The position numbers were made by a program, and so were the translations under genes. Positions 1 through 52,504 of a DNA stretch of 52,504 nt are shown here, piece by piece; position 1 is the first letter of the stretch, and every line of letters starts with the position of its first letter. The notes beneath the pieces are model-generated. The model worked only from the letters and a program-made list of their open reading frames with translations. It had not been told where the DNA came from and searched no databases. This stretch comes from Syntrophaceae bacterium (lineage in GTDB: Bacteria > Desulfobacterota > BSN033 > UBA1163): positions 1 through 52,504 of the forward strand of contig JACAEV010000052.1 of NCBI GenBank assembly GCA_013388645.1, written 5' to 3'.

Positions 1-107
1 TCCTTTGGAATGGGCAATTCTCTTAAAATTTGATCCAGATCCTCCGGACCAATTTTGGCCGCTCAACCTGCTTTTTTCACTTTTTCGGTCAGACGCACTT
101 TTTCCAT
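1..107 (-). CDS. selD: Selenide, water dikinase (SelD), selenocysteine form; 5' part only, cut by the left edge
   Basis: Read on the minus strand from the ATG at 107, the frame gives MEKVRLTEKVKKAG, then TGA at 65-63, then AAKIGPEDLDQIL and on to the window edge. This is the N-terminus of SelD, which makes selenophosphate from selenide and ATP. In the family the position after 'AG' is the catalytic Cys or Sec, so the TGA is read here as selenocysteine 15, not stop. An AGAGGT ribosome site lies about 5 bases before the ATG. The gene follows eight same-strand selenium genes, as expected for the end of that operon. A gene caller would stop at the TGA or start after it. The rest of the protein (about 300 residues) lies outside the window. 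The identification is strong because motif, recoding signal and context agree. Confidence 0.9.
25..56 (-). promoter_or_regulatory. Probable bacterial SECIS hairpin for the selD UGA codon
   Basis: Starting six bases after the TGA, the minus-strand RNA can fold into a stem with arms at 56-46 and 36-25 and a nine-base loop at 45-37 (GGAGGATCT). The inner seven pairs include one G-U. One bulged A then separates them from four outer A-U pairs. Size and distance from the UGA fit bacterial SECIS elements, which bind SelB inside the coding region. The fold was made by eye and no energy was calculated. Confidence 0.7.
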
Positions 108-159
108 TTTTACCTCTGTTTCTCGGATTTAGATTTCGCCTTACCCCTTCACCTTACCC

Positions 160-182
160 AAACTGGCTTCCTAACCCTTGCC
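160..182. repeat. Degenerate fragment of the dispersed intergenic repeat
   Basis: The string GGCTTCCTAACCCTTG at 165-180, in the gap between selD and the DUF3343 gene, matches the end of the palindromic repeat seen at 31482-31576. Only this part is recognisable, so it is probably a decayed copy. Confidence 0.4.
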
Positions 183-200
183 TTGACCTTAGAACGGTAT

Positions 201-482
201 TTAATGTTCATGGGTGACGTCCTCGTCACGAAGGATTTCCTTCTTTTTTTCGAGCCTACCACTTAAATCTTTTATATAACAATCCACAACCGATATTTTA
301 TTTTCTCTAAGAATAAGTAAGGCTTCTGCTTCTGAATCTCCAGATAATTCAATGGCGACTCCACAATCCGAACTGATTTCCCGTGGTACAGGGATGAGAT
401 CAATCTTGATTCCTTTCCCCTTAAGAAATTTTTCAGCTTTCATGACGCGATGGACCGATTCAAATACAAAGACGCACTTCAT
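201..482 (-). CDS. DUF3343 protein, putative selenium/sulfur carrier
   Basis: This 93-residue protein has the DUF3343 pattern: an N-terminal beta strand (KCVFVFES), a helix with paired lysines, and the conserved PREISSDCGVAIEL segment with Cys40. Proteins of this family recur beside YedE, YedF and SelD and are thought to carry or hand over selenium or sulfur on the cysteine, but the reaction is unproven. The C-terminus (about residues 75-93) is a charged tail. It is the penultimate gene of the selenium run, just before selD. No clear ribosome site precedes the ATG at 482, and a palindromic repeat (496-557) sits directly upstream. A second, longer DUF3343 protein lies in the same operon at 3525-4076, so the two may act at different steps. 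Confidence 0.8.
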   Translation of the reverse strand: MKCVFVFESVHRVMKAEKFLKGKGIKIDLIPVPREISSDCGVAIELSGDSEAEALLILRENKISVVDCYIKDLSGRLEKKKEILRDEDVTHEH

Positions 483-495
483 TGAACTTTAGGGT

Positions 496-557
496 GTCAT
501 TCCCGCAAAAGCAGGAATCCAGAAAAAAAATAGATTCCGGGTCAAGCCCGGAATGAC
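496..557. repeat. Palindromic intergenic repeat with GTCATTCC / GGAATGAC ends
   Basis: The element begins GTCATTCCCGC and ends GCCCGGAATGAC, so its ends pair as a long imperfect hairpin. This resembles the short REP-like elements that are common in many proteobacterial genomes. It lies between the cysteine desulfurase stop and the DUF3343 start, inside an operon, and could affect mRNA processing there. No second copy is visible in this window. Confidence 0.75.
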
Positions 558-609
558 AGACTGCTTAATTCTTGTATCTTTATATTTTACCACATATTTC
601 CTCTTATTT

Positions 610-1755
610 TCATTTAGCAATCAGTGAAACGGCTTGAAGGGCAACTTTAATCTCCTCTTCGGTGTTGAAAACACTCAACCCAAATCGGATCGTCCCTTCT
701 GGAAAAGTCCCAATGGTATGATGGGCTGCAGGCGCACAGTGAAGTCCTGGACGGCAGAGGATGCCAAATTCTTTCTCTAAACGGAAAGCCCCTTCGGAGG
801 GAGAAAGGTGAGAAAAATTAAAAGAAAGAGTCGCCACTCGATCATTCAAGTTCTCTGGACCATAAAGTTTCAACTGATGAATTTCTTTTAACCCTTCGAT
901 CAGTTTTTGGGTCAGGGTCATCTCGTTCTGACGGATTTTCTCCACTCCTTTTTCTAAGACAAACCGAATGCCAGCAAGAAGTCCGGCAATTCCAACCCCA
1001 TTAGGTGTTCCGCTCTCAAAGCGATCCGGCAAAAAGTCTGGCTGCTGCTCAAATTCAGAACGACTTCCTGTCCCGCCCTGTTTCAGGGGGGTCATTTCTC
1101 TTTCATTAATGCGCTCACCAATCACCAGCCCCCCTGTTCCCTGGGGTCCATAGAGGCTTTTATGCCCAGTGAAAGCTAAAAGATCAATCTTATCCCTTTC
1201 AACATCAATCGAATAAGCGCCAGCTGTTTGGGCGGCATCGACTAAAAAGAGAAGATCATATTCTCTCGCTATTTTCCCCACTTCTCTAACGGGAAGAAGG
1301 GTTCCTGTGACATTCGATGCGTGATTAAGAACAATCATTTTCGTATTCGACTGAATCCTCTTTTCCATTTCTCTCGGGTCTAAAGTCCCGTCTTCAAAAC
1401 ATGGAACGACAGTTACGGCAATCCCCCTTCTCTCCAGATCCCTGAGAGGTCTCATAACAGAATTATGTTCCATACTACTTGTAAGAACATGATCTTTGTA
1501 TTTCAGGAGACCTTTTAAGGCCAAATTGATGGATTCCGTAGCATTTAGCGTAAAGACCACTCTGGATGAGTCTTTGACATGGAATAAGGTGGTAAGGGCC
1601 TCCCGAGCTTCATAGATAATCCGAGCGGCTTCAATTGAGAGAGCGTGCCCGGATCGGCCTGGGTTGGCGCCAACCTCCTCCATAAACTTATTCATTGCCT
1701 CTTTCACTTGAGGAGGTTTTGGCCAGGAAGTGGCTGGATTATCAAAGTAAATCAT
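610..1755 (-). CDS. Cysteine desulfurase family protein (class V aminotransferase, selenium-cluster type)
   Basis: This is a PLP enzyme of the NifS/SufS fold, 381 residues from the ATG at 1755. It opens with MIYFDNPATSWPKP and carries the nucleotide-binding MEHNSV segment. The aspartate in LVDAAQ stacks on PLP, and Lys199 in FTGHKSLYGP forms the Schiff base. Candidate catalytic cysteines are Cys334 and Cys340 in GILCRPGLHC. It resembles the desulfurase subfamily that travels with selenium genes (the EF2568-like group). It may release selenide from selenocysteine, or persulfide, for YedF/TusA and SelD. An upstream in-frame ATG at 1848 would overlap yedF and add 31 residues with no homology, so I chose 1755, although the spacing of GAAGGAA to that ATG is short. 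The substrate (Sec or Cys) cannot be read from sequence. Confidence 0.88.
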   Translation of the reverse strand: MIYFDNPATSWPKPPQVKEAMNKFMEEVGANPGRSGHALSIEAARIIYEAREALTTLFHVKDSSRVVFTLNATESINLALKGLLKYKDHVLTSSMEHNSVMRPLRDLERRGIAVTVVPCFEDGTLDPREMEKRIQSNTKMIVLNHASNVTGTLLPVREVGKIAREYDLLFLVDAAQTAGAYSIDVERDKIDLLAFTGHKSLYGPQGTGGLVIGERINEREMTPLKQGGTGSRSEFEQQPDFLPDRFESGTPNGVGIAGLLAGIRFVLEKGVEKIRQNEMTLTQKLIEGLKEIHQLKLYGPENLNDRVATLSFNFSHLSPSEGAFRLEKEFGILCRPGLHCAPAAHHTIGTFPEGTIRFGLSVFNTEEEIKVALQAVSLIAK

Positions 1756-1798
1756 TTCCTTCACTTTATTCGTATTCCATCTCACTGTCAACTGAGTT

Positions 1799-2380
1799 TC
1801 ATGGCTTGACCAAACGGTCCGCCTCAAGTAAAGACTGGGCAATATCATACATATTGGAAATGATCCCGATTCTCAGTTTTTCCTTAAGGCCGTAAAAATC
1901 CAAACACGTCCCGCAAGAAAGGATCTCGACACCTTTTTCGGATAAGGCTCTTAGAGATTCGAGAACCTCAGAACCTTCCGTGGTCAACCGAACTCCGGAA
2001 TTGGCAAAGATCAACTTCGAAGGAATCGGTTTTAAATCCAAAAGGGTCTTAAGAAACGACCTCATGAGGATTGCCCCTAATGCTTCCTCACCAACCCCAA
2101 AAAGATTAGAACCAATGTAGACGACCACCTTTTCGGGTTTTTGAATGGCTCCTGGCAAATCGCAGGCGCCTTTTTTCTGGATATGGAGAAAGAAGTCGTT
2201 TCCTTTCTGTTCAACATTCACGGTTGCCCCCTGACTCTGGGCAAATCGCCCCACATTGTCACGCGCCGAAGGATTATCCACGATCACCATCAACTCTCCC
2301 TGTTCCATCTCCTCCAATGATTTTTTGGTGGTGATCACTGGTTGCGGACACGCCAATCCCCTACAATCAATCTCTTTCAT
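1799..2380 (-). CDS. yedF: YedF: TusA domain fused to DsrE-like domain, selenium metabolism
   Basis: The 193-residue protein starts at the ATG at 2380, which has AAGGAGAG six bases upstream. Residues 1-75 are a TusA-like domain with DCRGLACPQPV, where Cys11 of the CPxP motif is the conserved sulfur/selenium-carrying residue. Residues about 95-193 are a DsrE/DsrF-like domain with a second cysteine pair in EILSCGTCLDFYG. This two-domain layout is that of YedF, a marker of selenium-using bacteria that nearly always occurs with YedE. It probably passes selenium from the transporter or the desulfurase to SelD. A longer frame from 2416 adds 12 residues without homology. It sits 43 bases before the desulfurase gene. 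Confidence 0.9.
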   Translation of the reverse strand: MKEIDCRGLACPQPVITTKKSLEEMEQGELMVIVDNPSARDNVGRFAQSQGATVNVEQKGNDFFLHIQKKGACDLPGAIQKPEKVVVYIGSNLFGVGEEALGAILMRSFLKTLLDLKPIPSKLIFANSGVRLTTEGSEVLESLRALSEKGVEILSCGTCLDFYGLKEKLRIGIISNMYDIAQSLLEADRLVKP

Positions 2381-2452
2381 GGACGCTCTCCTTTTATTAA
2401 AATAACCGAGTTTCATAATACGAATGAAATTAATTAAGAATGAAGGTGAAGC

Positions 2453-2665
2453 TCAGAGCGAAATGGCATCTTCTAAATCCAAAAGGAATTGGTCGAGATT
2501 CAAGCGATATTTCGTGGCCACATCTCCAATTGTTTCAAAAAGAGCCTGGCAACAGATACAGACACCGGCTTGTTCATCGTATTTTTTGAAAACAGATTCG
2601 GTAGTTCGATAACGGTCGATCACCTCCAGAACGGTCATATTCGGGGTAATGCGACGATCTTTCAT
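2453..2665 (-). CDS. Small DUF1858-like protein with a CxCC motif
   Basis: This 70-residue protein begins MKDRRITPNMTVLEVIDRY, the typical start of the DUF1858 (hybrid-cluster-protein disulfide-type) fold, followed by VFKKYDEQAGVCICCQALFETI. In DUF1858 the central motif is usually CxxC. Here it is C-I-C-C, three cysteines in four positions, which could bind a metal or carry a persulfide or perselenide. The rest is helical. Its ATG overlaps the stop of the kinase-fold gene by 4 bases (ATGA), so the two are probably translationally coupled. A selenium role is inferred from position only. Confidence 0.7.
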   Translation of the reverse strand: MKDRRITPNMTVLEVIDRYRTTESVFKKYDEQAGVCICCQALFETIGDVATKYRLNLDQFLLDLEDAISL

Positions 2666-3537
2666 TGAATCAACTCTCTTCGTCCTTTCAATATCTCCTC
2701 AAGAGCTTTGGGGAGATGTGGTATAATTTCGCTTACCTGAGTCCCGGGAGACGGTTGGGCATAAGATCCAGCAAGTCTATTAACCCGGGCAGCCACAATC
2801 GCCGCCTGACGCAATTCCATGCCTGAGGAAATAAGTGCCGCTACGATCCCGGTCAGTGTATCTCCGGTCCCTCCGATTGCCTCCATGGCCTCTTCCATAG
2901 GATGATCGATAATGGCCTGAACTCCATTCCTATCCGCGAAGTAATCCTTCCTCCCTTTGACCAGAAGATATCGGGCGGCATTTCCGTGTTGATAGGCTCT
3001 CGCAATCAAATCAGGGGCGCGATTTTCTTCGTGCAGAAGAAACCCTCTTGTGTAAAAAGGGTGGGGAGCTAATTCATCAGCAAGAAAAGCAAGCTCTCCC
3101 ATATCCGGCGTAAAGAGGTCGTAGGCACTGGATCGTCCGCTCATCTTAGCCACGTACATGAATCCAGCATCTGCAACGAGATTCGGCTTTGGAGTTAGTT
3201 TCTCAATGACAGATTGAATCCTGCTGTGCCATCCGATATGGGGCTGAAGATAATGAAAGACAAGGGTGTGAAAATTTTTCTGCTTTAGATCTTTGACGAG
3301 ATATTGATACAATTTCTGACTACCATCCCCACTGCCAATATCTCCTATCAGATAGCCAAAGGGCTCTTCCTGGCTCAAGGCTTCCCCCATTTTAATAGCA
3401 GCGGCCAATAACGCCGGAGTCCCCCTTTTTACGGTAACCCTTCTCCCCTGAATACAAATATCTCCATTTTCGAGAGTCGCTATCCCTGCCACCATGGGAA
3501 ACTCCGGGTTCGGCACCGTACCGACTACGGCAAGCAT
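2662..3537 (-). CDS. NnrD/YjeF C-terminal-like (ribokinase fold) protein in the selenium operon
   Basis: The 291-residue protein has two landmarks of the ADP/ATP-dependent NAD(P)H-hydrate dehydratase family: LFTPDMGELAFL near residue 141 (family TPHPGE) and GGTGDTLTGIVAAL at 222-235, where Asp226 is the likely catalytic base. An early GDIGSGDG segment (65-72) is also present. NnrD repairs hydrated NAD(P)H, but nothing here ties that to selenium, so this may be a paralogue with a different substrate. The ATG at 3537 overlaps the preceding gene by 13 bases and has GAGGAG about ten bases upstream. Hydroxyethylthiazole kinase or another small-molecule kinase is possible. Fold assignment is good and substrate is unknown. 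Confidence 0.7.
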   Translation of the reverse strand: MLAVVGTVPNPEFPMVAGIATLENGDICIQGRRVTVKRGTPALLAAAIKMGEALSQEEPFGYLIGDIGSGDGSQKLYQYLVKDLKQKNFHTLVFHYLQPHIGWHSRIQSVIEKLTPKPNLVADAGFMYVAKMSGRSSAYDLFTPDMGELAFLADELAPHPFYTRGFLLHEENRAPDLIARAYQHGNAARYLLVKGRKDYFADRNGVQAIIDHPMEEAMEAIGGTGDTLTGIVAALISSGMELRQAAIVAARVNRLAGSYAQPSPGTQVSEIIPHLPKALEEILKGRRELIQ

Positions 3538-4076
3538 CTGCGTTTCATCTCCTCATAAGCCAACTGAAGGGCATAGCCACAGAGGGTGTGGCCGATTTCA
3601 CGGGGACTCGGAGCTTCTTTCAGACCCTTGCCCACCATCTGCTCTGCCAGATAAGGGACATCCGGACATCCACCACCGGATATATTGACGATGGTCAGGG
3701 ATTCTTTTTCAACCGTCAGTTTCATGTTGGCCGCCTGCACCATCAGATATCTCCCAAAGTCTTTTATCTGAAACAGATCGACAGGCTCCAGCAAAGGGCT
3801 GGATACAGGGACTGCTTGAAGCGGTGGAATCCCTGCATCCTGCAAGGTTTTTGTGATCTTCAACTCCTCAATCAAAGGAAATTCAATGACGAGATCACAA
3901 CCACTCCGTATCTCGGGTGGCGGCCCCATCACCTTGACCTCCCAGCCCTTCTTTTTGAGTAGATTTTCGGCCTGAATGACCTCACTCGTGTTTTCAAATA
4001 CCAGGAATCCACGATCCCCGTTATTATTCTCGGTTATTTCCAGTGATTTCTTTTTTAGAAACCCAAAAGCTCCCAT
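3525..4076 (-). CDS. Two-domain DUF3343 protein, putative selenium carrier
   Basis: Residues about 20-85 repeat the DUF3343 pattern of the gene at 201-482: GFLVFENTSEVIQAENLLKK, then GPPPEIRSGCDLVIEF with the conserved cysteine. Residues about 95-183 form an extra domain with NISGGGCPDVPYLAEQM and GHTLCGYALQLAYEEM, which I do not recognise. The second cysteine in GGGCPD follows a glycine-rich turn and could be reactive. The gene starts 2 bases after the tusA-like stop and overlaps the next gene, so it is tightly coupled in the operon. A role in delivering selenium is inferred from the domain and the neighbours. Confidence 0.75.
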   Translation of the reverse strand: MGAFGFLKKKSLEITENNNGDRGFLVFENTSEVIQAENLLKKKGWEVKVMGPPPEIRSGCDLVIEFPLIEELKITKTLQDAGIPPLQAVPVSSPLLEPVDLFQIKDFGRYLMVQAANMKLTVEKESLTIVNISGGGCPDVPYLAEQMVGKGLKEAPSPREIGHTLCGYALQLAYEEMKRRCLP

Positions 4077-4078
4077 CT

Positions 4079-4297
4079 CTAATCCTTCGAAACGGTGATA
4101 CGGTATCCGATCCCCTCCGGTTCAACGCTCTTCACATTCCATCCCTGAGTGGTGGCAGCACGGGAAACATTCTCTTTGGAGGTGTCCGTATCCACGAGGA
4201 TGATGATCTCCCCCTTATTGATCTTTTTCATTTCATTAAGAGTCAGAAGAACAGGTTGTGGGCACGAAAGCCCTCGTGCATCAACGATATTGCTCAT
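4079..4297 (-). CDS. TusA-family sulfur/selenium carrier protein
   Basis: The 72-residue protein is a single TusA domain: VDARGLSCPQPVLLTLNEM holds the conserved CPxP with Cys12, followed by the GEIIILVDTD strand and the C-terminal GYRITVSKD strand. TusA proteins carry persulfide. In YedE-linked operons such small partners are thought to accept sulfur or selenium at the membrane. It is the second gene of the operon, after yedE, with AAGGAGGG before the ATG. It is the second TusA domain in the operon (the other is in yedF). Confidence 0.88.
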   Translation of the reverse strand: MSNIVDARGLSCPQPVLLTLNEMKKINKGEIIILVDTDTSKENVSRAATTQGWNVKSVEPEGIGYRITVSKD

Positions 4298-4353
4298 CTT
4301 TATCCCTCCTTGTATTATAAGGTTTTGTTTATAGAGACCTGGTTATCGGTGGC

Positions 4354-4459
4354 GATGCTGGTACTGAAGCACGGAGGTCGAAGTTAGAAGTTCGAGTATC
4401 CAGCATCCATATACAAGCCTCGATACCAGCATCATAACCGTTACCCTTTGACCCTAAAC
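4354..4459. repeat. Inverted repeat plus a fragment of the dispersed repeat between yedE and tusA-like gene
   Basis: GATGCTGGTAC at 4354-4364 is mirrored by GATACCAGCATC at 4422-4433, so the 80-base segment can fold as a long hairpin. Directly after it (4434-4459), AACCGTTACCCTTTGACC matches one arm of the repeat at 31482-31576. The gap lies inside the selenium operon and could act as an mRNA processing or attenuation point. Confidence 0.5.
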
Positions 4460-4464
4460 TTTTT

Positions 4465-5559
4465 TTAAGCGACTTCCTTTCTCATCGTGAACCCAATAAA
4501 CAAACAGGCCAGAAGCCCAATAATCACAGCAGGAATCCCATAGGGTCCAACTCCATCTGGAGAACTGGCAAGACCGAAATTGTGCGAAATACCAGCTCCC
4601 ACGATCATTCCGAGTACGAATACTGCAGCATCCCCATCGCCTTCTCCAGCGAGGAAGAGCTGTCGCCCCGGACATCCACCTGCCAGAGCAAAGGCTAATC
4701 CTGCCAACACCATCCCGCCGAAGTTCCAGAGGCTCATGGTGTGAGCCACGGGCTGTTTGGCAAAACCTGGATTAAACTGTCCCAAGATTAGATTGACAAT
4801 GAAAGCAACCACGACAAGGGTAATAAACCCCAAAAGAAGATGGGCCTGCTTGAAAAGGACAAAATCCCGAATTGCCCCCATAGTGCAAAACCGACTTCTC
4901 TGTGCCAGGAATCCAATCAGGAGACCAATCACCAGCGATACGATGAGAGGTGCGTGCATGGAACCTGGACCTTTGACGCTATAAAATAACACTCCGCTTT
5001 TTTCCTGACCCTGAACCTGTGGAAAGATCAACATTAGAACAAGAAAGCCGAGCATAATTAATGGTAATAACCATCCAACTGAGGTGTGAGTTTTTTGAGT
5101 CCTTCCAAGGTTGTAACCACCTTTCAGGAAGAGTGTGCCCACCCATATCCCTCCAATCAGTCCAAGCAGGCCAAAGATGGCATTGCCGTCACCACCGGCC
5201 AAACGGAGCACAGCCCGCCATGGGCAGCCCAAAAAGACCAGGGCTCCGATCATGGCAAAAGCGCCGAGGACAAATCGAACAATGGGAGCAGACCCCACTC
5301 TTGCGCGAAATTCCCTAAAGGCATAGGCGGCAATCAGTGAGCCAAGGACAAAGCCAATGATCTCCGGTCGTATGTACTGGACAACAGCCGCTCGATGAAG
5401 TCCCAGAGCGCCTGCCATGTCCCTCTCGAAACAGGCGACACAGATGCCCATGTTCGCCGGATTTCCCCATTTCTGCAAAAGCTGGGCAAAAACCCCGATA
5501 AAAGCCCCCACTGAAATGATTCCCCAACGAGTCGCAAAAAAGTTTTTAATGGTTGTCAT
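4465..5559 (-). CDS. yedE: YedE family selenium (YeeE/YedE) membrane transporter
   Basis: The 364-residue integral membrane protein has about ten hydrophobic segments and the repeated YeeE/YedE signature. Conserved cysteine sites are MGICVACFERD (about 37-47), FLGCPWR (about 113), RSRFCTMGAIRD (about 225-236) and AGGCPGRQL (about 298). The double repeat is the pore-forming unit, which in thiosulfate-transporting relatives uses these cysteines for relay through the membrane. The selenium-linked subfamily always occurs with YedF. It is the first gene of the operon, with AAAGGAGG eight bases before the ATG. The substrate (selenite-derived or other selenium compound) is unknown. Confidence 0.92.
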   Translation of the reverse strand: MTTIKNFFATRWGIISVGAFIGVFAQLLQKWGNPANMGICVACFERDMAGALGLHRAAVVQYIRPEIIGFVLGSLIAAYAFREFRARVGSAPIVRFVLGAFAMIGALVFLGCPWRAVLRLAGGDGNAIFGLLGLIGGIWVGTLFLKGGYNLGRTQKTHTSVGWLLPLIMLGFLVLMLIFPQVQGQEKSGVLFYSVKGPGSMHAPLIVSLVIGLLIGFLAQRSRFCTMGAIRDFVLFKQAHLLLGFITLVVVAFIVNLILGQFNPGFAKQPVAHTMSLWNFGGMVLAGLAFALAGGCPGRQLFLAGEGDGDAAVFVLGMIVGAGISHNFGLASSPDGVGPYGIPAVIIGLLACLFIGFTMRKEVA

Positions 5560-5737
5560 CGATTAACCTCCTTTGAAAAATTAGTTTTTGATCACAGTCA
5601 AACTTTTAGAAGATAATGCTCAGGAGGGAGAAAAGGATGAGTAAAAGAACTCAGGATATACAAAGACAAGAAGGAATTGGAAACACCCTTTTTCTCTCTC
5701 TCCTTCTACTAAACCGGAGACCTAACCTAGGCCTCAT

Positions 5738-5758
5738 AAGGCCGATGACGGCCTTTCA
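5738..5758 (+). terminator. GC-rich hairpin upstream of yedE, possible terminator or attenuator
   Basis: AAGGCCG at 5738-5744 pairs perfectly with CGGCCTT at 5749-5755 around an ATGA loop, followed on the plus strand by a short T-rich run. No plus-strand gene ends here, so in the leftward direction it would lie in the 5' leader of the yedE operon. Function is unclear. Confidence 0.35.
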
Positions 5759-6043
5759 TTTAAGAGAAAAAGGGACTTGAGATTTTCCCACGTTAAAATC
5801 TCCCCTAATTGATAAAAGCCAATAAATTACAGTTAATTGGAAAACCTAAAGATGTCAAATTGGAAATTTCAATAATAAAGCCTATTATTATTGAAAAATT
5901 CGATATATCTTTTAAGCAGTTAGAAAGCATTAGCCCTGAGGGGCTGAGTAACCCCTAAGATCCTCTTTTCTATTGCCTTGCCGAAGCAAAATTGATATAA
6001 AATGAAATATAGTTTGTTACTCACAAACCAAAAAGGCCTTTTC

Positions 6044-6149
6044 GGGTTGGGGCTACGAAGCGAGTATCGTTTATCGTCAAAAGGTAAGAGTAAGAATTTA
6101 AGACGATTAACATAACCGAAAGACGAAACGGGCATCATCACCCTAACCT
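6044..6149. repeat. Copy of the dispersed palindromic intergenic repeat
   Basis: The segment shares TCGTTTATCGTCAAAAGGT and a following AAGAATTTAAGACGAT with the copy at 19829-19912. It ends ACGAAACGGGCATCATCACCCTAACC, which mirrors its GGGTTGGGGC start. It is a diverged copy. Confidence 0.6.
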
Positions 6150-6200
6150 TTTGACTATTGACTTTTATTTTAGAAGCAAATTAATCATAGGAGGTGGGGT

Positions 6201-6638
6201 ATGTATAAGAAGATTTTAGTCCCATTGGATGGCTCAGACCTGGCCAAATCGGCTTTAGACCAAGCAGAGAAATTGGCCAAGACCTTTGATGCTGAGATTA
6301 TTTTGTTCCAGGTGGTCCCGTTCATGCCCATTTATGGATCGCCGGAGCTGGTGACCCCTCTCATCGTGGATGAGAAACAGAAGGAAGCGGCTGAAAAGTA
6401 TCTTGTAACCCTCGCCGAGGAGATGAAACAGAGAGGACTCAGAGTGACGGCCATGGTGAGGACAGGTCAGCAGGTGGCTGTGGAGATTATCGACTTTGCA
6501 AAAGAAAGTGCTGCAGATCTGATCGTAATGTGCACCCATGGTCGGTCTGGAATTACCCGATGGGTGTTAGGGAGTGTTGCCCTCAAGGTCCTAACTCGGG
6601 CTGAGACCCCCATCCTTCTCATTCGCTCTAAAAAGTAG
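6201..6638 (+). CDS. Universal stress protein (UspA family)
   Basis: The 145-residue protein starts KKILVPLDGSDLAKSALDQA, the classic Usp strand and loop. It ends with the ATP-binding motif region MCTHGRSGITRWVLGSVALKV, which matches G-2x-G-9x-G(S/T). It is therefore likely an ATP-binding Usp of the MJ0577 type. AGGAGGTG lies eight bases before the ATG. Usps help survival under starvation or oxidative stress, and the target is not predictable. It stands alone after a long gap, with a palindromic repeat just downstream. Confidence 0.9.
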   Translation: MYKKILVPLDGSDLAKSALDQAEKLAKTFDAEIILFQVVPFMPIYGSPELVTPLIVDEKQKEAAEKYLVTLAEEMKQRGLRVTAMVRTGQQVAVEIIDFAKESAADLIVMCTHGRSGITRWVLGSVALKVLTRAETPILLIRSKK

Positions 6639-6646
6639 GGATCTCT

Positions 6647-6716
6647 GATTACACTGATTGCCAGAATGATTGCAGAGATTTTTACGCATCTCATAATGGT
6701 TTTATTCTGTGTAATC
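6647..6716. repeat. Palindromic intergenic repeat with GATTACAC / GTGTAATC ends
   Basis: GATTACAC at 6647-6654 is mirrored by GTGTAATC at 6709-6716, enclosing 54 bases. It sits directly after the uspA stop. It is a different repeat type from the one at 6044-6149 and no other copy is seen in this window. Confidence 0.55.
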
Positions 6717-6759
6717 TTATTTTTAATCACTGCAATCCGGACCGATTAGGTAATAAAAA

Positions 6760-7833
6760 TTGAAAAAAGAACATATCTTTCTCATCTTCATCTTCTTCCT
6801 CACTTTCCTCTCCATTTACCTCCTTTATCGAATTCTCTCCCCCTTTTTGCCTTCCATCATCTGGGCCATTCTCTTAGCCATCATCTTCTATCCCCTCTTC
6901 CAAAAACTTCAACGCCTCTTAAAAAAACGGGAGATCCTCTCCGCCATCATCATGACCTTGCTGGTGTTGATCGTGATCGTCTTACCCTTCACTCTTCTAC
7001 TGGCTTCTTTAGCGAGCGAAGTGGTGGACGTGTATCATCGAGTGGAGGAAATCATTAAAACCGGTCAACTTCAGGGTTATTGGGAAAAAATAAAGGAGCT
7101 CCCGATTATAAAATCGATTTTAACCAAGTTAGGTCAACAGATGGACTTTTCACAGACGGATCCTCTGCCTCTCTTATTAAAGAACCTTAAACAGATCAGC
7201 ACCTTCATACTGAACCAGACGACGACCCTCGTCAAGGGGTTTTCCACCTTTGTCGCAGGGTTCTTTTTTACCCTCCTTTCTCTCTACTATCTTTTTAAAG
7301 ATGGAAGTCGTTTTTTTAAAGGATTGAAGGAGATCATTCCCCTTCCTCTCAAAGAGAGAGATCTGCTCATCCAACGATTCAAGGATATGATCTATGCAAC
7401 GATCTACGGAGGTATTTTGATCGCTATGATTCAGGGTTTCTTAGGTGGACTAACTTTTTGGGCACTGGGGCTTCCGTCGCCAATCTTTTGGGGAACAGCA
7501 ATGGCACTGCTTTCCTTCATCCCCATTGGTGGAACAGCTCTCGTCTGGGTTCCAGCGGTCATCCTCCTTTGGATCGGAGGGGCCTTTATTAAAGGAATCC
7601 TTTTGTTGGGGGTGGGGGTATTGGTCATCAGCATGGTGGACAACCTTCTTCGGCCGCTCTTCATCAGCACTCGGACCAATATCCATCCCTTACTTCTCTT
7701 TTTCTCTGTCCTTGGAGGGATTCAAGCTTTTGGGCTGATTGGTCTGGTAACCGGACCTTTAATTGCCACTCTCTTCCTCACTCTGATCGAAATTTATATT
7801 CAAGGATTTAGGCCTGACGTTAAATCTCTCTAA
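6760..7833 (+). CDS. AI-2E family (PerM/YdiK-like) membrane transporter
   Basis: The 357-residue protein has the AI-2E/PerM layout: two N-terminal helices (about 5-45), a helix near 65-90, a soluble loop (about 90-155) and further helices to the end. Signature segments include FFFTLLSLYYLFKDG and GLPSPIFWGTAMALLSFIPI, then a C-terminal LFFSVLGGIQAFGLIGLVTGP. Family members export small molecules or ions such as autoinducer-2, or Na+ in exchange for H+, and substrate cannot be assigned here. The start is a TTG at 6760, because the next in-frame ATG lies about 65 residues in, past two membrane helices. It is not clearly in an operon with uspA, since a repeat separates them. Confidence 0.88.
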   Translation: MKKEHIFLIFIFFLTFLSIYLLYRILSPFLPSIIWAILLAIIFYPLFQKLQRLLKKREILSAIIMTLLVLIVIVLPFTLLLASLASEVVDVYHRVEEIIKTGQLQGYWEKIKELPIIKSILTKLGQQMDFSQTDPLPLLLKNLKQISTFILNQTTTLVKGFSTFVAGFFFTLLSLYYLFKDGSRFFKGLKEIIPLPLKERDLLIQRFKDMIYATIYGGILIAMIQGFLGGLTFWALGLPSPIFWGTAMALLSFIPIGGTALVWVPAVILLWIGGAFIKGILLLGVGVLVISMVDNLLRPLFISTRTNIHPLLLFFSVLGGIQAFGLIGLVTGPLIATLFLTLIEIYIQGFRPDVKSL

Positions 7834-8017
7834 TTAAAAATCTCTTTCGATGCTCGACTCCTCCCGTCTTTGTTTATATATACAATCATCCGACAAGAAT
7901 GTTGGAAAAAATCTTACGTCTTTCCGGCGGATCAGCAGATTTCACATCCCATCACTGAGACCTCCCAGATCCTTCTGCAGTATTGTTGAAATAACTACAA
8001 TGAAGGACTAAAATAGA

Positions 8018-9781
8018 GTGAGAGCAATACCGATGAGGCATCCAAGAATCGTCAAAGATGGGGCATTCCAATCCGAGTTGGTAGAAAAGTTTAAAGTTCT
8101 GTCCCATCAAATCTTAGAATATTCAAATAGAGGTGAATTGAGGGGGGACTTCCAACGAGAAATCTCCAGTATGCTTCTTGACTTCTCGGGGTGCAATGTG
8201 ATTGAGTTTTGGTTAAAGGGCCACGGTAAATATTTCCGTAGTGAAATGGTCTGTCTTGTCGGAAAACCCTCTCTTTTTGACATCAAACCCTATGCACAAA
8301 ATGAAAAAGGAGAAATTATCCCAGGGCCAAATGACCATCCAGAACTGATCGATTTGTATAATACCATAATTCAGGGACGAATCGACCTCTCTCAACCCAT
8401 GGTAACAGAAAGAGGAAGTGTCTGGACAGGGAATGCAAAAAAACCTTTCTCCCTCCGTTTAAAGGTTAACAAAAAATTACATCGCCGATATGATGACATC
8501 GGAGGCGACTACTCGTCCCTTCTCCTGATTCCTCTTTCTGTGAATCGAGAAAATATCGGACTCTTAGGGTTAAAAAGTAAGTCTTCCCACTATTTCAAAA
8601 AGGATGAAATATTTCTCTATGAGGATCTCTCTCGAGATTTGGAAATTGCCATCACCCATCGGGACGCCCAAGTAGATTTAAGGGAGCGGATCAAAGAGTT
8701 GACTTGCCTGTATCGCATCGCTCAACTCGCTGCTCAACCCGATCTGCCGATGAGGGATATTTTACACGAGATCGTGAAGGCGATTCCTCCAGCCTGGTTA
8801 TACCCCGAAATCACCCATGCCAGAATCCTATTCAACGGGGATTCTTTTTCAACCCCTGATTTCCAACCGGGAAGACATCAGCAACGTGCGGATATTATCA
8901 TCAATGGAAAAAAGCGGGGGAGTATTGAGGTCGTGTATGGAGAGGAAAGGCCAGAATTAGATGAGGGCCCTTTCCTGAAGGAAGAACGGGTTCTTCTGGA
9001 TACCTTATCCAAAGAGATCGCAAATATCATCATGGGAAGAGAGGCTGCGCAAGATAAATTGAATCTTGAGGAACAAGTCAGACATGCTGACCGATTGGCC
9101 ACCATCGGTCAACTGGCAGCAGGGGTCGCTCATGAACTCAATGAACCCTTGGGGAGCATCCTTGGTTTTTCTCAACTGGTGAAAAAAAGCCCCGGACTCC
9201 CCTATCAGGTAGGGCGTGATATGGAGAAGATATTAAATGCCTCCCTTCACGCCAGAGACATCGTCAAGAAACTACTGATTTTTGCACGACAGATGCCACC
9301 ACAAAGGATAAAGGTAAACCTCAATCAATTAGTCGAAGAGTGTCTCAACTTTTTCAAATCCCGATGTGCCAGGGATAAAATTGAGCTGATCTGCGCCCTT
9401 TCTCCCAATCTCCCAGAAATCGATGCAGATCCTTCTCAGATCAATCAAGTTGTGATCAACTTGATGGTGAATGCTTTTCAAGCCATGCCTCAAGGTGGGA
9501 AGCTAAAGGTCCAGACGGTTTTTGAAGGCGATCGGGTCTTACTCATCATTGAAGATACAGGCATCGGGATGAGTGAAGAAGTGCTTGAAAAGATATTTAC
9601 CCCCTTTTTTACGACCAAAGAGGTGGGCAAGGGAACCGGATTGGGCTTGCCTGTCGTCCATGGGATCGTCACTTCTCATGGAGGTTCCATCCAAGTCTAC
9701 AGCCAGATCGGTCGGGGAACGAGATTTGAGATTCAACTTCCAATGACCCGACCGAACGTTAAAGAGACCTACTCAGAATGA
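8018..9781 (+). CDS. Soluble GAF-type sensor histidine kinase
   Basis: The 587-residue protein lacks membrane helices. Residues about 20-215 and 225-345 look like two GAF-type sensing modules. HisKA follows, with phosphoacceptor His372 in AAGVAHELNEPLGS, then the HATPase domain with N-box VINLMVNAFQAM, G1 DTGIGM, F-box FTPFFTTK and G2 GTGLGLP. It overlaps the sigma54 regulator gene by 4 bases (ATGA), so the pair form one two-component system. The start used is the GTG at 8018 with AAGGA upstream. An ATG at 8033 is an alternative. The signal is unknown, but as a cytoplasmic sensor next to an NADH-linked electron-transfer operon it could sense redox state or a metabolite. Confidence 0.88.
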   Translation: MRAIPMRHPRIVKDGAFQSELVEKFKVLSHQILEYSNRGELRGDFQREISSMLLDFSGCNVIEFWLKGHGKYFRSEMVCLVGKPSLFDIKPYAQNEKGEIIPGPNDHPELIDLYNTIIQGRIDLSQPMVTERGSVWTGNAKKPFSLRLKVNKKLHRRYDDIGGDYSSLLLIPLSVNRENIGLLGLKSKSSHYFKKDEIFLYEDLSRDLEIAITHRDAQVDLRERIKELTCLYRIAQLAAQPDLPMRDILHEIVKAIPPAWLYPEITHARILFNGDSFSTPDFQPGRHQQRADIIINGKKRGSIEVVYGEERPELDEGPFLKEERVLLDTLSKEIANIIMGREAAQDKLNLEEQVRHADRLATIGQLAAGVAHELNEPLGSILGFSQLVKKSPGLPYQVGRDMEKILNASLHARDIVKKLLIFARQMPPQRIKVNLNQLVEECLNFFKSRCARDKIELICALSPNLPEIDADPSQINQVVINLMVNAFQAMPQGGKLKVQTVFEGDRVLLIIEDTGIGMSEEVLEKIFTPFFTTKEVGKGTGLGLPVVHGIVTSHGGSIQVYSQIGRGTRFEIQLPMTRPNVKETYSE

Positions 9782-11133
9782 CAAACTCTTCAAAAAAAGA
9801 CTCCATTTTAGTGGTGGATGATGCTCCGGATACGTTGGAACTTCTTCAGAGAAATCTCGAATCCCAGGGATATCAAGTCTTTACTGCTTCGGATGCGAAT
9901 AAAGCCATTAAGATCCTCGAGACGACAGCCATGGATCTTGTCATTACCGACCTCAAGATGCCTGGGGCAAGTGGCATTGACCTAATCCGACATATCCGAG
10001 AAAATTTCAAGGATATTGAGGTCATGATGATTACAGGTTACCCCACGATTGAAAGTGCCGTCAAAGCCGTCAAGGCTGGGGCTGAAGAATATCTCACGAA
10101 GCCCTTTACCGATACCGAGCTCTTCTCTGCGGTTCAACAAGTCCTTGAAAAACTCCATGTCCATAGAGCGATCAAGGATCCCTCTCCTCCTTCCCTCACT
10201 TCTCGTTACGGATTCATTGGTGAGTCGGGGGCGATGCAGATGGTTTTTGGTATGATCGCCAAAGCCGCTTCGACGTCAGCGACGGTACTGATCTTAGGAG
10301 AGAGTGGAACAGGAAAAGAACTTGTGGCTAGGGCGATTCATTATAACAGCACAAGAAGTTCGGCCCCCTTTGTTCCTGTCAATTGCGGAGCCATTCCGGA
10401 AGAGTTATTGGAAAGCGAACTCTTTGGTCATATTAAAGGGGCTTTTACAGGAGCAACCGAAACGAGGGCCGGTTTTTTCCAAACGGCAGATGGCGGGACC
10501 ATTTTCCTTGATGAAATCAGTGAGACAAGTCTTGCCATGCAAGTCAAGCTACTCCGAGTGCTACAGGACAAGGAAGTTTATATGGTCGGATCCACCCGAC
10601 CCCTAAAGGTGGATGTAAGGATACTTGCATCGACCAACAAAGACCTCACCCTCCTCTTAAAAAAGGGCCTCTTCCGAGAAGACCTATTTTTCCGTATTAA
10701 TGTCATTACAATCGATATTCCACCTCTTCGGGAAAGAGGAGATGACATCCTTTTGCTCACCCAACATTTTGCAACAAAGTTTGCCAACGAATTGGGTAAA
10801 CCGAAGCCTCGGTTTTCTGAGAATGCACTTCATGTCTTGCGAAGCTACCATTGGCCAGGTAACGTTAGAGAATTGGAGAATGTCATTCAGCGCCTCGTCG
10901 TCATGACTGAGGGAGATCTCATTGAGGTGCCAGACCTTCCTTCTTTGATGCGTTTTTCAGCCCTGCAAGAAACGGGATTGAATCGAACTCTTGCTCAAGT
11001 TGAAGCTGAATATATTCGTAATGTCCTCGCAAGCGTGAAGGGTAATAAAACAAGGGCGGCAGAAATTCTCGGTATCGACCGAAAGACACTTCGAGAGAAA
11101 CTGAGCAAGACCGAAAAAAAATCTCCCCTGTAA
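9778..11133 (+). CDS. Sigma54-dependent NtrC-family response regulator
   Basis: The 451-residue regulator has three parts. A receiver domain covers 8-125, with the acidic pair in VVDDAP and phosphorylation site Asp58 in TDLKMPG. A sigma54-activating AAA+ domain covers about 145-375, with Walker A GESGTGKE, GHIKGAFTGATE (the GAFTGA loop that touches sigma54) and WPGNVRELENVIQRL. A Fis-type helix-turn-helix covers about 400-445 (NKTRAAEILGIDRKTLREKL). It is paired with the kinase just upstream. A near-consensus sigma54 promoter lies about 180 bases downstream at 11312, before the NuoE/NuoF operon, so that operon is the likely target. Confidence 0.95.
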   Translation: MTNSSKKDSILVVDDAPDTLELLQRNLESQGYQVFTASDANKAIKILETTAMDLVITDLKMPGASGIDLIRHIRENFKDIEVMMITGYPTIESAVKAVKAGAEEYLTKPFTDTELFSAVQQVLEKLHVHRAIKDPSPPSLTSRYGFIGESGAMQMVFGMIAKAASTSATVLILGESGTGKELVARAIHYNSTRSSAPFVPVNCGAIPEELLESELFGHIKGAFTGATETRAGFFQTADGGTIFLDEISETSLAMQVKLLRVLQDKEVYMVGSTRPLKVDVRILASTNKDLTLLLKKGLFREDLFFRINVITIDIPPLRERGDDILLLTQHFATKFANELGKPKPRFSENALHVLRSYHWPGNVRELENVIQRLVVMTEGDLIEVPDLPSLMRFSALQETGLNRTLAQVEAEYIRNVLASVKGNKTRAAEILGIDRKTLREKLSKTEKKSPL

Positions 11134-11311
11134 AAACTGGAACGATTTGCCCCAGTGGTTCGATTCTCCTCAAAAAACGAATCCATTGGAGACCCCCCCT
11201 TCTCTCACTTTCCGCTCCCTCGAATTTGAATCACACCTAATCCCTTGATTACCTTCATTTCTTCCATCTTTTGAAATCTATAAACCATATTCTCTTCATT
11301 TAATCATGGGG

Positions 11312-11327
11312 TGGCAAGAAAATTGCT
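11312..11327 (+). promoter_or_regulatory. Sigma54 (-24/-12) promoter for the NuoE/F-GltS-like operon
   Basis: TGGCAAG, four A, TTGCT matches the -24/-12 consensus TGGCACG-N4-TTGCT with one mismatch and exact spacing. It lies in the gap between a sigma54-activator gene and the small cysteine protein, 48 bases before that gene's ATG. Transcription would start near 11338. Confidence 0.8.
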
Positions 11328-11374
11328 TTGGATTCCAGTTCGAATCGTCCAATAAATCATTGAAGGGGGACAAT

Positions 11375-11722
11375 ATGAAGAAAACGGTTTATTCCTTAAA
11401 GGCAAAAAAGAAAGAAAATTTCTCTCCTAATAAACTATATCATGGACTCTGCGCGAGTTGTGAGCTTGAATTGACCTGTACTTATCATCGAGATCCCAAA
11501 CATCCAATTTTACAATGCGAAGAGTTTAGGGGCCTCATCCTTTCTCCCGTTAAGGGAGGGGAGTTAAAAAATAATCCCCTGCCAAACATTCGGAAACCCG
11601 CCCTCTCTCCAAAAATTTATTTTCAACAATATAAGGGTCTATGTGAAACATGTGAAGAGAAACTCTCCTGCACTTATCCTAAGCCATTAGGAGGGGTTTG
11701 GCATTGCGAAGAATTTCGGTAA
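11375..11722 (+). CDS. Small protein with two repeated cysteine motifs
   Basis: This 115-residue protein begins at the ATG at 11375, preceded by AAGGGGG. It holds two copies of one motif: YHGLCASCELELTCTY followed by LQCEEFRG, and QYKGLCETCEEKLSCTY followed by WHCEEFR. Each copy has the spacing GLC-x2-C-x5-C and then a fourth cysteine before EEFR, so it looks like an internal duplication of a four-cysteine metal site (zinc or iron-sulfur). I do not recognise a characterised family. It is the first gene after the sigma54 promoter and is followed by the NuoE-like gene, so it may be an electron carrier, assembly factor or regulator of the module. An upstream ATG at 11306 would lie before the predicted transcript start and is rejected. 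Confidence 0.75.
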   Translation: MKKTVYSLKAKKKENFSPNKLYHGLCASCELELTCTYHRDPKHPILQCEEFRGLILSPVKGGELKNNPLPNIRKPALSPKIYFQQYKGLCETCEEKLSCTYPKPLGGVWHCEEFR

Positions 11723-11775
11723 AGAGTAACGAGTCCCCCGTTTTCAAGTAAATCATTGATTGAGGAAGAATCACC

Positions 11776-12630
11776 ATGAATCCTGAGCATATTCAAAAAA
11801 TCATTGAGGACCATCACAATGGGAATCAAACCGGCCTCATCTCCATCCTCGAGGAAATCCAAACCAAGTACAGCTATCTTCCCGAAGAGGCATTGAAGAT
11901 GGTTGCCCAAAAACTGAAATGCTCTCTCGTAGATCTCTATGCGGTGGCAACCTTTTATAAGGCCTTCAGTCTAAAACCAAGAGGAAAACATCTCATTTCA
12001 GTTTGTTTGGGCACAGCCTGCCATGTGCGGGGTGGAGAAAGGATTGCCTCTGAATTTCAGCGCCAACTTGGAATAAAACCTGGGGAAACAACTTCAGATA
12101 ATCAAATCACCCTGGAAGCTGTCAACTGTCTTGGTGCTTGTGCCATTGGGCCAATCGTCGTGGTGGATGGACATTACTTTTCGAACGTAACTGCTCAAAA
12201 GGTGAAAGAGATCATTCATAAAGCCAGGACGGGACTCGATCGTGTCGACATCCGTTCGGATGAAAAAATCTTTCCGGTCGAGGTAAGCTGCCCCCGCTGC
12301 AACCACAGCCTCATGGATAAAAATAAATACATTGATGGCTACCCATCGATTCGAGTGACGGTCTCTTTCAATCTAAAACATGGATGGCTCAGATTGTCAT
12401 GCCTCTATGGCAGTTTCTCAGTCGACCATGAGTATGAAGTTCCAGTCGATGAAATTGTCAACTTCTTCTGTCCCCATTGCCATGCGGAACTAAGAAGTTC
12501 CTCGAGTTGTGTGGAATGTGGCGCACCCATGGTCCCCCTCTTGGTTAGAGGGGGAGGGGGAACGGTTCAAATCTGTTCTCGCCGCGGTTGTAAGGGACAC
12601 ATGCTGGATCTGACAGGAGTGAATGTTTAA
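11776..12630 (+). CDS. NuoE/HoxE-like [2Fe-2S] subunit with zinc-ribbon-like C-terminal extension
   Basis: Residues 1-150 are the thioredoxin-like NuoE domain with cluster ligands Cys77 and Cys82 (CLGTAC) and Cys118 and Cys122 (CLGAC). They pass electrons between NADH:flavin chemistry in the NuoF partner and other clusters. Normal NuoE is about 160 residues. This one is 284, with an extension (about 160-284) containing CPRC, CPHC and CVEC pairs plus a later CSRRGC, likely zinc or iron-sulfur knuckles. It directly precedes the NuoF-like gene. With no other complex I genes here, it belongs to a soluble NAD(P)H oxidoreductase like those of bifurcating hydrogenases. Confidence 0.9.
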   Translation: MNPEHIQKIIEDHHNGNQTGLISILEEIQTKYSYLPEEALKMVAQKLKCSLVDLYAVATFYKAFSLKPRGKHLISVCLGTACHVRGGERIASEFQRQLGIKPGETTSDNQITLEAVNCLGACAIGPIVVVDGHYFSNVTAQKVKEIIHKARTGLDRVDIRSDEKIFPVEVSCPRCNHSLMDKNKYIDGYPSIRVTVSFNLKHGWLRLSCLYGSFSVDHEYEVPVDEIVNFFCPHCHAELRSSSSCVECGAPMVPLLVRGGGGTVQICSRRGCKGHMLDLTGVNV

Positions 12631-12674
12631 GGGAAATATCCATCAAGAGGAGACCTGAAGTTAAAGGGAAGTTT

Positions 12675-14525
12675 ATGGAAAAGGTCAAATCCATTGACGA
12701 GTTTTACTTGCTTCGTGATCGGCTAATGACCGATAGACATCTTGATCTTCCAACCATCATCATTCCCGCGGGAACTTGTGGTCAGGCTTGCGGAGCCAAT
12801 GACCTCATCCGGATCACCAAAAGGGAGATGTTGCATAAAAAGCTGAGCGAGAGAATTCAACTTCGCATTACTGGCTGCCATGGTTTTTGTGAGATGGAAC
12901 CTTCGGCGTTGATCGAACCCTCAGGAACATTTTATCCAAGGGTGAGCGCTCAAAATATGGTGCGCATCGTTGAGGCTGTCATCAAAGGGGAAATACTCGA
13001 GGATCTTCTTTATATCGATCAAGAAACCGGAAATCGAATTGAGAAGCAAATAGACATCCCCTTCTTTAAGAAACAGGTCCGAACGCTTCTCGGCCGAAAT
13101 GAAAAGGTCGATCCCATCCGGGTCTTTAACTACATCGAGAACAAAGGCTATTCAGCCATGGCTAAGGTCCTCTCCCTTAAAGATCCCCATCGCGTGATTG
13201 AAGAGATCAAATCATCCGGATTACGCGGTCGAGGAGGGGCGGGCTTTCCGACCGGCTTAAAATGGGAGAGGCTGGCAAAACAACCAAGCCGCAATGGAAA
13301 ATTCATCGTGTGCAATGCCGATGAAGGCGATCCAGGTGCCTACATGGATCGAAGCCTTCTCGAAGGGAATCCTCATAGCATTCTTGAGGGGATGATCATC
13401 GGTGCCTATGCAACAGGAGCTACGGAAGGAATCGTTTATGTCCGCAATGAGTACCCCCTTGCCATCAAACATCTTCTCATCGCCCTCAGGCAGGCCACTC
13501 AATTAGGATTCCTTGGCAAAGATATTTTAGGGACCAACTTCTCCTTCGATATCAAAATGGTGCGGGGAGCAGGCGCATTTGTTTGTGGTGAGGAAACAGC
13601 CTTAATCAAATCCATTGAAGGGAAAATGGGGGAGCCAACGCAACGTCCGCCCTACCCCATTCAGAAAGGGATCCATGGCCAACCCACAGTAATTAATAAT
13701 GTAGAGACCTGGGCCAACATTCCCATCATCATAGATCTCGGCCCCCATGAATACGTAAAAGTGGGGACGAAGGGAAATACAGGGACCAAGATATTCAGTT
13801 TAGTGGGTAAAATTAAAAATACCGGATTAGTTGAAGTGCCGATGGGCATGGAAATTGAGAAGATGGTCAATGAGATTGGTGGAGGACCGGTCAATCAGGC
13901 AAAGATGAAAGCCGTTCAAACAGGAGGTCCCTCAGGTGGGTGCATTCCAGCCAAGATGTTTCATCTCCCCATCGATTATGAGAGTTTAACTCAGGTGGGA
14001 TCCATTATGGGTTCCGGCGGGATGATCGCCATGGATGAACACACCTGTATGGTGGATGTGGCTAAATATTTTATGAAATTTTTGAAGGAGGAATCCTGTG
14101 GCAAATGTTTCATCTGCCGCAAAGGAACCCAGCGAATGTATGAAATTCTCGATGAGATCACAAACGGAGAGGGAAAGATGGAGCATCTCACTCTCTTGGA
14201 AGAGCTGGGCTCTGTGGTCAAGGATACATCTCTCTGCGGCTTGGGTCAGACTTCACCGAATCCAGTCCTCTCCACCCTTCGATACTTTCGTGAAGAGTAC
14301 CTTGAGCATATTGAGAAAAAACGATGTCCTGCAGGGGTCTGTAAAAACCTGATCACTTATTTCATCAATGAAAACTGCACCGGCTGCCAGCTTTGTATAA
14401 AGAACTGTCCCTCAGAAGCCATCGAAGGCAAGAAGAAGGAACGCCATGTCATCAACATGGAGAAATGTATCAAATGTGGGGCTTGTAAAAGTGTTTGTAA
14501 ATTTGATGCGGTGGAGATCAGATAA
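12675..14525 (+). CDS. NuoF/HoxF-like NADH-binding flavoprotein with C-terminal 2[4Fe-4S] ferredoxin
   Basis: The 616-residue protein has four parts. The N-terminal thioredoxin-like domain carries GTCGQACG and TGCHGFC cysteines (1-110). The NADH/FMN domain has GLRGRGGAGFPTGLKW and NADEGDPGAYMDR (about 180-225). VRGAGAFVCGEETALIKSIEG and then SCGKCFICRKGTQ with later CGLG supply the [4Fe-4S] site. The C-terminal double ferredoxin has NCTGCQLCIKNCP and KCIKCGACKSVC. This is the long form found in HydB/HoxF-like, often electron-bifurcating, enzymes rather than respiratory NuoF (about 430 residues). It would take electrons from or give them to NAD(H). The partner proteins are the flanking NuoE-like and ferredoxin-like subunits. 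Confidence 0.93.
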   Translation: MEKVKSIDEFYLLRDRLMTDRHLDLPTIIIPAGTCGQACGANDLIRITKREMLHKKLSERIQLRITGCHGFCEMEPSALIEPSGTFYPRVSAQNMVRIVEAVIKGEILEDLLYIDQETGNRIEKQIDIPFFKKQVRTLLGRNEKVDPIRVFNYIENKGYSAMAKVLSLKDPHRVIEEIKSSGLRGRGGAGFPTGLKWERLAKQPSRNGKFIVCNADEGDPGAYMDRSLLEGNPHSILEGMIIGAYATGATEGIVYVRNEYPLAIKHLLIALRQATQLGFLGKDILGTNFSFDIKMVRGAGAFVCGEETALIKSIEGKMGEPTQRPPYPIQKGIHGQPTVINNVETWANIPIIIDLGPHEYVKVGTKGNTGTKIFSLVGKIKNTGLVEVPMGMEIEKMVNEIGGGPVNQAKMKAVQTGGPSGGCIPAKMFHLPIDYESLTQVGSIMGSGGMIAMDEHTCMVDVAKYFMKFLKEESCGKCFICRKGTQRMYEILDEITNGEGKMEHLTLLEELGSVVKDTSLCGLGQTSPNPVLSTLRYFREEYLEHIEKKRCPAGVCKNLITYFINENCTGCQLCIKNCPSEAIEGKKKERHVINMEKCIKCGACKSVCKFDAVEIR

Positions 14526-14567
14526 AAGGAACCCTCGTTGAGTCGGCCTCGAGGAAGGAGAGAGGGG

Positions 14568-15245
14568 ATGATTACTCTTTATCTAAACGGATTAGAGGTT
14601 TCGGTCGAAGAGGGAATGACCATTCTCGAAGCGGCGAGATTTATGGGTTTTCCCATACCCACTCTCTGCCACCAGGATGGTTTATCTCCTTATGGAGCTT
14701 GCCGTCTTTGTGTAGTTGAAATTGGGGAGGAACCCAAAACAAAACTGGTTTCTTCCTGTACTTATCCGGTTGAGGAAGGGTTACATGTCCGAACAGCTTC
14801 CCAACGGGTCATGCACGCAAGAAGAATGATTCTCGAACTTCTTTTAGGGTCTTGTCCCCAATCCAAAACTATTCAGGACCTGGCTTCTATGTACAATATT
14901 CGACAACAACGCTTCAGACAGGAATACGAAAACTGTATCCTGTGCGGCTTGTGCGTCCGGATGTGCGAAGAACAAATGATGGCCAAGGCCATTGGGTTTC
15001 GCAGTCGAGGTGAAAACAGAAGCATAGGAACCCCTTTTGACATTCAATCAGAAGATTGCCGGCGATGCGGAGCCTGTATCTATATTTGCCCAGCCTGTCA
15101 GCTTCGCTGCACCTATACCGAACCCGAAAGGGCAATCTGTGGGAGTTGTGTCAATCTGTCACCTCCCTGTCTTGAAAAAGAAGAGTTCAAAGATATGATG
15201 TGTTATATGGAACCCTGTGTGGCATGTGAAATTAAAAAAGGGTGA
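14568..15245 (+). CDS. NuoG/HoxU-like [2Fe-2S] plus 2[4Fe-4S] electron-transfer protein
   Basis: The protein is 225 residues from the ATG at 14568 (GAGGAAGGAGAG upstream). A TTG ten codons earlier is less likely. Residues 1-80 are a plant-type [2Fe-2S] ferredoxin domain (LCHQDGLSPYGACRLCVVEI, later SSCTYPV). Next comes the NuoG-type His-Cys region, then ferredoxin clusters ENCILCGLCVRMCEE and EDCRRCGACIYICP. The C-terminus has more cysteines (CGSC, PPCLEK, MCYMEPCVACE), possibly another cluster. This is the wiring subunit (as in HoxU or the N-terminus of NuoG) without the molybdopterin-type body. It links the NuoEF pair to a partner, and the only partner here is the following GltS-like protein. 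Confidence 0.9.
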   Translation: MITLYLNGLEVSVEEGMTILEAARFMGFPIPTLCHQDGLSPYGACRLCVVEIGEEPKTKLVSSCTYPVEEGLHVRTASQRVMHARRMILELLLGSCPQSKTIQDLASMYNIRQQRFRQEYENCILCGLCVRMCEEQMMAKAIGFRSRGENRSIGTPFDIQSEDCRRCGACIYICPACQLRCTYTEPERAICGSCVNLSPPCLEKEEFKDMMCYMEPCVACEIKKG

Positions 15246-15268
15246 GAAAGAAGAAAGGAGCATGGCAA

Positions 15269-16897
15269 ATGTCATTATCGCGAATTAATGCCTCCGCGGC
15301 AACCTTAACAAAAAATAGGACAGAAGGTTCGATTGTCCGTGCCTCAGGGATGTGTGTGACTTGTGTAGATGGTTGTATCGGGATGTGCGAAATCGGCAAA
15401 TCTGCCTATCGCGGCCATGAGGTCATCTACCCACAACCGTTTGGAGTCATCACCACTGCGGCTGAAAAGATCTATCCCGTTGATTATTCCCATTTCAACA
15501 TCATGGGGACAGCAGTGGGAGCTCAGGGGATCGAACCGGATAGTGATAAAGCGATTTTTCCTGCCGTTGATCTCGAAGTCACCATTGGCCATGATGATGG
15601 AATCAAATTTCACTATCCTTGGATAATTCCCGGAATTGGATCGACAGACATCGCCAAAAATAACTGGGAGGGATTAGCTATCGGATCTGCCATAGCCGGC
15701 ACAGGTTTGACCATCGGTGAAAATGTGGTCGGGATGGACCCTGACGCAGTGATCAAGAACGGTCGTGTTATTGATACCAAAGACCTCAAATTCCGTGTCC
15801 AACTCTACCAGGACTACCAACGGGATGGTTATGGGGCTATTATCGTCCAAGCCAATATCGAGGATACCCGCCTCGGTGTCCATGAATACGCCATTGAACA
15901 GCTTGGAGTCGAATGTATTGAATTGAAATGGGGACAAGGGGCAAAAGATATTGGGGGAGAGGTAAAAATAAGAAGTCTAAAAAAAGCTCAGATGCTTTAT
16001 GAGAGGGGTTACATTGTCCTTCCGGATCCAACGGATCCCAATGTGGTGAAAGCCTTCGAAAGAGGGGCCTTCAAGGAATTTGAACGACATTCACGGGTAG
16101 GGATGATTTCTGAGGAATCGTTTGCGAAAAGGGTGGAAGAATTGCGCAAGGCGGGGGCGAAGTATATCTTTTTAAAGACAGGTGCCTATCGGCCAGCGGA
16201 TCTTGCCAGGGCAATCTCTTTTGCCTCAAAATATCGCTTGGATCTCCTCACCGTAGATGCGGCTGGAGGGGGAACGGGGATGAGCCCGTGGCATATGATG
16301 AATGAATGGGGCATTCCACCAGTTGAACTCCATTCCCTTCTTTTTCAGTATGCGACCTCACTTGCTCAAAACGGAAAGTATGTTCCTCCATTAGCCGTTG
16401 GCGGAGGATTTACATTTGAAGATGGAATTTTTAAAGCACTCGCCATGGGCGCACCCTTTGTGAAACTCGTTGGGATGGCCCGGGGACCTATTGCCGCCGC
16501 CATGGTAGGTAAAACCATTGGCCGAACCATCGATAACCACCAGATTCCCGTTTACATCGAACGATTCGGCCATACCAAAGATGAGATTTTTGTGACGGCG
16601 AGTGTCTTACGAAAAGAATTAGGGGATACAGAGTTTGAAAAAATACCGACCGGTGCACTCGGCCTATACACTTATTATGAGCGATTAGCTCAAGGACTCC
16701 GTCAGCTCATGGCCGGAAGCCGAAAATTTTCTTTGAAATATCTCTCCAGGAATGATCTTGCAGCCCTGACCCATGAAGCGGCTGAGATCAGCGGAATCCA
16801 GTACGTGATGGACCTCGATAAAATAGAGGCTGAGCAACTTCTGCATTCACCCAGTGTCCAGTGTACAAACTCAAAACACCAGATTGGAAAGAAATGA
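15269..16897 (+). CDS. FMN-binding glutamate-synthase-like protein, with N-terminal four-cysteine motif
   Basis: The protein is 542 residues from the ATG at 15269 (AAAGGAG upstream). A GTG at 15242 overlaps the preceding stop and is an alternative. Residues about 60-500 match the FMN-binding barrel domain of glutamate synthase large subunits, with LTVDAAGGGTGMSPWHMM and the phosphate-binding AVGGGFTFEDGIFKALAMG. The N-terminal glutaminase and the C-terminal GXGXG domain are missing, and I see no cysteine triad of the usual [3Fe-4S] cluster near the barrel end. Instead residues 29-40 (CVTCVDGCIGMC, spacing C-x2-C-x3-C-x3-C) could hold a cluster. It closes the NuoE/NuoF/ferredoxin operon, so NAD(P)H electrons probably reach its FMN. 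The substrate is unknown and need not be glutamate. Confidence 0.85.
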   Translation: MSLSRINASAATLTKNRTEGSIVRASGMCVTCVDGCIGMCEIGKSAYRGHEVIYPQPFGVITTAAEKIYPVDYSHFNIMGTAVGAQGIEPDSDKAIFPAVDLEVTIGHDDGIKFHYPWIIPGIGSTDIAKNNWEGLAIGSAIAGTGLTIGENVVGMDPDAVIKNGRVIDTKDLKFRVQLYQDYQRDGYGAIIVQANIEDTRLGVHEYAIEQLGVECIELKWGQGAKDIGGEVKIRSLKKAQMLYERGYIVLPDPTDPNVVKAFERGAFKEFERHSRVGMISEESFAKRVEELRKAGAKYIFLKTGAYRPADLARAISFASKYRLDLLTVDAAGGGTGMSPWHMMNEWGIPPVELHSLLFQYATSLAQNGKYVPPLAVGGGFTFEDGIFKALAMGAPFVKLVGMARGPIAAAMVGKTIGRTIDNHQIPVYIERFGHTKDEIFVTASVLRKELGDTEFEKIPTGALGLYTYYERLAQGLRQLMAGSRKFSLKYLSRNDLAALTHEAAEISGIQYVMDLDKIEAEQLLHSPSVQCTNSKHQIGKK

Positions 16898-17123
16898 ATA
16901 AGGGGGTTCGTTTTCTTAGGCAGTTGTTTGTTTTTTTCTATTAAAACAAGACAAGAAAGAAGAATAAAATGGAGTGCCCGTTATACAAGACGGTTTCCTT
17001 GCAGTTTAGAGAAATGAAGAAAATGTGAGCAGAAATTCTTGACGACGACGGTCATCAACTTTCCAAGGAGATCCACCTTTTTAGACCGATCATCTTATCA
17101 AAAAAACAATGTTTAAAAATTTT

Positions 17124-18164
17124 TTAAAGATTTGGGGCTTCAACGATTTCGACTTTAAACTCCTTGGCTTGGCTGGGCGGGTCTTTAAAGATCACCATGA
17201 AAGGAGTGGCTTTCCCCGAAGGGATGACCATCTCCTGGTTCGTTTCCGGCTTGATCACTACCTCCCCCATAAAAAATTCTGGGGGTTGTCTCCTTAATTC
17301 TTCACGACCGAGGATGCGACCGCAGATCGCTTCCCTCTCATCCACTTTGAGTTTTTCTTGACTAAAAAGGACAACCCTGGTTCGAATATATTTTTTTGTA
17401 TATCGGGATTGATTCTTCACCTTCCCCTCAATAATAAAGAGGGACATCTCCCCCATCTTTTCCTCGTATCCACTGAGATCCCCGATGATCAGATCTTCTT
17501 TTTCAACCCCCCAGATTTGATTCCAGAGCTCGGTCACCTTCTTCATAGGGGACTCAAAATAAGGAGAGAGTCTTCCACCAGAACCCAATTCTGTCCATAT
17601 ATAGAAAATACCAAAAATCAGAATGACCAAAATAATAAAAAGAGGAAAGAATCGGGGGAACCCTCTTCTCTCAGCTCGTAACATCCTTTTGGGCCCCAGA
17701 GGCTTTTCCTCCATCCCTTCTTCCTTTACATGCTCTTCAAAAAATAGCTTCTCGCCTCTCTCCGGCACAACCTCTTTCTCTATTTTTTCTGGTGTAACTT
17801 CTTTCTCTAAAGGAGGCTTTTCCTCCATTTTTTCCATGGACGTCTTTTCTGAAAAGAGAAAGGTTTCTTCCTCTTCCCTTTCAGGCATCACTTCTTTTGC
17901 AACCTCTTCTTCTCTTTCTTTTTCTTTTTCCTCCACTTTTGCTTTTGGAGGCATCTCGATTTTGGCTTCCCCTGGTCCGATTAAATCTTCATGATATTTG
18001 GCAAAAGATTCTGCATCCTCGATAATTTCCTCTTTCGTCTCTGGAGGAGGGACGACGTAAAATACATGCTTGCATCGAGAACAACGAACTTTAACACCCT
18101 TGGCCGAGATTCGAGAATCATCCAAATTAAACTTTGTTAAACAGGAGGCACAGGTGATAATCAT
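17124..18164 (-). CDS. MJ0042-type zinc-ribbon membrane protein with DUF3426-like C-terminus
   Basis: Residues 1-40 form the MJ0042 zinc ribbon (ITCASCLTKF, then VRCSRCKHVFYVV). A long Glu/Lys-rich, proline-containing linker runs from about 45 to 165. One transmembrane helix follows (FFPLFIILVILIFGIFYIW), then an outside domain of about 150 residues (FIIEGKVKNQSRYTKKYI and a PSGKATPFMVIF strand) like DUF3426. This layout is common in Desulfobacterota and related phyla, with unknown function, perhaps envelope quality control. It converges with the GltS-like gene. Low complexity in the linker makes alignments unreliable there. AAAGGGGG precedes the ATG. Confidence 0.8.
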   Translation of the reverse strand: MIITCASCLTKFNLDDSRISAKGVKVRCSRCKHVFYVVPPPETKEEIIEDAESFAKYHEDLIGPGEAKIEMPPKAKVEEKEKEREEEVAKEVMPEREEEETFLFSEKTSMEKMEEKPPLEKEVTPEKIEKEVVPERGEKLFFEEHVKEEGMEEKPLGPKRMLRAERRGFPRFFPLFIILVILIFGIFYIWTELGSGGRLSPYFESPMKKVTELWNQIWGVEKEDLIIGDLSGYEEKMGEMSLFIIEGKVKNQSRYTKKYIRTRVVLFSQEKLKVDEREAICGRILGREELRRQPPEFFMGEVVIKPETNQEMVIPSGKATPFMVIFKDPPSQAKEFKVEIVEAPNL

Positions 18165-18221
18165 AGGAAACCCCCTTTTAGGATAGTGATACAGGAGATT
18201 AAAGGGGAGGGTAAAGACGCC

Positions 18222-18310
18222 AGTTTCGTTGATGGGTTAGGTTGTTTATTCTCAAAATCATAACCTTGACCCTTTGACGCTATACGAAACGGGTTTCCTT
18301 ACCTTAGCCC
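18222..18310. repeat. Copy of the dispersed palindromic intergenic repeat
   Basis: The plus strand reads GTTTCGTTGATGGGTTAG, then ends ACCCTTTGACGCTATACGAA followed by ACGGGTTTCCTTACC. The reverse complement matches the copy at 19829-19912 (GGAAGCCCATCTCGTTTAGC, then GTCAAAGGGT), so the two copies flank etfA in opposite orientation. Confidence 0.7.
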
Positions 18311-18426
18311 ATTCACTTCAGACAATTTTCTTCGTTTGCGGATGGCCCAGTGCATATGCAATTTCTTGACATTATGATGAAAGGAATAAGAAAAATCAAG
18401 GATAAAATACGGAGAGACTCAGAATA

Positions 18427-18509
18427 CCAGGATACCAGGGTATCAAAAAGTCCGGATACCATAAAAAATTTTAAAAATTTCAATGGATATCGCTGATATC
18501 CGGATATCC
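18427..18509. repeat. Cluster of short palindromes built on GGATACC / GATATCC
   Basis: GATACC-AG-GGTATC and GGATATC-GCT-GATATCC are perfect small palindromes separated by an AT-rich spacer, with a further GGATACC between them. The cluster ends 19 bases before the etfA stop codon. It could form a hairpin at the 3' end of the etf transcript, but there is no clear T-tract, so I list it as a repeat. Confidence 0.5.
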
Positions 18510-18527
18510 TAATCCCTTGCAATGAGA

Positions 18528-19733
18528 CTATCGCCCTAACCTTTTCTTAAATTCCTGAGTGAGCATGGGGACCACGGTGAAAAGGTCGCCCACAATGCCA
18601 TAGGTGGCTATTTTAAAAATGGGAGCCTCAGCATCTTTGTTGATGGCAACAATGATATCCGACGTCTTCATTCCGGCTTGATGTTGAATGGATCCTGAGA
18701 TACCACACGCAATATAGATTTTAGGCCGAACGGTTCGACCGGTTTGTCCAACTTGATGTTCATAAGGGATCCAGCCTGAATCAACGGCTGCACGTGAAGA
18801 ACCCACTGCTGCGCCTAAGACTTCAGCCAATTCCCGAATCGGCTTGAACCCTTCTGGTCCTCCCACACCTCTTCCCCCTGAGACGATGATCTCTGCGTCA
18901 GCCAGATTGATTGTTTCTGCTCCCCGAATGAATTCCACAATCTTTGTCCTGACCTGATCTTCTGTCATCTGGAGAGTCTCCCGAATGATCTCTCCCTTTC
19001 TTGAATCATCCCTTGGAGGCATGGCAAACACCTTGGGTCGGACCGTGGACATCTGGGGTCGGTAGTTGGGGTAATCCTGAATGGTCGCCATGATGTTTCC
19101 ACCAAAAGCTGGTCGAGTCTGTTTAAGATATTTCGTTTCCGGATCGATTTCCAGACCGGTGCAATCTGCTGTTAATCCTGCCTCGATGGTGGTGGCGACC
19201 GTCCCTGCAAAATCCCGACCCTGGGTGGTGGCGCCGAAGAGAACAATTTCGGGTTTATATTTTCGAATGAGATCCACCGCTGCCTTCGCATAAGGGTCCG
19301 TCCGATATTCTTTCAGCAAAGGACCCTCCATCACATAGACCTTCTCTGCTCCATAAGCGATGGCCTCCTTGGCAAATTTATCTACGGTTTCCTGATCCCC
19401 AAAAAGCATCCCGCATAATTTGCACCCGATGGCATCAGCTAATTTCCTCCCCTCGCCGAGAAGCTCAAAGGAGACACTCCCGACCTTACCGAATTCGTGT
19501 TCAATAAAAACCCAAACATCTTTATAAGTGGTAATGTCGATCGTGACCGCTTTCTCTTCTTTTTCCAAAGTGATGGCACTGACCGGGCAGATATCCACGC
19601 AGGCACCGCAGAAGGTACACTTCTCATCCACCACCGCAATCCCTTCCTTCATGCTCAATGCACCAAACGGACAAGCTGGAATACAGGACTCACATCCAGT
19701 GCAGGTATCCTTGTCAATCAATAATTTAGCCAT
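18528..19733 (-). CDS. etfA: Electron transfer flavoprotein alpha subunit with N-terminal 2[4Fe-4S] ferredoxin
   Basis: Residues 1-55 are a ferredoxin domain: Cys11, 14, 17 and 21 (CTGCESCIPAC) and Cys39, 42, 45 and 49 (CTFCGACVDIC). Residues about 70-400 are EtfA, ending with the FAD-binding segment SGGRGVGGPEGF, GSSRAAVDSGWIP, GQTGRTVRP and CGISGSIQHQAGM. The ferredoxin fusion is known from EtfA proteins of anaerobes such as the caffeyl-CoA reductase-linked Etf, and suggests exchange with ferredoxin or an iron-sulfur partner. It is last in the operon thiolase - enoyl-CoA hydratase - etfB - etfA. No acyl-CoA dehydrogenase lies next to it. Whether this Etf bifurcates electrons cannot be decided by eye. 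Confidence 0.95.
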   Translation of the reverse strand: MAKLLIDKDTCTGCESCIPACPFGALSMKEGIAVVDEKCTFCGACVDICPVSAITLEKEEKAVTIDITTYKDVWVFIEHEFGKVGSVSFELLGEGRKLADAIGCKLCGMLFGDQETVDKFAKEAIAYGAEKVYVMEGPLLKEYRTDPYAKAAVDLIRKYKPEIVLFGATTQGRDFAGTVATTIEAGLTADCTGLEIDPETKYLKQTRPAFGGNIMATIQDYPNYRPQMSTVRPKVFAMPPRDDSRKGEIIRETLQMTEDQVRTKIVEFIRGAETINLADAEIIVSGGRGVGGPEGFKPIRELAEVLGAAVGSSRAAVDSGWIPYEHQVGQTGRTVRPKIYIACGISGSIQHQAGMKTSDIIVAINKDAEAPIFKIATYGIVGDLFTVVPMLTQEFKKRLGR

Positions 19734-19828
19734 TCGATCCTCCTCCTATCTAAAAATATCGTGATCCGTGTCCCTGCCCTACAGAGAAAGTAGGTACGAA
19801 CGACAAATACAGTCTGAGGGTCAGGGTG

Positions 19829-19912
19829 AAGGTTAGGAAGCCCATCTCGTTTAGCGTCAAAGGGTGAGGGTAAAGATTTGAAGACGATGGACGTAACCCC
19901 TTACCGAAACTG
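19829..19912. repeat. Copy of the dispersed palindromic intergenic repeat
   Basis: It contains GGTTAGGAAGCCCATCTCG, TTAGCGTCAAAGGGT, AAAGATTTGAAGACGAT and GTAACCCCTTACCGAAACTG. It lies in the gap between etfB and etfA, inside an operon, and may separate or stabilise their mRNAs. Confidence 0.7.
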
Positions 19913-19945
19913 ACCTCTTTGCCTTTGCCGTGAGACCTTTACCCT

Positions 19946-20746
19946 TCATTTAATAAACTTCGTATCCATCAATTTGTTCACTAAAAGAGGAACGACTTCG
20001 GGTAATTCCCCTTTCAAGATCTCGCCGCTCCCTCCTCTGGCTTCGGGAGAAAATACTCTCATGACCCAAGTAGGAGACCCTTTTAATCCGATTCGATTCT
20101 CGTCTGCGCCGATGTCCTTAGCGGTCAGAGTAGGAATCTGTGCCTTGGCGGCCTTCTTAATCCCTAAAAGCGAGGGGAGTCTTGGTTCATTGATATCTTT
20201 CACAACTGTCAATAGAGCTGGAAGCGAAGACTCAACTACCTCTCTTCCGTACTCCAACAATCGCTCCACAACAATCTTCTTCTTCTCAAGGTTAATTTCC
20301 TTGATCTTCGAAACATAAGTCAATTGTGGGATTCCCAAGCGGGTGGCAATCCCTGGTCCGACTTGAGCCGTATCTCCATCGATGGCCTGTTTTCCACAAA
20401 TGACCAAATCCACATCCCCAACCACCGCTTTAATCGTCTTCGCCACTGTATAAGCAGTGGCCAGGGTATCTGCTCCAGCAAACGCTCTGTCTGAAACGAG
20501 ATAAACCTTATCTGCCCCCACAGCCAGTGCGTTTTTCAACACTTCGATGGCCTGTGGAGGGCCCATGCTGATGACATGAACTTCTCCGCCATGCTTCTCT
20601 CTGATGAGAAGGGCCTCTTCCACAGCATACTCGTCGAAAGGATTGGTAATGCTGGCCACTCCCTCCCGAACCAGTGTGTTCGTCTTCGGATCAATCTTTA
20701 CATCTGTGGTGTCTGGAACCTGCTTGATACAGACTGCGATCTTCAC
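19946..20746 (-). CDS. etfB: Electron transfer flavoprotein beta subunit
   Basis: The 266-residue EtfB is read from a GTG at 20746 with GGAGGAG five bases before it, giving the standard start VKIAVCIKQVPDTTDVKID. Earlier in-frame ATGs would overlap the hydratase gene. Features include the NPFDEYAVEEAL segment, GADKVYLVSDRAFAGADTLA and the AMP/FAD-binding DLVICGKQAIDGDTAQVG region. It pairs with the ferredoxin-EtfA downstream. The gap of 212 bases before etfA holds a repeat. It carries electrons from an acyl-CoA dehydrogenase or a similar partner that is not in this window. Confidence 0.95.
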   Translation of the reverse strand: MKIAVCIKQVPDTTDVKIDPKTNTLVREGVASITNPFDEYAVEEALLIREKHGGEVHVISMGPPQAIEVLKNALAVGADKVYLVSDRAFAGADTLATAYTVAKTIKAVVGDVDLVICGKQAIDGDTAQVGPGIATRLGIPQLTYVSKIKEINLEKKKIVVERLLEYGREVVESSLPALLTVVKDINEPRLPSLLGIKKAAKAQIPTLTAKDIGADENRIGLKGSPTWVMRVFSPEARGGSGEILKGELPEVVPLLVNKLMDTKFIK

Positions 20747-20756
20747 CTTCTCCTCC

Positions 20757-21539
20757 TCATTTTCCCTTAAAATTGGGTTTTCTCTTTTCAATAAATGCCG
20801 TCATCCCTTCCTTCTGGTCCTCCGTCGTAAAACCGAGGCTGAAGGCATAGGATTCTAAGGTACATGCCTCTGCCAATTCCATATTGAAACCAGTATCCAT
20901 CAGCATCTTGGCTAACCTCACCCCAATGGCCCCATTGGCGGCAATTTGAAGGGCTACTTTTTTGGTCTCCTCCATCAGCAAGGCCAGCGGAAAAACTCGA
21001 TTGACAATCCCCATTTGATAGGCTTCCTGAGCGGTGATCATCTTCCCTGTTAAAATGAGTTCTTTTGCTTTCCCCTTTCCGATCAGTCGAGGAATCCTCT
21101 GTGTTCCTCCGAAACCTGGAAAAATCCCGAGAGTGACTTCCGGAAGGCCAAACCTGGCGTTCTCAGAAGCATAAATGAAATCACAAGCAACGGCAATCTC
21201 CGTTCCTCCTCCTAAGGCGTACCCATTGACCGCGGCAATGACAGGTCGATCAAGATCCTGAATCATTCTTAAAGTGAGATGACCCATTTTTGAAAAATTT
21301 AAAGCCTCGATGGAATTCATCCCCCTCATCTCCGCTATATCTGCCCCGGCGACAAAGGCTTTCTCTCCACTCCCTGTCAAGATGAGAACTTTCATCTCGG
21401 CATGTTCCTTCACCTCTTGGAGGCCCATCTGGATGTCTTTGAGGGTCTCGATGTTTAAGGCATTGAGCGCCTTCGGTCTATGGATGGTGAGTATCCCTAT
21501 CTCCCCCTCAAACGATAACAAAATATTTTTATAGTCCAT
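20757..21539 (-). CDS. Enoyl-CoA hydratase/isomerase family protein (crotonase)
   Basis: The 260-residue crotonase has the oxyanion-hole segments KAFVAGADIAEMRGM (about 68-80) and NGYALGGGTEIAVACDF, plus GLPEVTLGIFPGFGGTQRI. The two catalytic glutamates expected for hydratases are present, in GGGTEIA and LPEVTLG. It would hydrate crotonyl-CoA or a similar enoyl-CoA in beta-oxidation or its reversal. It starts just after the repeat that follows the thiolase gene and ends 10 bases before the etfB start. Chain-length preference is unknown. Confidence 0.92.
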   Translation of the reverse strand: MDYKNILLSFEGEIGILTIHRPKALNALNIETLKDIQMGLQEVKEHAEMKVLILTGSGEKAFVAGADIAEMRGMNSIEALNFSKMGHLTLRMIQDLDRPVIAAVNGYALGGGTEIAVACDFIYASENARFGLPEVTLGIFPGFGGTQRIPRLIGKGKAKELILTGKMITAQEAYQMGIVNRVFPLALLMEETKKVALQIAANGAIGVRLAKMLMDTGFNMELAEACTLESYAFSLGFTTEDQKEGMTAFIEKRKPNFKGK

Positions 21540-21553
21540 CTCCCCTCCAAATC

Positions 21554-21619
21554 AGTTCGGAGTTCGTAGTGTTGAGTTCGGAGATTTAACTCTTAACTCC
21601 GAACTCCCAACTCCGAACT
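21554..21619. repeat. Nested inverted repeat of AGTTCGGAG / CTCCGAACT units
   Basis: AGTTCGGAG, GAGTTCGGAG, CTCCGAACTC and CTCCGAACT follow one another, so the 66 bases form an inner perfect 10-bp stem inside an outer 9-bp stem. It fills the gap between the thiolase stop and the hydratase start. It may be a transcript-stabilising or attenuating hairpin, or a small mobile repeat. Confidence 0.75.
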
Positions 21620-21620
21620 A

Positions 21621-22904
21621 TTAACTTCTTTCAATGATCATCGCCATGCCTTGGCCCCCACCGATACAAAGAGCGGCAAGACCGAGATTGACCTTCCGCC
21701 TTTTCATCTCATGAAGGAGCGTCACGATTAACCTCGCACCCGTGCAACCGATGGGATGACCCAATGAGATTCCACTTCCATTGACATTTGTCTTTTCCAG
21801 ATCGAATCCTAATTCCCGAATGCAGGCAATCGCTTGGGAGGCAAATGCCTCATTCAGTTCGATCAGACCAATATCATGAAGCGTGACCCCAGCCTTCTTA
21901 AAGGCTTTCCTGACCGCAGGGATAGGACCTAAGCCCATAAAGGCTGGGTCGACTCCTCCTGCGGCATAGGACCGAATGGTTCCCATCGGTTCTAAATTCA
22001 ATGCCTTCGCCTTTTCCTGAGACATCAAGAGGACAGCGGCAGCCGCATCATTGATCCCTGAGGCGTTTCCTGCAGTCACCGTTCCTCCTTTTTTAAAGGC
22101 AGTGGGAAGTTTGCTCATCTTTTCTAAAGAAGTATCCATGGGTCTTTCATCCGTATCAAAAAGGATGGGATCCCCTTTCTTTTGGGGGATGGCTACAGGA
22201 ACAATTTCCTCTTTGAAAATTCCGTTTTGGATGGCTGCTCTCGCTCTTTGATGACTTAACAATCCTAATTCATCCTGCTCCTTTCTTGAAATCCCATACT
22301 TCTCTGCAATGTTCTCGGCGGTAAGTCCCATATGATATCCATAAAAAATTTCAAAGAGACCATCAAAGACCATCAAATCGACCATTTCCTGGTTGAACAT
22401 CCTTGCACCCCACCGGCCCATTGGAAAAGCATAGGGAACCTGACTCATATTTTCCATCCCCCCTGCCACCACCACCTCTGCTTCCCCTGCCTGGATCGAT
22501 TGCGCCCCCAAGGCAATGGCCTTTAAACCCGAAGCGCACACCTTGTTGATTGTATAGGCATTGATCTCCTTTGGAACTCCGGCGTGAATCATCGCTTGGC
22601 GGGCCGGGTTCTGTCCTTGCCCTGCCTGGATGACATTGCCCATGATCACCTCCTCGACTTCAACCCCTGCCATAGATTCATCCCATTGGTAATAAGATTT
22701 TTCCAAATCCGTCAATCCCGCCTCTTTAAATGCATTAGGAGCAACTTCCAGAAATTCTTTTTTTACGACCGGTCTCAGACCAACTCTTTTAAGAACCTCC
22801 CTGATCGTAATCGCCCCCAATTTAACCGCCGAGACATCTTTTAAAGAAGCTCCGAAAGTACCGATCGGTGTTCTCACTCCACTGACAATGACCACTTCTT
22901 TCAT
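21621..22904 (-). CDS. Acetyl-CoA acetyltransferase (thiolase) with a 34-residue N-terminal insertion
   Basis: The protein is 427 residues, against about 393 for usual thiolases. Catalytic residues are present: Cys123 in [10 protein letters not shown] (usual position about 89), [10 protein letters not shown] with the histidine, and CIGGGQGM with the second cysteine. The extra length is one block at about residues 44-77, between REVLKRVGL and [11 protein letters not shown]. It condenses or cleaves acetoacetyl-CoA or longer beta-ketoacyl-CoA. It is the first gene of the thiolase - hydratase - etfBA operon, with AAAGGAG before the ATG and a sigma70-like promoter at 23004-23032. The insertion is in frame with ordinary composition, so it is probably genuine rather than an assembly error. 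Confidence 0.93.
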
Positions 22905-23003
22905 TTGATTCTCCTTTTGATCTCCTTTATTGGCAGAAATAAGGTGATTTGAAAAAAAGAATAGGCGATCTAACTATTCAAAAGATATTTTTCACAAGTA
23001 TGT

Positions 23004-23032
23004 CTTTTAGCCCAAATCATTATTTTTGTCAA
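23004..23032 (-). promoter_or_regulatory. Sigma70-like promoter for the thiolase - hydratase - etfBA operon
   Basis: On the minus strand TTGACA (23032-23027) is followed after 17 bases by TAAAAG (23009-23004), a perfect -35 and a 4/6 -10. It lies about 100 bases before the thiolase ATG and just past the pdxA stop. Confidence 0.5.
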
Positions 23033-23055
23033 CATCTTTTTCCTGGTTCTAAATA

Positions 23056-24060
23056 TTAATAATTTCTTTTAAATTTTAATAAGTTAGAAGCCGTGAGGAT
23101 GGCTTGAATAAGATTGGTAGGGTCTGCTAATCCTTTTCCAGCTATTTCATAGGCTGTTCCATGATCTACAGACGTCCTGATAAAAGGTAATCCTAAGGTA
23201 AAATTGACAGCTTCCTTAAATTCGCACATCTTAATAGGGATAAGGCCTTGATCGTGATACATCGAAACGACTACATCAACACCACGACCCTTTGAAACAC
23301 CGAAAAAAGAATCAGCAGGAAAGGGTCCCTCCACATCCATCCCATTGGATTTAGCCTCATGAATGGCTGGGAGGATCTCTCTTCTCTCTTCTTCTCCCAA
23401 TAGCCCTTCTTCTCCACAATGGGGATTAAGGCCAAGGACGGCAATTTTGGGATGGGGAAGCCCGAAATATTTTTTCATTCCATCGTGGGTTAATCGAAGG
23501 ATAGATAAAATGTGATTTGAAGTGATCGACTTTGAAACTTCCTTGAGTGGAAGATGGGTCGTCGCAAGAACAATTCTCCATTTTGATCCTATAAACATCA
23601 TGGCCACTTGGGCCGTTCCTGTAAGATGGGCTAACAGTTCCGTATGACCAGGAAAAGAATACCCTGCTTTGTTCATCGCCTGTTTATTGATGGGACAAGT
23701 GGTAAGGGCATCCAATTCGCCACTCTGGATTTTCTGGACCGCCTCTTCAATGTATTTCACCATCGCCGCTCCACATGTACGATCTGGTTCTCCAAAACGG
23801 AGAGAGGCAACATTTAATTGAGTGGGAGAAAAAAGAAATATTTTCTTAGGGAGATATCCCTTCTCAGGAATCTCATCAATTACTTCCAGGGTTACAGAGA
23901 GGTTTTGGATCCGAATCGCTTTTGAGAGGACTTCGCAGTCGCCGAAAACAATGGGGCGACAGACTTGAAACGGTTCTCCCATGGATAAAGCCTTCACAAT
24001 GATTTCCGGCCCAATCCCGGTTGGATCACCCATGGTAATCCCTATCTTGGGAAGAGGCAT
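23056..24060 (-). CDS. pdxA: 4-hydroxythreonine-4-phosphate dehydrogenase (PdxA family)
   Basis: The 334-residue protein starts at ATG 24060 with AAAGGGGTG upstream (a GTG two codons earlier is possible). Family motifs are MGDPTGIGPEIIVKAL, the metal/substrate histidine in FPGHTELLA, MYHDQGLIPIK and TSVDHGTAYEIAGKG. In vitamin B6 synthesis PdxA oxidises 4-phosphohydroxy-L-threonine with NAD. Related PdxA2 enzymes act on threonate/erythronate phosphates and cannot be excluded, but the position next to SurA-like PPIases follows the surA-pdxA linkage known from many proteobacteria. Confidence 0.93.
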   Translation of the reverse strand: MPLPKIGITMGDPTGIGPEIIVKALSMGEPFQVCRPIVFGDCEVLSKAIRIQNLSVTLEVIDEIPEKGYLPKKIFLFSPTQLNVASLRFGEPDRTCGAAMVKYIEEAVQKIQSGELDALTTCPINKQAMNKAGYSFPGHTELLAHLTGTAQVAMMFIGSKWRIVLATTHLPLKEVSKSITSNHILSILRLTHDGMKKYFGLPHPKIAVLGLNPHCGEEGLLGEEERREILPAIHEAKSNGMDVEGPFPADSFFGVSKGRGVDVVVSMYHDQGLIPIKMCEFKEAVNFTLGLPFIRTSVDHGTAYEIAGKGLADPTNLIQAILTASNLLKFKRNY

Positions 24061-24194
24061 GCACACCCCTTTAGATATGATTTAGGTTGCAAATGGCCGA
24101 TGACGGATTGCAGATAGCCCGAATGGGGTCACAATAGGGTTTTTGGATATTCTATTGATAACTCCAAACTCTCAACTCATCACTTCGAACTATC

Positions 24195-25157
24195 TCACAA
24201 TTTGATTTCGATGATGGATTTTTCTTTCAAGGTGCTGAGATACTGTTTAAACGCTTTTTCCATTTCACTTTCAAAATAATCCATTTGGACTCTTTCCCTG
24301 ACTTGCTCAAAAGGAATAGGTTCCAATCCTTTTCGATCAAGAAGTTTAATGATATGGAATCCAAACTCCGTTCGTACAATCCCACTCACCTCTCCGACCT
24401 TGAGCCGGAGCGCTTCTCTTTCAAAGGCCGGCACGAGCTCCCCCTTCTTAAAATAACCCAAATCCCCCCGATCCTTATTGGATGCATCTTGGGAGTAGAG
24501 AAGGGCCATTTCTCCAAAATCATTTCCCGCTTTAATCTTTTCTAAAACGGTCTGACACTTCTGTTTAATTTCCTTAACTTCCTCAGGCGTGGCTTCTTTT
24601 GGAACGACGAATAAGATATGGCCTGGTCGATAAGATTCATGAGGTCGATAACGAGCGATATTCTTTTGATAGAACTCCCTCAACTCTTTTTCCCCCACTT
24701 TTGTTTCGATCTTCACCGACCAATGGATTAACTTCCTACGTTGGAGGTCCTTTTCGATCTGCTTTTTATAAGCCTCTAAGGTCAACCCCTCTTTGGCTAA
24801 TGCCCTTTCTAAATCCTCCTGGGTGGCAGCATTTCTGCGCTTCACCTCCTCCAGGGTGGCTTCGACCTCTTTACTGGAAATTTTAATCCCATTTTTCTTC
24901 ACTTCCTGATCAATCAATTTCTCCTCAATCAACCTTTCCAAAACCTTTCGATAAATCTCGTTCAATTGTTCTCGTTTCTCCAAACGATCTTCTGTGATGA
25001 CCTGTTCCTGAAAAGGTTTAACCCACTTTTCAACTTCAGAGAGGGTGATCATCTCTTGATTGACCACCGCCACCACCCGATCCACCACGGCATCGCTTGA
25101 GGAGATCGTCCCAATTAAAAGGAGTAAACAGGCAAGCAGGTAAAAAATTCTTTTCAT
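24195..25157 (-). CDS. Periplasmic SurA-like peptidyl-prolyl isomerase
   Basis: The 320-residue protein has a clear signal peptide (about 1-22, KRIFYLLACLLLLIGTISS). It then has a SurA N-terminal chaperone domain (about 25-165, VVAVVNQEMITLSEVEKWV) and one parvulin (PpiC) domain (about 175-270, HILFVVPKEATPEEV, ALLYSQDASNKDRGDLGYF, FGFHIIKLLDRK). It helps outer-membrane proteins fold. E. coli SurA has two parvulin domains and this has one. It is the third of three consecutive related genes and is followed by pdxA. Confidence 0.9.
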   Translation of the reverse strand: MKRIFYLLACLLLLIGTISSSDAVVDRVVAVVNQEMITLSEVEKWVKPFQEQVITEDRLEKREQLNEIYRKVLERLIEEKLIDQEVKKNGIKISSKEVEATLEEVKRRNAATQEDLERALAKEGLTLEAYKKQIEKDLQRRKLIHWSVKIETKVGEKELREFYQKNIARYRPHESYRPGHILFVVPKEATPEEVKEIKQKCQTVLEKIKAGNDFGEMALLYSQDASNKDRGDLGYFKKGELVPAFEREALRLKVGEVSGIVRTEFGFHIIKLLDRKGLEPIPFEQVRERVQMDYFESEMEKAFKQYLSTLKEKSIIEIKL

Positions 25158-25174
25158 CTTCTAACCATTTCCTT

Positions 25175-26107
25175 TCACGCCCTGAACCATTTGGTGTTGA
25201 TCTTCACTTTAGCCTTCCCCTTTAGATCGTTCAGCCACTTCTGATAATTCTCCTCCCCTTTCTTTCTTCCAAGCTCAAGCAGAATCCCTACCTTGGCCTC
25301 CTCAAAGGGAACCTGCCGGGGAAGAGTTTTTTCTTCCAGTTTAAAGATATGATATCCATAAGGGCTTTTAATGACTTCACTGACCGCTCCCACCTCCATG
25401 GTAAAAACGCAGTCGAATTCCGTCGGCTTCTCCCCCTGGCTGAAATAACCTAAATCTCCACCCCGAACTTTCTCAGGCCCCAATGATTTTTCTTTGGCCA
25501 ATTTCTCAAAATCTTCCCCCTTTTTAAGCCGCTTCAGAATCTGGATCGCCTCTTCCCCATCTGCCACAACAATCTGACGTGCCCTCACTTTTGGAGCAAT
25601 CTGAAAAGAGGACCGATGGTCTTCATAATATTGCCGGACTTCCTTATCATCAATCTTATTGGAGGGATGAAAGGCACCTCGGATAATTTTTTCGGCTAAC
25701 AATTTTTCTTCCAAACGGTTTTTCCATTCCTCCAACGTCACCCCCTTGAGACCTAAGGTCTCTCCAAATCCTTCCCCGGGATAATCCATTTTTATCTCTG
25801 AGAGGACCTGATTTAATTCTTCCTGTGAAACCCGAATCCCCATTCGCCGAGCCTCCTGGACGAGAATCTTACGTTCAATGACTTGATCAAGATAAGCCCG
25901 TTTCAGCGTTCCAAGTGCTGTCCCTATGACTTCTTTCCCTGATTCTAATATCAACTCCTTAAACTCTCGATCAAGTTCTTCCACCGAAATCTGCTCTTCA
26001 TTGACTTGAGCGATAATATGTTCAGGAAGTCCCCTGTCCCACAGGTTACAGTCCCAAAGAAATAATAAAAAGAAAACAAAGGGAAAGAGGAATAGAGGTC
26101 TTTTCAT
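25175..26107 (-). CDS. PpiC/parvulin-type peptidyl-prolyl isomerase, exported
   Basis: The protein is 310 residues from the ATG at 26107, which overlaps the preceding stop by 4 bases (ATGA). A longer frame with a very basic N-terminus is rejected. It has a hydrophobic N-terminal segment (KRPLFLFPFVFFLLFLWDC) that could be a signal or anchor. The position -1 to the cysteine is Asp, so it does not fit a standard lipobox. Next comes a SurA-N-like helical domain, then a parvulin domain (ARQIVVADGEEAIQILKRL, KSLGPEKVRGGDLGYFSQG, SPYGYHIFKLEE). It probably acts in the periplasm with its two neighbours. The three differ in sequence and are not a recent duplication. Confidence 0.85.
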   Translation of the reverse strand: MKRPLFLFPFVFFLLFLWDCNLWDRGLPEHIIAQVNEEQISVEELDREFKELILESGKEVIGTALGTLKRAYLDQVIERKILVQEARRMGIRVSQEELNQVLSEIKMDYPGEGFGETLGLKGVTLEEWKNRLEEKLLAEKIIRGAFHPSNKIDDKEVRQYYEDHRSSFQIAPKVRARQIVVADGEEAIQILKRLKKGEDFEKLAKEKSLGPEKVRGGDLGYFSQGEKPTEFDCVFTMEVGAVSEVIKSPYGYHIFKLEEKTLPRQVPFEEAKVGILLELGRKKGEENYQKWLNDLKGKAKVKINTKWFRA

Positions 26108-27018
26108 TTTTTCTCTTCTTTTGGTTTCTCTCCTTTCGGCTTCTCCCCTTTTTTTTCTTCTTCTGCCCACAGTGTTTCGTTAATCAGGATTTTCGCTTTC
26201 GACTTCGCCTCCTTCACATATTCGAGATAGGCCTCCTGCTTTTTCTTGGGTTGGAGAAAAAAACGAATCCTTTCTTTGACTTGAGCCAAAGGCCTCAACG
26301 TGCTTCCCCGCATGTCTTCCAATCGAAGGATATGGAACCCAAAGGGGGTACGGACAACCTCACTGATTTCTCCCCTTTTCTTCAAAGAAAAAGCGGCTTC
26401 TTCAAACTGAGCGAAGGGGGGTGCCAATTGCCCTCTCCGAATATAGCCGATATCTCCTCCGTCTTCTTTAAAGTTCCCAATATTATACGTCGACGCTAAC
26501 TTCTCAAAACTCTCCCCCCGCGAGAGTTTCGAAACAACCTCTTTCAGGGTGGGCTCTGAGTTGACCACGATGTGGCGAATCCTTACCTCTTGTGGCTCTG
26601 TAAAGAGCGTCTGATTTTCTTTATAGTATCGCTGAATATCTTCCTCCGAGACCTCACCTCTTCCCTTCAAGACCTCATCCAGGAGGGCTTCGATGAGGAT
26701 GACTCTTCTCGCATCCTCGATTTTATCAACCATCTCTTTCGTTTTATCTAAACCCTTCTTTTTGGCTTCCTGATAAAGCAATTCTCTGGTAATGACATAA
26801 TTTTCAAGAAAATCTCTTGTCCCTTTTTCACTCAACAATTTCATCTTTCCTTCCAGGGGTTGTTTTTCCAACATCTGCTGAAATTCTTCTAAAGAGATCG
26901 AAACCTCATTGATTCTGGCCAGTTCTTTTTTCCCTAACCCTTCCTCCCCTGATTTCTGGCAACCAAAACCAACGACCAACCAAAGAAGCAGGGTCCCCAA
27001 GAAGATCAATCGTTTCAT
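26104..27018 (-). CDS. Lipoprotein peptidyl-prolyl isomerase (PrsA/PpiC-like)
   Basis: The protein is 304 residues from the ATG at 27018 (AGGGAGA upstream). The N-terminus RLIFLGTLLLWLVVGFGCQKS has a lipobox ending G-C, so it is likely a lipid-anchored protein. A SurA/PrsA N-terminal domain follows, then the parvulin core (IRHIVVNSEPTLKEVVSKL, LASTYNIGNFKEDGGDIGYI, RTPFGFHILRLEDMR). The C-terminal tail is a run of charged KGEKPK/EEKK repeats. It is the first gene of the three-PPIase and pdxA operon, after a 337-base gap that holds a compound hairpin. It likely aids folding of exported proteins. Confidence 0.88.
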   Translation of the reverse strand: MKRLIFLGTLLLWLVVGFGCQKSGEEGLGKKELARINEVSISLEEFQQMLEKQPLEGKMKLLSEKGTRDFLENYVITRELLYQEAKKKGLDKTKEMVDKIEDARRVILIEALLDEVLKGRGEVSEEDIQRYYKENQTLFTEPQEVRIRHIVVNSEPTLKEVVSKLSRGESFEKLASTYNIGNFKEDGGDIGYIRRGQLAPPFAQFEEAAFSLKKRGEISEVVRTPFGFHILRLEDMRGSTLRPLAQVKERIRFFLQPKKKQEAYLEYVKEAKSKAKILINETLWAEEEKKGEKPKGEKPKEEKK

Positions 27019-27105
27019 CAATATCTCCCTGACGAAGAAAATGAAGCTCCACAGACAGTGCCCATTCCTGCACACCGAAGTGCCATTTTGGGCCCTCTTT
27101 CTCTA

Positions 27106-27157
27106 TGGAAGTTCCAACATGCAGGCATGGTTTTCTGCATAGGCGGATGAACTTCCA
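27106..27157. repeat. Compound inverted repeat upstream of the PPIase operon
   Basis: TGGAAGTTC (27106-27114) and GAACTTCCA (27149-27157) form a perfect 9-bp outer stem. Inside lie ATGCAG and CTGCAT as a second 6-bp stem. It is in the gap of 337 bases between the mfd stop and the lipoprotein gene, which otherwise shows no gene or clear promoter. It could be a leader structure of the PPIase transcript. Confidence 0.45.
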
Positions 27158-27355
27158 AATATCACCCCCCAACTCAAAGGCCTACCTGCTGGACAGCAGA
27201 GACCTCCGACCTCGCCTACTAAAAACTCATAAAGTGTGAAAAATTCATTCAAATTGGGAGGGTGGGCAAGGGTATTAAAAAATTTTGAAGATATTCTTGC
27301 TCACCCGATGATCCCCATTTTTTCACAGTTTCTCATTGTTAGAATATCTATCATA

Positions 27356-30300
27356 TCAGGCCAAGGCTTGCAATAGGTTTTTAGCCGCTTCAAAGGGATC
27401 CCTTCTCATCTGAGACCACCCTTCGATGATTAATTTGGAGTCGGGGGTCAACCGAGAAGACCCCTCTTTTCGGCGAACAAAATCAACGATCCTCTGGGGA
27501 GACACACGTGTGGTTTCATCAAAGGTGAGAACAAATTGAGAGGGAGTCTCCTCTAACTTCTTAATGGACAACTTGGTCAGGAGAATCTTCACCTTAATCA
27601 CCTCCAGCAGGTGATTGACCTCTTGAGGAATTCTTCCAAACCGATCGATCATCTCTTCCCGAATGTTCTCCACTTCCTCCTCTGAACGAGAAAGAGAAAG
27701 CCGCCGATAGAGAACCAATCGTTCTCCTGGATCCTCCACATAGGCCTCGGGAATGAAAGCGGGAAGATGGAAGTGAATCTCTGGCGTGATTTCTTCAACG
27801 ACTTCTTCCCCTTTCAACTCCCTGACCGCTTTCTCCATCAATTGGGTATAATATTCAAAACCCACAGCAGCAATGGACCCTGACTGAGAGGGACCGAGGA
27901 GGTTTCCCGCCCCGCGTATCTCCAGATCGTGCAGGGCGAGTTTAAATCCAGATCCCAGCTCGCTCAACTCCTGAATAGCTCGGAGCCTTTTCATGGCCTC
28001 CCTGGAAAGAGAAAGGGTTCCAGGAATAATGAGGTAGGCATAAGCCTGCTGACTTCCACGACCCACTCGGCCCCGGATTTGATAGAGATCTGCGAGCCCA
28101 AATCGTTCTGCATGATTGATCAAAATGGTGTTGGCCGCCGGGATATCCAACCCGGACTCAATGATGCTGGTACAAACAAGAAGGTTAATTTCCTTTTGAA
28201 CAAATTGGAGCATGACCCGCTCTAACTCTTTTTCTCTCATCTGTCCATGGGCGATGGCCAAAGAGGCCTCAGGAATAAGGCGCTTCAAATGAGCGGCCAT
28301 TGTATGGATGTTATGGACCCGAGGATGGACAAAGAAAACTTGTCCTCCTCGGTCAAACTCTTTTTGGATGGCTTCCCGGATGACCTCATCATCGTAACGG
28401 ATGACCATCGTCCGAATCGACAGTCGATTTTCAGGAGGAGTCTGGATCAGGCTGAGATCCCGGATTCCGGAGACCGCCATCTGGAGTGTCCTTGGAATAG
28501 GAGTTGCGGTGAGGGTGATCACATCGACTAATTTTCTCATCTGTTTCAATTTCTCTTTGTGGGAGACCCCAAATCGGTGTTCCTCATCAATCACCACGAG
28601 CCCTAAATCTCGGAATGAAATGTCCTTCTGCAGAAGGCGGTGTGTTCCAATCACTATGTCCACTTTCCCTTTTTTCAACCGCTCGACAATCTCCCTCTGT
28701 TCTCGGGGGCTTTTGAATCGACTCAACACTTCGATCACGACTGGATAAATCTTGAATCGTTCACAGAAGGTCTGGTGGTGTTGTTGGGCCAGAACAGTGG
28801 TGGGAACTAAAATAGCCACCTGTTTCCCGCTCATCACAGCACGATAGGCAGCTCGAATGGCCACTTCTGTCTTTCCATAGCCGACATCCCCACAGATCAA
28901 ACGATCCATCGGCTTGGGACGGCCCATGTCCTCCATCACCTCTTCAATCGCCTGAATCTGATCCGGAGTCTCTTCATATTCAAATGTGGCCTCAAACTCT
29001 TTATAAAACCGATCGATAGGAGGAAATGGAAAACCCTCAAAGACCTGTCTGGCCGCATAGAGATCAAGGAGCTCTTTCACGATCTCTGAGACCGCAGCTT
29101 TGACCCGCTTCTTCACCCTCTGCCATGAATGACTCCCCAGTTTATCAAGCCTCGGCGATTTCCCATCTCCTCCAATATAGCGCTGAATTAAATTGATCCG
29201 ATCCACCGGAAGATAGAGCTTATCTCCATCCTGATATTCTATGAGAAGATAGTCGTTCGATACCCCCCAGATCTTCATATGTCGAAGTCCTTTGTAACGC
29301 CCTATGCCATAATCGATGTGGACGATCAAATCATCTTCTCGCAGTTCATGATAGGCAGAGAGGGTGGGCTTGCCTTTTTGCCAAGAAGAAGGGACCTCCC
29401 GAAGGATTCTATCCGAAAGACGCTTTCTTTCACCAAAGATTTCCTCTTCAGCCAGAAGGACCCAATTCTCTCTCAGGTTCCGGAACCCCGAAGAGAGAGA
29501 GCCCACCAGAAGGACGATCCCCTTTTCAGAGATGTCCACCACTTCCGTAAACCTTTTTGTTTTTTCCAATCGTGGATCGACCCCGTACTGGGAAAGAAGG
29601 TCCCTTAATCGTTCGGCTTGACCCAGTGTATGGGAAACGATAAAAACTCCTCTTCCCTTTTCCTGATGATCACGAAGATGTTTCAGGAGGATCGAAAAGG
29701 GAGAAGTTTCAGAAAACCCTGCCTTCGTTGAAAGGGCAGCTTTTATCTCTCGATGAAGATGTTCGTTGGTCTCCGTGCCGAAGGAAAAAACTTGTTGACA
29801 GGAAGGAGGGGCAAGGGGTCCTTCTTGAAGAAAGACGATCTGACATCTTTTTAAATAACCGGACATCTCTTCATGGGTCAAATAGGCCGCTTCCGGGGGA
29901 GACGCCGACGTCTTCTTCAGCATGGCTTTTTTATAAAGTTCTTTGATCAGGTGAGAAAAGACCTCAGCTTCCTTTTCGACTTCATTCTCCTCTTCAATGA
30001 AGACCACTTCATTTCCTTTGAGATATTCGAAAAGACTCTTCAGGGGTGGTGCAGAAGCATCTCTCGAAACATCCCTGGCAGGAAGAAGGATCGCATGTGT
30101 CATCCCTTCTCGAGGAAGGGACCGTTGAGTCCCTGTTTCAAAGCGGCGAATGGATATTAATCGATCTCCATCAAATTCCAATCGAAGGGGTTCTTCATAA
30201 AACGGAGTATAGAGATCGATGATCGCCCCCCGGACACTAAAATCTCCCCTCTCCTCTACGATCTTGGTAGACGCATAGCCCCCCTCATCGAGAAAATGGA

Positions 30301-30763
30301 CCAATCGGTCGCGTTCGATCTCTTCTCCAACAGAAAGCGAGAAAATGGATTCTCTCAAATCGTGAGGAGCCATGACTTTCTGCATCAGGGATCTAATCGA
30401 AGAGATGATCACCACCTCCTCATTTTGGAGAAGAGAAAAAAGGACCCTTACCCTCTCCCTGATAATTTCAGGATGGGGGGGAATCTCATCATAGGGAAGG
30501 GTTTCCCATGGGGGGAAGAGTAAGAGTGGGACGCTCAAATCTCTCACAAAAAACTGGAGATCTTCAAGGAGACGTTCAGCGTTTCGAAGATGAGGAGTGA
30601 TGATCAGCAAAGGGCCTCTCACCTTTTCTTTCCAGTGAGATAAAAGATAGGCCTTGGAAGAACCTACTAAGTTGGTCAACCCGATCCGTTTCCAGTTCTT
30701 CCAGGGCTCGGACATGACCCACGAATCGATAAGAGATGAATTTTCTTTAATTGGGTCTACCAT
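27356..30763 (-). CDS. mfd: Transcription-repair coupling factor
   Basis: The 1135-residue protein is complete Mfd. It has UvrB-like N-terminal modules (about 1-450). The RNA polymerase-interacting CarD-like domain is about 475-570 (DLIVHIDYGIGRYKGL, DKLYLPVDRINLIQRY). The helicase core has GDVGYGKTEVAIRAAYRA (Walker A), VIDEEHRFGVSHKEKLK (DEEH) and TATPIPRTLQMAVSGIRDLS, then RGRVGRGSQQAYAYLI. The C-terminal TRCF domain (about 1000-1100) follows. It removes stalled RNA polymerase and recruits UvrA. Length and motifs are typical, so it is probably functional. Upstream ORFs on the opposite strand are shadows. Confidence 0.97.
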   Translation of the reverse strand: MVDPIKENSSLIDSWVMSEPWKNWKRIGLTNLVGSSKAYLLSHWKEKVRGPLLIITPHLRNAERLLEDLQFFVRDLSVPLLLFPPWETLPYDEIPPHPEIIRERVRVLFSLLQNEEVVIISSIRSLMQKVMAPHDLRESIFSLSVGEEIERDRLVHFLDEGGYASTKIVEERGDFSVRGAIIDLYTPFYEEPLRLEFDGDRLISIRRFETGTQRSLPREGMTHAILLPARDVSRDASAPPLKSLFEYLKGNEVVFIEEENEVEKEAEVFSHLIKELYKKAMLKKTSASPPEAAYLTHEEMSGYLKRCQIVFLQEGPLAPPSCQQVFSFGTETNEHLHREIKAALSTKAGFSETSPFSILLKHLRDHQEKGRGVFIVSHTLGQAERLRDLLSQYGVDPRLEKTKRFTEVVDISEKGIVLLVGSLSSGFRNLRENWVLLAEEEIFGERKRLSDRILREVPSSWQKGKPTLSAYHELREDDLIVHIDYGIGRYKGLRHMKIWGVSNDYLLIEYQDGDKLYLPVDRINLIQRYIGGDGKSPRLDKLGSHSWQRVKKRVKAAVSEIVKELLDLYAARQVFEGFPFPPIDRFYKEFEATFEYEETPDQIQAIEEVMEDMGRPKPMDRLICGDVGYGKTEVAIRAAYRAVMSGKQVAILVPTTVLAQQHHQTFCERFKIYPVVIEVLSRFKSPREQREIVERLKKGKVDIVIGTHRLLQKDISFRDLGLVVIDEEHRFGVSHKEKLKQMRKLVDVITLTATPIPRTLQMAVSGIRDLSLIQTPPENRLSIRTMVIRYDDEVIREAIQKEFDRGGQVFFVHPRVHNIHTMAAHLKRLIPEASLAIAHGQMREKELERVMLQFVQKEINLLVCTSIIESGLDIPAANTILINHAERFGLADLYQIRGRVGRGSQQAYAYLIIPGTLSLSREAMKRLRAIQELSELGSGFKLALHDLEIRGAGNLLGPSQSGSIAAVGFEYYTQLMEKAVRELKGEEVVEEITPEIHFHLPAFIPEAYVEDPGERLVLYRRLSLSRSEEEVENIREEMIDRFGRIPQEVNHLLEVIKVKILLTKLSIKKLEETPSQFVLTFDETTRVSPQRIVDFVRRKEGSSRLTPDSKLIIEGWSQMRRDPFEAAKNLLQALA

Positions 30764-30958
30764 TTTAAATCATTTTTCACTCAAACAGGAGGAGGTGTCA
30801 AGGATGAAATGGTTCAAGAGTTTTGTAGTCAAGTAGTTTCGGAGTCGAGTCGTACCGACCTGTAGTCTCTTCGTCGGATAGTTTTTGTCTGAAGGAGCAA
30901 CTCTATGCGGCTTTGTGACTCTTCACCTTTTCTTTGCCATGTCCTTTGCCCTCTGCTC

Positions 30959-31441
30959 TTAGCTCTTTGCTTTCCTATGTAACCGATAGAATTGAATCCC
31001 TTTTAAAGAGAGAGGATAGGCAAGAAAACTGAAAAGGGTGCAAAGAATGAAAGAACCAATTCCAAAAGAGAGAAGAAGACCCCATTGTGAAGCGAGTCGG
31101 CTCCAGAAGCCTGAACTCATAAACCCTCGGTCCATCCCCAATTGGAAAATCTCTTTAAGGGTTGCCCATTCAACCCAAAATCCAGTGACCCACATTCCGA
31201 TCCATGTGGCGATCATATAATAAGGAACGATCCACCAGGGAGTGTTAGACCAAACTCCTAATAGGATCGCCACCCGATTCAGCCCGAAAAGAAATGCAAC
31301 GACCAACCCAACAAGGGTATGCAAACCTAAAAAAGGCGAAAAACCTAAGAAGATGCCAATGGAATAGGCCAGGGCTGTTCGCTCCGGTGTGTCTTCGATG
31401 TGGAGAAGTTTCTTGATCAGGGCTTTCATACCAAGATTCAT
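30959..31441 (-). CDS. DUF2062 membrane protein
   Basis: The 160-residue protein matches DUF2062: an N-terminal helix, TPERTALAYSIGIFLGFSPF, LGLHTLVGLVVAFLFGLNRV and WSNTPWWIVPYYMIATWIG, then a loop and a C-terminal membrane segment (about 120-145). There are three to four membrane helices. Function is unknown, and in some genomes it is fused to a glycosyltransferase or occurs near lipid genes. No operon partner is evident: gaps of about 150-200 bases with repeats lie on both sides. A start at MKALIKK, four residues in, is possible. Confidence 0.82.
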   Translation of the reverse strand: MNLGMKALIKKLLHIEDTPERTALAYSIGIFLGFSPFLGLHTLVGLVVAFLFGLNRVAILLGVWSNTPWWIVPYYMIATWIGMWVTGFWVEWATLKEIFQLGMDRGFMSSGFWSRLASQWGLLLSFGIGSFILCTLFSFLAYPLSLKGIQFYRLHRKAKS

Positions 31442-31461
31442 TTGTCTAAAGGTAACGGTAA

Positions 31462-31576
31462 CCCTGCTTGCCGGCAGGGGGGGATGCCCATTTCGTTAAA
31501 GGGTTAGGTAAGTCGTCTTTAATCTTTTGCCGTAACCCTTTGACCCTATCCGATATGGGCTTCCTAACCCTTACCC
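31462..31576. repeat. Best-preserved copy of the dispersed palindromic repeat, plus a small hairpin
   Basis: CCCTGC-TTGCCG-GCAGGG (31462-31479) is a perfect small hairpin. The main element 31482-31576 has left arm GATGCCCATTTCG and TTAAAGGGTTA, mirrored by right arm TAACCCTTTGAC and CGATATGGGCTTC, with about 35 bases between. Arms match nearly perfectly, so this copy defines the family. Confidence 0.75.
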
Positions 31577-31587
31577 ATCTACCCTCT

Positions 31588-32277
31588 TCATCGCTTCAAA
31601 CAGGGTACACTCATCTTTAGAAAACAGGTGCTACATGAAGGGTTCCTCGCTTTGCAGATCTCCCTTCCAAACCGTATGAGATTGAGATGGAGTGATAGGG
31701 ACTTTCCCATCGGAACAAAAGGGACGATCCATGAATGGGCTTTCTCTGCATCCATCCCCTCTGGAATGAAACCGAGACGTTTCCCAATCCGAAGGATATG
31801 AGTATCTACTGGGAAGGCTTCCCTCCCCAGTCCAAAGAGAAGGAGACAATGTAACGTTTTAGGACCGATTCCTTTGAGGATTCCAATCGTCTCTTTAATT
31901 TCATCAGAATCCATCTTGTTTAAGAAGGAAAGGCTCAATTTCCCTTTTTTTTCTTTAATCCAACGAAGAATTTCATGGATACGCCTTGCCTTCTGTTCAG
32001 CCAATCCACCTGGTCGAATGGCCGAAATAATACTCTCTGCTTTCGCTTCAAGAACATTCTCCCATCTGGGGAATCGATTTTTTAATCTGAAGTAGGCCTG
32101 ATCCCGATTTCGATCGTTGGTGTTCTGTGAGAGAATGGTTTCGATGAGAATGTCGAGAGGTTCTCCAGAAGGCCGTCTCAATGGAATTCCATATTGCTTT
32201 TCCAAAAGAAAAGTGATCTTTATCACTTTTGTTTTTAAGTCCTCATGTCCTTGACATCGCCTCTTTAATCTTTTCAC
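31588..32277 (-). CDS. Endonuclease III family HhH-GPD DNA glycosylase with [4Fe-4S] motif
   Basis: The 229-residue protein has the helix-hairpin-helix ILKGIGPKTLHCLLL with the catalytic lysine and FPVDTHILRIGKRLG with the catalytic aspartate. The C-terminus carries a four-cysteine cluster motif: CKARNPSCSTC and a last Cys in SVPC. The spacing is C-x6-C-x2-C-x7-C, where classic Nth has x5 in the last gap. It removes damaged bases from DNA. The ATG at 32277 overlaps the upstream flavoprotein gene by 35 bases. A GTG at 32226 is possible, but shortens the protein by 17 residues. Confidence 0.88.
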   Translation of the reverse strand: MKRLKRRCQGHEDLKTKVIKITFLLEKQYGIPLRRPSGEPLDILIETILSQNTNDRNRDQAYFRLKNRFPRWENVLEAKAESIISAIRPGGLAEQKARRIHEILRWIKEKKGKLSLSFLNKMDSDEIKETIGILKGIGPKTLHCLLLFGLGREAFPVDTHILRIGKRLGFIPEGMDAEKAHSWIVPFVPMGKSLSLHLNLIRFGREICKARNPSCSTCFLKMSVPCLKR

Positions 32278-33445
32278 TCAATCTTCCTCTGAGAAGGTCC
32301 TTCATCCGTTCCTTGACCTTGGTCACAAATCCCTGATAGGTTTCTTTTCCTTCCAATACCTGGAGATAGAATTCTCCCAAATCAGGATAGCGTTTCAGCG
32401 TTCGATAAGCCAATTTGGTAAATCGGAAAACGAACCGAGAAAAAGTGAGCGCCCATTTCAGGTTCCCACAGATATCATAATAGACTGTTTGTTGATAAAA
32501 ATCAGAGGGAGCTACCCCCTCTCTTTTCCATTCCATGACTGCCTCAGCAGCCAGCATCCCGCTTCGAACGGCATAGTAAATCCCCTCTCCCTGCAGAGGA
32601 TCCATCAGATGGGCCGCATCGCCCACAAGAAGAATTTTCCCGTGAGACACCTTTTGTTTCTCATCATAAAAGGAAGGGAGGAGATGGCCCATGACCTTTC
32701 CTGTCTTTCCCTCCGGCAGATAGTCCAATCCTTTATGGAAATCGTTGAAATATTGGCGAGGATTTATCTTCTTCGTTTCTCTAAACATTCCGCCGATACC
32801 GATGGAGATCCATTCTTTTTTTGGAAAGACCCAACCGTATCCATTAGGAATTCTCCCAAAATCTAAATGGACGAATTGAAGTTCCTTTTGGGGGAAATGG
32901 ATGGATAAATCAAAAGGAATTTCACATTCTATTGCAATCCCGTTTTCATCGTTCTTCTGTGATGATAAGGATAAAGACTTTGCAACAATACTCTCTGCCC
33001 CATCTGCCCCAATGAGATACCTGCAATAAAATTTCTCCCCCTTCGCCAACTCTACCTCAACCCCATTGGGTTTCTCTTCTACCCTGGTCACTCTTTCTCC
33101 TTCGAGCAGTTCTATGCCATCCTCTAACGCTTTATTGATTAAAAACTGATCGAAACGATCTCTCATCACTAAAAAGGCAATGGGGTCTTTGGTTTGAATG
33201 AAGAAGGGATCTTTGAGACAGTAAGTAAACTTCGCTCCATAGATGGTGTTCTCAATGACCGGACTGAGATCGAAGCCGAGTAAATGAGCAGTCTTGATGG
33301 AGAGACAGCCTCCGCAGGGTTTGTATCTGGGCAACCGTTCTTTCTCAACGAGGAGTGTTTTCAACCCAGCCTTGGCACAAAACCTCGCCGCCGTTGATCC
33401 CCCCGGCCCTGCACCCACGATAATGACATCGTAATCAAAAATCAT
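32243..33445 (-). CDS. Geranylgeranyl reductase family flavoprotein
   Basis: The 400-residue FAD protein has an N-terminal Rossmann motif VIIVGAGPGGSTAARFCAKAG, then RYKPCGGCLSIKT (the conserved PxxxxCGG segment). RDRFDQFLINKALEDGIE follows, then GADGAESIVAK and the FAD-binding LLVGDAAHLMDPLQGEGIYY. Such enzymes reduce isoprenoid chains of lipids, quinones or chlorophyll, and the substrate is not predictable here. The gene overlaps the following endonuclease III homologue by 35 bases, and a shared role is unlikely. The cysteine pair near residue 45 is typical of the family. Confidence 0.88.
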   Translation of the reverse strand: MIFDYDVIIVGAGPGGSTAARFCAKAGLKTLLVEKERLPRYKPCGGCLSIKTAHLLGFDLSPVIENTIYGAKFTYCLKDPFFIQTKDPIAFLVMRDRFDQFLINKALEDGIELLEGERVTRVEEKPNGVEVELAKGEKFYCRYLIGADGAESIVAKSLSLSSQKNDENGIAIECEIPFDLSIHFPQKELQFVHLDFGRIPNGYGWVFPKKEWISIGIGGMFRETKKINPRQYFNDFHKGLDYLPEGKTGKVMGHLLPSFYDEKQKVSHGKILLVGDAAHLMDPLQGEGIYYAVRSGMLAAEAVMEWKREGVAPSDFYQQTVYYDICGNLKWALTFSRFVFRFTKLAYRTLKRYPDLGEFYLQVLEGKETYQGFVTKVKERMKDLLRGRLSEKIKEAMSRT

Positions 33446-33854
33446 CGTCGTTATCCTAAAATGGTTTTAGAAAAGTTACCACGAAACTAATATTTGTCAA
33501 CCTTTTTATCCCTTATTGCCGAATATGTAAAAAAAAAGAGAGGTGTTATTTGCCGCTTAAAATATGAACCCATCAGTAACCCGTCAGTGATGGGATAACC
33601 ATTGACCTAAGAGAGTCGGAAAATTCTCCCTCCAAAACCTTGAATAGCGATCTTTAAGGTCATTCAGATCAGCCCTTCTGCTGTTTGGATGGTGATTTGA
33701 GGAAGCCAACGTTTGTCATTCAACCGTTCAAGGTTTCGCTTCAAGGTTTTTCCGGAAGAACCTCCCGACTCTCTTCTGCTCCGGTAACTGAGGCGTTACA
33801 CCCATCACCCATTTCACCATTGACGTAATCAAAAAATTACTTTATTTTGATAAG
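33446..33854. other. Intergenic region with the brnTA promoter and operator
   Basis: A gap of 409 bases between divergent genes. No gene is visible in it. A short palindrome CCATCA..TGATGG lies near 33570. The last 35 bases carry a promoter-like pair and an inverted repeat that I assign to the toxin-antitoxin operon. The middle region shows no recognisable structure. Confidence 0.6.
33820..33848 (+). promoter_or_regulatory. Sigma70-like promoter with inverted repeat before brnT
   Basis: TTGACG (33820-33825), 17 bases, then TATTTT (33843-33848). The spacer contains GTAAT-CAAAAA-ATTAC, a perfect 5-bp inverted repeat that could be the operator bound by the RHH antitoxin. A start near 33855 would coincide with the brnT GTG, so the mRNA may lack a leader. 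Confidence 0.55.
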
Positions 33855-34175
33855 GTGATTAAAGCTGATTCTTCTCTTGAACCCGATTGGGATGAGGACA
33901 ATGTTAACCACATTGCCAAACATGGTCTTCGCCCAGAACAGGTTGAAGAAGTTTATTATAATGAGGGGCCATTCCCCACGCTCGCTCTGAAAACAAAAAA
34001 GAGAAAGGGTCAAGGTACTGAATATCGTTATCGATTATGGGGCACCGATGCATCGGGAATATATATCGAGGCAATTATTGCCCCATACCTTGAATTTGGG
34101 CTTTGGAGATGTGTCACTGCATTCTCCATGTCACCATCCACACAGAAAGCATATTTAAGGAGAATCAGAAAATGA
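33855..34175 (+). CDS. brnT: BrnT-family toxin
   Basis: The 106-residue protein contains the BrnT pattern: PDWDEDNVNHIAKHGLRPEQVEEVYY (an acidic start then helix), a strand pair around TEYRYRLWGTDASGIY, and a C-terminal VTAFSMSPSTQKAYLRRI. BrnT toxins are RelE-fold ribonucleases that block translation. The gene begins with GTG at 33855 without an obvious ribosome site and precedes the antitoxin with a 4-base ATGA overlap, the usual brnT-brnA order. The N-terminus is slightly longer than usual. It sits between unrelated genes, as mobile toxin pairs often do. Confidence 0.8.
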   Translation: MIKADSSLEPDWDEDNVNHIAKHGLRPEQVEEVYYNEGPFPTLALKTKKRKGQGTEYRYRLWGTDASGIYIEAIIAPYLEFGLWRCVTAFSMSPSTQKAYLRRIRK

Positions 34176-34459
34176 AAAAAATCCCCCCAAAAATCAAAAA
34201 AAAGCTAAAAAGCGAAGCCAAAGCATGGGATTCTTCGATTTCTCAAGAGAAACCCGAAGCGGTGGCCAAGCTGATCGAAAGAGCAGATCTATTTGTCGCA
34301 TACCGGCCTCCTCGGCAACCTGTTTCAGTGCGGTTAGATCCTTTCGACCTGGCATTATTAAAGCGGATTGCCCGCAATAAAGGGCTCCCTTTCACCCAGC
34401 TTATGTCCATGTGGTTGCACGAAAAAGTTGAGCAGGAGAAAATCCGAGCCGGAGCTTAA
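34172..34459 (+). CDS. brnA: BrnA-like ribbon-helix-helix antitoxin
   Basis: The protein is 95 residues from the ATG at 34172, overlapping the brnT stop. The N-terminus is lysine-rich. The C-terminal part PVSVRLDPFDLALLKRIARN with KGLPFTQLMSMWLHEKV is a CopG/RHH DNA-binding unit, and the PPRQ segment is the typical toxin-contact region. It should neutralise BrnT and repress the operon through the inverted repeat upstream. An upstream ATG at 34103 in the same frame lies inside brnT and is rejected. Confidence 0.82.
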   Translation: MKKIPPKIKKKLKSEAKAWDSSISQEKPEAVAKLIERADLFVAYRPPRQPVSVRLDPFDLALLKRIARNKGLPFTQLMSMWLHEKVEQEKIRAGA

Positions 34460-34515
34460 GTCTATGCTCCTGAATTCCATCCCATTAATCCTCTGATGTG
34501 AACCTGTACCCGATT

Positions 34516-37500
34516 TTATGAAATTCTAACCAGTTCTTTTTTGTATTTCTCCACCCAACCATCCGCACCGCATTCTTTGAGGATTTCGATGGCCTTGCCG
34601 AGATTCTCCCGGGCTTTAAATCGATCGCCTTTTCGTTTGAAGAACTCTGCGTAAAGGGCATAAACTTTACCCAAATGGAACATGGTCCGATTTCTTTGAT
34701 TGGCTTCTATGCCTTTTTGAATCCAGGGTTCTGCTTCAGATATGTGCTGATCATCCATATTTAGAAGAATCTCTCCAATATATCTGTGAATATAGCCTTC
34801 AGCTGCTTTTATCTTATTATTTCTTGAATGAAGATACAAAGATTCTAAATTTATATCTTTCTCTTTATTCATTACTTTTGACCTCATTAAGGCTACCTTT
34901 CCCCACCCCATCCAGGAAGAGTATAATTGATGACGCTCGAAAGCCCAAATTCCTTTTTCATAATGTTCTTTAGACCTCTGGAAATTTTCCCTTTCAAAGT
35001 AGATATCACCAAGGGTGAATTGTGCCGCACCATCCCAGACAGCGAAATTGATCCTTTCACAAAATTCGAGCCCCTTTAACAGATATTTTTCAGCTTCTTC
35101 AAGCAATCCTTTCCCGTAATAAATAGTACCGTGAATTACATATGCAAACGCCTTTGGATAAATATCCCCACTCTCTTCGGCAATCTGGAGACCCTCATTT
35201 GAAATCTTGAATGCCATATCCATTGTTCCCTGGTACCAATGAGAAAAATAGGCCAGATTGCTCTTCATCGTTGCAATCCCCCAGAGATTTTTTGCAGCCA
35301 CATTAATATCAAGGGCCCTTTGGAAATAGTGTACGGATCTTTCAAATTCACAGTTCATCCCTAAAGCAACTCCAGACCAGTTGCTTGCCAAAACGAAACT
35401 AACAATGTCCTTCACCTCTTCCGATATTTTTAGGGCCTCATCTAAAGCCTTAAATGTCTCAGGATAATTTTCTTCTACAATCCAGTAGTAGGAGCCAAGG
35501 ATGGAGTAAATCTGGCAGAGTCTCCTCTTATAATCACGTTTAATGGCTAAATCAATAATCGGGTCGATAGCCTCTTTGGCCTCAACATTATAAATCATTT
35601 CGGATAAGTAGAGTCCGAGAATAGTCCTGGCATCAATAATCTGTCTTTCGACATCTTCGGTCTTGGGTGATCGCTCGAGAGATGTCACCCTTTTCTTAGT
35701 ATGGGCAATCGCATCATTGAGGGAAGCTGCCTTTTCAGCCTTTCTGCTTGCTAACCTCGAATACTCAGCACTTTTCAAATAATTCTCACTCAAGAAATAG
35801 TGTTCTGCCAAAACTTCATAATGCTCACTCAAACTATCTTTATGCAGTTGCTCAATAGCTTCCCCGATTTCTTCGTGAAGTTTTTTCTTTCTTTTAGCCA
35901 AAATCGAGTCGTAAACCACTTCACGGGTCAGGGTGTGTTTAAAGATATAATTTGATTGAGGGTATATACCTCTTTCATAAAGAAGTTCTGAGTCTTTCAA
36001 AACCGAGAGGTGTGAAAGTAATTCTTTTTCTGGAAGGCCTGTTACACGATTTATCAATGGATAGCTGAACTCCCTCTCAATAGCCGACCCGGTTTGAAGT
36101 ACCTCTTTCGCCCCCTCAGGCAAAGAATCAACCCGTGCCATGATCACATCCTGGATTGTAGAGGGAATGGCAAGTTTCTGGATATCTTTGGATAAACTAT
36201 ATGCGTTTTCTTTTCGCTCTATAATTTTTAGATCTTTAAGGGACTTAATGAACTCTTCGATAAAAAACGGAACACCTTCCGTCTTTTCAAGGATTAATTC
36301 CCCTAAAGTTCTTTCAATCTCCCTTGTGCCTAAAATGTGCGTCACCATCTCAAGGCTTTCTCTGTTGGAAAGCCGATGCAGAGTTAATTGATTGTGATAG
36401 GATTTTGCGCCCCAGGTGTGCACAAACTCAGGACGGTAGGTGAATATCAATAAAACCCTTGACCCAGGGATGCTCTCCAAATTGCTTTTTACTACATCCT
36501 CTGAGCTCTTATCTATCCAGTGAAGATCTTCAAATGCCATGATTAGTGGCCGTATCTCAGAACCTCTAAGAACGAGGCGTTTGATGGACTCGTTAATCCT
36601 ATCTTTCTTTGCCTCAGGACTCATGGAAATTCTATCAATCCCGCTATCTCTGACCGAAAGAAGCTCAAGGAGATAAGGGAGGGTTGAGGATTCATCAACT
36701 TTCATTATCTCCAGGTTTCTTTTGACCTTTTCTCTGATTTCCTGATCTCCTTCTCCCTCATGAATGTCGAAGTTTGACTTCAAGATGTCTATCACCGGAT
36801 GATAGGCTACACCTTTGCTGTAGGAGAGACACTTACCTTCCAAAAAGGTAACATCCTGATTAGCTACTGCCTTTCTAAATTCATATAAGAGCCTTGACTT
36901 ACCAACCCCTGCTTCAGATATGATGGAAAAGGCTTGACCCTTACCTAACTTGACTCGTTGGAATCCATCCAATAGAAGCTCAAGCTCCCGCTCCCTTCCA
37001 ACAAAAGAAGTAAGCCCACGCTCTGCACTGACATCAAACCTTGTCCTTCTGGTACTGGGGGCAATCACCTGATAGATCTTTACAGGTTCTTCTTTGCCCT
37101 TGATCTGTTTCTCTCCCAGCGCCTCAAACCGGAAGAATCCCTCGGTGAGCTTAAAGGTATCCTCAGTCACATAGGTTGTTCCTGGTTCCGCTAATCCCTC
37201 CATACGGGATGCCAAATTTACTGTATCTCCTACTGCCTTAAACTCCACCCGAAGATCATTACCCAATGTGCCAACAACCACGGGACCCGTATGGATTCCG
37301 ATTCGCATCTTGACGGGAGGCATTCTACTTTCAAGTTTGATCTTGTCGCTGAATCTGGCCATTTCTCTATGAATGGCCAAGGCAGATCGAATGGCGCGCT
37401 GGGAAGCATCTTCCATAGCAATCGGAGCTCCGAAAAGAGCCATAATCCCATCACCGGTCAGTTCATTGACTGTGCCCTCATAATCGTGGACCTTGTGGAT

Positions 37501-37884
37501 GAGGATTTCGTAAACCTGATCCATCATGGAGTAAGCTTCCTCAGGACCGAGCTTTTCGGTAAGTCCCGTATACCCCTCCATGTCGCAAAACATCACTGTA
37601 ACCTGCTTGCGTTCACCCTCGATCTTGTCTCTTTGAGCGAGGATTTTTTGGGTTAAATCTTTAGGAAGGTATCGTTGAATCTTGGCAAGCTTTTCTTCAA
37701 AGGAAAGTTTCTTGAGGGCAGGTTTTATTGGTGCGATAAGACTATACCCACATTCAATACAAAACTTACTACCAAGGGGATTTATTTTACCGCATGACGA
37801 GCAGGCAATTTCCAATTTACTGCCACATTCACTACAAAATTTTGCTCCCTCAAGAATCTCTGTTTGGCACTTTGGGCATTTCAT
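34516..37884 (-). CDS. Adenylate/guanylate cyclase - AAA ATPase - TPR regulator with two zinc ribbons
   Basis: This is a very large protein (1122 residues). Residues 1-50 form two zinc ribbons (CPKCQTEILEGAKFCSECG, then CSSCGKINPLGSKFCIECG). A class III nucleotide cyclase domain follows (about 92-270), with metal aspartates in VMFCDMEGYTGL and ELTGDGIMALFG, and VEFKAVGDTVNLASRME near its end. An ATPase of the AAA/STAND type (about 285-560) carries Walker A SEAGVGKSRLLYEF and Walker B LIMAFEDLHWID. Helical TPR-like repeats run to the C-terminus. The layout suggests a signalling protein that senses or counts partners and makes cyclic nucleotide. The cyclase catalytic pair appears intact. It follows a DUF4143 ATPase gene, and the relic at 39204-39317 resembles its two ends. 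Confidence 0.9.
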   Translation of the reverse strand: MKCPKCQTEILEGAKFCSECGSKLEIACSSCGKINPLGSKFCIECGYSLIAPIKPALKKLSFEEKLAKIQRYLPKDLTQKILAQRDKIEGERKQVTVMFCDMEGYTGLTEKLGPEEAYSMMDQVYEILIHKVHDYEGTVNELTGDGIMALFGAPIAMEDASQRAIRSALAIHREMARFSDKIKLESRMPPVKMRIGIHTGPVVVGTLGNDLRVEFKAVGDTVNLASRMEGLAEPGTTYVTEDTFKLTEGFFRFEALGEKQIKGKEEPVKIYQVIAPSTRRTRFDVSAERGLTSFVGRERELELLLDGFQRVKLGKGQAFSIISEAGVGKSRLLYEFRKAVANQDVTFLEGKCLSYSKGVAYHPVIDILKSNFDIHEGEGDQEIREKVKRNLEIMKVDESSTLPYLLELLSVRDSGIDRISMSPEAKKDRINESIKRLVLRGSEIRPLIMAFEDLHWIDKSSEDVVKSNLESIPGSRVLLIFTYRPEFVHTWGAKSYHNQLTLHRLSNRESLEMVTHILGTREIERTLGELILEKTEGVPFFIEEFIKSLKDLKIIERKENAYSLSKDIQKLAIPSTIQDVIMARVDSLPEGAKEVLQTGSAIEREFSYPLINRVTGLPEKELLSHLSVLKDSELLYERGIYPQSNYIFKHTLTREVVYDSILAKRKKKLHEEIGEAIEQLHKDSLSEHYEVLAEHYFLSENYLKSAEYSRLASRKAEKAASLNDAIAHTKKRVTSLERSPKTEDVERQIIDARTILGLYLSEMIYNVEAKEAIDPIIDLAIKRDYKRRLCQIYSILGSYYWIVEENYPETFKALDEALKISEEVKDIVSFVLASNWSGVALGMNCEFERSVHYFQRALDINVAAKNLWGIATMKSNLAYFSHWYQGTMDMAFKISNEGLQIAEESGDIYPKAFAYVIHGTIYYGKGLLEEAEKYLLKGLEFCERINFAVWDGAAQFTLGDIYFERENFQRSKEHYEKGIWAFERHQLYSSWMGWGKVALMRSKVMNKEKDINLESLYLHSRNNKIKAAEGYIHRYIGEILLNMDDQHISEAEPWIQKGIEANQRNRTMFHLGKVYALYAEFFKRKGDRFKARENLGKAIEILKECGADGWVEKYKKELVRIS

Positions 37885-37937
37885 TTGCTACCCCATCCTC
37901 GGTTTCAAAAAAACAAGATTTAAGGCTGTATCTATTC

Positions 37938-39188
37938 TCAACCAACAATCCACCACCACGGAACTGCCAAAACTTTTGAATGGAGCCATTTTATGGAGCT
38001 TCCTGCATGGAGCAAGACCCCCCTGATGGTCTGAGGATTTTCTTCAAGGAAGGTCAACAAGTTTCTGATGTCGTTTATGACCGGTTTTTTTGAATATTTT
38101 ACTTCAAGGGCAATTAACTTTTTGCCTCGTTCGATAACAAAGTCAACCTCTTTCGCTGTTATCGTCCTCCAGTAAAAGATCGATGCCTTGGGAATTAACA
38201 ATTCTGATAAGATCTTGAGGTATAAAAAAATTGCCGTTTCAAAAAAGTTCCCCAGTTCACGCGATTTCGCCAGTGAATTCTCATCATGATACCCCGAAAG
38301 ATAAATGCTTAAGCCAGGGTCTAAAAAAAATAATTTGGGAGATTTTATTACCCTTTTCGATCTGCTGGAATAGTAGGCAGGGACCCTCTTGATGATATTC
38401 GAAACCTCAAGGAGTTTCAGGTATCGATAAACAGTTGGCTGGCTCACCCCCGTATCCCTGCTGATCTCAGTCTGATTGAGGAGATTTCCAGTTCTTATGG
38501 CAGTGGATTCCAATACCCTTCTAAAATCTATTAAGGATTCAACCTGTGAAAGTTCTCTTAGGTCTCTTTCCAGATACGTTTTAACATATCCTTCCCACCA
38601 GAGAATGACATCATTCCTGTCCTGCAAATTGATCAAGGGAGGCATAAATCCCTTTAGGATGAATGGGAGAGGGTCAATATCGCTCAACTCCTGTTCTTTT
38701 ATTTCAAAATTGGGGTCTAAAAGATTAAAGAAATTCTGAGGTGTTTTATTTTTACCATACATCTCACTAAAGGACATCGGCAACATTTCAAAATAAACAG
38801 CCCTGCCAGCAAGTGTCTCACTGATGCTTTTCATAAGCAATAGGTTAGAAGAACCGGATATTAAAAAGCGTATTTTCCTTTGAGTTTTATCAACCGAAAG
38901 TTTTATAGCGCTAAATATTTCAGGAGCCTTCTGAGCTTCGTCAAGAATGACCCGTTCAGTACCAATCCATAAGGACGAGGGATCAGATTTAGCCTGTTGT
39001 AAAAAGGAAAAGTCATCGAGGCTTACATATTTGTAGTCAGGAAATTCGTTCTGTAGAAAGGTGCTCTTGCCCACCTGCCTTGCCCCTGATATAACAACCA
39101 CGGGAAAGGTCTTTATGGCTGACTTGATCGAAGAACCAATCCATCTGGGCCGGTAAAGTAATTCAGTATTTGAATGATTTTTATTCAT
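37938..39188 (-). CDS. AAA ATPase with DUF4143 domain
   Basis: The 416-residue protein has Walker A SGARQVGKSTFLQNEF (about 35-50), the typical KYVSLDDFSFLQQAKSDP and the Walker B region RVILDEAQKAP, followed by the sensor-like FLISGSSNLLLMKSISETL. A wHTH-like middle has TEISRDTGVSQPTVYRYLKLLE, then the DUF4143 nuclease-like C-terminus with FYWRTITAKEVDFVIERGKKLIALEVKY (a D...ExK-like pattern). Members are common in anaerobes and of uncertain function, perhaps linked to defence or mobile DNA. It lies between the cyclase gene and the cyclase relic, all on one strand. Confidence 0.88.
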   Translation of the reverse strand: MNKNHSNTELLYRPRWIGSSIKSAIKTFPVVVISGARQVGKSTFLQNEFPDYKYVSLDDFSFLQQAKSDPSSLWIGTERVILDEAQKAPEIFSAIKLSVDKTQRKIRFLISGSSNLLLMKSISETLAGRAVYFEMLPMSFSEMYGKNKTPQNFFNLLDPNFEIKEQELSDIDPLPFILKGFMPPLINLQDRNDVILWWEGYVKTYLERDLRELSQVESLIDFRRVLESTAIRTGNLLNQTEISRDTGVSQPTVYRYLKLLEVSNIIKRVPAYYSSRSKRVIKSPKLFFLDPGLSIYLSGYHDENSLAKSRELGNFFETAIFLYLKILSELLIPKASIFYWRTITAKEVDFVIERGKKLIALEVKYSKKPVINDIRNLLTFLEENPQTIRGVLLHAGSSIKWLHSKVLAVPWWWIVG

Positions 39189-39203
39189 AATTTGAATAAT
39201 ATT

Positions 39204-39317
39204 CTAAAGAATGAAAGAAGTCAAGATCCTCCCCTCTTCGACCCAGCCGTCGGCGCCGCATTCTCCACAGAACTTCATGCCTTCAGGATTCTCTGTCTGG
39301 CATTTTGGGCATTTCAT
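39204..39317 (-). pseudogene. Relic of a cyclase/TPR gene: N-terminal zinc ribbon joined to C-terminal end
   Basis: A 37-codon minus-strand frame starts at ATG 39317 with GGAGGA upstream. It reads MKCPKCQTENPEGMKFCGEC, like the zinc-ribbon start of the cyclase at 34516-37884 (MKCPKCQTEILEGAKFCSEC). It continues GADGWVEE, which matches the C-terminal CGADGWVEKYKKEL of that same protein. The nucleotides GAATGCGG are shared at the join, so a deletion between microhomologies in a second cyclase gene would explain it. The frame then ends GRILTSFIL and stop. It is probably not functional, though a short zinc-ribbon peptide could still be made. Confidence 0.7.
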
Positions 39318-39378
39318 TCTCTTGTCCTCCAGCAAAAGTGTTGGGATGAGCGGTCTGGGATGAATAAGATAAAAACCC

Positions 39379-39397
39379 AATTCCCTTTTAGGGAATT
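39379..39397 (-). terminator. Possible intrinsic terminator of the LUD gene
   Basis: AATTCCC and GGGAATT form a perfect 7-bp stem with a TTTTA loop. On the minus strand it is followed by GGGTTTTTATC. It lies about 160 bases after the LUD stop in a gap (39318-39557) that otherwise shows no gene. The T-run starts three bases after the stem. Confidence 0.4.
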
Positions 39398-39557
39398 AAT
39401 TCACCTCCAAACCATAAGCCACCTCTTTTTTAATCAGGGTTAAAAGGTTGAGGGAGAGTAACTTGCTTTCGATAGGATTTTATCAGGATGGATAAAAAGG
39501 TCAATTAAAATTAGAGATATAAGGCAAAAGGAGTAAAGTGAAGTTTGAGTCTATGTA

Positions 39558-41579
39558 TTATTTGTTTTTTAAAGAAAATTTTAGTTTTCCCTCCTCAATC
39601 TTCTCCAGTAAATATTGCGGAGTGGTCATCACTCTCGTCTTCCCTTCAAAGGGAACTCCCTGTTTCAAATTATGTTTACAAGAGAGGCAATCGGTTAAAA
39701 GAATATCGGCTTTCACTTCCTCTGCCTCTTTCACACGCCTCCGTGCGATATCTCTGGAGAACTTTGGATAAAAAGCCCTCACCCCTCCTCCTGCTCCACA
39801 ACAGAGGGACTCCTGATGGTGATGCTCCATCTCGACGAATTTGCTCCCAAGACTTTTTAACAATCCTCTTGCGCCATCATAAGATCCAAGCCCTCTTCCC
39901 AGATGACAGGGGTCATGATAAGTGATCGTTTCCGGATCGGTCTCTGAGGAGGTGAATGAAAAATTCTCGTCAAGGTAAGAGAGGAAAGTTTTGAAGATGA
40001 GACCAGTATGATGTTCTTTATCATATTTGAGAAAAGTCCTGAGACAGGTGGGGCAGACGAAGAGAACTTCTCGGCCTCCAGCTTCTTTGATCTTCTTGAC
40101 GTTCTGTTTGATTCGATCTGGATTAGCATTTAACCCTATTTCATCTTTGACTGCTTCACAACAGACTTCATCGATCAAGGTAAATTCGATTCCCATCCGT
40201 TGAAGAAGTTCGATCCCTTTCATGGTCGTTTCAGCCTCTGTCGTTAACCCCACACAGCCGATGTATAAAACGACATCGGCCTTCTTCTTAAGGCGTGGGA
40301 AGGAAGCCCGTTCCATCTGACCATAAGGCGTTCCGAATTGATCGATGGTGGATTGGAGCTGAGTCACTTCATCCAGCTCGGACGAAACCTGTGAATTCCT
40401 CAGACTCAATCTCCTCAGGTCTTTGAGCCTCTTTCCCGCATCAATCCCAACCGGACAGACCTCTCCGCAAAGACCACAAGTCGTGCAGAGGAAAAGGCCA
40501 TCCTCCACTCCTGCTTTGATCCCCCTTTGAAGGCATGAGAGAGCAACTCCTCTTCCTCCTAACATTCCATCTGTTCCAAAAGAAGAACCGACTGTGTTGT
40601 AAGTGGGACAATCGAGAAGACAATTTCCGCAACCGATACAATAAAGGAGATCCGATGCATCCTTTCTTTCGTCTAAAATCTCTCTTCTCCCGTTATCTAA
40701 AAGAACGATCACCAGTTCATTGGGCTCATGCATACCATAGAAGGTGATTTTCTCAACATCTGAAGATCTTGATCTTCCTGCGACAATATCGACGAAGCAT
40801 GGGAAAATCGTACCGGTAGCGAGATAGGTCTCCAATCTCGCCATCAGCAGGGCATCCTGGATATTCGGGTAGACCTTATCGATGGAGGCAAGGATGAGGT
40901 GTTTCGACCTGGTTCGAACCCGTGTGATATTCCCTTCGTTGTGAAGGATTAAGACTGCCCCTTCCTTTGCCGCAATGGCATTTGCACCGGTAATACCAAC
41001 CTTCGCTCTCTGGAAATAAGATTCAATATCCTCTTTTACGGCCTGCATCTCCTCTTCCGGGATAGGAGGAATTTTTTTATTAAGATGCTTGGAGAGGATC
41101 TCTGCGACATCGTAGCGTGAGAGGTGGGTAATCGGCCCTGTATAATGGGAGGATCGTCCGCCAGTGAGCTGATTAATCCGATCACCAATATCGGTCTCAA
41201 CGATCTCGATACCGTGCTGGTTCAGAAAAGGAGTCAATCCGATCTCTTTGGAGATATTCGATTTTGACTTGACCACCAGCTTTTCCTGTCCGATCTCTTT
41301 CAACAAAATCTCACAGGCCTCTTTTGAATCCTTTGCCTGAATCACCTTAAATTGATTCTTCTCAAGGGAGGAGACCGCCTTTTGAAAAAGGTCCCAGTTC
41401 CCAACCGACTCGGAACGAATCCGCTTCACTTCCTCCTTGACCCCCTCAAAGTCCTCGAAGAGTGAAAGATTCTGTTTCTGGCGATTCCGTGTCTCTTTAA
41501 AGGCACGCCGCTGGTTCTCCAACTCAGACTTTTTAAGCTTTTTTCTTAACGTATCGTATTGCTTTTGAATCAGTCCCAT
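39558..41579 (-). CDS. LUD-domain iron-sulfur oxidoreductase fused to CCG domains
   Basis: The protein is 673 residues from the ATG at 41579 (GGAGAA upstream). An in-frame ATG 23 residues earlier lacks support. Residues about 60-290 are the LUD domain (VVKSKSNISKEIGLTPFLNQ, VGITGANAIAAKEGAVLIL, RTRSKHLILAS) as in LutB/LldF. Two [4Fe-4S] motifs follow (CIGCGNCLLDCPTYN and CTTCGLCGEVCPVG), then two CCG cysteine-rich domains (YIGCVGLTTEAE...VCCEAVKDE, YHDPCHLGRGLGSYDGA...SLCCGAGGGVRAFYP). It combines parts that are separate proteins in lactate utilisation systems, so lactate or another 2-hydroxyacid oxidation is likely. No FAD dehydrogenase partner is adjacent. It is divergent from rimO. Confidence 0.88.
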   Translation of the reverse strand: MGLIQKQYDTLRKKLKKSELENQRRAFKETRNRQKQNLSLFEDFEGVKEEVKRIRSESVGNWDLFQKAVSSLEKNQFKVIQAKDSKEACEILLKEIGQEKLVVKSKSNISKEIGLTPFLNQHGIEIVETDIGDRINQLTGGRSSHYTGPITHLSRYDVAEILSKHLNKKIPPIPEEEMQAVKEDIESYFQRAKVGITGANAIAAKEGAVLILHNEGNITRVRTRSKHLILASIDKVYPNIQDALLMARLETYLATGTIFPCFVDIVAGRSRSSDVEKITFYGMHEPNELVIVLLDNGRREILDERKDASDLLYCIGCGNCLLDCPTYNTVGSSFGTDGMLGGRGVALSCLQRGIKAGVEDGLFLCTTCGLCGEVCPVGIDAGKRLKDLRRLSLRNSQVSSELDEVTQLQSTIDQFGTPYGQMERASFPRLKKKADVVLYIGCVGLTTEAETTMKGIELLQRMGIEFTLIDEVCCEAVKDEIGLNANPDRIKQNVKKIKEAGGREVLFVCPTCLRTFLKYDKEHHTGLIFKTFLSYLDENFSFTSSETDPETITYHDPCHLGRGLGSYDGARGLLKSLGSKFVEMEHHHQESLCCGAGGGVRAFYPKFSRDIARRRVKEAEEVKADILLTDCLSCKHNLKQGVPFEGKTRVMTTPQYLLEKIEEGKLKFSLKNK

Positions 41580-41687
41580 AAACGTTCTCCGTATTCCGTT
41601 TCCCTGCCTGAATCGTGTCCCCTTATCGTGAACAAAACCATTTTGCACTTTTTAGACTGATAAAACAACTCTTTTTCTTTATTTTCA

Positions 41688-41716
41688 TTGGAAAACGGTC
41701 TCGGTTTGGCTATAAT
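41688..41716 (+). promoter_or_regulatory. Sigma70 promoter of rimO, likely giving leaderless mRNA
   Basis: TTGGAA (41688-41693), 17 bases, then a perfect TATAAT (41711-41716). The expected start point, about 7 bases later, falls on the GTG start codon at 41723, and no Shine-Dalgarno sequence precedes it. Confidence 0.65.
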
Positions 41717-41722
41717 TTTTTT

Positions 41723-43057
41723 GTGAAAGAAACCGCCTGTCTGGTCAGTTTGGGATGTCCCAAGAATTTGGTGGATTCCGAGGTGATTCTTGGCCTCCTC
41801 TCAAAGGCAGGTTATCAGTTGACCACCGATCCTTCAAGGGCAGAAATTCTGATCGTCAACACCTGCGCTTTTATAGAAGAAGCGACAAAGGAGGCCATTG
41901 AAAATATCATTCACCTCTCTCGTTTTAAAAAAGAAGGTGGTTGCCGGCGCCTCATTGTCTGCGGATGTCTCCCCCAACGATATGGAAAAGTTCTGGAAAA
42001 AGAACTGCCAGAGGTGGATTACTTCGTTGGTACCGGAGATTTCCAAAATCTTCCCAAGCTCTTAGCACAACCGCCGAAGAGGAGGAGTTTCCTCTCAAAA
42101 CCCACTTTTCTTTATAATGAGAACACACCTCGAATTCTCTCCACCCCTCCGTTCCTGGCCTACTTGAAAATTGCGGAGGGTTGCTCTGATGCCTGTACTT
42201 TTTGCACCGTTCCCGCGATAAGAGGTCGTTACCAAAGCAGAAAACTTCGATCTATCCTCGATGAGGCTCAAAAACTCGCAAAGCAGGGAGTTCAGGAACT
42301 CATCCTCATCGCCCAGGATACGACGGCTTATGGACGAGATCTCCATGATGGAACTAATTTAGAAAAGCTTCTGAGAAAACTGGTCAGTATAGAAGGGTTT
42401 CGTTGGATTCGAATCCTCTATGCCTACCCCAAGATGGATCATTTCACCGATGGACTCCTTGAATTAATGGCACAAGAAGAAAAGATTTGCCATTATCTCG
42501 ATCTTCCCATCCAGCATATCGATGATGAAATTCTCAAACGAATGGGGCGAAGATCAATGGGGGCAGAAATCCGGCGTCTCTTGCAAAAGATTAAAACCTT
42601 TCTTCCAGGAGTCAGTTTGCGATCCTCCTTCATCGTGGGATTTCCAGGAGAAAAAGAAACTCAATTTAACGCCCTTCTCGATTTTATAGAGGAGATTCAA
42701 TTCGACCACCTGGGTGCTTTTAAATATTCTTCAGAAGAAGGGACGCGGGCCTCCCGACTCCCTCATCCCATTCCGGAGACGCTGAAGGAGGAACGTTTAA
42801 GAATCTTGATGGGGATTCAAAAGAAGATCTCTTTAAAAAAATATCAAGAAATGGTGGGACAAAAAAAAGTGGTTTTGGTGGAAAGATCTCAACGCGGTCA
42901 AGGTGTCTTAAGAGGGAGAATTCAAACACAAGCTCCTGAGATCGATGGTTCTGTCATCTTGAAAGGAAAAGCTCGACCTGGTGATTGGGTAGAAGTTCGA
43001 ATCACTCAAGCCCTTCCTTATGACGTAGTGGGTCACATTGAAAGAGTTCTTCCTTAA
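41723..43057 (+). CDS. rimO: Ribosomal protein S12 methylthiotransferase
   Basis: The protein is 444 residues from the GTG at 41723. The N-terminal UPF0004 domain has LVSLGCPKNLVDSE, LIVNTCAFIEEATKE and VCGCLPQRY, whose three cysteines hold one cluster. The radical SAM core has CSDACTFCTVPAIRGRYQSR (C-x3-C-x2-C), then LDLPIQHIDDEILKRMGR, and a C-terminal TRAM domain (VLVERSQRGQGVLRGR) completes it. SLGCPKNLVDSE identifies RimO rather than MiaB. It adds methylthio to Asp of ribosomal protein S12. ORF extensions upstream to 41615 would cross the promoter and lack homology. Confidence 0.96.
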   Translation: MKETACLVSLGCPKNLVDSEVILGLLSKAGYQLTTDPSRAEILIVNTCAFIEEATKEAIENIIHLSRFKKEGGCRRLIVCGCLPQRYGKVLEKELPEVDYFVGTGDFQNLPKLLAQPPKRRSFLSKPTFLYNENTPRILSTPPFLAYLKIAEGCSDACTFCTVPAIRGRYQSRKLRSILDEAQKLAKQGVQELILIAQDTTAYGRDLHDGTNLEKLLRKLVSIEGFRWIRILYAYPKMDHFTDGLLELMAQEEKICHYLDLPIQHIDDEILKRMGRRSMGAEIRRLLQKIKTFLPGVSLRSSFIVGFPGEKETQFNALLDFIEEIQFDHLGAFKYSSEEGTRASRLPHPIPETLKEERLRILMGIQKKISLKKYQEMVGQKKVVLVERSQRGQGVLRGRIQTQAPEIDGSVILKGKARPGDWVEVRITQALPYDVVGHIERVLP

Positions 43058-43112
43058 CGCACCGCGCTGCCTCCCCGAGAAAGAATTTGAAGGGGTAACC
43101 CTTTATCATCAT

Positions 43113-43188
43113 TGGTGGAGCAGAGGAGATTTGAACTCCCGACCTCCAGAGTGCGATTCTGGCGCTCTCCCAACTGAGCTACTGCCCC
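43113..43188 (-). tRNA. tRNA-Ala with CGC anticodon
   Basis: The minus strand folds as a complete 76-base tRNA with encoded CCA. The acceptor GGGGCAG pairs with CTGCTCC and includes the G3-U70 pair that marks alanine tRNAs. The D-arm is GCTC/GAGC. The anticodon stem CCAGA/TCTGG encloses loop ATCGCAC, giving anticodon CGC for GCG codons. The T-arm GGGAG/CTCCT has TTCAAAT in the loop. Loop bases 32 and 38 are A and C. Confidence 0.95.
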
Positions 43189-43250
43189 GTGTTACTGAAA
43201 GCCGTAAAGCATAAAGAGCAGATCACATGGCGGATTGCAATGATCCACTT

Positions 43251-43607
43251 TCATGATAGGTCCAGAAGTTTTCGGATAATGGATTTGAAATTTGTCAAAT
43301 CGGCGCATTTCACGACGTAGGCATCCGAAGCCCATGTGGTGAGATCCTGTTTGTATTCCCCATAAGCAGAGCAGAGAATAACGGGAAGGTGTCTTTCCTT
43401 CTCTCGAATTCGTTTAAGAGCTTCAATTCCATCCATGACAGGCATTTTGATATCCAGAGAGACGAGGTCTGGTTTAAAGACGGTGAGTTTTTCGAGTGCC
43501 TCTTGTCCGTTTTTGGCGCACTCCACGAGATACCCCTCTTCCTCTAACTCCTCCTTATAGAGGAAACGAATGCTCTCCTCATCGTCTACGACTAAAATCT
43601 TCTTCAT
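43251..43607 (-). CDS. Single-domain response regulator (CheY-like)
   Basis: The protein is 118 residues from the ATG at 43607 (GGAGGATC upstream). It is a receiver domain alone: acidic pair in ILVVDDEESIR, phosphorylation Asp in LVSLDIKMPVMDG, the conserved Ser position in VILCSAYGEYKQDL, and a late Lys region VVKCADLTNFKSIIRKLL. It overlaps the upstream kinase gene by 4 bases, so they are a pair. There is no output domain, so it may act through protein contact or pass phosphate on. The usual Pro after the conserved Lys is replaced by Ala (VKCAD), a small departure. Confidence 0.9.
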   Translation of the reverse strand: MKKILVVDDEESIRFLYKEELEEEGYLVECAKNGQEALEKLTVFKPDLVSLDIKMPVMDGIEALKRIREKERHLPVILCSAYGEYKQDLTTWASDAYVVKCADLTNFKSIIRKLLDLS

Positions 43608-45961
43608 GGATGATCCTCCGCCATCTGACACCGGCTTTCCCTCCCTTGCTCCGAGGCCGGTAGGGTGATGATAAAATTCACTCCCTTTCCCGGATGGTTA
43701 TCCACTTCGATCTGACCTCGATGAGAGGTTATAATTTTATGGACAATGGGTAAGCCCAGGCCCAGACTCTTATCTTTAGTGGTATAAAAAGGATTGAAGA
43801 TATTATGGAGGTTTTCAGGGTCGATGCCTCCACCGGTATCCGCTATTTCTACCTCGACGTAGGAGGTTCCATTCTTTGCAATCGAATGGAGTCGAAGAGA
43901 AAGTTTCCCCTCCCCCTTCATGGCCTGATAAGCGTTATGGATGAGGTTGGAGAAGACCTGCCTCAATTGATGAGAATCCCCGTTGATTTGGGGAATCTCT
44001 TCAGAGAAATCCTTGACCAGTTCGACCTTTCCAGCGGCGATTTTTTCTTGGGTCAGTGATAAACTCTCCTCAAGAATATTTCGAAGATTACATGGTTTAA
44101 AGGCCATGGATTCATCATGGGTGTAATTGAAAATATCGGTGAGGATCTTCTCGACCCTCGCCACCTCGGTCATGATCGTTTGAGTATATTGCTTTTCCAT
44201 GGTGTCATCTGGGATGGTTCGATAGAGACGACGCGCAAAACCACCAATGGAAACCAGAGGATTTTTAATTTCATGAGCAATAGAGTTCGAAAGCTCCCCT
44301 AAGGCGACCATCTTTTCCCGCTGGATGAGAAGGTTCTGTGTCTCCTTAAGTTCGTCATGCACTTGCTCCAGGTTTCGGTAGAGCATCGCATTCTCAATGG
44401 CCAACCCTGCCTGGTTTGAAAACATGCTGAGAAAATGAATGTCCTCTTCGGTAATGGGATTCTGATTATAAAGATTGTCTACCAAAATAACCCCGATGAC
44501 CTTTCCTTTTCCCATGAGAGGAACCGTTGCGAAGGAATAGACTTTTGGATCTCGGCTGAGATGTTCACCCACATAACATCCTACCTCAGATCCCAAACGG
44601 CAACCCCTGTCACAACCTATCTGTGCCCCTCCTTCTTTGGATTGATGAGACTGAATGTTAAACGGTTTTCCCTCTAAGACAGTCCTCGACAGAATGCATT
44701 GTTCCTTTTCCAAGGGAATCCGAATTCCTTTGACTATTTCGTTTAAGTGAGAATGATTCGGAGAGGTGAACTGCGCAATCCGATCCGAGAGGGGTCCCTT
44801 CTCTCGGGAAAGGGTATCCCAAATCTTTCCGGCCTCTTCTGCACTGTCTGGACCGACCGCGATGGCCCCTTGCAATAGACGATCTTTCTCATTGACCAGG
44901 AAGAGCATTGCCCGATTGAACTTCAATCCTTCCCCGATCGTGATGGCGGTCAGGGTCAAATGGAGGATTCGTTCAAAATGGACGGTGGTCAAAAGGGCCT
45001 TGTTCAGTTCCCAAAGAGTAGATAGCTGCGCGACCCTCTTCTCGTTTTCTTGGGCCATATTGGAAATTTCATAGTGGGTTAACGCATTCTCCATGGCTAA
45101 GGACAACTGGTTGACCATCATTAAAAACAATTGAAAATCCTTCTTATCAAATTTTGAAGCATCAGAATCCTTATCATAGAAGGCCAGGGTTCCCAAAATC
45201 TGACCCTGAGAGAGGAAGGGGGCGCAGAGGATGGAGAAAGAAGGCTTCTCTTCTCCGAAGTGATTAAAGAAAAGAGGGGTTTGGGTATAAAAGACCCTTT
45301 TTGCTATTTTCTCATCAAGGGGATGTTGATGATAATTCCCAACGCTCCATTTGAGTTTCAACTCTTTCGTCCTTTTATCTTCAATCCTCAGTACCCCTCC
45401 TTTGGCCTTAAGAATTTTTAAACCCGTGGTGACAATCAATGGGAAGAGGTTCTCAAGTTTCAATGTAGAGGCCACCGCTTTTCCCATTTCGTGGAGCGCC
45501 TTCAATTCCGAGATGGTTTCCTCTGCCTTTTGATAAAGATGTTCATTTTGTATCACCCCAGCCATCACCTCCCCAATGAGGAGGAGTAATTCCACCTCCT
45601 CGGGAGAAAAGGGGTGGGGTTTTGGGAACCCAAGATAGAGAATACCTTGGGACGTGGTCTCATCATTCAAAGGAATACACGCGAAGCTTGGGTAGAGAAA
45701 GCTTTCTTCTTCTGGAAGGACATTCTCCTTTTGGAAAGAAGACCCGTCCTCTACCCACAGGGGCTCTTTTTCGGAGGCCAGGCGAAAAAGAAATCCATCA
45801 CGAGTGATTTCCTCCGGCTTCAGGAGAAGACATCGAGCCGATGGGAACGCTTCCGAAATGGATTGAACCATTCGATCCAATTTGATGGAGATGGGAAAGG
45901 AAGTCATGGAAAGTTGCACAATCGATTTCAGAAGATCATAGGAATTCATTGGGATGGCCAT
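43604..45961 (-). CDS. Multi-GAF histidine kinase with a cysteine-rich GAF insertion
   Basis: The 785-residue cytoplasmic kinase has about three GAF-type modules (residues about 20-140, 160-300, 320-525), then HisKA with His563 in NSIAHEIKNPLVSIGG, and HATPase with QVFSNLIHNAYQAM, ADTGGGID, FNPFYTTK and LGLGLP. The third GAF carries Cys422 and a tight group Cys450, Cys454 and Cys462 (GCDRGCRLGSEVGCYVG), which could bind a metal or cluster or form redox-active thiols. It is coupled to the receiver gene and lies next to galT. The signal is unknown, and redox or oxygen sensing is a reasonable guess because of these cysteines. The ATG at 45961 lies 7 bases after the galT stop. Confidence 0.88.
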   Translation of the reverse strand: MAIPMNSYDLLKSIVQLSMTSFPISIKLDRMVQSISEAFPSARCLLLKPEEITRDGFLFRLASEKEPLWVEDGSSFQKENVLPEEESFLYPSFACIPLNDETTSQGILYLGFPKPHPFSPEEVELLLLIGEVMAGVIQNEHLYQKAEETISELKALHEMGKAVASTLKLENLFPLIVTTGLKILKAKGGVLRIEDKRTKELKLKWSVGNYHQHPLDEKIAKRVFYTQTPLFFNHFGEEKPSFSILCAPFLSQGQILGTLAFYDKDSDASKFDKKDFQLFLMMVNQLSLAMENALTHYEISNMAQENEKRVAQLSTLWELNKALLTTVHFERILHLTLTAITIGEGLKFNRAMLFLVNEKDRLLQGAIAVGPDSAEEAGKIWDTLSREKGPLSDRIAQFTSPNHSHLNEIVKGIRIPLEKEQCILSRTVLEGKPFNIQSHQSKEGGAQIGCDRGCRLGSEVGCYVGEHLSRDPKVYSFATVPLMGKGKVIGVILVDNLYNQNPITEEDIHFLSMFSNQAGLAIENAMLYRNLEQVHDELKETQNLLIQREKMVALGELSNSIAHEIKNPLVSIGGFARRLYRTIPDDTMEKQYTQTIMTEVARVEKILTDIFNYTHDESMAFKPCNLRNILEESLSLTQEKIAAGKVELVKDFSEEIPQINGDSHQLRQVFSNLIHNAYQAMKGEGKLSLRLHSIAKNGTSYVEVEIADTGGGIDPENLHNIFNPFYTTKDKSLGLGLPIVHKIITSHRGQIEVDNHPGKGVNFIITLPASEQGRESRCQMAEDHP

Positions 45962-45967
45962 AAAGGA

Positions 45968-46963
45968 TTATTTCGCCTCTCTCATGTACTCCGCTGCTTC
46001 TTCAGGAGGGGTGGGGTTAATATAGAATCCTGTCCCCCATTCAAATCCAGCCACCTTGGTCAGCTTCGGCATAATCTCAAAATGCCAATGGTAGTAGTTC
46101 ATATCCACCTCTGGGAAAGAGGAGGTGTGAATGACATAATTGTAGGGCGGATCGGTCAGCACCTGATAAATTCTCCGGAGGGTCTCGGCAAGGATTTGGG
46201 CAGCCCGTTCATAATGGGAAGGGTCCATATGTTCAAAACTGGGATGATGGGTTTTGGGAAGAATCCATGTTTCGAACGGAAATCGTGAGGCAAAGGGGGC
46301 AATGGAAAGAAACGATTCGTTTTCGATGATCACACGGGTTCTCTGCTGGAGTTCTTGTCGAATGATATCACAGAAGACACACCGGTCTTTATAATTATAA
46401 TAGGTTTTCGCTCCCTCGATCTCTTCGCTTACCCTTTTGGGGACGATGGGCAAGGCGATAATTTGAGAATGGGAATGTTCCAAGGAGGCCCCTGCTGCGA
46501 CGCCGTGATTTTTGAAGACGAGAACGTATCGAAGTCGCGGGTCACGCCTGAGGTCGATAATCCGCTCGCGATAAGCCAAGAGGACGTTTTTGACATCTCT
46601 CAGAGGGAGAGTGATTAAAGTCTCTTCATGCCGAGGGGTTTCGATGACCACTTCGTGGGCACCAATTCCATTCATCTTATCATAGATCCCCTCTCCCTCC
46701 CGATCGAGTTCCCCTTCAATTCTGAGGGCAGGGAATTTATTCGGTACGACACGAAGGGACCACCCTGGAGTATTTGGAAGTGTTCCATTATCTCTGAAGG
46801 CGACAATCTCGGGAGGTGTTCTATCCTCATTGCCCTCACACAGGGGGCAGAAACCACCCACTGACCTTCGCTCCTCTGGAGCAAAGTCTGAAGGTCTCCG
46901 ACTTCTCTCCGTGGAGATAATCACCCATCTTCCGTGGATGGGATCTTTTCTCAATTCAGGCAT
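45968..46963 (-). CDS. galT: Galactose-1-phosphate uridylyltransferase family protein
   Basis: The 331-residue HIT-superfamily protein has N-terminal ELRKDPIHGRWVIISTERS, a zinc site with CPLC (about 39-42) and a second CVFC, and the strand region LVFKNHGVAAGASLEHSHSQ. The active-site motif is H-S-H where GalT usually has H-P-H, and the nucleophile His should be the second one. The C-terminal half has TWILPKTHHPSFEHM and YYHWHFEIMP. It transfers UMP between UDP-glucose and galactose-1-phosphate. It may act on another sugar phosphate, since the Leloir partners are not nearby. It stands between a TraR/DksA gene and the kinase. Confidence 0.85.
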   Translation of the reverse strand: MPELRKDPIHGRWVIISTERSRRPSDFAPEERRSVGGFCPLCEGNEDRTPPEIVAFRDNGTLPNTPGWSLRVVPNKFPALRIEGELDREGEGIYDKMNGIGAHEVVIETPRHEETLITLPLRDVKNVLLAYRERIIDLRRDPRLRYVLVFKNHGVAAGASLEHSHSQIIALPIVPKRVSEEIEGAKTYYNYKDRCVFCDIIRQELQQRTRVIIENESFLSIAPFASRFPFETWILPKTHHPSFEHMDPSHYERAAQILAETLRRIYQVLTDPPYNYVIHTSSFPEVDMNYYHWHFEIMPKLTKVAGFEWGTGFYINPTPPEEAAEYMREAK

Positions 46964-46989
46964 AGCGTTTTTTCCGAAGGGAGTTAGGT

Positions 46990-47388
46990 CTAAGAAGGGA
47001 AACTTCTTTTATATTTTGTGCCCCTTTGTCTCTCCAGCCGTTCTCGATTCTCCCCTTCGGTTTTACATTCAATACACAGCGTGGTTACTGGCCTCGCCAT
47101 CAACCTCTTTTCAGAAATAGACCTTCCACAGGATTCACAAATCCCGAACGTTCCATGATCGATCCGATCCATTGCTTCTTTGACCTTCATGATCAACTTC
47201 CTCTCACGATCTTTAATCCTCAAAAGGAAATTGCGGTTCGATTCGAGAGAGGCCCGGTCTGTTGGGTCAGGGAAATCCCCATTACTATCTTGCCGCATAT
47301 GGCTACAGGTCTTTCCTGCCTCCACCAACAGGTCATGAAGCATCCCCTCGAGCAAGCCTTTAAAGTAAAGAAGCTTTTCTTGATCCAT
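46990..47388 (-). CDS. DksA/TraR-type zinc-finger protein
   Basis: The 132-residue protein has a coiled-coil N-terminus (about 1-75, with acidic DPTDRASLESNRNFLLRI at the tip region) and a C4 zinc finger ICESCGRSISEKRLMARP with LCIECKTEGE (about 83-110). This is the DksA family layout, which binds the RNA polymerase secondary channel with ppGpp to tune transcription. The DxxDxA tip motif of DksA appears as DPTDRA, so activity is plausible. AAGGGGAG precedes the ATG at 47388. It precedes galT by 26 bases, so the two may be cotranscribed. Confidence 0.85.
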   Translation of the reverse strand: MDQEKLLYFKGLLEGMLHDLLVEAGKTCSHMRQDSNGDFPDPTDRASLESNRNFLLRIKDRERKLIMKVKEAMDRIDHGTFGICESCGRSISEKRLMARPVTTLCIECKTEGENRERLERQRGTKYKRSFPS

Positions 47389-47562
47389 TCGAACTCCCCT
47401 TATGGGTATCCCAAACTCCTAAAAAAGGAGTATTTTGTAATAATATCATTTTATATTAATATATTTTATCCGAAAAAATCAAATGATAAATGGTTTAGAT
47501 TTGCTTCATAGCAAACATAGCTTTTTTTCAGCATCGCCATTCAGTCCACCATGGCAAAGGGT

Positions 47563-47591
47563 TTGACACAGATTTTTTAATCGACTATGCT
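47563..47591 (+). promoter_or_regulatory. Sigma70 promoter of the peptide ABC transporter operon
   Basis: A perfect TTGACA at 47563-47568 is followed after 17 bases by TATGCT (47586-47591). Transcription would start near 47598, about 75 bases before the GTG start at 47672. The AT-rich upstream stretch 47430-47480 might serve as an UP element. Confidence 0.6.
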
Positions 47592-47671
47592 ACTGGTAGA
47601 CGAAGGAGAAAACCCACTATTGTCAGTGATAGCGTCCTCACTGCCAAAGGATTTGGACGTTCAATAAGCCG

Positions 47672-49807
47672 GTGACCATCCGTAAAATTCTCATTATTGT
47701 ACCTGCTTTGATAATCGTCTTTCTGCTCCAGTCTTATTTCTGGGTGCCCACCTATGAGCAGCAGTCAAGAGGAAATCCTGACCGACTTAACGAATACATT
47801 ACCGCATCCATTGGGGATGCGAGCCTCCTGAACCCAATCCTTTCGGCTGATTCGGCAAGCAGTGAGATCAACAACTTAGTCTATGAAGGTCTGATTGATT
47901 ACAATGAAGACCTTCGCTTCAGAGGACGTTTAGCTAGGTCGTGGAAAATCTATGAAGAGGCTTTTTTCTATATCAATGATAATGCCTCTGTTCCTTCAAT
48001 GGGAAAGGTGGGACCGGAACAGATCATCGAACTTCTCCTGAAGGCAAAAAAAAGAATACCTCCATCGAATCCACAGGAGAAGGCCTCTTTAGAAAACATT
48101 GAGGAAATTGTTCTCCTGCCCGCCAAAGAATTCGTCATCACTCGCTTGGAAAAAGAAGGAAAGACTCCAGGACAACCCAAAGAGATCACCATCCGCGTGA
48201 CGGCTCCTCCTCGGATTAAACTTGTCCTGAAAGAGGTGGATCAATTCCTTTTTCAGAGTCTTTCCAGAATTCTCGGGGAGGATTATTTTAGAACTTTCAA
48301 TGGAGAGAAATATGTTCGGATCACTCCGGAGATTGACCCGGTCAAACGCAGTAAGGTCGTCCAGGAGGCTCTTCCTCCCACTGAACATAATCCTGTAATT
48401 ATTTTTCAATTGCGGCCCGATGTGAAATTTCATGATGGCCATCCCTTCGACGCCTACGATGTTAAATTCACCTATGAAGCCATCATGAATCCTAAGAACC
48501 TCTCCCCCCGGCTCTCCGACTATGAACCGGTCAAGGAGGTCACGGTGGTGGATCCTCTCACCGTCCGCATCATATACAAACGGCTCTATTCTCCTGCTCT
48601 CGGAACGTGGGCAATGGGAATCCTTCCGGAACATCTCCTCAACGATGAGGCTCTCAAAAAGGAGGCGATCCAATCCGGCAAGGATCCAGATAAATTTTCC
48701 ATGCGTCAGAGTCGCTTTAACCGGCATCCAATCGGATGCGGCCCCTTCGTGTTTAAAGAATGGAAATCAGACCAGTACATTCTTTTGGAGCGATATGATC
48801 AGTATTGGGAAGGGCCACCCCATTACAGCCGATTTTATTACCGGATCATCCCCGATCCTCTGACTCAAGAAATGGAGTTTTATGCCGGCACGGCAGATGC
48901 TTATGCAGTCCGTCCACATCAGGTGGAACGTTTAAAACAGGATCCGACTTATCAGAGTTTCTCTGGCCTCTCCTTTGGCTACAGCTATATTGGTTACAAC
49001 ATGCGGCGCGAGCCATTTAATGACCCGAGGGTTCGCCGCGCCCTCGGCATGGCCATTGATGTGGATAAGATCATTGAATATGTCCTCTTTGGTCAGGGGG
49101 AACGGATCACTGGTCCTTTTGTCAAGCAGACAGATTATTACAATAAATATATTCAACCCCTCCCCTATGATCCCCAAGGGGCCCTGAAACTTCTTGAAGA
49201 AGCGGGCTGGAGGCGCAATCCAGAAGGCTGGCTGGAGAAGAATGGAAAGCGGCTTCAATTTACACTCATTACCAATAGTGGCAATGAGCTGCGAAAGGCC
49301 ATCCTGACTGTGGCCCAGGATGCATGGAAACAAATTGGCATCGACGTCCGGACAGATATTCTCGAATGGGCTGTCTTCATCCAGGAACGGGTCAATAAAT
49401 TGGATTTTGATGCCTTGATCCTGGGCTGGAGTATGGGAATCGAACCCGACCTTTATCAGCTCTGGCATTCCAGTCAAACAAATCCATATCAACTCAATTT
49501 TGTAGGATTTAAGAATGAGGCGGCGGACGATCTCATCATCAAGATCCGGCAGGAATACGATCATGATCAGCAGGTAGCGTATTGTCATCGGCTCCACGAA
49601 ATCATTGCCAAAGAACAGCCCTATACCTTTCTTTATGTAAGCAAATGGACGGCAGTTCTGGATAAAAGGATTGTGGTCAAGGAGACCGATGCGGAAGGAA
49701 AAGTGATCTATAAAAAGATCACGCCCACAAAAACTGGAAACTACATGTTCTATTTCAATCGATGGATCAAGCTTCCTGAAACCCCACTTTTTAGTGGGGA
49801 GGGATAG
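47672..49807 (+). CDS. Peptide/oligopeptide ABC transporter substrate-binding protein with a large insertion
   Basis: The 711-residue protein belongs to the DppA/OppA (SBP family 5) type: TASIGDASLLNPILSADSAS, YEGLIDYNEDLRFRGRLARS, later PDVKFHDGHPFDAYDVKFTY and NRHPIGCGPFVFKEW. Residues 5-24 form one hydrophobic N-terminal segment, a signal or membrane anchor without a lipobox cysteine. A canonical protein would run straight from about residue 94 to 243. Here about 145 extra residues (99-242), partly charged and predicted soluble, sit in between. It starts at GTG 47672 without a strong ribosome site. It leads the operon of two permeases and an ATPase. Substrate is unknown (peptide, nickel or other). 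Confidence 0.88.
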   Translation: MTIRKILIIVPALIIVFLLQSYFWVPTYEQQSRGNPDRLNEYITASIGDASLLNPILSADSASSEINNLVYEGLIDYNEDLRFRGRLARSWKIYEEAFFYINDNASVPSMGKVGPEQIIELLLKAKKRIPPSNPQEKASLENIEEIVLLPAKEFVITRLEKEGKTPGQPKEITIRVTAPPRIKLVLKEVDQFLFQSLSRILGEDYFRTFNGEKYVRITPEIDPVKRSKVVQEALPPTEHNPVIIFQLRPDVKFHDGHPFDAYDVKFTYEAIMNPKNLSPRLSDYEPVKEVTVVDPLTVRIIYKRLYSPALGTWAMGILPEHLLNDEALKKEAIQSGKDPDKFSMRQSRFNRHPIGCGPFVFKEWKSDQYILLERYDQYWEGPPHYSRFYYRIIPDPLTQEMEFYAGTADAYAVRPHQVERLKQDPTYQSFSGLSFGYSYIGYNMRREPFNDPRVRRALGMAIDVDKIIEYVLFGQGERITGPFVKQTDYYNKYIQPLPYDPQGALKLLEEAGWRRNPEGWLEKNGKRLQFTLITNSGNELRKAILTVAQDAWKQIGIDVRTDILEWAVFIQERVNKLDFDALILGWSMGIEPDLYQLWHSSQTNPYQLNFVGFKNEAADDLIIKIRQEYDHDQQVAYCHRLHEIIAKEQPYTFLYVSKWTAVLDKRIVVKETDAEGKVIYKKITPTKTGNYMFYFNRWIKLPETPLFSGEG

Positions 49808-49814
49808 GTAGATC

Positions 49815-50774
49815 ATGTTATCTTTCATTGCTCGAAATAGCATTCAGAAGGTGATCACCCTATTTTTCGTTTCGGTGATCTCCTTCTTGGTGATTCACCT
49901 TGCTCCAGGTGAGCCGAGTCAGGTGGATCCTCTCAATCCCAAGTTCACACCAGAAATGGTGGAACGATTCCGTCAACAGTTTCACCTTGATCAACCTCTT
50001 ACGATTCAATACGCCTATTTTTACCGTGACCTCTTCACAGGAAAAACAGTTTCGTGGAAGGACAACCAGCCGGTCCTTAAAAAGGTATGGGAGCGGTTCA
50101 AGAACAGTTTATGGCTCTTTGTGGTGGGAACTCTCCTGACTTGGACCCTTTCCTTTCCGATTGGAATCCGGTCAGCCATTTTCCGAGGAGGACCCTATGA
50201 TCGGAGCGCCACGTTTTTTTCCTATCTTCTGATCTCCATCCCCGGTTTCTTTTTCGCTTACGTTCTGATTATCATCGTCGTCACCACGCTTCATGTTCCA
50301 GTGATCGATATGGAGACATTTGGGTTGGGGAGCCCCCCTTGGTACCGATGGGTCATGGACAGAATCTGGCATTTACTTCTTCCCTCTCTTCTCGGAGCAA
50401 CTGGCGGCATCGCTGTTCTATCACGATACGTCAGAAGCCAGATGATGGAGGTAGAAAGTCAAGATTACGTCCGAACAGCACGTGCAAAAGGAGTCCCAGA
50501 AGAGCAGGTTCATTATAAGCATGCCCTCCGGAATGCACTTTTACCCTTTGTGACCATGTTCGGTCTTATTTTGCCAGGTCTGATCGGAGGGTCTGTGATC
50601 ATTGAGTCCATTTTCGCCTGGCCTGGGATGGGGCGAATGGCCTATGAGGCCATTTTAGCCAGAGACTATCCTATTGTCCTGACCGTCAATTTCATCTCGG
50701 CAGTGCTGGTCTTAGTTGGCACGTTTATTTCCGATGTGCTTTACATGGTGGTGGACCCGAGAATACGTTTATGA
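49815..50774 (+). CDS. Peptide ABC transporter permease, DppB type
   Basis: The 319-residue permease has an N-terminal helix (about 10-30, KVITLFFVSVISFLVIHLAP), then GEPSQVDP and QFHLDQPLTIQYAYF, which are typical of DppB, and five more membrane helices. The EAA motif AKGVPEEQVHYKHALRNALLP contacts the ATPase. The C-terminus ends in FISDVLYMVVDPRIRL. It is 7 bases after the binding-protein stop and overlaps the next permease by 4 bases, so the operon is tight. Length is typical (about 310-340). Confidence 0.92.
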   Translation: MLSFIARNSIQKVITLFFVSVISFLVIHLAPGEPSQVDPLNPKFTPEMVERFRQQFHLDQPLTIQYAYFYRDLFTGKTVSWKDNQPVLKKVWERFKNSLWLFVVGTLLTWTLSFPIGIRSAIFRGGPYDRSATFFSYLLISIPGFFFAYVLIIIVVTTLHVPVIDMETFGLGSPPWYRWVMDRIWHLLLPSLLGATGGIAVLSRYVRSQMMEVESQDYVRTARAKGVPEEQVHYKHALRNALLPFVTMFGLILPGLIGGSVIIESIFAWPGMGRMAYEAILARDYPIVLTVNFISAVLVLVGTFISDVLYMVVDPRIRL

Positions 50775-51946
50775 TAAAAGCCTATTCGGAAAATTATTTT
50801 CAAAAAACAGGGATTGAGAAACCCCTTGCCCCGAGGGAATCCCGTTGGCGAGAGGGATGGAGCCTTCTCAAACGAAACCGTCTTGCCTTTGTAGGGCTTG
50901 TCATCTTCTTATTTTTCTTCCTCACTGCCTTAGCCGGGCTGTTCCTCACCTCTGGGACGAAACCGGTGTTTGATCCGGCGGTAGTGCGATTGGAGGAAAA
51001 ATTACGGCCTCCACTTTCCCATGCCAAATTGGAGATTTTAAGTTCCGATCGGGTCCCCCGTTTAGGGCTCTATCTCTTCGGCACAGATGAGTTGGGACGA
51101 GATGTATTTTCAAGAATGATGCAGGGGGCATGGGTATCTCTGACGGTCGGGTTTGTAGCTGTGGGGATTGCTGTGCTGATTGGCATCCTGTTGGGAGGCA
51201 TCTCAGGTTATTACGGGCAGAACTCGATAAGGACGGACCAAATCTTCCTGGGGGTCATTTTGCTTGTGGGCGGAAGTTTGGTGGTGATGGGGATCACCTC
51301 TCTCGGGATCATCCTTCTGGTCATCGGCGGCCTCCTTCTCATTTTCTTGCGATGGTTAAAGAAAAGACCAGTGAAGGGACTGAGCAATGCATGGACAAGA
51401 CTTCTCTCGATACGTGCCATCTCGATCGATACCTTCATCATGCGGTTTGTTGACATCATGCTCTGTTTCCCGAGCTTTTTTCTTATCTTGACTGTTGTGG
51501 CGCTTCTTCCTGCAAGCATCTACAACATTATGATTGTGATCGGACTGACGAGCTGGATGGGTACAACGCGTTTTGTTCGGGCAGAATTTCTATCTCTCAG
51601 GGATCAGGATTTTGTGACTGCCGCGCGCGCCCTTGGAGTCAGCGACCGACGAATTATCTTCCGCCACATGATTCCCAATGCCATCGCACCGGTATTGGTT
51701 TCAGCGACCATCAGTATCGCGACCGCAATTTTGACGGAAGCAGGGTTGAGTTTTCTTGGATTGGGTGTTCCTCCTCCCCACGCCACCTGGGGGAACATCC
51801 TCTCTGATGGGAAGAATTTTATCTTTGATGCTCCCTGGCTGACCTTCATCCCAGGAGTGGCGATCCTGATTGTGGTCCTCTCCTTTAATCTGTTTGGCGA
51901 AGGGCTAAGGGATATTTTAAATCCAAGACTCAGAGAACGATCGTGA
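50771..51946 (+). CDS. Peptide ABC transporter permease, DppC type, with an extra two-helix insertion
   Basis: The protein is 391 residues, against about 300 for typical DppC. It has N-terminal RNRLAFVGLVIFLFFFLTAL, FGTDELGRDVFSRMMQGAWVS, the EAA motif ARALGVSDRRIIFRHMIPNA, and ends with LSFNLFGEGLRDILNPRLRE. Around residues 151-218, after GGISGYYGQ and before TFIMRFVDIM, there is an insertion of roughly 68 residues with two strongly hydrophobic stretches (about 157-176 and 177-194) and a basic loop. This adds two probable membrane helices where most homologues go directly on. Its GTG/ATG neighbour gene follows with a one-base overlap. Confidence 0.9.
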   Translation: MIKAYSENYFQKTGIEKPLAPRESRWREGWSLLKRNRLAFVGLVIFLFFFLTALAGLFLTSGTKPVFDPAVVRLEEKLRPPLSHAKLEILSSDRVPRLGLYLFGTDELGRDVFSRMMQGAWVSLTVGFVAVGIAVLIGILLGGISGYYGQNSIRTDQIFLGVILLVGGSLVVMGITSLGIILLVIGGLLLIFLRWLKKRPVKGLSNAWTRLLSIRAISIDTFIMRFVDIMLCFPSFFLILTVVALLPASIYNIMIVIGLTSWMGTTRFVRAEFLSLRDQDFVTAARALGVSDRRIIFRHMIPNAIAPVLVSATISIATAILTEAGLSFLGLGVPPPHATWGNILSDGKNFIFDAPWLTFIPGVAILIVVLSFNLFGEGLRDILNPRLRERS

Positions 51947-52504
51947 TGCTTTCGGTTCAGGACTTAAAGGTCTATTTTCTAAGTGACAATAGAGTGGCTC
52001 GTGCCCTGGATGGAGTGAGCTATGAGGCTCGAAGAGGGGAAACGGTTTGCTTGGTCGGAGAGTCAGGCTGTGGAAAGACTGTGTCCGCACTGACCATCTT
52101 AAGAATTCTCCCCCAGCCACCGGGCAAAATCATGGGCGGCAAAGTTTTTTTCAATGGCCAGAACCTTTTGGATCTGGATGAAGGGGAAATGCAAAAGATT
52201 CGTGGCAGGCGAATTGCCATGATCTTCCAGGAACCGATGACTTCTCTTAACCCCGTATTTACGATCGAAGACCAGATTGAAGAGGCCATTTTAGTCCACG
52301 AGAAGATAAACATCGAAGAGGCCCGCCAACGGTGTATCCAACTCTTAAAAGACGTTGGGATTCCGTCACCCGAGGAGCGCCTGAAGGATTACCCTCATCA
52401 ATTGAGCGGTGGACAGAGACAACGCGTCATGATTGCAATGGCCCTGGCTTGCAACCCCGATCTCGTCATTGCTGACGAACCCACCACGGCCCTCGATGTG
52501 ACCA
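51946..52504 (+). CDS. Peptide ABC transporter ATP-binding protein (DppD/OppD type), cut by the right edge
   Basis: The frame starts at ATG 51946 (stop and start share one base; a GTG just before is possible) and stays open to the window end, giving 186 residues. It has Walker [17 protein letters not shown]-loop [15 protein letters not shown], signature [16 protein letters not shown] and Walker [15 protein letters not shown]. These place it with the nucleotide-binding subunits of peptide and nickel transporters. It drives transport through the two permeases just upstream. The D-loop region and C-terminal oligopeptide domain lie outside the window. Confidence 0.95.

Follow-up and report, generated by a model that had tools for sequence, protein, structure and literature searches.

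The selD start and the neighbouring selenium genes

The analysed window, a stretch of 52,504 nucleotides from a Syntrophaceae genome (250 contigs, 95%-complete), starts at base 1 of its contig (C16) and opens on the minus strand with the 5' part of a selD gene that is interrupted by an in-frame TGA and carries a SECIS-like hairpin directly thereafter; genes of selenium-related protein families are located upstream of it (Table 1). Translation of positions 107 to 1 of the minus strand yielded MEKVRLTEKVKKAG, the TGA and AAKIGPEDLDQILRELPIPK, with the ATG at 107 and no other stop up to the contig edge. Re-translation thus showed the selD sequence and the positions of the ATG, the TGA and the subsequent frame to be correct as given in a sequence-only reading of the same DNA. 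Directly 5' of the ATG, the Shine-Dalgarno-like sequence AGAGGTAA constitutes a plausible ribosome-binding site.

Table 1. Features at the start of the window (positions of the window; all on the minus strand).
Feature	Position	Strand	Remarks
selD, 5' part	1..107	-	codons 1-35, TGA = codon 15, runs off contig end
In-frame TGA	63..65	-	codon 15, read as selenocysteine (predicted); aligned to catalytic Cys of Cys-type SelD
SECIS-like hairpin	30..52	-	stem 52-43/39-30 (10 bp), loop GGA 42-40
Putative Se/S carrier (PF11823, DUF3343)	201..482	-	directly upstream of selD
Cysteine desulfurase family protein	610..1758	-	TIGR01977, EF2568 type
YedF, sulfurtransferase-like selenium metabolism protein	1799..2380	-	TIGR03527, above cut-off
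NAD(P)H-hydrate dehydratase-like protein	2662..3537	-	PF01256; no selenium family name
PF11823 domain protein with C-terminal extension	3525..4076	-	PF11823
YedE, putative selenium transporter	4465..5559	-	TIGR04112, above cut-off

When the TGA was read through, the resulting peptide of 35 residues matched positions 1-26 of the NCBIfam model TIGR00476 (SelD) with E = 1.3e-5; its score of 24.6 bits (cut-off 125) is that of a fragment shortened by the contig end. Conserved coding sequence is present on both flanks of the UGA, and the G-(C/U)-x-x-K motif appears as KAG-U15-AA-K18, with the lysine at position +3 of the selenocysteine (Sec). In the alignment, the two loci with Cys-type SelD (L087, L096) read GCAAK and possess a cysteine at the TGA position.

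For the cysteine desulfurase, the second-best model was that of the selenocysteine lyase SclA, under its cut-off. The gene order csd, PF11823, selD was kept in the closest relatives (loci L061, L062, L063, L065 and L106); an additional yedF interrupts it in L061. The latter locus belongs to Syntrophaceae UBA2188 (G004, same genus; L035/L061, DCVM01000052.1): in both this genome and the window, the PF11823 gene adjoins selD and the desulfurase gene follows further upstream, whereas YedF is positioned between desulfurase and PF11823 in UBA2188 and before the desulfurase in the window. YedE, YedF, DUF3343 and Sec lyase beside selD are selenium genes discussed in the text of Lin et al. 2015 (PMC5322559), and as far as that text describes the cluster, the same protein families are clustered with selD in both cases; in addition, the window cluster contains the NAD(P)H-hydrate dehydratase-like gene and the longer PF11823 protein. 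Nothing related to a kinase was found in the same text.

The two additional genes (2662-4076) represent a conserved pair of a PF01256 gene and a long PF11823 protein, usually accompanied by a SirA-like gene and YedE; they were adjacent in 25 of the 25 best loci examined, window included. The PF01256-type gene occurred in 45 of 198 genomes of the phylum, 41 of which also contained SelD, a proportion near the background (175/198), and a limited literature text search revealed no paper tying this gene type to selenium. Positions 495-563 are occupied by a copy of a dispersed repeat of ~65 bp (GTCATTCCCGCAAAAGCAGGAATCCAG...) that is present at a dozen or more other sites of the genome with 80-93% identity.

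The hairpin downstream of the UGA

In the minimum free energy (MFE) form of the window hairpin (-11.9 kcal/mol), the loop starts 20 nt downstream of the TGA; the centroid form reaches about 55-26 and is thus near to the hairpin (25-56) marked just after the TGA in the sequence-only reading. The published constraints for bacterial SECIS elements (bSECIS) comprise a loop of 3-9 nt, a stem of 4-16 bp, a G in the first two loop positions, a distance of 16-37 nt from the UGA and an MFE of <= -7.5 kcal/mol (PMC13188914, Fig. 2). Applied by hand, all of these limits enclose the window hairpin (GGA, 10 bp, 20 nt, -11.9 kcal/mol). Compared to dinucleotide shuffles, the window hairpin exceeded chance only slightly (z between -1.6 and -2.9). 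Since the hairpin region is coding, synonymous recodings were used as a further comparison: the window hairpin alone did not differ significantly from its recodings (p = 0.24), while 40 of the 53 Sec-SelD sequences, but neither of the two Cys-SelD sequences, surpassed theirs in fold energy (p<0.05).

Among 33 relatives, 86.4% of the cells of an 8-bp core stem were paired, 16 cells carried a double change and the covariation score amounted to 0.26 (each value reached by 0 of 500 shuffles), and four pairs showed a double change (reached in 26 of 500 shuffles); these shuffle counts are not probabilities because the 33 sequences are related. Pairing of the core stem fell to 4.5-52% when the partner was slid by 1 to 3 columns. 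The clearest covarying pair was the loop-closing one, which is G-C in 17 and A-U in 12 sequences. The hairpin is clearly selected in the relatives; as a real structure that fits the published bSECIS criteria and covaries, it upholds the earlier assignment. SECIS elements in Sec-SelD genes have already been found computationally by others (PMC4561486).

The sequences of Desulfobacterota-type and Dehalococcoidia Sec-SelD exhibited a hairpin loop at 20 nt after the UGA, like the window. The 19 Chloroflexi-type Sec-SelD sequences favoured a more distal hairpin at nt 27-43 past the UGA (loop ~33 nt away), the pairing of which comprised 95.5% of cells in this set versus 42% in the Desulfobacterota/Dehalococcoidia set; as the distal stem hardly varies, it does not provide covariation evidence. 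Loci with the distal hairpin (Anaerolineae-type; region of 45 nt following the TGA) include L071, L076, L077, L082, L088, L089 and others up to L140. It is conceivable, and proposed here tentatively, that the SECIS hairpin within Sec-type SelD has moved between lineages; if so, the element would have been relocated inside one gene family with the recoded codon fixed in place.

SelD in relatives and the reading of the TGA

As the window opens at base 1 of its contig, selD is not traceable further, and according to the profile search no other contig of the assembly contained a SelD above the TIGR00476 cut-off, i.e. the assembly lacks the remainder of selD. TIGR00476 was matched by five more sequences of the genome, all of which scored below the cut-off and aligned from model position 8 or beyond, a late start shared by the SelD-like paralogues present in every genome. 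One of them, located near a contig start (C216:123-752), was considered as the missing selD part and rejected, having its own separate start. Due to the late model starts and the separate start of C216:123-752, none of the five matches represents the missing part. With 35 codons in the contig and the remainder in no other, we infer an intact selD in the source organism from its relatives.

The first 35 residues of the window SelD were identical (35/35) to those of UBA2188, whose SelD is full length (346 residues, 392 bits versus TIGR00476) and has the TGA at the identical codon, followed by 331 residues, whereas the window gene comprises the first 35 codons. Over 105 DNA positions, six differences separate the two genes; all are synonymous, with two of the affected codons before and four after the TGA; in other relatives, synonymous changes after the TGA were more than or equal to the remaining changes. 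Within the class, SelD above the cut-off was present in 18 of 23 genomes, and the full copies had exactly one internal TGA in 21 of 21 cases. Within the phylum, SelD was found in 175 of 198 genomes; among the matches listed, nearly all possessed one TGA and a few none. All close relatives contained the SelD catalytic core downstream of the position at which the contig ends. The full-length SelD of the closest relatives is in line with the continuation of the frame as SelD past the TGA that the sequence-only reading had named as a check, as it had the presence of selA, selB and selC. Indeed, all three genes were found in the genome: selA (630 bits) and selB (380 bits) by profile search, and selC, the tRNA-Sec gene, with 82.8 bits and the anticodon TCA.

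The rest of selD missing from the assembly would also be expected of a truncated pseudogene in which the TGA is a true stop mutation. However, the contig itself stops at the selD break point, the same TGA was present in every full-length SelD copy of the class, and the differences from the UBA2188 selD were synonymous on both sides of the codon; we regard the pseudogene as very unlikely. A TGC or TGT altered to TGA by sequencing or assembly error is a general concern at contig ends, which are error-prone, but independent genomes share the TGA at this codon, which renders such an error more improbable still. Least probable of the three is a genome-wide reassignment of TGA to another amino acid, for which no supporting point was found: of 28 ORFs inspected in the window, neighbouring genes included, 13 terminate with TGA, so that the code is not reassigned, and a complete Sec machinery is present in the genome. 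A search for additional selenoproteins by read-through across the entire window yielded only frames that looked chance-like as judged by eye.

Probable selenocysteine decoding and comparison with known Sec-SelD

The window edge almost certainly represents the start of a Sec-containing selD that forms the downstream end of a selenium cluster; the metagenome-assembled genome concerned is closely related to UBA2188. Of the earlier proposal of a Sec-type selD making selenophosphate with a selenoenzyme, the gene, the UGA and the selA/selB/selC complement were established, whereas Sec incorporation at codon 15 and SelD enzyme activity are predictions from the sequence. In this assembly, the gene that the sequence-only reading expected to be truncated by automatic annotation is already cut short by the contig edge. 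By analogy with the known bacterial mechanism, SelB and Sec-tRNA(Sec) would bind the hairpin after the UGA and decode the latter as Sec15. The full SelD would use selenide and ATP to generate selenophosphate, with Sec15 replacing the usual catalytic Cys, and this selenophosphate would feed SelA for the synthesis of the Sec needed by SelD itself. A role in selenium supply or trafficking is probable for YedE, the Sec-lyase-type desulfurase, YedF and the PF11823 carriers.

Among the selenoprotein families of prokaryotes, Sec-SelD ranks second in size (PMC13188914); in a reference set, about 19% of the SelD genes code for Sec, the position of which is invariant (PMC4561486), and SelD is listed among the selenoproteins of Syntrophus aciditrophicus (PMC1794560). 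Compared with Sec-SelD (TIGR00476) such as that listed for S. aciditrophicus (PMC1794560), the window gene has its predicted Sec at the identical position, replacing the catalytic Cys, with the lysine three residues on, and both share the SECIS within the coding region just after the UGA as well as the selenium gene neighbours; there was no difference of substance, the window holding the first 35 codons only. As the Sec-SelD frequency (PMC4561486) and the Syntrophus listing (PMC1794560) have already been reported, the Sec-selD of the window is a correct but ordinary finding, a textbook arrangement common to nearly all relatives. It adds a further example of a selenoprotein that is already well described and leaves the general picture unchanged; at the same time, a little-studied organism is confirmed to have the Sec decoding system, in which selenophosphate would be made with a selenoenzyme.

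Two Sec-type SelD genes with ~50% identity were present in each of three genomes from the same family (G005, G008, G010; loci L141/L142, L143/L144, L145/L146): one copy belongs to the window type (RLTxxVKKAGU), the other to a second type (TLTGLSRTCGU). The second-type selD was located among yedF and csd in L141 and L143, and in L143 it also adjoins selB. A profile search of the contigs did not find a second Sec-SelD copy in the window genome. The single-contig genome G020 yielded a SelD match (L149 4925-5173) to model positions 1-83 only, with the TGA present; the frame ends ~105 codons on, as a result of a frameshift or of gene decay. A tandem pair of Sec-type SelD genes was present on one Anaerolineae contig (L097 7438-9159).
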